From Pseudomonadota bacterium (GTDB taxonomy: Bacteria > Pseudomonadota > Gammaproteobacteria > Eutrophobiales > Eutrophobiaceae), in contig JADFPU010000003.1 of the NCBI GenBank assembly GCA_022562175.1, positions 2,608 through 44,609 of the forward strand: a DNA stretch of 42,002 nucleotides. The letters run 5' to 3'. This document shows, in pieces, positions 1 through 42,002 of this stretch. The notes under the pieces are model-generated. The model saw only the letters and a program-made list of their open reading frames with translations, made no database searches and was not told the origin of the DNA. Within the stretch, counting starts at the first letter, position 1, and every line of letters begins with the position of its first letter. Both the position numbers and the translations under genes were made by a program.

Positions 1-1993
1 GTAATTGATTGACTCTATTCTTAAGTTGATCTCTGGAAATATTCATCTTCCTGGCAAGTTGCTTGTGTGATTTTTCATCTGCAGGCAAAAATTCATGTAA
101 TGGCGGGTCCAGCAGCCGTATGGTGACCGGTAAACCACGCATGGCAGTAAAGATGCCTTCAAAATCACGACGCTGGTATGGCAGAAGTTTTTTCAGAGCG
201 ATACGTCGTTCCGCTTCGTCATTAGCCAGGATCATTTCCCGCATTGCGGTGATTCTTGTATCAGCAAAAAACATATGCTCGGTACGACACAAGCCAATGC
301 CTTCCGCTCCAAAGTTACGCGCTATAATTGCGTCTTCGGGGGTGTCGGCATTTGTCCTGATGGCCAGCTTGCGGGTTTTGTCCGCCCATTGCATCAATAT
401 TTTAAACTCTTTTGAGAGTGATGGCGGTCGTGTTGGCAACTCGCCCAACATAATTTCGCCTGATGTGCCATCTATACTAATTACATCCTTACTGGTGATT
501 ATGGTGCCGTTGATAGTAATAGTCTTGCGCTTTTCATGAATTAAAAGATCTCCTGCCCCGGCGATGCAACATTTTCCCCAACCACGTGCAACGACTGCAG
601 CGTGACTGGTCGAGCCACCAGTTGAAGTAATTATGCCATTGGCTGCATACATACCATGTATATCTTCAGGGCTTGTTTGTTTGCGCACCAGAATGACTTT
701 ATCTCCTTTGGCTGCCCGCTCGACGGCCTCATCCGCAGAAAAAACAGGCACGCCCGTAGCAGCACCTGGCGAGGCCGGCAAACCTTTTGTTAATACATTA
801 CGTTTTGCTTTCGGATCAAACGTAGGTAATAACAATTGATCCAGGTCATTAGCGGGCACACGCAGCAAGGCAGTCTTTTGTGTTATGCGTCTCTCTTTTA
901 CCATGTCAACGGCGATCTTGACAGCGGCGACACCTGTGCGCTTGCCGGTGCGGGTCTGCAGCATAAAAAGCTTGCCGTGTTCGATGGTGAACTCAATATC
1001 CTGCATGTCTTTATAATGGGTCTCAAGTGAACGCCTTATGCGTAATAATTGCCGGTAGGTTTCAGGCCGCCATTTCTTCATTTCATCAATGGGCGATGGT
1101 GTGCGAATGCCGGCTACAACATCTTCTCCTTGCGCATTAATCAGAAATTCACCGTAAAGTTTATTAGTGCCGGTTGTTGGATCGCGAGTAAAGGCAACGC
1201 CAGTGCCGGAATCATCTCCCATGTTGCCGAATACCATCGACTGAATATTAACGGCAGTCCCTGTTAAATCCCGTATTTGATTGATGCGTCGATAAGTGAT
1301 CGCGCGTTGTGTATTCCAACTGCGGAAAACCGAGTCTATTGCTTTCTCGAGCTGTATATAAGGGTCTTGCGGAAAGCCTTCACGGGCATGCTGTCTGTAC
1401 ACCTTCTTGTAGCCAGCGATTAATTCAGTCAGCCCGGCTTCATCCAGATCTGTATCTTCTGTAACCTTGTACTTTTTCTTGATTCGATCAAAGCACGTCT
1501 CAAAATAATGATGTTCAATACCCATCACCACATCACCAAACATATTAATCAAGCGACGGTAAGCATCAAGTGCAAAGCGCTTGTTGCCGGTCAAGGCTGC
1601 CAGGCCTTGTACTGACTTGTTTGTCAGTCCCAGGTTTAAAACGGTATCCATCATGCCGGGCATGCTGGCGGCGGCGCCGCTTCTTACCGAGACCAGCAGT
1701 GGATTTGAATTGCAGCCAAATTTCTTGCCGGTTTCATGCTCAAGACGCTGCATATTTTTGTGAACATCATCCAGCAGCCCAACGGGTAATATTTTGCCGG
1801 TTTGATAAAACCTGGCACAGGTTTCGGTGGTGATGGTGAAACCAGGCGGTACCGGCAGGCCGATATTGGTCATTTCGGCAAGGTTTGCGCCCTTTCCGCC
1901 CAGCAACTCGCGCAAGTTTTTGTTTCCTTCAGTAAGTTTACTGCCGAAATAATAGATGCGCTTAAGTCTGTATTTTTGGTTACTTGTCGTCAC
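1..1993 (-). CDS. ppdK: Pyruvate, phosphate dikinase, partial (C-terminus beyond window start)
   Basis: Absent from ORF track because it runs off the edge. Minus-strand reading from GTG at 1993 gives (V)TTSNQKYRLKRIYYFGSKLTEGNKNLRELLGGKGANLAEMTNIGLPVPPGFTITTE..., with LLVSVRSGAAASMPGMMDTVLNLG and the phosphohistidine motif TGGSTSHAAVVARGWGKCCIAG. Confidence 0.95.
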   Translation of the reverse strand, partial: MTTSNQKYRLKRIYYFGSKLTEGNKNLRELLGGKGANLAEMTNIGLPVPPGFTITTETCARFYQTGKILPVGLLDDVHKNMQRLEHETGKKFGCNSNPLLVSVRSGAAASMPGMMDTVLNLGLTNKSVQGLAALTGNKRFALDAYRRLINMFGDVVMGIEHHYFETCFDRIKKKYKVTEDTDLDEAGLTELIAGYKKVYRQHAREGFPQDPYIQLEKAIDSVFRSWNTQRAITYRRINQIRDLTGTAVNIQSMVFGNMGDDSGTGVAFTRDPTTGTNKLYGEFLINAQGEDVVAGIRTPSPIDEMKKWRPETYRQLLRIRRSLETHYKDMQDIEFTIEHGKLFMLQTRTGKRTGVAAVKIAVDMVKERRITQKTALLRVPANDLDQLLLPTFDPKAKRNVLTKGLPASPGAATGVPVFSADEAVERAAKGDKVILVRKQTSPEDIHGMYAANGIITSTGGSTSHAAVVARGWGKCCIAGAGDLLIHEKRKTITINGTIITSKDVISIDGTSGEIMLGELPTRPPSLSKEFKILMQWADKTRKLAIRTNADTPEDAIIARNFGAEGIGLCRTEHMFFADTRITAMREMILANDEAERRIALKKLLPYQRRDFEGIFTAMRGLPVTIRLLDPPLHEFLPADEKSHKQLARKMNISRDQLKNRVNQL

Positions 1994-2034
1994 AGTAGAT
2001 TCTTTTCATGAGATAAATACGGTTTATGAACGTA

Positions 2035-3483
2035 TTATTTTATCCAGAGATCCATAAATTCATCGACGGGCATTTTTTCAAGTTTTGCCTGATCCTCACA
2101 GGCGTCGATTATATTTTCCAGCTGTGATTGAGAGAACTGAGTCGCCAGATTATTTCTGAATTTTTCAAGGAGTAAGGGTAGCCCCTGTTCACGGCGACGG
2201 CGATGGCCAACAGGATATTCGATAGTTATCTTGTCTGTGCTGGAGCCATCATCAAAGAAAACCTGTACGGAGTTACCGATAGCACGTAGCTCAGGATTAA
2301 GATAGTTACGACTGAATTGTTTGTTTTCTGTAACAGTCATTTTTTCTCGCAGCCGATCAATACGTGGGTCTTGCGCGATATCGTCTTCATAGTCATCTGC
2401 TGTCAAGCGACCATGGATGAGGGGTATCGCTGTCATGTACTGAAGGCAATGATCACGGTCCGCCGGGTTATCCAGGGGACCTGTCTTGTCAATGATACGC
2501 ACTGCTGCCTGTTGTGTTTCGATAGCGATTTTTTCCACCTGCTCTAACCTGGTCTTGACTTGTTCATGCAACTGTAGCGCAGCTTCAACAGCGGTTTGTG
2601 CATGGAATTCGGCCGGGAAGGATATCTTGAAAAGCACATTTTCCATCACATATGATCCGAACGGCCGGTTTATGGTTAATGTCTGCTTATTAAACAAAAC
2701 ATCCTCAAAACCCCAGACGTCTGCGCTCAGTGCCGAAGGATATCCCATCTCACCTGCGAGGGAGAGAAATGCATGTCTTACGCCGCGGCTGCTGGCATCG
2801 CCTGCTGCCCAACTTTTGCGAGAACCGGTATTCGGTGCGTGACGATATGTACGCAATGCAGCGCCATCGAGCCAAGCATTGGAAACGGCATTGATGATTT
2901 GTTCACGATTGCCGCCGAGCATCCTGGTGGCGACAGCTGTACTGGCAATACGCACCAATAACACATGATCCAGCCCGACGCGGTTAAAGCTGTTTTCAAT
3001 AGCGAGTATACCCTGAATCTCATGGGCCATAATCATGCCTGTGAGGACATCAGCAATAGTGAGCGGGGCTTTGGACTCTACGACATTTTTGCGGCTGAGA
3101 TAATCTGCAACCGCCAGGATAGCGCCGAGGTTATCAGAAGGATGTCCCCACTCTGCCGCCAGCCAGGTATCATTAAAATCCAGCCAACGCACGGCCGCGC
3201 CTATATTAAAAGCGGCCATTACCGGGTCGAGTTCAAAAGCAGTGCCGGGCACGCGAGCACCACCTTTCATTTCAGCTCCGGCGACTACCGGGCCGAGTAA
3301 TTTCGTACAAGCCGGATAGTTGAGAGCAAGTATGCCACAACCCAGTGTGTCCATCAGGCAATAACGTGCCGTTTGCCGTGCCACGGTACTGTCGGCAGTA
3401 AAGTGCAAGACATAATCGGCGATATCCTGTATTAACCGATCCGGTTCTGGCCGGCTTGCATTACGAATACCTGTATCAGCCAT
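2035..3483 (-). CDS. prpD: 2-methylcitrate dehydratase (MmgE/PrpD family)
   Basis: 482 aa; typical PrpD sequence ([25 protein letters not shown]..., [29 protein letters not shown]); adjacent to prpC and prpB. Confidence 0.95.
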
Positions 3484-3531
3484 TATTAATATTCCCTGAC
3501 ATTTTTTTAATTGTTAAAAATATTTGCTACA

Positions 3532-3777
3532 GAGTACACAGAGATCGCAGAGAAAAATAAAAATTGAAAACTCATAAAACTCTGTGTGCTCGACAATTTG
3601 TTCCTGACATTGTCTCGGTCTCTGCTCCAGGCTTGACTCTACCGATTACTTCGGCTTTGGCTGGAAAACTTGTTCCAGACGTTTTCAACCACTTACGTCC
3701 TGTAAGTGTTCCTGCGTCGCTCTACCGCCTACTTCCGTATAGGCGTCCATGTAATCGTACCTTCTACGTCCCTGTAG
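3532..3777. repeat. Array of consecutive short hairpins in the prpC-prpD intergenic region
   Basis: Inverted repeats: GAGTACACAGAG(3532-3543)/CTCTGTGTGCTC(3580-3591); GACAAT/ATTGTC(3592-3614); CCGA/TCGG(3642-3654); CTGGAA/TTCCAG(3661-3678); CACTTAC/GTAAGTG(3690-3708); CGCCTA/TAGGCG(3726-3745); CTAC/GTAG(3764-3777). Confidence 0.75.
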
Positions 3778-3807
3778 TCGTCTGTGGCTTGTTATGTTTT
3801 TCTATTC

Positions 3808-4956
3808 TTATCGATTCTCGATGGGTATAAATTCCCGATCTTCGGGGCCAGTGTAGTTGGCACTGGGACGAATAATCTTTCCGTCAAGCCGTTGTTCCAT
3901 AATGTGCGCTGCCCAGCCAGTAATTCGCGATATTACAAAGATAGGCGTAAACATCGTTGTGGGAATGCCCATGCTGTGGTAGACGACTGCGGAGAACCAA
4001 TCAAGGTTCGGGAACATATTTTTTTCTTGCCACATGACTGTTTCCAAACGCTCCGCAATCTCAAACAGTTGCATATCACCTTGAGCTTCTGATAGTTGTC
4101 TGGCAACTTGCTTGATTATCTGGTTGCGTGGATCGGCGATCGTGTACACCGGGTGACCAAAGCCAATTATGATCTCTTTACGGGCAATACGTTGTTTTAT
4201 GTCTGCCTCGGCCTGGTCAGCGTTATTGTAGCGTTGCATGATCGCCAGCGCGACTTCATTGGCGCCCCCATGTTTAGGGCCACGCAAAGCACCTATCGCA
4301 CCTGTGACCGCAGAGTAGATATCGGCACCGGTGCCGGTAATCACACGACTGGTGAAGGTCGAGGCATTAAATTCATGCTCGGCATAAAGTATCAGCGAGA
4401 TATGCATGGCCTTCACCCATAATTTATCTGCGGCCTGACCGTGTAACATATTCAGGAAATGAGCGCCGATTGAATCATCATCGGTAACGGTATTAATACG
4501 TTGGCCGTTATGGCTGAAGTGATACCAGTAAACCAGCATGGAAGCGAAACAAGCCAGTAGGCGGTCGGCAATATCCTTTGCCCCTTGCGGAGATTGTTGC
4601 GCATGCTCAGGCAAGATCGTGCCCAGCACAGAACAGCCGCAACGCAATACGTCCATCGGCTGGGCTGATGCCGGGATCAGTTCCAGTAGCTGTAGCAATG
4701 CCCCGGGCAGATCCCTCAGGCCTTGCAGCTTGTGCTTATAGTCATCGAGTTCATTTTTTGCAGGTAACTTGCCATGGATTAATAGATGCGCAATTTCTTC
4801 AAACTGACAAGACTCCGCCAGATCGTTGATATCGTATCCACAGTAAGCCAGATCATTGCCACTACGGCCGACAGTACATAAGGCTGTGTTGCCGGCTACG
4901 GTGCCTGACAGGGCAACTGATTTTTTCGGTTTAAAGGGGGTGTTTGATTTGCTCAT
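3808..4956 (-). CDS. prpC: 2-methylcitrate synthase (citrate synthase family)
   Basis: 382 aa; citrate synthase signature region [13 protein letters not shown] and [15 protein letters not shown]; operon context with prpB/prpD. Confidence 0.95.
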
Positions 4957-5837
4957 TCGGATTTTTCTCTGGAAAAAAGTGCGTCCAGTTTTTCTTCATA
5001 GTCGTGATAGGAAAGCGTCGCATATAGATCGTCTCTGCTTTGCATCTTGTCGATACAGGCCTTTTGTGAACCTTCTTGCATGATGGTGTTATAGACCGAC
5101 AATGTCGCCTGACTCATGGCGCGGAAGGCGGATAACGGGTACAAGACCATCTTTACGCCGGCATCAGCCAGTTCCTGGGTCGTGAAATAAGGTGTTTTGC
5201 CAAATTCGGTTATGTTTGCCAGCACAGGAACCTTGATAGTGGAGCTAAAGGCGCGGTAATCATCCAGTGCATATAAAGCCTCTGCGAAGATCATATCGGC
5301 GCCTGCTGCAATATAGGCATGACATCGTTCGATGGCCGATTCTATGCCTTCACTGGCAACCGCATCCGTGCGTGCCATGATGACAAAATCATCGTCGATC
5401 CTGCCATCGACAGCGGCCTTGATCCTGTCTGTCATTTCCGCTGACGAGACGATTGCCTTGTTCGGTCTGTGGCCGCAACGTTTTGCCTGTACCTGATCTT
5501 CTATGTGCATGGCAGCCGCGCCAGCGCGGATCATCTCAGTTGTTGTGCGGGAGATATTAAAGGCACTGCCCCAGCCGGTATCGACATCAACCAGTAACGG
5601 CAGATCCGTTATCGCAGTGATCCGGCGTGTGTCTTCAAGTACATCATGCAAGGTCGTAACAGCCAGATCCGGCATGCCATACGAAGCATTGGCAACCCCG
5701 GCCCCCGATAGATAGATGGCCTTGAAGCCTGTTTGTTGTGCCTGTAATGCAGCGTAGGCATTGATGGTACCGACGATCTGCAATGGTTTATAATCTTTAA
5801 CAGCTTGTCTAAAACGGCCACCTGCAGAATTGGACAT
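4953..5837 (-). CDS. prpB: Methylisocitrate lyase
   Basis: 294 aa; isocitrate lyase/PEP mutase superfamily ([39 protein letters not shown]); overlaps prpC by 4 nt. Confidence 0.95.
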
Positions 5838-5842
5838 AACAA

Positions 5843-6022
5843 CTAAGCCTCTTCCGCAAATACTTGTTGCTCGATGATTTTTCTGGCCATACTGATATGT
5901 CGGCGCATGAGCATCTCGGTAAACTCTTCATCACCTTGTTCGATGGCGAGGATGGTATGTCGATGTTCCGCCAGCGCTTTTACCGGGCACGATCTGGACT
6001 GGCTGGTTCGAAAACGATACAT
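5843..6022 (-). pseudogene. Truncated C-terminal FCD-domain remnant of a GntR-family regulator
   Basis: Minus-strand frame ...[68 protein letters not shown] resembles the C-terminal FCD helices. An in-frame stop lies just upstream and no HTH-coding region was found upstream. Confidence 0.65.
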
Positions 6023-6108
6023 ACAATGGTTGATGTTGCGTATGGCATTACTGTCCTCTTTTTATGATGAAACGCTTATTGTCAACAGATACAGGCAAAG
6101 GGCGTTGA

Positions 6109-6136
6109 ATTATAGTGGATAAGCAGGTTTTTTCAA
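6109..6136 (-). promoter_or_regulatory. Candidate sigma70-type promoter for gntR remnant/prpBCD/ppdK (TTGAAA-N16-TATAAT)
   Basis: Minus strand TTGAAA (6136-6131), 16-nt spacer, TATAAT (6114-6109). Confidence 0.5.
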
Positions 6137-6165
6137 TGGATTGTCCAATATTCCATCAAACCTGC
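6123..6165. promoter_or_regulatory. Candidate operator: inverted repeat overlapping the -35/spacer region
   Basis: GCAGGTTT (6123-6130) ... AAACCTGC (6158-6165), enclosing ATTGTCCAAT (6140-6149). Confidence 0.4.
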
Positions 6166-6350
6166 ATCCAATATGACAGCACAAAGGACAGATTAACTGC
6201 ACGGCAGTGGCTGACAGGCTGTTGTGGAGATAGCTTATTAAGTCGTGCTGCTGCTGATATGGCGGCAGTGATCCAACGGCTTGCAGGATAAAGTGCAGGG
6301 TGGTCGACTAATCTCGGTCTGTCTATTGGATAACAGGCTTATTGCAGGAC

Positions 6351-6677
6351 TTAAATCTGTGATTCCGGGGTGTGTACAACCAGGCCATCCAGTTCATCCG
6401 TCAGTTTAATTTGACAACCCAGGCGACTGTTTTCCTTGGCGTCAATGGCATATTCCAACATCTGTTTCTCGGCGTTTTGCGGCTCGGGTAATTTCACCAG
6501 CCATTCCTTGTCGAAATAGACATGGCAGGTGGCGCAGGCACAGGCACCGGCACATTCTGCGACGATACCCGGCACACCATTGTTTATAGCCGCCTGCATG
6601 ACACTCTGGCCAACGTCGGCCTCTATCTCCGTCGTGCTGCCATCAAATGCAATAAAATTGATTGTAAGCACCCGCAA
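6351..6677 (-). CDS. 2Fe-2S ferredoxin (adrenodoxin/putidaredoxin type)
   Basis: 108 aa; cysteine pattern ECAGACACATCHVYF ... RLGCQI; fold typical of P450-type ferredoxins. Confidence 0.93.
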   Translation of the reverse strand: MRVLTINFIAFDGSTTEIEADVGQSVMQAAINNGVPGIVAECAGACACATCHVYFDKEWLVKLPEPQNAEKQMLEYAIDAKENSRLGCQIKLTDELDGLVVHTPESQI

Positions 6678-6860
6678 TCCTCCTCGTAAAGTGTTGTATA
6701 AAAAGCGAAAACTGTTAATTCTCGCTAAAAAAGTGGTGGATTATATACCAGACCGGATTTCAGTAAAGACTGATTTCTGATAGATGGTTCAGCTATTGCC
6801 CACAAGATGCGCGGCAATCAAAGAATTCGTTTACAGATGGCCTGTGCGGCTGTGATCTGA

Positions 6861-7838
6861 TCATATGGTCAGTACAAGTTTACCGATATGCTGGCTGGCT
6901 TCCATAATGCGGTGCGCCTCTGCTGCCTGTTGCAGTGGCAGGGTTTGCTGGATAACAGGTTTGACCTTGCCGGACTCGATCAACGGCCATACATATTGCT
7001 TTAACTTCACCGCCAGATCAGCCTTGAACGACACTGATCGCATTCGCAGGCCCGAGCCAGTAATGCTGAGCCGCTTCAATATTACGGGTAGAAAATTTAT
7101 TTCAGCATTGTAACCATGCAAACCTGCAATCAAGACTATACGACCATCTTCAGCAGCCAGTTCAATGTTTCTGTTGATGTAATCACCAGCGACCATATCC
7201 AGGATCACATCGACTCCGTTATTATCTGTCGCTGCCTTGCAGGCAGATACAAAATCATCCTGCTTGTAGTTGATGGCCAGATCGGCGCCCAGTTCTCGAC
7301 AGGCCGCACATTTCTCAGCATTGCCGGCGGTGGCAAATACCTTCGCGCCGAAAGCCCTGGCAAGCTGAATAGCCGTTGTGCCGATGCCGCTGCTGCCACC
7401 GTGTACCAGAAAACTTTCACCGGGCTTCAATTTGGCACGGTCAAAAACATTGCTCCAGACGGTGAAATAAGTCTCCGGTATGGCTGCCGCTTCCACTGCG
7501 CTCAGGCCAGCGGGGACCGGCAAACATAATGCTGCTTCAGCTACCGCATACTCTGCATAGCCACCGCCAGTGACCAGCGCACAGACCATGTCTCCAATGT
7601 GTGGTGACTCGACATTTTCTCCGACTTGCGTTACAACGCCGGCTATTTCCAGGCCCGGTATATCTGATGCACCGGCGGGTGGAGGATATTTGCCCTGGCG
7701 TTGCATCATATCAGGCCGGTTGACACCGGCTGCCTCAACCTTGATCAACACTTGTGCCGGGCCGGCTGCAGGGGTTTCCCTGTCTGCCAGTTCCAGTACT
7801 TCTGGTCCACCAAATTGTTTTATACTTACATACTTCAT
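6861..7838 (-). CDS. NAD(P)H:quinone oxidoreductase, zinc-type ADH family (PIG3-like)
   Basis: MKYVSIKQFGGPEVLELADRETPAAGPAQVLIKVEAAGVNRPDMMQRQGKYPPP...; VHGGSSGIGTTAIQLA. Start taken at the internal Met of the ORF (7838). Confidence 0.9.
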   Translation of the reverse strand: MKYVSIKQFGGPEVLELADRETPAAGPAQVLIKVEAAGVNRPDMMQRQGKYPPPAGASDIPGLEIAGVVTQVGENVESPHIGDMVCALVTGGGYAEYAVAEAALCLPVPAGLSAVEAAAIPETYFTVWSNVFDRAKLKPGESFLVHGGSSGIGTTAIQLARAFGAKVFATAGNAEKCAACRELGADLAINYKQDDFVSACKAATDNNGVDVILDMVAGDYINRNIELAAEDGRIVLIAGLHGYNAEINFLPVILKRLSITGSGLRMRSVSFKADLAVKLKQYVWPLIESGKVKPVIQQTLPLQQAAEAHRIMEASQHIGKLVLTI

Positions 7839-8014
7839 ATGCTTGGTAACGCGCAAATATTATTTATTATAAGGAGTTAATTCTCAGCAGCTTGCAGCGA
7901 GGTAGTTTATTTGATTTTACCTTACTTGCGCCATTGTCGCCTGTCACAATGCAATATATTTTATTAATACAATTGCAAAAATCATGTCTAAATTGAGAAG
8001 CACAAAAGTTTCCG

Positions 8015-9301
8015 ATGAAAATAGAGTCTGACAGATTGATTAGCCTGGATCGGGCACATGTCTGGCATCCCTATGCCTCCATGGTGAATCCGACACCGGT
8101 GTTTGCCGTGGTGTCTGCATCAGGCGTGCGCATCAAACTGGCCGATGGTCGTGTGCTTATTGATGGCATGGCGTCATGGTGGTGCGCGATACATGGTTAT
8201 AACCATCCACACCTCAATGCTGCTATCGAGAAGCAGCTCTCTTTAATGGCGCATGTCATGTTCGGTGGTTTGACCCACACACCGGCGACGACGTTGGCCG
8301 AACAACTTGTTGCGATGACGCCGGATCTTTTGCAGACGGTATTCTTCAGTGATTCCGGCTCTGTTGCAGTAGAAGTGGCAATGAAGATGGCTATTCAATA
8401 TTGGGCAGCGCGTGGACAACATGGCAAGCAAAAGTTGCTCAGCATACGCCAGGCTTATCATGGCGATACACTTGGGGCCATGGCGGTGTGTGATCCGGTT
8501 ACCGGTATGCACACATTATTTAATCAGGTACTGACGCAACAGTATTTTGCGGATGCTCCAAAGACGCGGTTCAATGCAAAATGGTTAGAGGATGATATTG
8601 CTTCGTTCAGTTCTTTATTGAAAAAGCAGCATAAGCATATTGCGGCAGTGATACTGGAACCTGTCGTACAGGCTGCCGGTGGCATGTGGTTTTATTCAGC
8701 GCAATACTTAAAACGAGCCAGGCAACTGTGTGATGAATATAATGTCTTGTTGATTTTCGATGAAATTGCAACGGGCTTTGGACGTACCGGCAAGTTGTTC
8801 GCTTGTGAACATGCTGACATAGCACCTGATATCATGTGTGTCGGCAAGGCACTGACCGGCGGTTATATGACCCTGGCGGCGACGCTGGCGACGCGGGACA
8901 TTGCCGATACTATTTCGGATAATGGTAATGGGGTGTTTATGCATGGACCGACCTTCATGGCCAATCCGCTGGCCTGTGCTGTGGCATTGGCAAGCATTGA
9001 GCTGCTGCTTTCAGGTCCGTGGCAGGCACGTGTTGAAAGTATTGAGGCACAGCTACAGGCACAACTGGCGCCGTGCCGGGATCTGCAAAATGTAACGGAT
9101 GTGCGGGTTCTGGGTGGCATAGGTGTGGTTGAGCTGGACAAGCCGCTTGATATGCACACTGTTGCACATGAATTTGTGCAGCGTGGGGTATGGATCAGAC
9201 CGTTTGGACGCCTGGTCTATATTATGCCGCCCTATATTATAGAAACAGATGACCTCACTACCTTAACGAGTGCTATATATAATGTTGTCAGGGAACTGTG
9301 A
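8015..9301 (+). CDS. bioA: Adenosylmethionine-8-amino-7-oxononanoate aminotransferase
   Basis: 428 aa; DRAHVWHPYASM, DGMASWWCAIHGYNHP, FDEIATGFGRTGKLFACEHADIAPDIMCVGKALTGGYMTLAAT. Confidence 0.95.
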   Translation: MKIESDRLISLDRAHVWHPYASMVNPTPVFAVVSASGVRIKLADGRVLIDGMASWWCAIHGYNHPHLNAAIEKQLSLMAHVMFGGLTHTPATTLAEQLVAMTPDLLQTVFFSDSGSVAVEVAMKMAIQYWAARGQHGKQKLLSIRQAYHGDTLGAMAVCDPVTGMHTLFNQVLTQQYFADAPKTRFNAKWLEDDIASFSSLLKKQHKHIAAVILEPVVQAAGGMWFYSAQYLKRARQLCDEYNVLLIFDEIATGFGRTGKLFACEHADIAPDIMCVGKALTGGYMTLAATLATRDIADTISDNGNGVFMHGPTFMANPLACAVALASIELLLSGPWQARVESIEAQLQAQLAPCRDLQNVTDVRVLGGIGVVELDKPLDMHTVAHEFVQRGVWIRPFGRLVYIMPPYIIETDDLTTLTSAIYNVVREL

Positions 9302-9368
9302 TGATTAATAATTCAGGAGTACAGCAGTCAGGATCCAGTTACTGTACCAAAGAATCAGGGGATACGTT

Positions 9369-10592
9369 ATGAGTCAAACTTGCATAATTGTTGGTGCAAG
9401 CCATGCCGCGGGCCAATTGATCTCCAGTCTTCGGCAGAAGGGCTGGCCAGGACGCATCATGGTCATTGGTGAAGAGTCTTATCTGCCTTATCAGCGCCCC
9501 CCCTTGTCCAAGGCTTTCCTGGCCGGTGAAAAGTCGCTGCAGGATATTATTATCCGGCCCGCACCGTTCTACGAAAAGTCTGAGATAGAATTTATGTTAG
9601 ATACGCGCGTGGAGGCCATCGACCGCGATAATAAATTACTCAAATTAAGCAACGGCGCAACACAGGCGTACGACAAGCTGGCCCTGACAGTAGGTGCAAG
9701 GGTACGAAAGGTTGATTTGCCAGGGGTTGAACTGGAAGGTATTTTCTATTTACGTGACATCAATGATGTTGAACGGATCAAGGCAAACATCGGTGTCGGT
9801 AAGCAGGCGGTGATTGTCGGTGGTGGGTATATCGGCCTGGAGACCGCAGCCACACTCAGAAAACAGGGCATGGCTGTGACGGTGATAGAGATGCTGGAGC
9901 GCGTCATGCAACGTGTGACGGCGCCGCAAGTGTCGGAATTCTTTAGCCGTGTGCATAGCGAGGAAGGCGTCAAGATACTCTGTGGCGTTGGTGTTGATGG
10001 TTTTGAAGGTAATGGATCGGTCGAGAGTGTCGCCTGTAACGATGGTAACAAGTATCCAGCCGATATCGTTGTTATCGGTGTCGGCATAGTGCCAAATGTC
10101 GAATTGGCAGAGGCGGCAGGTCTTGATGTTGATAACGGCATTGTTGTTGATGAGTATGCCAGGACTTCCGATGCGGATATCGTCGCTGCGGGAGATTGTA
10201 CCCGCCATCATAATGTTTTATATGACAGATGGTTGCGTCTGGAATCTGTGCAGAACGCCAGTGATCAGGCTATGGTCGCGGCTGCCACGCTTTGTGGAGA
10301 GGAAAAGCCGTATAATGCGTTGCCGTGGTTCTGGTCAGATCAATACGATCTGAGATTACAAATTGCCGGGCTTTCGCAGGGTTACGATGAGGTCATTATA
10401 CGTGGTGACCGTGAGAATAGCCGCAGTTTTGCCGCCTTTTACCTGAAGGATGGTATTATAATTGCTGTCGATGCTGTCAACAGGCCGTCTGAATTCATGA
10501 TGGGCAAGCGTCTTATAAACAATAAGACTTTGATTGATAAAGAAAAGCTGGCAGATATACAGATGCCGATTAAAGACGTATTCCTGGCGTAA
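9369..10592 (+). CDS. FAD-dependent ferredoxin reductase (putidaredoxin reductase-like)
   Basis: 407 aa; two Rossmann motifs (CIIVGASHAAGQLISSLR; AVIVGGGYIGLETAATLRKQG), SYLPYQRPPLSKAFL. Confidence 0.92.
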   Translation: MSQTCIIVGASHAAGQLISSLRQKGWPGRIMVIGEESYLPYQRPPLSKAFLAGEKSLQDIIIRPAPFYEKSEIEFMLDTRVEAIDRDNKLLKLSNGATQAYDKLALTVGARVRKVDLPGVELEGIFYLRDINDVERIKANIGVGKQAVIVGGGYIGLETAATLRKQGMAVTVIEMLERVMQRVTAPQVSEFFSRVHSEEGVKILCGVGVDGFEGNGSVESVACNDGNKYPADIVVIGVGIVPNVELAEAAGLDVDNGIVVDEYARTSDADIVAAGDCTRHHNVLYDRWLRLESVQNASDQAMVAAATLCGEEKPYNALPWFWSDQYDLRLQIAGLSQGYDEVIIRGDRENSRSFAAFYLKDGIIIAVDAVNRPSEFMMGKRLINNKTLIDKEKLADIQMPIKDVFLA

Positions 10593-10693
10593 GCTGGTGG
10601 CGCTGTGCAACACATAGCTAAAGATCTATGCACGGAGCGGAACAGGATTGAGGAGGCGTTAAAGAACAGCAAGCAGCAACTGCGGATTCTAGG

Positions 10694-11593
10694 TTAATCT
10701 TTTCCAGAGTTTTGATCGACGCCAATTTCAGGAATACTTTTGCCGTGGCTGACGATATACATGCCACTGGCAACAATAACGGCTATACCCAGCCAGGTGA
10801 AGGCATCCGGGATCTCCTGCCAGATGTAATAGCTTATCAGGGCTGTCCAGATGATTCTGATGTAGTCCAGTGGTGCTACTACAGCGGGTTGTGCATAGCG
10901 CATGGCCTGCAGGAAACAAACAATTGCAGCCGTTGAACTGACCCCAAGGGCAATGAATAACAGCCAATCGGTGGCAGATGGTATAACCCAATCAGACACA
11001 ACCCAGTAAAAACAGACAATAATATTAAATGGGTAGATATAAAAATTGAGTGCCACAGGGGACTCACTGGTAGACAGGCGTCTGGCAGTCAACACCAGAA
11101 AGGCGATTAATGCAGCAACTGCCAGGGTAACAAGATGCGCCATTTGGAAATGTGATGGAGTAGGACGTAGTACAATCAGTATGCCAGTGAAGCCTATGCC
11201 GATCGCCAGCCAGGAGTGTGATGCAACCGGTTCGTTTAAAAATCGGGGCGATAATAGTGCAATAATAAAAGGTGCGGCAAAAATGATAGAGACAAATTCG
11301 GTTAAGGGTAAATATTTCAATCCGTAATAGATTCCCAGCATTACGCCGGTACTGAGGATACTGCGGGCCAGATGCCAGCCTGGTTTACTGGTTCTTAACT
11401 GTTCTCTACGATGGCTGAAAACGACATACAGTCCAATAATGACGATCCCCAGGATGCTTCTTATCCAGGTGACTTGAATAACGGGATAAATTGCGGTTAA
11501 CCATTTTCCCAGCGCATCTGACGTCGAGAAAAACAGCGTGCCGATAGCCATATAACTGATCCCCAGCACGGGATGATCGTTTAATTTCTTCAT
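10694..11593 (-). CDS. DMT-superfamily (EamA) transporter
   Basis: 299 aa, ten hydrophobic segments, EamA-like halves. Confidence 0.85.
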   Translation of the reverse strand: MKKLNDHPVLGISYMAIGTLFFSTSDALGKWLTAIYPVIQVTWIRSILGIVIIGLYVVFSHRREQLRTSKPGWHLARSILSTGVMLGIYYGLKYLPLTEFVSIIFAAPFIIALLSPRFLNEPVASHSWLAIGIGFTGILIVLRPTPSHFQMAHLVTLAVAALIAFLVLTARRLSTSESPVALNFYIYPFNIIVCFYWVVSDWVIPSATDWLLFIALGVSSTAAIVCFLQAMRYAQPAVVAPLDYIRIIWTALISYYIWQEIPDAFTWLGIAVIVASGMYIVSHGKSIPEIGVDQNSGKD

Positions 11594-11778
11594 GCTCTCT
11601 ACTGCTAATGTTCTTTTATAGGCAGGATCTTAAGCAACTTTAGCTTTTGAGTTATTATTTTAGTCTTTATGATAAACCACCTCCATCCATGCTGGGTCCG
11701 TGGTTCGAAACCGGCGTCAGGCAACGGCGCCTACTAAAAATCGCTTAAGAACCAACTGATGAATGTTTTTTATTATAT

Positions 11779-12717
11779 TTATAAATTATCAAGCGCAGTG
11801 GAAAATTCCGGTAAGAAATCAAAAAGATCCATAACAAGGCCATAGTCTGCAATCTCAAAGATTGGCGCCTCTTCATCCTTATTTATTGCAACAATGACTT
11901 TACTGTCCTTCATGCCGGCCAGGTGCTGGATCGCACCTGAAATACCGATTGCGATATAAAGATCCGGCGCCACAATCTTGCCGGTTTGTCCAACCTGATA
12001 GTCATTTGGGACATAGCCGGCATCAACAGCAGCACGTGAGGCGCCGATAGCTGCGCCCAGTTTATCAGCCACTTCTTCAAGTCGTTTAAAATTATCTGCG
12101 TTAGCCAGTCCCCGGCCACCGGAAATAATTATCCTGGCTGTAGTGAGTTCAGGACGTTCGGACAGGGTCAGTTCATGGCCCAGGAATGTTGAGATACCTG
12201 CAGGTGCTGATGTTGTAACTGATTCTTGTGTGGCCGAGCCGCCGTCTATGGCAGCGGCCTCAAAGGCGGTAGTGCGAACGGTGATAACCTTGACAGGGTC
12301 ACTGCTTTGCACCGTCGCCAGGGCATTGCCTGCGTAGATAGGGCGGACAAAGGTATCACTCGATTCAATTTTAATAACGTCTGAGATGGCAGCGACATCC
12401 AGCAATGCCGCCACGCGAGGTAACAGATTTTTGCCAAAGGTGGTTGCCGGCGCAAGTATATGACTGACCCCGTCAGTTATGGATGTTACCAGTGGCGCCA
12501 GTTCTTCTGCGAGTTGATGTGCGTAATGGTCTGCATCGGCATGTAAAACCGTTGTCACACCACTGATTTTTGTGGCGGATGTTGCGATGGCCTGACAATC
12601 TGAACCCGCCACCAGCAGCTTGACATCATCACCTAACAGGTTGGCGGCAGTTAGTGTATGTAGAGTCGATGGTTTGATCGTTTGCTGATCATGTTCTGCA
12701 ATAACAAGGATACTCAT
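11779..12717 (-). CDS. etfA: Electron transfer flavoprotein alpha subunit
   Basis: 312 aa; [58 protein letters not shown]. Confidence 0.96.
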
Positions 12718-12718
12718 G

Positions 12719-13468
12719 TTATATCACCTTTGCTTCGTTTTTGAGTTTATCCATCAGTTCTTGCACATCAGCAAGCTTTATGCCGGCCGCGCGTTTAGCG
12801 GGTTGCTCTATGCTGAGGACTTTTAATCGAGAGTTGACATCTATGCCGAGATCATCAGGGCACAGGATGTCTAAAGGTTTTTTCTTCGCCTTCATAATAT
12901 TGGGTAATTTGATATAGCGCGGTTCATTCAGACGCAGGTCGGTGGTGACGATCGCTGGCAGTTGCAAGGAGACAGTCTCCAGGCCACCGTCGATCTCACG
13001 TGTTACCTCGACGTTGCCGTCATTGAAAACCACTTTTGAGGCAAACGTGCCCTGTGCCCAACCTAGCAGTGCCGATAACATCTGGCCAGTCTGGTTATTA
13101 TCGTCATCAATGGCCTGCTTGCCGAGGATCACCAGTTGCGGCGATTGCCTTTCCACTATTGCCTTGAGAAGCTTGGCGATAGCCAAAGGTTGCAGCTCTG
13201 CCTCTGTTTCGATAAGGATAGCCCGGTCTGCGCCCATAGCCAACCCGGAGCGCAGAATGTCCTGGCACTGGCTTGTGCCGATGGTGATGACGATAATCTC
13301 CGAGGCATGCCCAGCTTCTTTTATACGGATCGCTTCCTCAACAGCAATCTCACAAAACGGGTTCATGGCCATTTTTATATTGGCGGTTTCTACCCCGCTG
13401 CCATCAGATTTCACATGAACCCTGACGTTGGCATCAATGACTCGCTTGATCGGTACCAGAATCTTCAT
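12719..13468 (-). CDS. etfB: Electron transfer flavoprotein beta subunit
   Basis: 249 aa; [17 protein letters not shown] ... [33 protein letters not shown]. Confidence 0.96.
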
Positions 13469-13639
13469 TTGCTTGTTATATTCATTGTCATTTTATTTGA
13501 GAATCGATTATATACTTTTTCACTTGATTGCAGGTAACTGTGATAAGTTCAGATGTATATTTTTGTATATAAATTTATTGATGAGAGCCGTTTGTGGCAT
13601 TATCAAAACAAACCGGGGCAGTACCAGACATTATAAATA

Positions 13640-14836
13640 ATGACCTATGATCTACTCGTAATAGGCGGTGGTATAATTGGCTTATCAACTGCCTGGCAGT
13701 TACAGCAGCGTTATCCCGATAAAAGAATCCTGTTACTGGACAAGGAGAGTCAATTTGCCAGACACCAGACCGGCCATAATAGCGGTGTCATTCATGCAGG
13801 TGTTTACTACCAGCCAGGTAGTCTAAAGGCCAGATTTTGCAAGCAAGGCGCCGAATCAATAATTGCATTTTGCACGGAAAATAATGTCCCCTACCAGCAG
13901 TGCGGGAAATTACTGGTAGCGACTGATCAGCGTGAACTTGAACGGATGCAGGCTTTGTATCAACGTTGCCAGGAGAATGAGATAGAGGCTGAAATATTAA
14001 CAAAGCCGCAGCTTAACGCCCGTGAACCCGCTATTGCCGGCCTGGGTGCAATCCTTGTCGGGGCCACCGCAATTGTTGATTATAAACAGGTCTGTTTTGC
14101 TATGGCCAGGCATTTCCAGGGGCTGGGCGGTCAATACAAGCTCAATGCCGAGGTGGTCGCTATATCAGAAAGCGACCAGGGGATAATTGTCAGCACGGCG
14201 ACTGAAAAATATGCGTGTGCTTATCTGATCAGTTGTGCTGGTCTGATGGCGGATCGGCTTGCCTTGCTACATGGTTTGCCAACTGATTTTCAGATCATCC
14301 CGTTTCGAGGTGAATACTATCAATTAGCGTCGCAACACAATGATCTCATTACGCATCTTATTTATCCCATCCCGGATCCGGCATTGCCGTTTCTCGGCGT
14401 GCATTTGACGAGGATGATCGATGGCAGCATTACGGTAGGGCCGAATGCAGTATTAGGCTGGCAACGTGAAGGCTATGGCCGGTTTAATTTTAACCCCAAT
14501 GATGTGTATGACATGCTGCGTTTCAAGGGATTCTGGCAACTGATAAAGAAAAATATGAGCAGCGGTCTGATGGAGATGAAGAACTCGCTGTGGAAACGCG
14601 GTTATCTAAAGTGTGTTCAGAAATACTGCCCACAACTTGAGCTGGAGGATCTATTGCCCTGTCCCGCAGGCATACGGGCACAGGCAGTTTTAGAAGATGG
14701 TAGTTTAGTGCATGATTTCTTATTTAAAGAAAGCCCTCGCAGCCTGCATGTCTGCAATGCACCATCCCCGGCAGCGACCTCAGCTATCCCGATAGGTCAT
14801 TACATCTGCGACAAGATCGCAGAAAAAATAGATTAA
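13640..14836 (+). CDS. lhgO: L-2-hydroxyglutarate oxidase
   Basis: 398 aa; MTYDLLVIGGGIIGLSTAWQLQQRYPDKRILLLDKE...HQTGHNSGVIHAGVYYQPGSLKARFC; LPFLGVHLTRMIDGSITVGPNAVL. Confidence 0.93.
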   Translation: MTYDLLVIGGGIIGLSTAWQLQQRYPDKRILLLDKESQFARHQTGHNSGVIHAGVYYQPGSLKARFCKQGAESIIAFCTENNVPYQQCGKLLVATDQRELERMQALYQRCQENEIEAEILTKPQLNAREPAIAGLGAILVGATAIVDYKQVCFAMARHFQGLGGQYKLNAEVVAISESDQGIIVSTATEKYACAYLISCAGLMADRLALLHGLPTDFQIIPFRGEYYQLASQHNDLITHLIYPIPDPALPFLGVHLTRMIDGSITVGPNAVLGWQREGYGRFNFNPNDVYDMLRFKGFWQLIKKNMSSGLMEMKNSLWKRGYLKCVQKYCPQLELEDLLPCPAGIRAQAVLEDGSLVHDFLFKESPRSLHVCNAPSPAATSAIPIGHYICDKIAEKID

Positions 14837-14845
14837 ACACAGTTA

Positions 14846-15538
14846 CTATGAGCCCTGAGTCCCGCCCTGCTGCAAAAACATCTTTATCTGTATCGCCATA
14901 CTTCTGCATGCATTGGCCTGTACCCTGGCCAGCAAAGGGATAGGAATGATGATCGCGGGCATAAATGAGGTGCCCTTTGTTTCTGCACTGATCTTCCCGG
15001 ACAGGACCAGTTTATTAAAATCCCAGACACTGGCTTCATAATTAGCTTCATCATCCCAGGTGGCAAAGCCAAAACATCCACCACCACCGGGCCCGATAGC
15101 GCAAGCAACGGAACCACTACTGTCTGTGCGTTCAGTAAAGCCGTCTATCCAGACAAAATAGCGAATCCGAAAATCAGAAAACTTTTTGGCTATCGCCGGA
15201 TTCTCTAGCAATTTCCCCAGGTTTTTGACATCCATCGGTGCAGTACGCGTTTCAAACCAGGGATACATGCTGTCAACAAACAATTTTTCCGGAATGACCT
15301 GGATACCATTTCCACCTTCAGAGAGTGATTTGCCGACACATGAGATGAAATCAAACTCTGTTTCATGATCACTGCTATGGCGACGTCCGAGCACAACGAT
15401 TGACTCTCCCTTGTTGACACGCGCTGTCGGGGCTTCACGATACTGGTCGATGACGGTAGTGCTTTTACAGCCGGCTATAAGCAGGACAGACATAAGCAGG
15501 GAGAAAATAACAAAAAGATTGTTAGAGCAGTAACGCAT
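14846..15538 (-). CDS. Putative lipoprotein of unknown function (last gene of envelope cluster)
   Basis: Start at MRYCSNN (15538); lipobox LLIAGCKSTT; ORF track extends to 15580 but would overlap the preceding gene. Confidence 0.7.
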   Translation of the reverse strand: MRYCSNNLFVIFSLLMSVLLIAGCKSTTVIDQYREAPTARVNKGESIVVLGRRHSSDHETEFDFISCVGKSLSEGGNGIQVIPEKLFVDSMYPWFETRTAPMDVKNLGKLLENPAIAKKFSDFRIRYFVWIDGFTERTDSSGSVACAIGPGGGGCFGFATWDDEANYEASVWDFNKLVLSGKISAETKGTSFMPAIIIPIPLLARVQANACRSMAIQIKMFLQQGGTQGS

Positions 15539-15551
15539 TGTTGAACCTCTG

Positions 15552-16223
15552 TCAGCAGTTGCTGACTGCATAGTTTTCACATTCGCCGATAGTATCCGCC
15601 AACCATTGCTTTATCTCTATGACATTGCCAAAACCCAGTGCCAGTTTTGCGCCGACATCACGCAGCGCCACTTCAATTGCCGCTTGTAAGCCTGCGCTGC
15701 GATTTTTGAGAAATTCAACCGAACTTTTTCCATAGGCTGTCAGCGGCCAATCGGCGATGAGGCTGCCATCAGGGCTGTATAGCTGGATATTATATTTTAT
15801 CCACACCTCATAAAGTCCGGATTGGGTCTCCCTGGGCAAGGCGAATTGCATTTCTTCTATGTGCGGTGCTAAAACGGCATCGACTTTGGAGATATTAGCA
15901 GATAAATCAATAGACGTGACATGTTGCACCTGTTTGAACATGGAGGGTAGCACCTGATCAAACAGGGCAACCTGGGATGAGCCACTCTCAATCGTCCAGT
16001 TGGGGCGGTCTTCAGAATTCTCACGGTAGACATGATGGCTGAACTGCTCATCATAATAAACGCCTATGTTGAGAGGAATTTGATTGATCAGTGGCGCCGG
16101 TACTTCGGAGGTGACCTTGATTGCCAGGGATTGAGTGCAACCAGAGCTGAATAATAACAGCAGGATAAAGAATATGAGCAGAGCTCTATGGCTGCCTGTG
16201 GTTAATGGATTTGATGTGTTCAT
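15552..16223 (-). CDS. Putative lipoprotein of unknown function
   Basis: 223 aa; lipobox LFSSGCTQS; KVTSEVPAPLINQIPLNIGVYYDEQF. Confidence 0.75.
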   Translation of the reverse strand: MNTSNPLTTGSHRALLIFFILLLLFSSGCTQSLAIKVTSEVPAPLINQIPLNIGVYYDEQFSHHVYRENSEDRPNWTIESGSSQVALFDQVLPSMFKQVQHVTSIDLSANISKVDAVLAPHIEEMQFALPRETQSGLYEVWIKYNIQLYSPDGSLIADWPLTAYGKSSVEFLKNRSAGLQAAIEVALRDVGAKLALGFGNVIEIKQWLADTIGECENYAVSNC

Positions 16224-16246
16224 GATAATTAACTGTTCTGCTATGT

Positions 16247-17242
16247 TTACCGATAATCATTAAGCCCGACAAACGTGCCGCCATTACGATGGGTAAGTTC
16301 GCGCATTAATGTCGCAAAACGTTCCCCGGTAAATTGTAATTGGCGCGGGTTAGCAAACTGTACCGGAAAGCCGACCGCATGGATACGCACTCTTGGCTTG
16401 CCATTGGCATCCTTGGGGTTAATGCGTTCAACAGTATCGACAACTTCCTTGATAGAGCGTCCGGTGAATTCATCGCCGAACACATATAGACTTATCTTTT
16501 TGTCCACGCTGTAAAATGTACGGATTGCGCGGGTTATGCCTTCTACCGGGCTACTGTTACTGAATGGATTCCAGCTTCGCAGTCGATTGATAATGACCCT
16601 GCGCCGGCCCGGTGTGTCGGGCATCCATTTGCCCCGGTACCTGGAAAACATGTAATCACCCATATCGTTTAAAATCTGTATGCCTTTTACCCGCGGGTAG
16701 ACATCCAGGATTGTAATCAGCTGCTTGATCATTTTATTCCAGCTATATTGAAACATACTGCCGGAGGTATCAATGATAAATATAATGTATTCACTATCGA
16801 CCGGGATGCCACCTATGAAATCAGTTTTTTGTTCCTCCCGCTGGCTAAGCAGACGCTGCATCTCTTCGCTAAGTTGTTGCAATGCCAGTTCTAATTCGCC
16901 TTTGATGATAGTATTGACAGATGAGTCCTCTGCGAGTCCGGCATAGCGAACTTGTACATTGGCCAGTTCACGTTGCAGTTTGGCGACCTTTTCATCCCAG
17001 ATTGACAGTTGTTCATGTCTGGCATTTAAATCGCGATTAAGTACTTTTGCTTCGCCACGGATTTGAAACAGCTGGGCCTGCAATTGTTTGACAATACCAT
17101 CAAGCGGTTCTACAGATGCCTCAAGAACGGCTGGTACACCGGTCTTGGCTATCATCAGTAATAATATGATGGCGCCAAAGCCACAGGTAATCACATCAAG
17201 AAACGATAGACCGAAAGCCTCGTTTTCGCGACGCTTCTTCAT
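16247..17242 (-). CDS. VWA-domain protein with N-terminal single TM helix (FLDVITCGFGAIILLLMI)
   Basis: 331 aa; coiled coil after the TM; MIDAS-like FIIDTSGSM; 4-nt overlap with the upstream VWA gene. Confidence 0.88.
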   Translation of the reverse strand: MKKRRENEAFGLSFLDVITCGFGAIILLLMIAKTGVPAVLEASVEPLDGIVKQLQAQLFQIRGEAKVLNRDLNARHEQLSIWDEKVAKLQRELANVQVRYAGLAEDSSVNTIIKGELELALQQLSEEMQRLLSQREEQKTDFIGGIPVDSEYIIFIIDTSGSMFQYSWNKMIKQLITILDVYPRVKGIQILNDMGDYMFSRYRGKWMPDTPGRRRVIINRLRSWNPFSNSSPVEGITRAIRTFYSVDKKISLYVFGDEFTGRSIKEVVDTVERINPKDANGKPRVRIHAVGFPVQFANPRQLQFTGERFATLMRELTHRNGGTFVGLNDYR

Positions 17243-18333
17243 GGCCAGTCTTCGGTGGGGCTCATGAATGCGCCCCGGGTCAACTGCGCTAACCGCCAGA
17301 AGGCAGAGGCGGCCATAGGGTCTCCTTCCATCGGCGACAATATGATATTGACCGGAACACCCTGGGGCAGTTTGTTGAGTGCCTGTTCAAAAAGTTGCAG
17401 GCGCTGTTTGCCGGTGACAGTTGTACCGCGGGGTGGCTTACGGCCCTGGGTAGGCAGGCCATCAGTGAGCAGGTATATATTGTCGGGTAGCGGCCGCAGC
17501 TTACTGGCATAGTCAAAGGCTGTTGCCAGATTGGTGCCCCCTGCCGGGATCACCTCTTTCAATTTTTCAATCGCGCCGTTTAATTGTTGCAAATCCTTAA
17601 CCTCTAGCCATTGTCCGCGGGTATTTGCCAATACGGATTTTGTCTCGGTATTGAAAGTATATATCTGATACTGACTATCGACAGGAAATCGTGTGCTGAT
17701 CCAGTCTACTGTCTGCAGGGCCTGTTGCCATTTGCGTGAATTAAGCCTTTGTTTGCCGGTCATATTACGGCGCCGGATAATGTTGACTATGGTTTTGTCC
17801 AACATGCTTGCCGACACATCCAGCAGGACTAATATTCTTTTGCCGCCGAGTTTCAAACCGGTCAGATATTCCCGGTTGCCTTCACCGACAAAGCTGCGTG
17901 TATCCTTGCCCGTGTTTTGGGTCTCTTTCTCAAGGCGTTGTTTCTGTGCCGCAAGTTTTTTCAGATCGGCCTTGAGTTTTTCCATATCTGCATCCTGGTT
18001 GCTATTAGCCAGCGCTTCCGTGTTACCGGCAACCTCCCTGATTTCGTCCATAATGCGGCGTGCCAGGCCCTTTGCGATCGCTGTCTGGTCATCAATATCG
18101 GAAACTGTATTGTGAAGTTTGGCGAGATTGTCTTTGCCCTGCAAAATCTCTTCTTCTAACAGACTGACTTCCGAGCTGAGATCAGGGGTCGTGTTTACTA
18201 CCGGCACATATGCATCAACATTGTGTTTGATGATCAGAAACAGCAATACCACAGCACCGAATCCACAGGACATGATGTCCAGAAAGGCCAGACTGAAGGC
18301 GGAAAATTCTCGTCGCCTACGGGCCATTGTCAT
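17239..18333 (-). CDS. VWA-domain protein with N-terminal single TM helix (FLDIMSCGFGAVVLLFLI)
   Basis: 364 aa; complete-looking MIDAS (LLDVSASM, GGTNLATAFD, LLTDGLPTQG). Confidence 0.9.
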   Translation of the reverse strand: MTMARRRREFSAFSLAFLDIMSCGFGAVVLLFLIIKHNVDAYVPVVNTTPDLSSEVSLLEEEILQGKDNLAKLHNTVSDIDDQTAIAKGLARRIMDEIREVAGNTEALANSNQDADMEKLKADLKKLAAQKQRLEKETQNTGKDTRSFVGEGNREYLTGLKLGGKRILVLLDVSASMLDKTIVNIIRRRNMTGKQRLNSRKWQQALQTVDWISTRFPVDSQYQIYTFNTETKSVLANTRGQWLEVKDLQQLNGAIEKLKEVIPAGGTNLATAFDYASKLRPLPDNIYLLTDGLPTQGRKPPRGTTVTGKQRLQLFEQALNKLPQGVPVNIILSPMEGDPMAASAFWRLAQLTRGAFMSPTEDWP

Positions 18334-19645
18334 CCAGCACGCTTATAAATTTATACGTCACGCTTGAATCCCGAAAATTCATTGTATCGCCGGCTTGCAC
18401 AGGTGTTTTGCTGTTTAACAGCTGGCCATTTATAAAGGCCTGAAGTTGCCCTGCAGGTGTTATTACGGGTTGATGGTTATTCAGCATCACACAGCCAGCT
18501 GTTGTTTGACCCTTTGACATTTCGGGAGCACCGGTGCCAGACAGATATAAAGGCGTATTTCCTATCGGGTACGCCTGGTCTTCGTAGAGCACATGTGTGA
18601 CGGTGGTTTTTGCTGGCCTGGTGGAGGCCTCGCGTTGCCCGGGAATTTTTGTGGTGCAGGACACAGTCGGGTTTTTGCTGGCGGGAAGTGTGGTAATAAA
18701 GCTCAGGGAAGGGCCCGCTGTACGTATTTGTTGTGTGTATTGCTGACAGCCCAAAAACACAGCATCGACATCCAGTGTTTTATATTCAGGTAAAACGTCC
18801 GCCAGACAGGGTAAGGCGGCCATACGATCACTGAGTAGACAGCTTAAGGAAGGTGAAATGTGTTGAGCGATTCTCTGATAGATGGTCTGCAGTGCATGCG
18901 ACAAAACATGCCGATGTAGCTTTGCCTGGTGAAGGTTCTGCTTGAACTGGATCTCTAGTAAGACTTCCTTATTTTCATGCAGGGATTGCAGGCAACGCGG
19001 TAACTGATCATACAAAGCCTGTTCTGTTTCGGCATGATGCAAGGGGTCAAAACGTGATTGCTGGATGAATAGATCTGCGATCAAGTTGGCACAGGCTGTA
19101 TAGATATGACTGAGCCCTGTTTCATCGATTATTTCAACTGATTGTCGGCTGATTTCATCCTTCACCTGTAGTTGTGTGATGACAGTCTGGTGAAGATGTA
19201 TATCAATGTGCTGATAGTTACCGCTATCGATTATTGCTGCGGTACTCGCGATAGCGGAATCCACCAGACCTATGGCTGTAAACGGACTGGCTTCAGCCAT
19301 GCCAAGTAATAGCGATAATTGCTCCGTGGTGTAATTTCCAGGAACGGCAAATAGTATCTCTTCAGGTTTACCTGCCTGTTCATATAGGGAAAGTAAATGG
19401 GCAAACGCCAGGTCTGCATGATGTCTGTATTGTTTTGCAGGGTTCTGCAAGGCATCCTGGCTAAGTTTATTCCAGAATTGATTGTATGTTTGCCGTGGGT
19501 TCAGGTGCGCCAGTTTGAGTGCCTGTTCGCCAAGATAGAGTTTTTCATTTTTAATGACAGCATAGCCAGGGCTGCGCAAAACGATTTCCGTGCCCTTTGC
19601 TACACGGATCTCGCTGTCATTTAATTCGATTATGCATAATGACAT
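18317..19645 (-). CDS. Actin/Hsp70-fold-like protein with C-terminal FHA-like module
   Basis: 442 aa; N-terminus MSLCIIELNDSEIRVAKG... and ILFAVPGNYTTEQLSLLLGMAEASPFTAIGLVDSAIASTAAI resemble Hsp70/actin-type ATPase lobes; C-terminus INGQLLNSKTPVQAGDTMNFRDSSVTYKF is FHA-like. Confidence 0.6.
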   Translation of the reverse strand: MSLCIIELNDSEIRVAKGTEIVLRSPGYAVIKNEKLYLGEQALKLAHLNPRQTYNQFWNKLSQDALQNPAKQYRHHADLAFAHLLSLYEQAGKPEEILFAVPGNYTTEQLSLLLGMAEASPFTAIGLVDSAIASTAAIIDSGNYQHIDIHLHQTVITQLQVKDEISRQSVEIIDETGLSHIYTACANLIADLFIQQSRFDPLHHAETEQALYDQLPRCLQSLHENKEVLLEIQFKQNLHQAKLHRHVLSHALQTIYQRIAQHISPSLSCLLSDRMAALPCLADVLPEYKTLDVDAVFLGCQQYTQQIRTAGPSLSFITTLPASKNPTVSCTTKIPGQREASTRPAKTTVTHVLYEDQAYPIGNTPLYLSGTGAPEMSKGQTTAGCVMLNNHQPVITPAGQLQAFINGQLLNSKTPVQAGDTMNFRDSSVTYKFISVLDDNGP

Positions 19646-19656
19646 TTTTTACTCCA

Positions 19657-20454
19657 TCAACGGACTTGCAAGTGCCGGATCAGGTTCACATCGCAATAAC
19701 TTTGTGCATCAAGTACCAGGCGATCCTGTAGTAATTGTAGTTGATGCATCAAAAACATGATGATGATACTGATTATCAGTGCGATAAAGGTTGAGTTAAA
19801 GGCAATGCCCAGACTGACAGTTACCCCGACAATATCGCCTTCTACTGCACGGTGGGCTTGCCCCAGCGCCTCGCCAATACCGCGCACCGTGCCAATAAAA
19901 CCTATCGAGGGAATGGCCCAGATGAGATAGCGGATCATGGATAGTTCCGAGTCGAGTCGATCCGATTCTGTGTCGCAGACATCTTTCACCGCAGTTGAGA
20001 CGTTCTGTATATTCTGTGTGGAACCAAAACGCTGCAAGGCGGTGAGTAATGCGCGGGGTAGAAGGTATTCCCTTTCCTCTTCCGGTAGTGCTTGAAGTGG
20101 CCGGGAATATTTGCGTGTATCTTCCGGCAGAATGCTGGTGCCCTCAGCTACCTCCAGCAGGGACTGTTTGAGTAATTTTCGCTCATGTAATGCAAACTTT
20201 CCCTTTAATCCAATAATAGCCATGGCCCAGAGTGCCAGGATAAAACAGGCTTCCTGTTCATAATCTTTCACCACAATGTATACGGAACGTTTTATTACAG
20301 CCGTCTCGCCAGCGTCTTGAATTGCCTGTCGCTCCTGCAGGATTATCTCGGCCTTGGGACGGATAATGGTAACGTATATAGCATGGACAAATATCAGCGC
20401 CAGGAATAAAGAAAACAGCTGATAGATAAAATCAGAGACAGGATTGTGTTTCAT
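19657..20454 (-). CDS. MotA/TolQ/ExbB proton channel family protein
   Basis: 265 aa; MIRYLIWAIPSIGFIGTVRGIGEALGQAHRAVEGDIVGVTVSLGIAFNSTFIALIISIIIMFLMHQLQ is characteristic of the TolQ/ExbB TM2-TM3 region. Confidence 0.9.
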   Translation of the reverse strand: MKHNPVSDFIYQLFSLFLALIFVHAIYVTIIRPKAEIILQERQAIQDAGETAVIKRSVYIVVKDYEQEACFILALWAMAIIGLKGKFALHERKLLKQSLLEVAEGTSILPEDTRKYSRPLQALPEEEREYLLPRALLTALQRFGSTQNIQNVSTAVKDVCDTESDRLDSELSMIRYLIWAIPSIGFIGTVRGIGEALGQAHRAVEGDIVGVTVSLGIAFNSTFIALIISIIIMFLMHQLQLLQDRLVLDAQSYCDVNLIRHLQVR

Positions 20455-20562
20455 ATTGTTGTCCTATGTGCGAGGCTTCAGAACAAAGCTTGCCTGCAGT
20501 GTTTAAGCATTATAAGTGAAAGTGCGTGTATCATATTATTACGCAGACAGATTATTATCGAT

Positions 20563-20799
20563 CTAGATATCCACAGGAAACGACACCGACAAGTCTTCCG
20601 AAATTTCTACACTCGGCTTGAAGGTATCAGGTGTTGCCGGACGGTCTTGAGACTGCTCGGCTTGTTCCTTTTCTGCTTCTGCTTGCTGTACAGTTTTATT
20701 TGCCGCCGTATTGTCGGTGGCGGCATGTTCCTGTGCGTTTACTGCTGGCATCCCCAGCATAGCAACAACAAGGAGTAAATGTCTGAAAACGTTTGCCAA
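20563..20799 (-). CDS. Small secreted protein (78 aa) of unknown function
   Basis: Signal peptide MANVFRHLLLVVAMLGMPAVNA; charged linker; C-terminus DTFKPSVEISEDLSVSFPVDI; positioned within the operon. Confidence 0.65.
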   Translation of the reverse strand: MANVFRHLLLVVAMLGMPAVNAQEHAATDNTAANKTVQQAEAEKEQAEQSQDRPATPDTFKPSVEISEDLSVSFPVDI

Positions 20800-20803
20800 T
20801 ATT

Positions 20804-22894
20804 TCACTCCAGGTAACGTGCGATCCTGAAGCCTACGTCATCACGGGCATCATTGCCGTAATCACGATAGGACAGGCGCAACTCAGTAATCGAACCATGT
20901 GCCCAGCTTGATCCCTTGATAACATGATGCTGTCCGGATGCCGGTCCCAGCAATGCTGATTCGGACTGTTTGCCCTGGCCGATGGTAATATCGTAATAAT
21001 CATGTACCCATTCCGATACATTGCCGCCCATATCGAAAATACCTTTACGGTCAGCAGGAAAACTCCCGACCGGCGCCGTGACCACAAAGCCATCATTGTA
21101 TCCATGGATGATCCTGCCTAACAGGTCTGCCGCAGAGTCATCTGCATAATTGCCATTTTTGGTCGGCGGCGGCAGGCTTTCACCCCAGGGGAACTTCAAT
21201 TGCTGTTGATTGGGCTGCACCCTGGCCACCCAAGCCCATTCCGCCTCGCTGGGCAGACGGTAGCCGGTGGCCTTGTGCCTGAATCCAACCACCTTATTAT
21301 CCTTTACTATATAGAAAGGCGGTAATTTCTCGCGCTTACTGAGCCAGTTACAATAAAGCGCCGCCTGTTCCCAGGTCAGTTTGACCACGGGATGACGGTT
21401 ATCGTTCAGTTGATTGCCTTGCACGTCGCCGGATGAATGAGATCGGTCGAATGCATGGTATTCGGCATTTGTGATTTCATTCAAGGACAGGTAAAACGCC
21501 CGGCTTAGATTAACTTCTCTCAACGTTTCATTGGCTCGACGTCCGGCCTCACGGCGTGACGCTCCCATGATCACGGATGTGGGGTGGAAAAGTTTTAGTA
21601 TTTGCCCGGCAGAGCTCTTGATAATGGCTTTGACGGATTCCTGTCTGGCTTGTCTCAAGGTTTTCAGACTGACAGTAACTTGTTGAGCGATGCCTGCCCG
21701 TGGCGTCACAGTGGTCTGGTAAGTTACGTAGCCTTGCTTGCGTATTTCAATGCGATGGGGTTTAGTGGATAGCGGCAAGATTTGTTTGGCAAGACCTCGC
21801 AGTTTGCCATCGACATACAGTTCAGCGTCAGCAGGTATGCTGTTAAACTCTATTGGCGACAGTTCGGCCTGCAAGTTTACGCGCAGACGTTGTTTGTCAC
21901 CGGACTTCACTTTGAGTTTGCGATGGCTCTGCTGATAGCCTTGTTTAAAAAAACGAATATCAAAAGTCTTGTCCGGCGCGACTGCAATCTCAATGGGTGT
22001 CTGTCCTTTATATTCACCATTAATAGTAATATTTGCACTGGATGGCCTGGTCTCCAGGAAGATGACAGCATCGGCAAGAGCCAGTTCTATTTCAGGTATG
22101 CTAAATGGCTGGTTGGCCGTCACCATGATTTTCTTCTGCCAGCTTTTGTAACCAGACAGTTTTATCCTGACCTCATGCTCACCCTGCAGGATTTCTGTAG
22201 TGAGGGGAGTTTGCCCGACTATATTCTCATCAATATAAACATCCGCGCCTGCCGGTTGTGATGCAAAGCTCAGCTCTGCCCAGGCAGGGATCAATTCGAC
22301 AACAAGCGTCTGTTCATGTCCCAGCCCTTCAATTTCTATACTTGTCGTAAACGGCAGGTATCGCTCTGCATCAATACGTAACGCATGTTCTCCATGTGCA
22401 ATATCACGTATTGTTGTGGGCGTTTTACCCCGGAGTTCACCATCTATCCTTATTTCAGCAGTCGTTGCCGGTGAAGAGCTGATGTTTAGATGGCCTGGCA
22501 GGCGCTGTAACGTGAAAGTATAATGCTGGTTCTGCTGGTCGTTTACGGACAGCAATTGCTTTAACGGATAATAACCCGGCGCCTCAATAGAAAGCTGGTA
22601 ATCACCTGATCGGATTAAAAACCTGTCAGCGAGTTTTAGTTTAATGCCACCCTGTATTTCAATATGGTTGCTTGCAGGGTCGACTTCTATGTAGACCGAT
22701 CTTGCGCTAAAAATGAACCAGACTATCGCGCTGCAAAGCACCAGGATGATGCTTATTAATATACTGCCGATACGGATCCGTCTGCCTGAATCAGGTGCAC
22801 GGTCTGTTGCCGGTGTAAAGGCGGTTGGCTTAATAACGGTCTTTGGTTGCAATGCTGCAGCGTCGACAGGTTGATTGTCATGATTATTATTCAT
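20804..22894 (-). CDS. Membrane-anchored multi-PEGA protein with C-terminal SUMF1/FGE-like domain
   Basis: 696 aa; N-terminal TM (SILISIILVLCSAIVWFIF); about five PEGA-like repeats (e.g. ADVYIDENIVGQTPLTTEILQGEHEVRIKLSGY); FGE-like LSRAFYLSLNEITNAEYHAF ... GYRLPSEAEWAWVAR ... DMGGNVSEWVHDYY ... DDVGFRIAR. Confidence 0.88.
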   Translation of the reverse strand: MNNNHDNQPVDAAALQPKTVIKPTAFTPATDRAPDSGRRIRIGSILISIILVLCSAIVWFIFSARSVYIEVDPASNHIEIQGGIKLKLADRFLIRSGDYQLSIEAPGYYPLKQLLSVNDQQNQHYTFTLQRLPGHLNISSSPATTAEIRIDGELRGKTPTTIRDIAHGEHALRIDAERYLPFTTSIEIEGLGHEQTLVVELIPAWAELSFASQPAGADVYIDENIVGQTPLTTEILQGEHEVRIKLSGYKSWQKKIMVTANQPFSIPEIELALADAVIFLETRPSSANITINGEYKGQTPIEIAVAPDKTFDIRFFKQGYQQSHRKLKVKSGDKQRLRVNLQAELSPIEFNSIPADAELYVDGKLRGLAKQILPLSTKPHRIEIRKQGYVTYQTTVTPRAGIAQQVTVSLKTLRQARQESVKAIIKSSAGQILKLFHPTSVIMGASRREAGRRANETLREVNLSRAFYLSLNEITNAEYHAFDRSHSSGDVQGNQLNDNRHPVVKLTWEQAALYCNWLSKREKLPPFYIVKDNKVVGFRHKATGYRLPSEAEWAWVARVQPNQQQLKFPWGESLPPPTKNGNYADDSAADLLGRIIHGYNDGFVVTAPVGSFPADRKGIFDMGGNVSEWVHDYYDITIGQGKQSESALLGPASGQHHVIKGSSWAHGSITELRLSYRDYGNDARDDVGFRIARYLE

Positions 22895-22902
22895 CTGCTG
22901 TG

Positions 22903-24462
22903 CTATCTTTTCAGGGCGATTTTATCATCACATTGAACAATAACGGACTGTGAAGGCTTGTTCGATGAGACAGTGAATTCAACTCGCACATCACGATATC
23001 CCTGCCTGCTGCCGACAGCAGTATAACGGCCGGGCGCAAGAGGCAGTTGCTTGCTCTTAAAATGGCCGAGTTTGCCAACTTTATATAAAGTGACCTCGGT
23101 CAGGTCATTTGACAGGATTTTTACCGGCACAGGGGTACTGGCTTCAATCAATAATGAACTAAGGAATGCGGTTTGTTTTTTAAGCACCGGCCCCGGCTTG
23201 GTAACGCTCTGTGCCTGACGTTGCAGGTTGACAGCCTCGTTATAGACGGCCTTATTGGACAGGCGTTGTGGTTGAGCAAAGGTTGATAGCAGGCGTCTAT
23301 GCAAACTGGCACGTTGTAAGCTATATTGTTTGCCCTGCCGGGCTGACGCCAGGTTGGCATCCAGCGTCAGGGCTTCATCGTATTTAGCTACAGCTTGCAG
23401 CCATTGTTCGGATTTTTCGAAGTCGCTGGCCTGTTCAAGCAAGGTTTTGATTCTCTGTGAAGTGATACGTTGTGCTGTCTGACTCAGCGCGTTGCGTGCC
23501 TCAGTCGCGGCGGGTTTGATTCTGATCGCCTGGGTAAATGCTTTGTGTGCCTGATTAAGTTCATTTTTCTCAAGCGCCGAATAGCCTCCGGACATGGACC
23601 GGGTAAAGTCACGATCAACGATCGCCTGGTTGACCTGCTTTAGTTTTTCTGTTGCCTGTTCAGCGTCCAGATCCAGATCCAGCACCTGCTGATAAACCTT
23701 TTTTGCTTGCAGAAGCTGACTATTTTGCAGCAATATATCTGCCTGTGCGATCAAGGCAAGGACTTCATCCAGTGTGCCGGCGCGCTTATTGCCTTTTATC
23801 GCAGACTGATTACCGGGTTTGAGTATCAGGGCATGCTGAAATGCCTCAGCCGCTGCGGCAGAGTCACCGTGTTCAAGTGCTTGTCGGCCTTTCTGTATAG
23901 CTGCATCAAATAATTTGTCGACACTTTGTAAAAGCCCGTTAAATGTTTCCAGAGCTTGTTGATAGTGAGACAGTGCCTGTGCAAAGTCGCGCTGCCGATA
24001 AGCGGCGTCGCCAGTTGTCGCTAGTTGTTGAGCTTGCGAAAATGTTTGTTCTGCCCATAGTTTGACATTTATTATCTGCAGTTCATCCTGGGCTTGCAGC
24101 ATTTGAAAGAGTATGTCTTGTGTGTCCTTACGCAACCTGGCTTGCTGGGCTTCATCCCAGGGGGAAGATGGGGCCTGTTTTCTTACAGTGGTTGTCTGTG
24201 CCGTACTGCCGGGCGATTGCTTGTCTGTAGATTGTTGTGTTACTGCAATGCTTGGGGTACTCACCCAATTGGGTAACACAAAGATAACACCTAATACAAA
24301 TACCAGCAGAATAATCAGACCCGGCCAAAGCAAGGGATGGATGTGTGGCCGGCGCCTGGAGGAAGCGGTTTTATCTGCTGCGCGCTGCGGCGTAAAGCTG
24401 ATATCCGCAGGTTTGATCCGTGTGTGTTGCGGTGCTGGTTTGTCCTGGTGGTTTTTATCCAT
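22903..24462 (-). CDS. TPR-repeat protein with single TM and C-terminal PEGA-like segment
   Basis: 519 aa; TM LLWPGLIILLVFVLGVIFVL; several TPRs (FAQALSHYQQALETFNGLL, LNQAHKAFTQAIRIKPAATEARNAL, WLQAVAKYDEALTLDANLASAR). Confidence 0.82.
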   Translation of the reverse strand: MDKNHQDKPAPQHTRIKPADISFTPQRAADKTASSRRRPHIHPLLWPGLIILLVFVLGVIFVLPNWVSTPSIAVTQQSTDKQSPGSTAQTTTVRKQAPSSPWDEAQQARLRKDTQDILFQMLQAQDELQIINVKLWAEQTFSQAQQLATTGDAAYRQRDFAQALSHYQQALETFNGLLQSVDKLFDAAIQKGRQALEHGDSAAAAEAFQHALILKPGNQSAIKGNKRAGTLDEVLALIAQADILLQNSQLLQAKKVYQQVLDLDLDAEQATEKLKQVNQAIVDRDFTRSMSGGYSALEKNELNQAHKAFTQAIRIKPAATEARNALSQTAQRITSQRIKTLLEQASDFEKSEQWLQAVAKYDEALTLDANLASARQGKQYSLQRASLHRRLLSTFAQPQRLSNKAVYNEAVNLQRQAQSVTKPGPVLKKQTAFLSSLLIEASTPVPVKILSNDLTEVTLYKVGKLGHFKSKQLPLAPGRYTAVGSRQGYRDVRVEFTVSSNKPSQSVIVQCDDKIALKR

Positions 24463-24601
24463 GGCAAAAGGTGTAAATATTAAAAAATAATCGTTGTGAT
24501 CCTACTACGAGACTATGCGGAGATGTTAGGTCAATAATGGTTCGGCCACAAAATACGCTATTCATGTAAAAGATTCTCTTACATAAAAACACAAGGAAGC
24601 T

Positions 24602-25792
24602 TTAATGGGGTATAGGGGCTGCCTGCTGTCCGGTTTCCGTCAGGTACATGTCGCGGAGGATCTGTCGCCATTGTGTGTATTGATCATCGACCGTGCCTGA
24701 TAATGTCACTGTTCGGTTTTCTAATGAGATAGTGTGAGGATAGATTTCTGCATCCAGTGAAGAACCGAGTTCTTCAAGCGCTTCGGCATGGATCTCGGCT
24801 TCTTTGCCCTTGTTAATTCCACTCATCACAGCGGTAGCACCGGCGCCGATCCCCACAACACCTGCCGTCCGGGCAACCGCGCTGTCACTGCCCTGCGCCA
24901 GAATGCCGACCAGCACAGCAAGTGCGCCACCAACAATCCGGTTCATGGATTGCTGTTTTATTTCACGCAGTGAGATGGTCTCATGATAGCTTTCGCTGCG
25001 CCAGGCCCGGTAGGGTAGTTCCATTTGCCGGACAAATGAGCCGTAATAATCCTGCAAGGTATCAACAAACATATAATCACGTTCGCGTATTCGCCGGACG
25101 CGCAGCAGGGTGGGATCATTTTCAGCGGGCAGGCGTTTTATTGTATAACGGCCGCGGCCATCGACCTGCAAGTACTCATCAAACACCTCGGGTGCGAATC
25201 GCCGGGCAAATTTTAATTCAGTAATCGTGCGTATTGTCTTCACATCCTCAGGTTTGAGATGTTTTCGAAAGACCAGCATATCGTTGGCGATACGGTTGTA
25301 GATACCCTGGAAAGGTTCCTGCCTGCTGCCACGACGGTCATAGGCATATTTGCTGACGACTTCCTGGTAGTTTCTTGTAAACCAGACCTTGCCAGACGCA
25401 TCTTTTACCGACACCTTGAGTTCCAGCGTCTCACCGTCGGATTTCAGGATCTCACCATCCACCCACAAGTCCATTTCGCTTTGTTGATCCGGAATGACTC
25501 TAACGACCCCCCAGTTGCCGGTCATCTGTAGTGTTTCTGTCAGTTTATAGGGCACATAGCGAGCCTCGGCTTTGCGTATCTCGAGAAACACGCCAACCTG
25601 TTGCGCACTGATCTCATCGATACCCGGGTGAAAGATGCCTACACCCACATCGAGTAACTGATGTTCCGGAATTTGTGTCGGCTCTTGTATTACCGGTGTG
25701 TGCTCAGTAGTTTTAACGGTGGTGGTACTGCAGCCGACAGCCAGCAGGCAAATCACCGTGTAAGATAAAACTCTCAAAATTGTTAATCTCAT
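24602..25792 (-). CDS. Putative lipoprotein with BON-like C-terminal segment
   Basis: 396 aa; lipobox LLAVGCSTTT; C-terminus HTISLENRTVTLSGTVDDQYTQWRQILRDMY is BON-like. Confidence 0.7.
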   Translation of the reverse strand: MRLTILRVLSYTVICLLAVGCSTTTVKTTEHTPVIQEPTQIPEHQLLDVGVGIFHPGIDEISAQQVGVFLEIRKAEARYVPYKLTETLQMTGNWGVVRVIPDQQSEMDLWVDGEILKSDGETLELKVSVKDASGKVWFTRNYQEVVSKYAYDRRGSRQEPFQGIYNRIANDMLVFRKHLKPEDVKTIRTITELKFARRFAPEVFDEYLQVDGRGRYTIKRLPAENDPTLLRVRRIRERDYMFVDTLQDYYGSFVRQMELPYRAWRSESYHETISLREIKQQSMNRIVGGALAVLVGILAQGSDSAVARTAGVVGIGAGATAVMSGINKGKEAEIHAEALEELGSSLDAEIYPHTISLENRTVTLSGTVDDQYTQWRQILRDMYLTETGQQAAPIPH

Positions 25793-26784
25793 CGTCTACT
25801 GATCACCCCTTTGGTGTAATTGCGGTATTCGTTCCACAATTTTTCCCGTAATACCGGATCTGTTTCTTTCGTGGCAGCCTCTCTGAGTTGCTTCGCCACA
25901 ATATCATCATCTCTGCCGTCAGGTATATCAGAGGGTATTGTGGCTTGGGTGTTAGCGTGTTCAAATTCACCGCTACGGTTGCTGGCCGGTGCATTCGGCA
26001 ACTGGCCACTTCCGGAAGCGTTGCCAGCACGCTTGGCCATAGTTGTTAACAGTGGCGCGGCCTGTGTTTCGTCTGCCCCGTCAAAACCAGCACCTCCCAC
26101 AGCATAGACTCCGGATTGGCTGCCCAGTTCATTATCCTTCTGTGTCAAGTCGTCTCGTTTGCTCAATATCATGCCGTCGAACTGAGACAGCTTTTCATTG
26201 AACTGGCTTTCCAGCAGCATGACGCGTTCAGCTTCAGTCATCGCTGCCGAGCTGCCTGAGCCAGTGCCATCGCTATAAACCGGCTCAGCCGCCAAGCCGG
26301 CCTGTCCTGGCTGGCCACCGACGATAATAAGTTGAACGCCGCCATCGTCGCTGCCTTGAGGCGTTGGCCCACCGGCATCGCCCCGGGATTGCATTTGTTT
26401 ATCAAATTCATCAAGCGCTGCGGACAGCACCTCATCCTCTGATCCCTGACTAGAAGGCTCACCAGCAGATTGCGCATTGCTGGCATCCTGTGATGTCGAA
26501 TCTTGAGAGGCCTCTGTCTGACTTTGCGTCTGCAAGAGTTCAGGACTCTGCGCAGTACCTTCAGTCTGACTCGATAGTTGCTGCTGTGCGGACGCTGATG
26601 GATTGGCTTGTGACGCACTCGACTCGCTGCTGGTTGAGGATGGCTCAGCAGTCGACGGTGATGTGCTGGAAGAACTGGATGATGAGGGCGGCGGTGGCGG
26701 GGTTTTACAGGCAACCGACAACAACAGTATCGCCGTCACAGTGAGCATGTATAAAGTATTTTTAATCCGGTATGGTTGACGCAT
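25789..26784 (-). CDS. Putative lipoprotein with Ser/Gln-rich low-complexity linker
   Basis: Start at MRQPYRIKN (26784); lipobox LLSVACKTPP, then PPPPPSSSSSSSTSPSTAEPSSTSSESSASQANPSASAQQQ...; ATGA-type 4-nt overlap with the downstream gene. Confidence 0.72.
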   Translation of the reverse strand: MRQPYRIKNTLYMLTVTAILLLSVACKTPPPPPSSSSSSSTSPSTAEPSSTSSESSASQANPSASAQQQLSSQTEGTAQSPELLQTQSQTEASQDSTSQDASNAQSAGEPSSQGSEDEVLSAALDEFDKQMQSRGDAGGPTPQGSDDGGVQLIIVGGQPGQAGLAAEPVYSDGTGSGSSAAMTEAERVMLLESQFNEKLSQFDGMILSKRDDLTQKDNELGSQSGVYAVGGAGFDGADETQAAPLLTTMAKRAGNASGSGQLPNAPASNRSGEFEHANTQATIPSDIPDGRDDDIVAKQLREAATKETDPVLREKLWNEYRNYTKGVISRR

Positions 26785-26794
26785 GTCTGGTCTC

Positions 26795-28114
26795 TCATTC
26801 ATCATATATATAACGTATACTAACATCGGTGGTTTCTACCGGTTTGCCATTCTCAAGACGGGGCCGGAATCGCGTTAATTTTACACTCTTTTTAGCCCTG
26901 CGCTGCAGTGACGCATCATCAGCAGGATCCGATTCAATGATCTGTATATTCCTTGCACGTCCTGTTTTAGTGACATTGAAGGAGACCAGGACGGACGGCT
27001 TATTTTTATTATCTTGCTTGTTTTTGTATGGCAAGGGTAACTGTATGGCCGGTAATGTTCTGGGTCGTGCGAACAGCTTGTCGATATCCAGCGTGTCCGT
27101 TTGATGTTCACTCAGGAATGCATAAGCCTGTTGGTAATTCATCATCGCAGTAGTTCTTTTGTTGAAAAGCTGATGCCAGTCACCCAGATGGATCAATGCT
27201 AATGCATGCGAGTCAGAGGGTAGTTGCGGGTTGCTTTCATAAATATCAATAATCCGTGTCATGGCACGTTTGCCAGTCCGGTAGCTATTTGCTAATAAGT
27301 TTTGCTGCACTATCTCCTGTTCGCTCAAACGCCGTCGATGCCGGTTGCCAGTAAAACTTGAACGTATATCGTCACTATTTTCAAGGTTGCTTGCATAGGC
27401 GGCCATTTGGTAATTGATTAAGGCAATGGCGTAAAGCGGGTCGATTAAACGCGGATCGAACTGACCGTAATGTGTTTCGATGATAGCCACGGCATTTTTG
27501 TATAGCGCATTAGCGTCCAGCAGATGTCTGAACAGTAATTCGTCGGATTGCAACTGATAGGCATTGATGTGCCAACGTCCAAGTCTATCGATAATCGGTA
27601 GTAAACGCGGATCTTCATTGCCGTAGTTGCGAAGATGCACCCAATAGAGGTAATGATAATTCTTATCCAGCGCCTGCCAGTCTGATAATGCCGTATTTGT
27701 CTCGATAATGAGTTCCAGGATAGGCAGTTGACTGGTATTGTGCAGGCCATTGTTGATGCGGTTGATATGCAGCGATCGCTTTAGAACCTCAATGGCCTGC
27801 TCGTGTTGTCCCTGGTTGCGATACACCAGACCCAGACCCAGCAGCTGCTCGCTCAGTTGATCATGATAGACACCGTGGGTTCTCTGCAGCGCGTCTATCG
27901 TTTGTTGATATTGCGATATGGATCGTCTGGCTTCAGCTGTAATATTGCCGTCCGGGTCAGGTTCGGCAGTCTGTTGCAACGACGCGTCGCTAGCGGAGAC
28001 TGCGGTTGTATCTGCGGATCCGGTTTTTTGTGGAGGCATCTCAGCCGCGTAGGCGGCAAGGCCTGAGATGCATAGCAAACCAGGCAATATGTAAAGGATC
28101 CGATATTTATTCAT
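26795..28114 (-). CDS. TPR protein with TonB-C-like C-terminal domain
   Basis: Signal peptide MNKYRILYILPGLLCISGLAAYA; TPR-like LGLVYRNQGQHEQAIEVLKRSLHI; C-terminus VLVSFNVTKTGRARNIQIIESDPADDASLQRRAKKSVKLTRFRPRLENGKPVETTDVSIRYIYDE resembles TonB C-terminal domains. Confidence 0.8.
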   Translation of the reverse strand: MNKYRILYILPGLLCISGLAAYAAEMPPQKTGSADTTAVSASDASLQQTAEPDPDGNITAEARRSISQYQQTIDALQRTHGVYHDQLSEQLLGLGLVYRNQGQHEQAIEVLKRSLHINRINNGLHNTSQLPILELIIETNTALSDWQALDKNYHYLYWVHLRNYGNEDPRLLPIIDRLGRWHINAYQLQSDELLFRHLLDANALYKNAVAIIETHYGQFDPRLIDPLYAIALINYQMAAYASNLENSDDIRSSFTGNRHRRRLSEQEIVQQNLLANSYRTGKRAMTRIIDIYESNPQLPSDSHALALIHLGDWHQLFNKRTTAMMNYQQAYAFLSEHQTDTLDIDKLFARPRTLPAIQLPLPYKNKQDNKNKPSVLVSFNVTKTGRARNIQIIESDPADDASLQRRAKKSVKLTRFRPRLENGKPVETTDVSIRYIYDE

Positions 28115-28596
28115 AAACACCATTATCTCAACTTAGCGGCAATCTTGTAATAGTTGCAGCGATGCCTGGGTCGAAATCCACTTTTTTGCTCTTTTTTGCA
28201 TTATTATCCCTCAGTTGGCCCCGAATTTGAGGATTATAGACCGGCTAAAAAGTCCGCGCTTACAACTGATATTGCTGCAGCACACTACATATCAGGCAAG
28301 CACTTGTATTCCGGTAATATATTTGGATTCATCTCTTCAAAAATTGTTCCTCAATATTCGAGCCATGTGCCTGTTATTTCTTTATTCAGCCTGATTTTCA
28401 GGCAGAAAGCGTTTCTATCGGTATAGGCTAAATTCAGGCGCGCATGTAATAATGGGGCAAACTTGTTGCTTCTACTAGAAATAATAGCTAATAAACAGAC
28501 AAATGCTGTTGAGATTTCTCATGCAAAAATGATATATCAGCCGGCATAATCCACACGCAAACAGAAGTGCTTATTTTCCTAACCATGGGACAAGAT

Positions 28597-29976
28597 ATGA
28601 GCGAAATAATTAAAAAACTGCAATCGATTTTAGCTGATGGCGCGGTATTGACCGGCGAGGATGTCTCTGGCAGGGCCGCCAGGATCTGGATGCAGCAAGG
28701 GATTGAGGCCAAGGCCATCGTCCGTCCGTCCAGCACGGCAGAACTGGCGGCAGTCATGAGACTTTGTTATGAAAACGATCAACGCCTGGTTGCCCAGGGC
28801 GGCAGAACCGGCCTGACCGACTCCCATATTACCAGCCGGAGTGAAATCGTGCTGTCACTTGAGCGTATGAACAAGGTTGAGGAGATCGATCCGAACGGCA
28901 GGACGATGACGGTTCAGGCCGGTGTGCCGCTGCAGATCGTGCAGCAACAGGCTGAAAAACTGGGACTACAATTCCCACTGGATCTGGGCGCGCGCGGTTC
29001 CTGTACCATCGGTGGTAATGCCGCAACCAATGCCGGTGGTAATCGGGTCATCCGCTATGGTATGGCGCGCGACAATATCCTTGGTCTGGAGGTTGTTCTG
29101 GCCGACGGTACTGTGCTGACATCACTGAACAAGATGATCAAAAACAATGCCGGTTATGATTTGAAACACTTGTTCATCGGCAGCGAAGGCACGCTTGGGG
29201 TCATCACGCGCCTGGTGTTGCGCTTGCGGGAGGCAGCGAAAAGTCAGGATACGGCGCTGGTTGCTATCGATGAGTTTGCTAAAGTGATCGATTTCCTGAA
29301 ATTTATTGATAGTAATCTGGGTGGCACGCTCAGTGCGTTCGAGGTGATGTGGCAGGAATTCTACCAGGAAGTAACCAGCAAACCGGCAACAAACAAAGCG
29401 CCGCTTGAGCAGGATTCTCCTTATTATGTCCTGGTAGAGTCATTGGGCGCTGATCAGTCTGTCGATACAGAGCGCTTTCAGAACGTTTTGCTACAGGCTT
29501 TGCAGCAGAACCTGTTAACAGACGTAGTGGTCGCAAAATCACAAGCCGAGATCAATGCAATCTGGGCGATACGGGATTCTGTCGATGAGTTACGCCGGCA
29601 TGCGCCGGTATTTATCTTTGATGTGAGCCTGCAAATCAAGTATATGAGTGATTATGTGCAACAGGTCAGACACGGCCTGGACAAGCAATGGCCGGGCAAT
29701 CGCTGTTTTATTTTTGGGCATGTTGGTGATGGCAACCTGCATTATGTCATCGCCGTGGGCGATGGTTCCGTACAAGCGCGCCGTAAGGTAGAGGCATGTG
29801 TCTATGGCCCGTTAGAAAAAATACATGGATCGGTATCGGCTGAACACGGTATCGGTCTCGAAAAGAAGTCTTATCTGTCCATGTGCCGTAGCGAGGCAGA
29901 GATAGCAACAATGCGCCTGTTGAAAAAGGCACTTGACCCAAAAGGCATCCTTAATGTTGGCAAGATCTTTGATTAG
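28597..29976 (+). CDS. FAD-binding oxidase, GlcD/D-2-hydroxyglutarate dehydrogenase-like
   Basis: MSEIIKKLQSILADGAVLTGEDV...; VAQGGRTGLTDSHI; GSCTIGGNAATNAGGNRVIRYGMARDNILGLEVVLADG; CFIFGHVGDGNLHY; SVSAEHGIGLEKKSYL. Start at internal Met 28597 preferred. Confidence 0.88.
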   Translation: MSEIIKKLQSILADGAVLTGEDVSGRAARIWMQQGIEAKAIVRPSSTAELAAVMRLCYENDQRLVAQGGRTGLTDSHITSRSEIVLSLERMNKVEEIDPNGRTMTVQAGVPLQIVQQQAEKLGLQFPLDLGARGSCTIGGNAATNAGGNRVIRYGMARDNILGLEVVLADGTVLTSLNKMIKNNAGYDLKHLFIGSEGTLGVITRLVLRLREAAKSQDTALVAIDEFAKVIDFLKFIDSNLGGTLSAFEVMWQEFYQEVTSKPATNKAPLEQDSPYYVLVESLGADQSVDTERFQNVLLQALQQNLLTDVVVAKSQAEINAIWAIRDSVDELRRHAPVFIFDVSLQIKYMSDYVQQVRHGLDKQWPGNRCFIFGHVGDGNLHYVIAVGDGSVQARRKVEACVYGPLEKIHGSVSAEHGIGLEKKSYLSMCRSEAEIATMRLLKKALDPKGILNVGKIFD

Positions 29977-30028
29977 GGCCATGCTGATTTCAGACTTAAT
30001 CGCTACAAGACAGGTACCGTTCATCTAG

Positions 30029-30042
30029 ACTTACTGGTAAGT
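30029..30042. promoter_or_regulatory. Candidate operator palindrome upstream of fadE-like gene (ACTTAC-TG-GTAAGT)
   Basis: Perfect 6+6 bp arms, 33 nt before the ATG at 30075. Confidence 0.4.
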
Positions 30043-30074
30043 ACTTAATAAACGAAACAGCGAGGCAAGACGCC

Positions 30075-32582
30075 ATGAGTGGTCTAACTGTTATCCTTGT
30101 CTATATTATTGGCGCCACCGCGCTTGCTTATCATAGAGAGAGCCTGAGAACGGCGGCCATTGCAAATACTGTCTTAGTGTTTATTTATTTGCTGTTTGGG
30201 GCCGGTTCATGGATATGGACGATACTGCTGCTTATCAGCGCGCTCATCCTTGCTCTATTGAGCCTTGAAAATTTTCGTCAGGCAAAAATCACCCGACCTG
30301 TATTTGAATGGTATAAGCGTGCGTTACCGGCCATTTCCGAAACGGAACAGGAAGCACTTGATGCCGGTACGGTCTGGTGGGATGGCGAGTTGTTTTCCGG
30401 CAAGCCCGACTGGGACAAATTGTTATCGATCGGCAAGCCGGGCCTGACCGAACAAGAACAGGCATTTATCGACGGACCGCTGGAACAACTCTGTCAGATG
30501 GTGGACAGTTGGAAGATAAATTTTGTCTGGGCTGATATTCCAACCGAGGTTGTTGATTTCATCAAGCAGAATAAATTTCTAGGCATGATTATTCCCCGGC
30601 AATACGGTGGACTGGAATTATCTACTGTTGCCCAAACAGAAGTAATCACCAAGCTGTTTGGTATCAGCAGTGTTGTTGGTAATTTCATTAGCGTACCGAA
30701 TTCACTGGGGCCGGGTGAATTGTTAGTCAAATATGGCACTGATGAGCAAAAGCATCATTACCTGCCGAGACTGGCCAGTGGTGAGGATATTCCCTGTTTT
30801 GCGCTGACTGCACCCCTGGCCGGCTCTGATGCCACCTCGATTCCGGATACCGGTGTGGTCTGCAAGGGACAGTGGCAAGGCGAGCAGATCATCGGTATGC
30901 GACTTAACTTTGATAAGCGCTATATCACGCTGGCGCCGATCACGACCCTGGTCGGTCTGGCGTTCAAGCTGAAAGATCCTGACCATCTGATTGGCAATAT
31001 CGACGACTATGGAATCACCTGTGCACTGATCCCCGCTGATATTCCGGGTATGCAACTTGGTAATCGGCACTTACCGATGGGCGATCCATTTATGAATGGT
31101 CCGGTACGCGGTAAGGATATATTTGTGCCACTTGATTTTATTATCGGTGGCAAGGAAATGGCCGGTAAGGGTTGGCGCATGCTGGTGAACTGCCTGTCGG
31201 TCGGTCGCGTGGTGGCATTGCCCTCCGTGTCAAATTGCCTGGCCAAACGTGCCCTGGCCGGTTGCAGTGCCTATAGCCGGATACGTCGTCAATTCAATAT
31301 GCCTATTGCCGAGTTTGAAGGGATCCAGAAACCACTCGCCCGTATTGCGGGATTTAGTTACATCATCAATGCTGCACGTCTGCACACCGCACAGGCTGTT
31401 GATATGGGCTCCAAACCGTCCGTGCCATCCGCGATACTGAAATATCATTGCACCGAGATGGCCCGGCAGATCAGTATAGATGCCACTGATATACATGGCG
31501 GCAAGGCCATCATGAAAGGTCCGAAGAATTATCTTGCGTTCGCTTACGAATCGATGCCAGTCGCGATCACTGTCGAGGGCGCCAACATCATGACTCGCAG
31601 TCTGATGATCTTTGGTCAGGGGGTGACGCGTTGTCATCCTTATGTGTTAAAGGAAATGAATATTGCCAAACAGGACACATCAGACCAGACCATAGCGGAA
31701 TTCGACGATGCCTTTTTTAATCATATTGGATTTACCTGTACCAATGCAGCCCATGCGCTGGTTTATGGTCTTAGCGGTTCATTGTTTTCCCCGGCGCCGG
31801 CCGGCTCACCGATGAAACGTTATTTTCAACACGTAAACAGGCTAAGTGCCGCATTTGCGCTCATAACGGATGCTGCCATGATCACCATGCAGTCCTCATT
31901 AAAACGCCGCGAGATGATCTCCGCCCGGCTGGGTGATTTATTGAGCATGTTGTATCTGATCAGCATGGTATTGAAACACTATGAGGATGATGGCTGCCCG
32001 GCAGATGATCTACCGTTGGCTGAATGGTCGTGCCAATATCTGCTCAACTGTTATCAACAGGCGATGCATGAGCTGCTGCAAAACTTTCCCAGCCAGCTCG
32101 TTGCAGTACAGATGCGCCTGCTTATCTTTCCTGTAGGGCAATGGTTCAATAAACCTTCTGATAAGCTTGAAACCCGGATTGCAAACCTGGTGACCACAGA
32201 CACAGAGACTCGCAGGCGACTTATTGCCGGTATCTATATAACAGCTGCCGACAACAATCCGTTAGGCCGCTTGAACGATGTTTTTATGGAAACTGCCGAA
32301 GTTGCCCCGCTGGAGAAGAAACTGCGTGATGCTGTTAAGGCCGGCAAACTTGAACGTCTACTCGGCGTTGAACTGATCGATGCCGCCGAGCAAGCAGAGC
32401 TATTATCTAAAGAGGAAGCTAAGCAACTAGGTGAATATCATGCCCGTGTGATGGATATCATCAATGTTGATGAATTCCCCTACGATGGATTTGCCAGAGA
32501 AGCCCTGCCCGGGAAAACGCAAACAAGGAAGCGCAAGACCCGGGCAAGGAAAAAAACCGGTAAGGCTACTGCTAAAGACTAA
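30075..32582 (+). CDS. fadE: Acyl-CoA dehydrogenase, FadE type
   Basis: 835 aa; FadE architecture with N-terminal membrane segments, GMIIPRQYGGLELS, FALTAPLAGSDATSIPDTGVV, DIHGGKAIMKGPKNYLAFAYESMPVAITVEGANIMTRSLMIFGQG. Confidence 0.93.
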   Translation: MSGLTVILVYIIGATALAYHRESLRTAAIANTVLVFIYLLFGAGSWIWTILLLISALILALLSLENFRQAKITRPVFEWYKRALPAISETEQEALDAGTVWWDGELFSGKPDWDKLLSIGKPGLTEQEQAFIDGPLEQLCQMVDSWKINFVWADIPTEVVDFIKQNKFLGMIIPRQYGGLELSTVAQTEVITKLFGISSVVGNFISVPNSLGPGELLVKYGTDEQKHHYLPRLASGEDIPCFALTAPLAGSDATSIPDTGVVCKGQWQGEQIIGMRLNFDKRYITLAPITTLVGLAFKLKDPDHLIGNIDDYGITCALIPADIPGMQLGNRHLPMGDPFMNGPVRGKDIFVPLDFIIGGKEMAGKGWRMLVNCLSVGRVVALPSVSNCLAKRALAGCSAYSRIRRQFNMPIAEFEGIQKPLARIAGFSYIINAARLHTAQAVDMGSKPSVPSAILKYHCTEMARQISIDATDIHGGKAIMKGPKNYLAFAYESMPVAITVEGANIMTRSLMIFGQGVTRCHPYVLKEMNIAKQDTSDQTIAEFDDAFFNHIGFTCTNAAHALVYGLSGSLFSPAPAGSPMKRYFQHVNRLSAAFALITDAAMITMQSSLKRREMISARLGDLLSMLYLISMVLKHYEDDGCPADDLPLAEWSCQYLLNCYQQAMHELLQNFPSQLVAVQMRLLIFPVGQWFNKPSDKLETRIANLVTTDTETRRRLIAGIYITAADNNPLGRLNDVFMETAEVAPLEKKLRDAVKAGKLERLLGVELIDAAEQAELLSKEEAKQLGEYHARVMDIINVDEFPYDGFAREALPGKTQTRKRKTRARKKTGKATAKD

Positions 32583-32598
32583 CCCTGTATTCTGATAA

Positions 32599-33684
32599 AT
32601 GTTTCGTGTGGCGTCAGGCATTATTATTATACTCTCCTTGTTGCTGCCGCCATACCTGGCAGTCTGGCTGGCAGGACATGAGCTGTCACTTTATTTAAAT
32701 TTTCCGTTTATCACGCCGCCTGCACAGCATGAAGCGTTTTCATGGTCCGTCTGGTGGTTGATGGTGATATTTGTCTTCGTCGTCTCTCTACCCTTCCTGG
32801 TGCATGCATTGCGCGTCACGATTAAAATAAAACCATCTCAAAAGGATTATTATTTTCCCGTTTGGGGTATTGTTGCATTTATCCTGTTAATCGTTTTCTG
32901 GATCCTGGCCTGGAACCGTTTTACCTGGTTTGCATCGTTACAAGTATATACGTTTACTCCACTCTGGTTATGCTACATTGTAATCGTTAATGCCATCACA
33001 ACTTATCGAAAAGGCCATTGCCTTCTCGTCAAACAACCCTCTTACCTGCTTGGCCTGTTTATCCTGAGTAGTATCTTCTGGTGGTATTACGAATACTTGA
33101 ATGGATTTATAAAAAACTGGTATTACGTCGGTATCGATCAACTCACAACCACCGAATACGTTTTCCATTCCACACTTGCCTACGCCACGGTTTTACCTGC
33201 CGTCATAAGTACCATTGAATTATTAAATACCTTGCCTCGACTTAATCAGCCTTTTACAAAATTCCGGGCATGGCAACTGCCAAATCCAAAAGCCTGGGCA
33301 ATAGCAAACTGGATTGGCGGATGTGTCGTGTTGGGCATGGCCGTAACGTATCCGGAACAATTATTTATGCTCGTCTGGATAGCCCCCCTGTTCATCATCG
33401 TTGGCGCACGTACTATGCTGGGTCAACCAACATTGTATTCATCACTGGCAAAACGTGACTGGCGATCGGTTGTTCTACCCGCGACTGCTGCATTGATATG
33501 TGGTTTTTTCTGGGAACTGTGGAATTCACAAAGTTTTGCCCACTGGCAATACAACATCCCCTATGTTGACAGGTTCCTCCTGTTTGAGATGCCTGCAATC
33601 GGTTATGCAGGTTATCTGCCCTTTGGCCTGGTCTGTCTTGCCATTGCCGAGTTATTGCCCGATACAGATCGACTCTTCAGGTAG
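32599..33684 (+). CDS. Polytopic membrane protein of unknown function
   Basis: 361 aa; about ten hydrophobic segments; no recognised family. Confidence 0.75.
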   Translation: MFRVASGIIIILSLLLPPYLAVWLAGHELSLYLNFPFITPPAQHEAFSWSVWWLMVIFVFVVSLPFLVHALRVTIKIKPSQKDYYFPVWGIVAFILLIVFWILAWNRFTWFASLQVYTFTPLWLCYIVIVNAITTYRKGHCLLVKQPSYLLGLFILSSIFWWYYEYLNGFIKNWYYVGIDQLTTTEYVFHSTLAYATVLPAVISTIELLNTLPRLNQPFTKFRAWQLPNPKAWAIANWIGGCVVLGMAVTYPEQLFMLVWIAPLFIIVGARTMLGQPTLYSSLAKRDWRSVVLPATAALICGFFWELWNSQSFAHWQYNIPYVDRFLLFEMPAIGYAGYLPFGLVCLAIAELLPDTDRLFR

Positions 33685-33772
33685 GGGCCCAGGAACAGGG
33701 GGCTTTGGGTTGACTTGAACCGCCGACCTCAGCAATATGAATCTAGGTTCATATATTGAAATACAATTAAGG

Positions 33773-36541
33773 ATGCATAAACACATACTCATATCGTTGT
33801 TGCTTATTTTCACTATCATGCTGACAGGCTGTGGTGCAGGTTTGTCACCGGCAGAACATTTGCAACGGGCGAAGGAATACCGTACCGGGGGTAATCTCAA
33901 TGCAGGTATTATTGAGTTAAAAAATGTATTGCAATCAGAGCCTGGCCATGCCGAGGCGCGTTGGTTGCTGGGCGAATTATATCTCGAGCAAGGCAACGGC
34001 GCCGCAGCGCTCAAGGAACTGGAAAGAGCAAAAGAGCTTGGCCGAAATACACCAGAACTCAAGATCGCCTTGTTACAAAGCTTGCTGTTGCAACAACAAT
34101 ACCTGGAAGTCATCCTGAAGACCCCGTCCGTGGACGATAAAAGCGCAACCACCGAGTTGCTGACCCTGAGGGGTGAGGCACATATGGGGCTGAATAAACT
34201 CGACCGGGCAAAGCAGGTATTTGAAAGGGCAATAGAACTCGATCCGGTTTACATGGCAGCACGCCTGGCAATGGTCCGCCTGGCTCTGCGTGGAGGTAAA
34301 TTCGATGATGCGCAGCAACAGCTTGATCATATAGAGCAACAAGACAAAACAAATATCAAGCTTTGGTTACTGCGTGGGGCACTGGCCTTGCAGATGCAAT
34401 CAGCAGAACAGGCGGAGGCCGCCTATCGACAGGCGCTCGCTATTTCTGAAAATGAACCTGTAGCACAGCTGGGACTTGCCCGCGCACTGATTGGCCAAAG
34501 TAATTTTGCTGAATCACGTGAGTTAATTGAAAGGTTCAAACAACAGTTTACCAATAATCCAGTAGCAAACGTTCTGCTTGCCAGCATAGAACTACAACAA
34601 AAAAACAGGGAAAAGGCCAAAGATGCACTGCTGCAGGTAACCAGGGTTGTGCCGAACAATCCACAGGCCTTGATGATGCTGGCGACAATATACTATGAAG
34701 ATGGTCAGTTACAGCAGGCTGCACAACATCTGCAGCGATTTCAGGCAGCTTTCCCCAACTATTTACCTGCACAAAAGCTGGCTGCAGCGATAGAACTCCG
34801 GCTTGGCAAACCCGCCGATGCAATCAAATCGTTGCGCCTGGTCATCGATCAGGCGAGTAATGATCCGCAATTTTTTGCCTTGCTTGGCAATGCTTATTTG
34901 CGCAATGGTGAAGTCGATGAAGGCACTGCCTATCTTTCTCATGCCGCAGAGATGGCGCCTGAGCAGGCCTCAATAAAAACTCAACTGGCCCTGGGTAAAC
35001 TCAGTTCAGGTGATGCCGAACAGGCGATCGTGGAGCTGGAGTCTGCTGTCGAACTGGATCCGGAGCTTATCCAGGCGGACATCCTGCTTGGCCTGATCCA
35101 CCTGCGTCGGCAGGAGTATGTCAAAGCGCTTGAAGTCGGCAAGCGATCGGTTGAAAAGCACAGTGACAACCCGCTTTTCTATAATCTAATGGGGGCCGCA
35201 TACCTGGGACAGAAAGAGTATGAGTCAGCGGCCTCTCAATTTAACCGTGCACTGGAAGTTGATCCGGAATTCTCACCAGCCATGAACAACCTCGCAAACA
35301 TTGATTATCTACAGAAGAATACCGAGGCAGCAAGGAAAAAATTCGAAGCAGTGTTACAGATCAATGAAAAAAATATCCAGGCCCTGATCGGACTTGCCCG
35401 GATCGCAGGAGATGCCAATGATGCCAGCGGCTATACCCGTCACCTGGAAAAAGCCCGGCGAGCGAATAGCCATGTATTAGCACCACGTTTATTGCTAGCG
35501 AATTATTATCTGACAACGGGTGATTTTGAAAGCGGACTGGATATTGCCAGGGAGGCGCGTGACATAGCGCCTGAACGGCCGGCCATCCTGACTTTGTTGG
35601 GAAAGTTGGAACATGGTACAGGTAATTATAATGCTGCGATTGAAACCTTCAGTAAAGTCGTTGCAGCACAGCCTGAGTCTGCGGAAGACTATTTCCTGCT
35701 CGGACTTGCCCAGAGGCAGGCCAATCAACCCGTTAAAGCCAGGTCTTCATGGCAGAAGTCCCTTGAGTTGCAACCGGGTAATATATTGGTATTGAGTGGC
35801 CTGGCCTCAATGGACATGCAATCAGGGAAGTATGATGACGCCATGGCACGCGTTTCTGAGATCAAGGCAACGCATCCGAAATCACCGGAAGGTGACGCCA
35901 TTGAAGGCGATATTAATATGGCCCGGGGACAAATACCGGACGGCTTAAAAGCCTATGAACGCGCCTTCAATATACAACAGACAAGTATTTTGGCTATAAA
36001 ACTTTATCAGGCACGTTTACAAAGTGATGATCAGGCCGGTGCACAAAAAAGCTTGATTGCATGGATCAAACAGCATCCACAGGACATTGCTACGAAACTC
36101 GTATATGCGGGGTCGCAGCTGCAAGCAGGTAATTCGGCAACCGCAATCCGTTTGTATGAGGAAATCCTCAGGCAATCACCTGATAATATTGTCGCACTCA
36201 ATAATCTGGCGTGGTTGTATCACGAAAACAAGGATCCACGGGCGCTGGAGCTCGCCCAACGTGCGTATAAACTCAAACCCGATATGCTCAGTGTGGTGGA
36301 TACCCTGGCCTGGGTGCTTATCGAACAGGGACAAGTCGAGCGAGGTCTCACATTACTACAACCCGTGGTGACAGGCGACGGGGTAGAGCCGAGTATTCGT
36401 TATCATTATGCAGTCGGCCTGGCAAAGTCAGGAGAAACTGATAACGCCAGGGCAGAGTTAAACAGGCTGTTAAGCAGTAATGAGACGTTTCAGGAACGCC
36501 AAGACGCGGCACAATTACTCAAATCCCTGAATAAAAAATAA
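33773..36541 (+). CDS. prsT: PEP-CTERM/exosortase system TPR-repeat lipoprotein, PrsT-like
   Basis: Start at MHKHILISLLLIFTIMLTGCG (33773) with lipobox; LSPAEHLQRAKEYRTGGNLNAGIIELKNVLQSEPGHAEARWLLGELYLEQGNGAAALKELERAKELG matches the PrsT pattern; many TPRs. Confidence 0.8.
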   Translation: MHKHILISLLLIFTIMLTGCGAGLSPAEHLQRAKEYRTGGNLNAGIIELKNVLQSEPGHAEARWLLGELYLEQGNGAAALKELERAKELGRNTPELKIALLQSLLLQQQYLEVILKTPSVDDKSATTELLTLRGEAHMGLNKLDRAKQVFERAIELDPVYMAARLAMVRLALRGGKFDDAQQQLDHIEQQDKTNIKLWLLRGALALQMQSAEQAEAAYRQALAISENEPVAQLGLARALIGQSNFAESRELIERFKQQFTNNPVANVLLASIELQQKNREKAKDALLQVTRVVPNNPQALMMLATIYYEDGQLQQAAQHLQRFQAAFPNYLPAQKLAAAIELRLGKPADAIKSLRLVIDQASNDPQFFALLGNAYLRNGEVDEGTAYLSHAAEMAPEQASIKTQLALGKLSSGDAEQAIVELESAVELDPELIQADILLGLIHLRRQEYVKALEVGKRSVEKHSDNPLFYNLMGAAYLGQKEYESAASQFNRALEVDPEFSPAMNNLANIDYLQKNTEAARKKFEAVLQINEKNIQALIGLARIAGDANDASGYTRHLEKARRANSHVLAPRLLLANYYLTTGDFESGLDIAREARDIAPERPAILTLLGKLEHGTGNYNAAIETFSKVVAAQPESAEDYFLLGLAQRQANQPVKARSSWQKSLELQPGNILVLSGLASMDMQSGKYDDAMARVSEIKATHPKSPEGDAIEGDINMARGQIPDGLKAYERAFNIQQTSILAIKLYQARLQSDDQAGAQKSLIAWIKQHPQDIATKLVYAGSQLQAGNSATAIRLYEEILRQSPDNIVALNNLAWLYHENKDPRALELAQRAYKLKPDMLSVVDTLAWVLIEQGQVERGLTLLQPVVTGDGVEPSIRYHYAVGLAKSGETDNARAELNRLLSSNETFQERQDAAQLLKSLNKK

Positions 36542-36677
36542 GGGGACCTTCTGTATACGCTCTGTTTGTGATAAATCAATACGCATGAACATGGAGCAGG
36601 TCATCGGTACGCCGAACTGGTACATGTGGAGACCGAAGCGGCGCAGGGGCCTTGCTATCAAACACCGATGATGATTA

Positions 36678-37472
36678 ATGAGCAATAAACAACGAGAAAA
36701 TTTTCTGGGATTTGCAACGGAAATCGTCGAGGCTGCGGGCAGGATTGCGCTGCAGTATTTCCGTTCGCCTATTGAAGTGGATAGTAAAACAGGCAAAGCG
36801 AATTTTGATCCAGTGACCGCGGCTGATCGGGAAATAGAGGCTTTTATTCGGACAAAAATTATAGAAGTCTATCCGGGCCACTCGATAATTGGTGAGGAGC
36901 AGGAAGATAGTCAAGGTTCGGAAGATTTTAAGTGGATCATCGATCCTATCGATGGTACGCGTGCCTTTATATCGGGCTCACCGATGTGGGGAATTTTACT
37001 CGGTTTGATGGAGGGCGATAAGCCCGTACTGGGGTTGATGCATCAACCCTATCTTCAAGAAACGTTTGTTGGCAGTCGTGCAGGTGCTTTCATACGGAAG
37101 TCTGCTACGGATCAGTCAATCAATACTCGCAGCACAAGTGAATTAACAGATGCAACCTTGTACTGCACACATCCTTCCATGTTTAGCTCGGAGCATGATC
37201 TGAAGGCTTTTAATGATGTCGCAGCGAATTGTCAGTTAATGCGCTTTGGCGGAGATTGCTATGCGTATTGCATGTTGGCGCATGGCTTGATTGATCTGGT
37301 CATTGAAGGTGGGCTGCAGCCCTATGATATTATCCCGCTTATCCCCATTATTGAGGCTGCGGGGGGCATCGTTACCAATTGGCAAGGAGGCTCGGCATTA
37401 AGCGGTGGCAATGTCATCGCTGCAGCGAATGCGGGCTTGCATGAAAAGGCGATGATGCTTCTGTCGGGCTAG
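36678..37472 (+). CDS. Inositol monophosphatase family protein (histidinol-phosphatase-like)
   Basis: 264 aa; GEEQED, WIIDPIDGTRAFISGSPMWGILLGL, DLVIEGGLQPYDIIPLIPIIEAAGGIVTNWQG. Confidence 0.9.
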   Translation: MSNKQRENFLGFATEIVEAAGRIALQYFRSPIEVDSKTGKANFDPVTAADREIEAFIRTKIIEVYPGHSIIGEEQEDSQGSEDFKWIIDPIDGTRAFISGSPMWGILLGLMEGDKPVLGLMHQPYLQETFVGSRAGAFIRKSATDQSINTRSTSELTDATLYCTHPSMFSSEHDLKAFNDVAANCQLMRFGGDCYAYCMLAHGLIDLVIEGGLQPYDIIPLIPIIEAAGGIVTNWQGGSALSGGNVIAAANAGLHEKAMMLLSG

Positions 37473-37529
37473 CCCGCGTATTGCACGAGTTGTCGCCCAT
37501 TGTCATGCCGGACTAAGTGGAGGGGTGTT

Positions 37530-38441
37530 TTATCCGACTGCAGATTCCTGTTGGCTGATGTTTAATTGCTGCATGAAATCATCGACCAGTAATTGTGCGA
37601 TATTGTCTTTGCAGACTGATTGCAGACCACGCCAGGCGGGCACGCTGTTTACCTCCAGCACCATAAACTGATTTTCCGCATCAGCAATAATGTCAACGCC
37701 GGCATAATATGCGCCGGTTGCCCGTGTCGCATCTTCAGCCAGGTTACGTAACTGCTCCGTTAGCACGGCAGGTAAACACTTGCCACCACGCGCGCGGTTG
37801 GTTATCCAATGCTCGGAAATCCTTTCCATGGCTGCCACAGCCTGACCATTGATGACCAGTACACGCCAGTCTCGGCCTGATTGATTCTGTTGGGCAACAT
37901 AAGATTGTAGATAATAGACACCGTTTATCTGTTCAGGGGCAGGAAGTTGCGTAGCTGATTCTATTAGCTGTAGACCTCGACCACAGTTCCCAAACAAGGG
38001 TTTCAGTACCAGCTTCCTGCCTGCGGCAGTCTCTTTTTCTACAACAGCAAGTGCATCAGACTCTGATTCACAGACCCAGGCAGGCGGCGATGCTATATCT
38101 GAGCGCGCCAGCAAAAAACTGGTCATGCCTTTATCAACCGTTTGCTCAATAATACGTGCGTCGTTGTAGACCAGAATGCCCAGGTCGGTCAGCGCATGCA
38201 GGATATCAAGTCTGAATGACACCTCCTCAAAACCACCGCCCGGCACTGCTCTTACAAACACCGCATCCGGCAGCGTGTCGGAAAAGCCCGGGATATCGAG
38301 GCCGATCCGGCCCGAGTTAAAGCCAATACGACATTCAGAAAGCGATAGGATTGTTACCCTGGCATTATATTTTTTGAGGGCCTGACAGAGTGATTGTTCA
38401 TGCCAGCCTTTATTATTGGAAAAGATGATAATATTTTTCAT
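37530..38441 (-). CDS. RimK-like ATP-grasp ligase
   Basis: 303 aa; KLVLKPLFGNCGRGLQLIE, DWRVLVINGQAVAAMER, VDIIADAENQFMVLEVNSVPAWRGL. Confidence 0.85.
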   Translation of the reverse strand: MKNIIIFSNNKGWHEQSLCQALKKYNARVTILSLSECRIGFNSGRIGLDIPGFSDTLPDAVFVRAVPGGGFEEVSFRLDILHALTDLGILVYNDARIIEQTVDKGMTSFLLARSDIASPPAWVCESESDALAVVEKETAAGRKLVLKPLFGNCGRGLQLIESATQLPAPEQINGVYYLQSYVAQQNQSGRDWRVLVINGQAVAAMERISEHWITNRARGGKCLPAVLTEQLRNLAEDATRATGAYYAGVDIIADAENQFMVLEVNSVPAWRGLQSVCKDNIAQLLVDDFMQQLNISQQESAVG

Positions 38442-38545
38442 CAGGGTCGTATTCGTTTTGTAAAACCGGCATGAAGATAAATGTATGAACCGTTATTGTT
38501 ACAAACACTGAGATAATAGCAACGATAACCTTTGATAAATGATCA

Positions 38546-39694
38546 ATGCAAGATAAGCGTCTACTTATTATTGGTGCGAGTGCACGTGCCGCTTGCTTCT
38601 CTGCGTCCCGCGCCGGGTTTGAGCCGTACTGGATCGATCAGTTCGGTGATTGTGATCTCAGCAATGCATTTGACGGCAACAGAGTCGCCAGTGAAGATTA
38701 CCCTGCCGGTATAATTAACTGTGTACAGGAATCACCTGATGCGCCCTGGCTATATACCGGGGCAATGGAGAATCACTTAAATGTGCTTGAGCAAGTGGCA
38801 CAGATGCGGCCACTGCTGGGAAACGACCGAGCTGTCTGTGTGCAAGTGCGTGACCCTGTGAGATTGGCAGCATGTGTGAGCCGTGCAGGGATTGCAAGTC
38901 CGGAGATATTTACCCATGCAGATGTTCAGGCAGCACAACAGCGCTGCCTGATAAAGCCGGTTCACGGTGCCGGTGGTATGGGCATCTCCGTCTTTAATGA
39001 TGCGCAACAAATCCCGGCGCATCACTATCTACAGGAGTTTATAGAAGGCCAAAGTGTGTCAGCTGTCTTTATTGGCAACGCGGCCAAGGCTTGTTTACTT
39101 GGTGTGACGCGCCAACTTATCGGCGAGCCTGATTTTAATGCCGCAGCTTTTAACTATTGCGGCAGTATAGGTCCATTAGCACTCTCATCGACAGCAACGC
39201 ATCAGTGGTCAACGCTAGGCAATGCCCTGGTGAAGGAATTTGGTTTGCGTGGATTATTTGGTGTCGATGCGATCATGCAGCAGGATGTGATCTTCCCTGT
39301 CGAGGTGAACCCACGTTACACCGCCTCCGTTGAGGTGATTGAGTTGGCGACAGGTTTGCCTGTTATCGCCATGCATTGCCAGGCCTGCGCAGGTCTTTTG
39401 CCGGTGATTGAGGATAAACCGGTGCAGAAATTGATCGGTAAGGCCTATCTGTTTGCACCGCATGATTTGCAAATAACCGACATCCCGGCATCTCTGAATG
39501 CTGATGTTGGTGATGGTCTCCCATGTATAGCCGACATACCGGAGACCGGTGCAATAATTTATCAAGGCAAACCGGTCATGACCTTGCTGGTAGAAGCGGC
39601 AGATGAAGAAAAATGCCGGGTTATGTTAAAGCACGCAGTTTCACAACTTATGCAGACAGGTTGGCTGGTATGTTGTAGCCGCCTGTCAAGTTGA
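38546..39694 (+). CDS. ATP-grasp domain protein
   Basis: 382 aa; RCLIKPVHGAGGMGISVFND, YLQEFIEGQSVSAVFIGNA, GLFGVDAIMQQDVIFPVEVNPRYTASVEVIE. Confidence 0.85.
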   Translation: MQDKRLLIIGASARAACFSASRAGFEPYWIDQFGDCDLSNAFDGNRVASEDYPAGIINCVQESPDAPWLYTGAMENHLNVLEQVAQMRPLLGNDRAVCVQVRDPVRLAACVSRAGIASPEIFTHADVQAAQQRCLIKPVHGAGGMGISVFNDAQQIPAHHYLQEFIEGQSVSAVFIGNAAKACLLGVTRQLIGEPDFNAAAFNYCGSIGPLALSSTATHQWSTLGNALVKEFGLRGLFGVDAIMQQDVIFPVEVNPRYTASVEVIELATGLPVIAMHCQACAGLLPVIEDKPVQKLIGKAYLFAPHDLQITDIPASLNADVGDGLPCIADIPETGAIIYQGKPVMTLLVEAADEEKCRVMLKHAVSQLMQTGWLVCCSRLSS

Positions 39695-39840
39695 AATTTG
39701 AGTCTTTGTATGACAGAAGCAATTATATATAACGAGATAGGGGTAGTTAGATGAAAAACACCATATAAATTTTCGTAGTGATCCCGTACACCGAGTGAAG
39801 TACTATGGGGGGAATTCGTTGATTATCCTGAAGAATCCCA

Positions 39841-40584
39841 ATGGCATTATCTGATCCGCTTTTCTGGCTGATTATCCTGACAAGTTTTATTGCTACTGCG
39901 GTAAGTTCCACATTTGCGATTGGTGGCGGTTTTATCATGATCGCGGTACTAAGCAGTGTGTTGCCTATTTCGGCTATCGTACCGATACACAGTATCCTCA
40001 TGATAGGTCTGTCAATTTCACGTACCTGGTATTTCAGGCGACATATCCTGTGGGTTATCGTCGTACCTTTCATCGTTGGCAGTGCCATTGGCGTCTCCGC
40101 TGGCGCAAGCATCTATGTTGATCTACCAGACGCCTTTATTGCAGCAGCAATCGGCGCTTTGATGTTGGCAGCTGTCTGGTTCCCGGCAATAAACTGGAGG
40201 CCTGCGATCCCGCAGCCTTTTTTCTGGCTCGGCATTATCCATTCTTTTTTGTCAACCTTATTTACCTTTGGCGGCCTGTTTCAACCACTGATGGTGCGTA
40301 CCCGCATGGAGAAAATGCAGATCACGGCAACACTTGCTGCGGGTCTGCTGGGTATGAATATTTTTAAAGTAACAGGCTACAAAACTTTTGGATTTGATTA
40401 CAGCCCTTATATCCTGCTTGCCTGTTTGTCGATACTGGCGTCACTGCCGGGCGCCTGGATGGGCAGGCATTTCGTACAAAGAGTGCCTGATCATATGTTC
40501 CGATTTATTTTTAAACTGCTTATTACCTTGTTTGCAATTAGATTACTCTACCATGCCTGGGATATTAGCGACTTTGTAATGTAA
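39841..40584 (+). CDS. TSUP (TauE/SafE) family membrane transporter
   Basis: 247 aa; TSUP-like organisation (SSTFAIGGGFIMIAVLSSVLPISAIVPIHSILMIG; FGGLFQPLMVRTRM). Confidence 0.82.
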   Translation: MALSDPLFWLIILTSFIATAVSSTFAIGGGFIMIAVLSSVLPISAIVPIHSILMIGLSISRTWYFRRHILWVIVVPFIVGSAIGVSAGASIYVDLPDAFIAAAIGALMLAAVWFPAINWRPAIPQPFFWLGIIHSFLSTLFTFGGLFQPLMVRTRMEKMQITATLAAGLLGMNIFKVTGYKTFGFDYSPYILLACLSILASLPGAWMGRHFVQRVPDHMFRFIFKLLITLFAIRLLYHAWDISDFVM

Positions 40585-40688
40585 CGATGTAATGACCATG
40601 TATATCAACCCGAACAATCATGTACACGATGGTGGCCGTGCAAGTTCCATTATGGAAAAGGGGGCAGTGGCTGAGATCGCCAGCATGT

Positions 40689-41110
40689 TCAGGTCAGGCG
40701 CTCAAGCGCGGCGCCGGAATCGAGGATACGGCGGACTTCATCCGCGGCGGTTTGCACGGATTGGTGGCGGCGCAGGTGCCACAGGCAAATCGATGCGGTA
40801 AATACCAGCGCCTCGCGGGTCGGGCCGGGCTTGCCGGTCAGTGCGTCCTTGCCGGTCTGTACCGACGCCTCGGCCAACGCGCTGGTATCACGGCTCTGCG
40901 CGTGAATCTGGTCGCGCGTATTCGCGGCTATCTTGACGTGTTCGGGGATCGGGGTGGTACGTACCGGCTGGTTGATCGCGAGGTCCGCGGGATCGATGTC
41001 CGTATACTGTTCTTCGCCATGGTCATGGTAATAAAAAATCCGTCCGGTTTTCTGCAGTGACGGTACGATACCGCCCTCAACGCCACGCACGATCAACGCC
41101 GAGTCGAAAT
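40689..41110 (-). pseudogene. C-terminal fragment of a TrpD2-like (anthranilate phosphoribosyltransferase-like, glycosyltransferase family 3) protein
   Basis: DSALIVRGVEGGIVPSLQKTGRIFYYHDHGEEQYTDIDPADLAINQPVRTTPIPE ... GKDALTGKPGPTREALVFTASICLWHLRRHQSVQTAADEVRRILDSGAALERL resembles the TrpD2 C-terminal lobe; the ORF's N-terminal ~25 aa are antisense to an intron RT. Right boundary approximate. Confidence 0.6.
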
Positions 41111-41117
41111 CTGCATC

Positions 41118-41730
41118 CAGTGGATGCGTCGACAGCATCCAGGCATACCGTTTGAGCGGTATGCGGATGATGTTGTTTGCCACTGTCGCAGCGAAAAAGA
41201 AGCTCAGACCTTGTAGGTAGAACTGAGAGATAGATTGGCTAACTGCAAGCTGCAGTTACATCCTATCAAGACTCAGATTGTGTACTGCAAGGACGGTAAG
41301 CGTCGAGGTAAGTACTCTCGTACTCGCTTTGATTTTCTGGGGTTCAGCTTCCATGCGCGTTCTGTGCAGGATCGGCAGGGTAATTTATTTGTTGGATTCA
41401 ACCCGGCGGTTAACCGGGCTGCTTTAAAACGAATGAATCAGGCAATCCGTAATCTTAACTTACATCGTTACACCTCTCTCCCACTGATGGATCTAGCGAA
41501 ACGTCTTAATCCCTTGGTGCGGGGTTGGGTTGCGTATTACGGGTCATTCTACCCGGAACCGCTGCGATGGTTTCTGATCAGAATTGATCTGAGGTTAGGG
41601 TGCTGGGCAAAGAACAAGTACAAACGGTTGCGGAGGCACAAGCGACGCTCTTGGGCTTGAGAAATGTCGTGAGACATCACCGAGATTGTTTGTACATTGG
41701 GATTACATCTACTTGAAGGGCGTTGGATAA
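41118..41730 (+). pseudogene. Degenerate group II intron reverse transcriptase/maturase, 5'-truncated
   Basis: Frame reads QWMRRQHPGIPFERYADDVVCHCRSEKEAQTL*VELRDRLANCKLQLHPIKTQIVYCKDGKRRG...FDFLGFSFHAR (YADD catalytic motif). In-frame TAG at 41214 and an apparent frameshift near 41650, after which another frame gives LEKCRETSPRLFVHWDYIYLKGVG*. Confidence 0.9.
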
Positions 41731-41733
41731 GAA

Positions 41734-41812
41734 GAGCCGGATGAAGCGAGAGTTTCACGTCCGGTTCTGTGAGAGCCTGGAGGGGAGGTTCTTCCGGGCG
41801 ACTCGACTCTAA
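41734..41812 (+). mobile_element. 3' end of group II intron RNA (domain V and probable domain VI)
   Basis: GAGCCGGATGAAGCGAGAGTTTCACGTCCGGTTCTG folds as a domain V hairpin (41734-41769); followed by a GAGCCTGGAGGGGAGGTTCTTCCGGGC hairpin and ACTCGACTCTAAT. Exact 3' end uncertain. Confidence 0.85.
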
Positions 41813-41861
41813 TACAAAGGAGACGTTCGCATTTTCATCAAACACCTGCATTCGCATGACT

Positions 41862-41907
41862 AAAAGTGTATAAAAGCTGACAAAGCGTCGATATTCTTTA
41901 CACTTTT
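41862..41907. promoter_or_regulatory. Inverted repeat AAAAGTGTA...TACACTTTT made of two opposed GTGTA-AA-N-GACA-like motifs
   Basis: AAAAGTGTA (41862-41870) / TACACTTTT (41899-41907). Opposed motifs GTGTATAAAAGCTGACA (+) and GTGTAAAGAATATCGACG (-); a third partial copy TGTCGGAATATTTTA ends the window. Confidence 0.5.
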
Positions 41908-42002
41908 GAAATATTTCCTGAATCACGCTAAGTCATTATTATTATAAAGGTTTTTAATGTGAACTCCATCACACACCTCATTTGGGATGTCGGAATATTT
42001 TA

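Follow-up and report, generated by a model that had tools for sequence, protein, structure and literature searches.

The locus and its gene content

A run of co-directional genes in a gammaproteobacterial contig, studied here within a window of 42,002 nucleotides, raises the question of whether these genes encode one energised envelope machine and whether that machine is already known under another name. Twelve minus-strand genes had been placed at positions 14846-28123, and the ORF check of the window found all of them there. In order of transcription they are as follows.

TPRTonB, 26795..28123, minus strand: secreted TPR protein with a TonB C-terminal domain; first gene; accessory (61/73 complete loci)
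SerLP, 25789..26826, minus strand: probable lipoprotein; core (72/73 loci)
BONLP, 24602..25792, minus strand: lipoprotein in which a domain similar to PelC, LptE and TolB-N is combined with long helices and, at the C-terminus, a small BON-like unit; core
TPRTM, 22903..24462, minus strand: one N-terminal TM helix and periplasmic TPR repeats; core
PEGASUMF, 20804..22894, minus strand: TM helix, five PEGA domains and a SUMF1-fold domain; core
p78, 20563..20799, minus strand: small secreted protein with a P-x-D-I tail; core
Codons of the conserved p78 tail FPVDI (from the tail alignment), 20566..20580, minus strand
TolQ-like, 19657..20454, minus strand: TolQ/ExbB/MotA-family proton channel subunit (PF01618); core
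ASKHA, 18317..19645, minus strand: cytoplasmic Hsp70/actin-fold protein with an FHA-like C-terminal domain; accessory (64/73)
VWA1, 17239..18333, minus strand: TM helix, stalk, VWA domain and C-terminal WP; core
VWA2, 16247..17242, minus strand: VWA1 paralogue with TM helix, stalk and VWA; core
LP223, 15552..16223, minus strand: lipoprotein without known domain; accessory (64/73)
LP244, 14846..15580, minus strand: lipoprotein without known domain; accessory (62/73)

Overlaps of about 4 nt had been noted, and two junctions have exactly this length (SerLP/BONLP, 25789-25792; VWA1/VWA2, 17239-17242). The others differ: TPRTonB/SerLP, ASKHA/VWA1 and LP223/LP244 overlap by more, short gaps of 4, 8, 11 and 23 nt are also present, and two gaps are wider, i.e. 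139 nt between BONLP and TPRTM and 108 nt between p78 and TolQ-like.

Conservation and distribution

The twelve genes are a real, conserved operon. Among 73 non-redundant complete loci, drawn from Gammaproteobacteria and a second class, 72 hold all seven large core genes together, and the operon order is preserved in about 100 loci; gene order and strand are kept even though most proteins share merely 30-70% identity. The presence of VWA1 and BONLP is likewise correlated in the 369 sampled genomes of the class: both occur in 27, one without the other in 4 and 2, respectively, and neither in 336 (Fisher p = 2e-34, an indicative value since the genomes are related). Conserved order and strand at this level of identity, together with this co-occurrence, take the gene set beyond chance, and the view that it is a single conserved set is supported by its neighbourhoods in other genomes. 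The system is carried by 31 of the 369 gammaproteobacterial genomes (about 8%); cultured marine carriers are Microbulbifer, Haliea, Parahaliea and Pseudoalteromonas denitrificans.

The surroundings of the operon are less uniform. An M48 protease gene lies downstream of LP244 in 64 of 80 loci (two subtypes, 52 + 12) and is missing at 16, the present window among them; this association is a neighbourhood signal. Flanking genes were rejected as members of the system as they vary by lineage, with ETF and FAD oxidoreductase genes in the present window and other housekeeping genes in other loci.

The predicted motor subunits

The predicted proton-channel motor is supported. TolQ-like matches MotA_ExbB (PF01618) with E=3e-13 (50 bits against a cut-off of 22.9), its gene is found in 73/73 complete loci, and residues T189 and T222 are invariant in 93 sequences. 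The topology is probably MotA-like with 4 TM helices, one of which falls below the hydropathy threshold. A profile search of TolQ-like against the PDB returned nothing useful. In the motor tree the protein forms its own clade apart from TolQ and ExbB (support 97/97), and canonical ybgC-tolQRA and exbBD are intact at other sites of the same genome, unlinked to it; clustering with a canonical Tol/Exb system, which would have spoken for a known machine, was thus not observed.

Two TM-VWA proteins had been proposed. VWA1 stands by its Pfam match (VWA_2, 3.3e-9, above the cut-off), whereas VWA2 is under the Pfam cut-off and stands by its profile alignment with VWA1 across 247 columns. Each has one TM helix with a conserved Asp of the proton-binding type, D19 in VWA1 (FLDIM, invariant in 101/101 sequences) and D16 in VWA2 (FLDVI, 100/100). 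A TM Asp and a channel Thr are the residue kinds used by ExbBD, TolQR and MotAB; for vWA models the source is PMC12204202. The helix is followed by a stalk of about 135 aa in VWA1 (range 130-138) and about 124 aa in VWA2 (range 123-126). The MIDAS of VWA1 is complete: D172, S174, S176 and D291 are invariant in 101 sequences, and T267 is either T or S. In VWA2 the MIDAS residues D158, S160 and D257 are invariant in 100 sequences. The WP at the C-terminus of VWA1 is also invariant.

Pfam and domain scans of the products detected no TolR, ExbD or MotB gene in the cluster. As the TM Asp is invariant, we regard VWA1 and VWA2 as the predicted equivalents of TolR and ExbD. Since hhalign gave no similarity between VWA1 and the TolR of the same genome, the assignment is based on gene context, topology and the Asp motif of the TM helix. 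The original prediction, which saw nothing resembling classical TolR, ExbD, MotB, TolB or Pal, was therefore right about canonical tol, exb and mot genes and overlooked the equivalent that the VWA pair appears to provide.

Could the operon be an offshoot of Ton/Tol, where TolQ-like would support or replace Tol-Pal or ExbBD while the VWA proteins attach from the side like TolA or TonB? The TonB_C domain in the first gene would suit this arrangement, as would another vWA family of PMC12204202 that binds from the side and has an SHLS motif. The separate clade, the intact tolQRA and exbBD genes, the pore-type Asp in the VWA helices and an operon that lacks a TolR/ExbD gene all point away from it, and we hold it to be unlikely. 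Still less credible is a stress operon of the Bat (MoxR-VWA) type, with the TM-VWA pair and TPR proteins in a chaperone-type role and the channel gene being incidental. Bat operons likewise combine TM-VWA and TPR proteins. However, the cluster contains no MoxR ATPase or DUF58, its VWA proteins are anchored at the N-terminus by a helix with an invariant Asp, and the channel gene is never missing from a complete locus; we give this explanation very little weight.

p78 and its C-terminal tail

The 78-aa secreted protein was present as predicted, but its importance had been underrated: p78 is a core, defining part of the system. A small ORF ending in P-x-D-[IMLV] precedes TolQ-like in 98/98 loci, i.e. 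all those with upstream sequence available, the reduced version of the operon included. P, D and I are invariant among 84 distinct p78 tails. The present copy ends in SVSFPVDI with a free C-terminus, the linker is poorly conserved, and the DNA pattern of the tail has a single occurrence in the whole genome.

Predicted periplasmic, cytoplasmic and outer-membrane parts

As with the channel and VWA_2, the proposed TPR, PEGA, SUMF1 and TonB_C domains all scored above their Pfam cut-offs. TPRTM contains TPR_2 (2.6e-12) and a TM helix at 44-62; TPRTonB contains TPR_12 (4.3e-10) and TonB_C (1.3e-8) after an N-terminal signal-like segment. PEGASUMF combines five PEGA domains (7e-56) with an FGE-sulfatase/SUMF1 domain (2.4e-36), in which the catalytic cysteine pair of FGE/SUMF1 is absent, the sole conserved Cys (C515) lying outside the C-terminal active-site stretch.

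Among NCBIfam models the SUMF1 domain of PEGASUMF is closest to GldK (1.4e-28), and the gene adjoins the motor as in gldKLMN. This might suggest a T9SS or gliding-like machine in which the motor and a SUMF1-fold ring protein, equivalent to GldL/M and GldK/N, drive secretion or the movement of surface adhesins. But the score is 100 bits against a cut-off of 350, the twelve products include no GldM, GldN or translocon family, and no recurrent flanking gene of the translocon or Gld kind was seen. We consider this explanation improbable, slightly more so than the Ton/Tol offshoot.

The Hsp70/actin-like protein with an FHA-like tail is supported by both predicted structure and profile. The AlphaFold2 model of ASKHA (pLDDT 92.5) has the Hsp70 nucleotide-binding fold (Foldseek match to DnaK/Ssz1, about 1e-15), and the FHA-like domain, with weak matches to EssC, Ki-67 and CHFR, takes the place of the substrate-binding domain of Hsp70 chaperones. 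Its phosphate loops, mapped by eye on the alignment, are degenerate, with Gly/Thr replaced (ELND.., LHQ..).

The lipoprotein partners proposed alongside these periplasmic proteins are present as well. SerLP has an atypical lipobox in the present copy and a lengthy Ser/Gly-rich linker leading to a conserved segment of about 36 aa (DIPxGxDDDxVARQLREAAxxExDPxLRExLWxEYRKYK in the alignment). The label BON-like fits at most the C-terminal strand-strand-helix of BONLP (350-387). In the AlphaFold2 model (pLDDT 82.5) the best Foldseek matches of the N-terminal domain are PelC (prob 1.00, TM by target 0.55-0.61), LptE and TolB, with weak E-values of 3e-3 to 1e-1. LP223 and LP244 have no Pfam match, and sequence profiles of these two and BONLP found nothing useful in the PDB. 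The three share no convincing likeness past the signal peptide, the LP223/BONLP match being weak. In LP244 the lipobox (LLIAGC) is found around residue 38 of the ORF as listed; translation therefore probably begins at an internal ATG.

A possible mechanism

The analysis shows which genes are present, how they are conserved, that the motor and MIDAS residues are invariant, and which folds two of the parts are predicted to adopt. On this basis we think it likely that the operon encodes a dedicated force transducer that spans the envelope, is driven by the PMF and belongs to the 5:2 motors, with the VWA heads on a driven shaft; we infer its stoichiometry, rotation, VWA-tail contact and outer-membrane output. 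TolQ-like would form a ring in the inner membrane. The VWA1 and VWA2 helices would sit within this ring, most likely paired as a heterodimer, with D19 and D16 holding the proton as in ExbD, TolR or MotB. Proton flow would rotate or tilt the near-equal stalks (about 125-135 residues each) on which the two metal-binding heads stand in the periplasm; there the heads may grip ligands via their MIDAS sites. The acidic P-x-D-I tail of p78 is a candidate ligand or clutch. TPRTM and PEGASUMF, both TM-anchored, would serve as periplasmic scaffold, BONLP (TolB-N/PelC-like domain) and SerLP (long linker) as the outer-membrane end that takes up the force, while ASKHA, present in most but not all versions, would act in the cytoplasm as adaptor or regulator. 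The output is probably the mobilisation of lipoproteins or OM proteins, a guess prompted by the TolB-N-like domain of BONLP and the frequent M48 neighbour.

More tentatively, we speculate that the p78 C-terminus (P-x-D-I-COOH) docks in the MIDAS of one VWA head, and that the proton-driven heterodimeric shaft with its two metal-dependent grippers thereby catches and releases the outer-membrane lipoprotein assembly. If this is true, the p78 clutch would transmit force in a manner unlike the TonB box, TolA-Pal or the MotB-peptidoglycan contact.

Comparison with known systems

To our knowledge few PMF-driven envelope motors are known, namely Mot, Tol, Ton, Gld, Agl and Zor. With Tol-Pal and Ton (TolQR, ExbBD) the present system shares the channel family, the conserved Thr, the partner TM Asp and the lipoprotein and TonB-C modules. 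Apart from its separate clade, it differs in the VWA head that replaces the TolR/ExbD domain and in a cluster devoid of tolR, tolA, tolB and pal, canonical tolQRA being elsewhere; with respect to Ton, there is no ExbD, and the TonB_C protein is apparently secreted and missing from 12/73 loci. GldKLMN of T9SS also has a motor adjoining a SUMF1-fold envelope protein. GldL, GldM and GldN are absent here, and as the GldK-like similarity is real yet far under the cut-off, kinship with GldLM is an analogy. Of the Ton/Tol-like or GldLM-like energised apparatus originally proposed, the proton-channel motor with partners is thus retained, while energised action on the outer membrane is still an inference.

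The AglRQS-Glt gliding motor of Myxococcus also pairs one TolQ-type protein with two different partners; AglQ and AglS are TolR-type, not VWA, and no Glt genes were recognised in the operon. ZorAB of Zorya defence has a 5:2 motor, the kind we propose here, outside Tol/Ton/Mot, but Zorya models matched none of the ten cluster products scanned, and PADLOC reported no defence system, its weak matches lying mostly in coiled-coil stretches.

The closest relative by published description, rather than by sequence, is the second vWA family of PMC12204202 (Mol Biol Evol 2025; Fig. 4c,d), where a motor of TolQ and paired transpore-helix vWA proteins is predicted, with function unknown. Like those proteobacterial loci, the present one has a TolQ homologue beside two heterologous TM-vWA genes with a TM Asp and no tolR/exbD. 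Because of that brief prediction the motor core is not undescribed, and the statement that no named system has such a composition applies to the wider gene set, for which we found no paper. PEGA, SUMF1 and Hsp70 do not occur in the main text of PMC12204202, whose Idiomarina locus was compared by description only; relative to that text, the operon content, the p78 tail, ASKHA and the lipoproteins are added here. The operon adds another predicted PMF-driven envelope motor, whose parts are listed and in which individual residues can be mutated. What was briefly predicted in 2025 as TolQ with vWA pairs becomes a machine open to testing, with a proposed outer-membrane end and a peptide as candidate ligand.

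Conservation of the operon

The twelve minus-strand genes at 14846-28123 form a real, conserved machine. All twelve reading frames were re-located where the original prediction had placed them, and its channel, PEGA, SUMF1-like, TPR, TonB_C and first VWA (VWA1) assignments scored above the curated Pfam cut-offs. The second VWA protein, VWA2, is a paralogue of VWA1 (hhalign probability 99.5, 247 columns). The genome (2.7 Mb, 277 contigs) has close relatives recorded as Gammaproteobacteria. Homologues are present in 15 of 40 relatives, 31 of 369 genomes sampled over the class and 15 of 399 sampled over the phylum. A scan of named genomes gave 425 encoding places, the best 80 of which include Microbulbifer, Haliea, Parahaliea, Pseudohalioglobus, Colwellia, Thalassotalea, Pseudoalteromonas denitrificans and many MAGs.

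Presence was counted in 73 non-redundant loci with sufficient flanking sequence. The expectation that the genes are conserved together was upheld: gene order is unchanging, and seven large core genes occur in at least 72 of 73 loci, i.e. those of the TolQ-like channel, VWA1 and VWA2 in all 73, and those of the Ser-rich lipoprotein (SerLP), BON-like lipoprotein (BONLP), TPR transmembrane protein (TPRTM) and PEGA-SUMF1 protein (PEGASUMF) in 72 each. The only exception is L063, which keeps the genes from p78 (the 78-aa secreted protein) to the last lipoprotein, LP244, with SerLP, BONLP, TPRTM and PEGASUMF absent beside them; it reads as a split or rearranged operon. Less constant are the Hsp70/actin-like ASKHA (64), the lipoproteins LP223 (64) and LP244 (62), and the TPR-TonB protein (61); a reduced version that lacks all four is carried by two members of the same family and also turns up in another class.

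Across the class genomes VWA1 and BONLP co-occur in 27, stand alone in 4 and 2, respectively, and are both missing from 336. Of the two BONLP-only genomes, one has a stop codon within the gene and the other is 87% complete. In G595, which has no VWA1 match, the BONLP homologue (C1:1845956-1847077) carries an in-frame TAG and is perhaps a decaying copy. In L145 the operon appears to be interrupted just before the small PxDI gene, where antitoxin-like and PIN-like ORFs (by eye) separate it from PEGASUMF, apparently as an insertion. Three loci titled Klebsiella pneumoniae MAG (L041, L083, L119) are arranged as in other gammaproteobacteria, and the titles look like mislabels.

An M48 metalloprotease gene lies directly 3' of LP244 in 64 of 80 loci and is of two subtypes, 52 BepA/LoiP-like by appearance and 12 others, both PF01435; none follows LP244 in the window. 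Examples downstream of LP244 are:

L057:13545-15011, M48 metalloprotease
L029:17081-17821, M48 metalloprotease

This adjacency suggests that the operon is functionally tied to outer-membrane quality control.

The small protein p78

Our strongest new result is that p78, judged by its sequence, is an eighth core component with a C-terminus under extreme constraint. A signal-like start and a weakly conserved linker precede a fixed end, P-x-D-I, in which P, D and I are invariant and F or Y precedes P (84 distinct rows). Reduced systems have a small ORF (roughly 45-60 aa) at this position, ending SxxSFPVDI or similar, that could easily be missed by annotation. When the search frame was widened, 98/98 loci had a small ORF with P-x-D-[IMLV] at its end. 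In the window's genome the tail's DNA pattern has a single occurrence. We hypothesize that the tail docks on the VWA proteins.

Lipoproteins, PEGASUMF and ASKHA

In the BONLP model (pLDDT 82.5), the N-terminal domain resembles PelC (probability 1.00) as well as LptE and the N-terminal region of TolB; the E-values are modest. SerLP, with a probable lipid anchor, has a low-complexity linker and then a conserved C-terminal segment. The catalytic cysteines of formylglycine-generating enzyme are missing from PEGASUMF, which makes a binding role likely. ASKHA is predicted to have an Hsp70 fold (pLDDT 92.5); in the alignment its phosphate loops appear degenerate, and its FHA-like end weakly matches EssC, Ki-67 and CHFR.

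Comparison with known motors

The TolQ-like protein forms its own clade (97/97), separate from TolQ (98/97) and ExbB, in a tree whose deep branches are long and of unsure order; ybgC-tolQRA and exbBD are present elsewhere in the genome. Hydropathy and alignment suggest four transmembrane helices, as in MotA. W179, P182, G188-T189-V190-R191-G192-I193, F219, S221 and T222 are invariant (n=93) and N220 is kept in 92/93.

VWA1 and VWA2 begin with a basic end and one transmembrane helix, F-L-D-[IV]-[MI], whose invariant Asp sits where ExbD/TolR carry their P-x-I-D-V motif (PYIDVM in the genome's TolR). In the full version, the stalk leading to the VWA domain spans 130-138 residues in VWA1 and 123-126 in VWA2; the corresponding lengths in the reduced version are 117-122 and 115-119. 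Both proteins keep the MIDAS residues. By homology a motor mechanism is likely, and we hypothesize that its output is at the outer membrane.

A further odd motor is the pair at L024 (contig C256 of the window's own genome, 844-2196): a MotA_ExbB protein, then a 197-aa protein matching no Pfam family, with an Asp within its transmembrane helix (DPFTDLLFNALLGFTFLFLIAIMF). Similarly weak-scoring MotA_ExbB proteins occur in several relatives.

The original view that no named system has this composition holds for the whole set, for which no paper was found within the open-licence literature, and not for the motor core, predicted in 2025 (PMC12204202); as far as we could find, the whole machine is undescribed. 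There is no mention of vWA in two further recent papers on such motors, and the main text of PMC12204202 does not name PEGA, SUMF1 or Hsp70 partners. Its description of a TolQ with a vWA pair, as given there, is matched by our locus.

Follow-up and report, generated by a model that had tools for sequence, protein, structure and literature searches.

The MotB, ExbD and TolR axles of ion-driven motors are homodimers, and GldK works with GldLM, another 5:2 motor. In the TolQR complex, T145 and T178 of TolQ form a polar ring that hydrogen-bonds to D23 of TolR (PMC12583513). Heterologous pairs of transmembrane (TM)-anchored vWA proteins, tightly linked to tolQ and found with no tolR or exbD, were described in June 2025 (Mol Biol Evol, msaf138; PMC12204202, Fig. 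4c,d). The members of this TPH-vWA family, sampled as homologues of an Idiomarina vWA protein, occur mainly in Proteobacteria and Verrucomicrobia and carry a conserved TM Asp, which AF3 models put inside the pentamer at the Thr ring (PMC12204202). The interpretation of such a pair as a motor axle is already in print and is not new here; no experimental test of a vWA/TolQ-like motor was found in a literature search.

The locus described here fits the TPH-vWA/TolQ-like family in every feature tested, and nothing sets it apart: it has tandem heterologous vWA genes, co-occurrence with tolQ in the absence of tolR/exbD, a TM Asp, and no SHLS motif. What is added beyond msaf138 is the size of the sample in which the key residues are invariant, a matched copy number that includes unlinked cases, an invariant MIDAS, a conserved set of PEGA-FGE, TPR and lipoprotein neighbours, and a helix sequence that appears modestly MotB-like rather than ExbD-like. 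The window, that is, the whole stretch of DNA analyzed (42,002 nucleotides), contains the features listed in Table 1.

Table 1. Features of the VWA/TolQ-like operon in the window, in order of transcription.
Feature	Positions	Strand	Description
TPR/TonB_C protein	26795-28123	minus	TPR protein with C-terminal TonB_C domain and signal-like N-terminus; heads the operon here
Predicted lipoprotein	25789-26826	minus	345 aa, Ser-rich; conserved neighbour
Predicted lipoprotein	24602-25792	minus	396 aa; conserved neighbour
TPR protein	22903-24462	minus	Predicted inner-membrane anchor; conserved neighbour
PEGA-FGE protein	20804-22894	minus	PEGA repeats and FGE-sulfatase-like domain, predicted inner-membrane anchor; conserved neighbour
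TolQ/ExbB-like channel subunit	19657-20454	minus	Four hydrophobic helices; same operon as the VWA pair
TolQ-like T189 codon	19888-19890		Ring threonine
TolQ-like T222 codon	19789-19791		Ring threonine
442-aa protein	18317-19645	minus	No recognised domain; gene separates TolQ-like from VWA1
VWA1	17239-18333	minus	364 aa; basic N-terminus, one TM helix (Asp19), coiled coil, predicted periplasmic VWA head
VWA1 TM helix	18226-18285	minus	Residues 17-36, FLDIMSCGFGAVVLLFLIIK
VWA1 Asp19 codon	18277-18279	minus	In the TM helix
VWA1 MIDAS			Complete: D172, S174, S176, T267, D291
VWA2	16247-17242	minus	331 aa; VWA1 paralogue, basic N-terminus, TM helix (Asp16), long coiled coil, VWA fold
VWA2 TM helix	17147-17206	minus	Residues 13-32, SFLDVITCGFGAIILLLMIA
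VWA2 Asp16 codon	17195-17197	minus	In the TM helix
VWA2 MIDAS			Candidate residues: D158, S160, S162, S230, D257
Predicted lipoprotein	15552-16223	minus	223 aa; downstream of VWA2, kept in close relatives
Predicted lipoprotein	14846-15580	minus	244 aa; downstream of VWA2, kept in close relatives

A preliminary description of this DNA reported two tandem VWA open reading frames at 16247-18333; both were recovered at these positions on the minus strand, the TM segments that it quoted match the two reading frames exactly, and both proteins follow the order that it gave, from a basic N-terminus through a helix (Asp at the helix start) and a coiled coil to the VWA head. The two genes overlap by 4 bases, and their products are paralogues (BLASTP 62 bits, E=2e-15) that align over the basic stretch, the helix, the coiled coil and the start of the VWA head. 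VWA1 scores above the Pfam VWA_2 cut-off, at 37.8 bits. The VWA2 sequence falls below every VWA cut-off in profile searches; VWA_2 is matched at E<=1 by 41 of 48 VWA2 homologues, the AlphaFold2 model of VWA2 has a VWA fold (pLDDT mostly 80-94 in the VWA part), and a structure search with this model returned many VWA matches in the PDB (E ~1e-5).

The channel subunit encoded upstream is a member of PF01618 (3e-13, 50 bits vs. a cut-off of 22.9), and the top structure matches of its model are ExbB/TolQ (Foldseek probability 1.00, E ~1e-3). It has one N-terminal TM helix more than TolQ. An ungapped alignment of the family profile to residues 104-211 of E. coli TolQ (PDB 8odt) equates T189 with TolQ T145 and T222 with TolQ T178. 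The PF01618 match, together with a profile search that found no ExbD/TolR anywhere on the contig, bears out the earlier statement that the operon encodes a TolQ-type channel and is missing ExbD/TolR. The genome as a whole carries four genes of PF01618 and two of ExbD; both ExbD genes are on other contigs, each adjoining its own TolQ/ExbB, and MotB_plug was not found in the genome by profile search. Among more than 230 homologous neighbourhoods a single ExbD helix was seen, ~9 kb from VWA1 on the opposite strand, and the operon holds no alternative candidate axle gene besides the VWA pair.

A second TolQ-like motor lacking ExbD is encoded on contig C256 of the same genome (L279:4850-6202), where the gene for a 248-aa PF01618 protein is followed by that for a 197-aa protein that lacks an ExbD domain and whose single TM helix, DPFTDLLFNALLGFTFLFLIAIMFM, carries an Asp at the start. 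A membrane-protein gene and the gene for a VWA-FHA protein come next, and upstream lies one for a YkuD L,D-transpeptidase; two relatives (L280, L281) have the same set.

Conservation was measured in 236 complete homologous triads of VWA1, VWA2 and TolQ-like protein (~128 effective at 80% identity). Asp19 of VWA1 and Asp16 of VWA2 are each D in 236/236, and the helix-Asp pattern is therefore more than chance; the preliminary description had staked its reading on conservation of this residue, and the residue is kept without exception in each paralogue. T189 and T222 of the TolQ-like protein are likewise Thr in every triad (236/236), and the MIDAS of both VWA proteins is nearly invariant, with the DxSxS motif and the distal Asp invariant. 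Mean-field DCA of the same triads (Neff ~128) placed 23-35% of top pairs in TM3/TM4 of the TolQ-like protein vs. 19% expected, but the leading pairs lie off the expected membrane depth and the TM3/TM4 excess is probably due to relatedness. Two further elements of the TolQ-like protein are nearly invariant in the triads: His24 in the extra N-terminal helix (235/236), and the motif D64-x-E66-Q67-E68 ahead of the second helix.

The VWA genes and the TolQ-like gene are distributed together. Both VWA genes occur in 31 of the 53 genomes of the family to which this bacterium belongs; the TolQ-like gene is present in all 31, and no genome has the VWA genes alone (Fisher 1e-12 for co-occurrence over the 53 genomes, a value that ignores relatedness). 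Two more genomes of the family have a TolQ-like match only, one being a fragmented assembly and the other a marginal hit. Matches were found in 33 of 369 gammaproteobacterial genomes sampled across the class (~9%) and in 15 of 399 sampled across the phylum, including one family outside Gammaproteobacteria. A scan of species genomes returned at least 569 relatives, of which the best 80 were used, nearly all from records named Gammaproteobacteria; relatives include the named, cultured genera Microbulbifer, Haliea, and Pseudoalteromonas.

At 272 of the 276 loci read (some genomes are covered twice), VWA1 is paired in tandem with VWA2, the genes overlapping or nearly so, and the two of the four unpaired loci that were checked (L170, L180) lie at a locus end or adjoin a broken VWA1. 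All three genes are present at 252 of the 276 loci, most exceptions being locus or contig ends. Apparent VWA pairs without a TolQ-like gene in some relatives were rejected, as these are mostly contig or locus ends and others have the gene rearranged or elsewhere in the genome: in L402 and L405 the operon is rearranged, with the TolQ-like gene and one of the lipoprotein genes nearby on the opposite strand, and in one relative the TolQ-like gene is on a different contig from the VWA pair. Copy number is matched as well: in L378, L441, and L442 there is an additional, divergent VWA pair, accompanied by a divergent TolQ-like gene of its own, and two full TolQ-like genes are present in each of the three genomes that have two VWA pairs.

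The preliminary description likened the VWA helix to that of ExbD. Pfam ExbD (PF02472) matched neither VWA1 nor VWA2 at E<=1, profile searches found no MotB_plug or OmpA-like domain in either protein, and the periplasmic part of both is VWA, not an ExbD domain; judged by their sequences, neither VWA protein is a member of the ExbD or MotB family. The helices were compared by a column-shuffling test and by a scan of a non-redundant set of ~1,200 TM segments drawn from the homologous neighbourhoods. Against the MotB helix (represented by only 9 MotB sequences) the best register was Asp-on-Asp, with p of 0.018 and 0.003; this match is about as good as that of ExbD on MotB, and the TolQ-like helices gave none. 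The top 13 of the ~1,200 segments under the MotB matrix included 8 of VWA type, or 4 with the Asp column masked. Against ExbD, p was 0.13-0.6 and the best rank among the ~1,200 segments was 67, in a register other than Asp-on-Asp. Homology to the ExbD helix was rejected, since nothing rose above chance in two versions of the profile comparison or in the segment scan. The VWA helix thus appears modestly closer to MotB than to ExbD, a likeness that stems in part from the Asp itself. Because the profile comparisons found no above-chance match, the likeness to ExbD is positional only.

The gene order lipoprotein-lipoprotein-TPR-PEGA-FGE-TolQ-like-(442-aa)-VWA1-VWA2-lipoprotein-lipoprotein is largely kept in 20 relatives, of which the three most distant are without the 442-aa gene and without the last two lipoprotein genes. 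The position of the TPR/TonB_C gene varies in relatives, where it is found elsewhere or on the opposite strand. No match to the 442-aa protein was found in Pfam, NCBIfam, or the PDB. The PEGA-FGE protein scores 100 bits with GldK/PorK (type IX secretion), below the curated cut-off of 350 bits; this match probably reflects the common FGE-like domain. Under the Lol rule, a residue other than Asp after the lipobox Cys directs a lipoprotein to the outer membrane; in the four lipoproteins of the operon this residue is Lys, Ser, or Thr, which suggests that all four are outer-membrane proteins. With predicted outer-membrane lipoproteins and predicted inner-membrane neighbours encoded alongside it, the motor seems to belong to a set that spans both membranes, and the presence of PEGA-FGE, TPR and four lipoprotein genes in the operon suggests a trans-envelope machine.

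VWA1 and VWA2 most likely serve as the axle, or non-channel, subunits of an ion-driven motor of the 5:2 type with a TolQ-like pentameric ring. This role, which the preliminary description had proposed, is supported by the strict co-occurrence with the TolQ-like gene, the matched copy number, the absence of ExbD/TolR, and the invariance of the Asp and of the Thr pair. Published AF3 models of family members (PMC12204202) lead us to place the VWA helices in the pore, where one helix from each VWA protein would sit and the Asp at its start would accept a proton at the threonine ring (T189, T222). We infer the proton as the ion, rotation as the motion, and the neighbours as the load: proton passage would turn the TolQ-like ring around the VWA axle, and the coiled coils would pass torque or a conformational change to the two predicted metal-binding periplasmic VWA heads, which would in turn work on the PEGA-FGE and TPR proteins encoded in the same operon and on the outer-membrane lipoproteins. 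Given the obligate pairing, the axle is probably a VWA1/VWA2 heterodimer. The fuller picture, an obligate heterodimeric axle (5:1:1) in which two different metal-binding VWA heads would rotate or swing in the periplasm and work on PEGA-FGE proteins and outer-membrane lipoproteins, is put forward tentatively, with slightly more doubt than belief.

A variant compatible with the axle role is that VWA1 and VWA2 form separate homodimeric axles, and hence two alternative motors built on the same TolQ-like protein. It has the precedent of MotB, ExbD, and TolR, no sequence feature forces a heterodimer, and mean-field DCA between VWA1 and VWA2 gave no informative signal; however, the strict tandem of overlapping or near-overlapping genes argues for 1:1 synthesis and for a shared complex, and we regard separate homodimers as unlikely, though a serious contender. 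The VWA proteins could also attach externally to the TolQ-like ring in the manner of TonB/TolA, leaving the pore to another protein such as ExbD, as has been proposed for a separate SHLS-motif vWA family (PMC12204202). The two ExbD-type proteins of the same genome could supply that partner, but each of their genes adjoins an ExbB/TolQ gene of its own, there is no SHLS pattern and neither VWA TM helix contains a His, the invariant residue is instead the Asp typical of pore helices, and two VWA genes per TolQ-like gene better fit a dimeric axle; outside binding is accordingly improbable. Least probable of all is an adhesin or chaperone pair that merely shares the operon and keeps the Asp for helix packing or insertion, for although many unrelated envelope proteins contain VWA domains and the coiled coil by itself might dimerise this pair, the Asp and the Thr pair are both invariant, presence and copy number track the TolQ-like gene even when it is unlinked, and the operon offers no other axle candidate.

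The present sample, which is independent, strengthens the recent prediction that a VWA pair can replace the axle of a 5:2 motor. If the axle reading is true, ion-driven torque would serve some envelope task in ~9% of the gammaproteobacterial genomes sampled (33/369). Two different axle chains would, moreover, make the two Asp sites separately mutable, which homodimeric motors do not allow.

If true, a 5:1:1 VWA motor would stand as another main class of motor alongside MotAB, Exb/Tol, and GldLM, as defined by axle cargo. The system described here shares with ExbB-ExbD and TolQ-TolR a channel that has the TolQ/ExbB fold and keeps the two ring threonines, and a single-pass partner with Asp at the helix start, but differs in the extra N-terminal TM helix of the channel and in having two different partners, which are without a PF02472 match and bear a coiled coil and a VWA head in place of the ExbD domain. 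With MotA-MotB (and ZorA-ZorB) it shares the Asp-start helix [FY]-x-D-[FLIV]-[IM]-[ST] and a channel subunit with four TM helices, whereas it differs from MotA-MotB in having no OmpA-like peptidoglycan-binding domain and no MotB_plug, and in a channel that is nearer to TolQ/ExbB than to MotA by structure search. The GldL-GldM operon with GldK likewise encodes a trans-envelope motor together with a protein of the FGE fold; here, in contrast, no GldM-type axle is seen and the GldK match stays under its cut-off.
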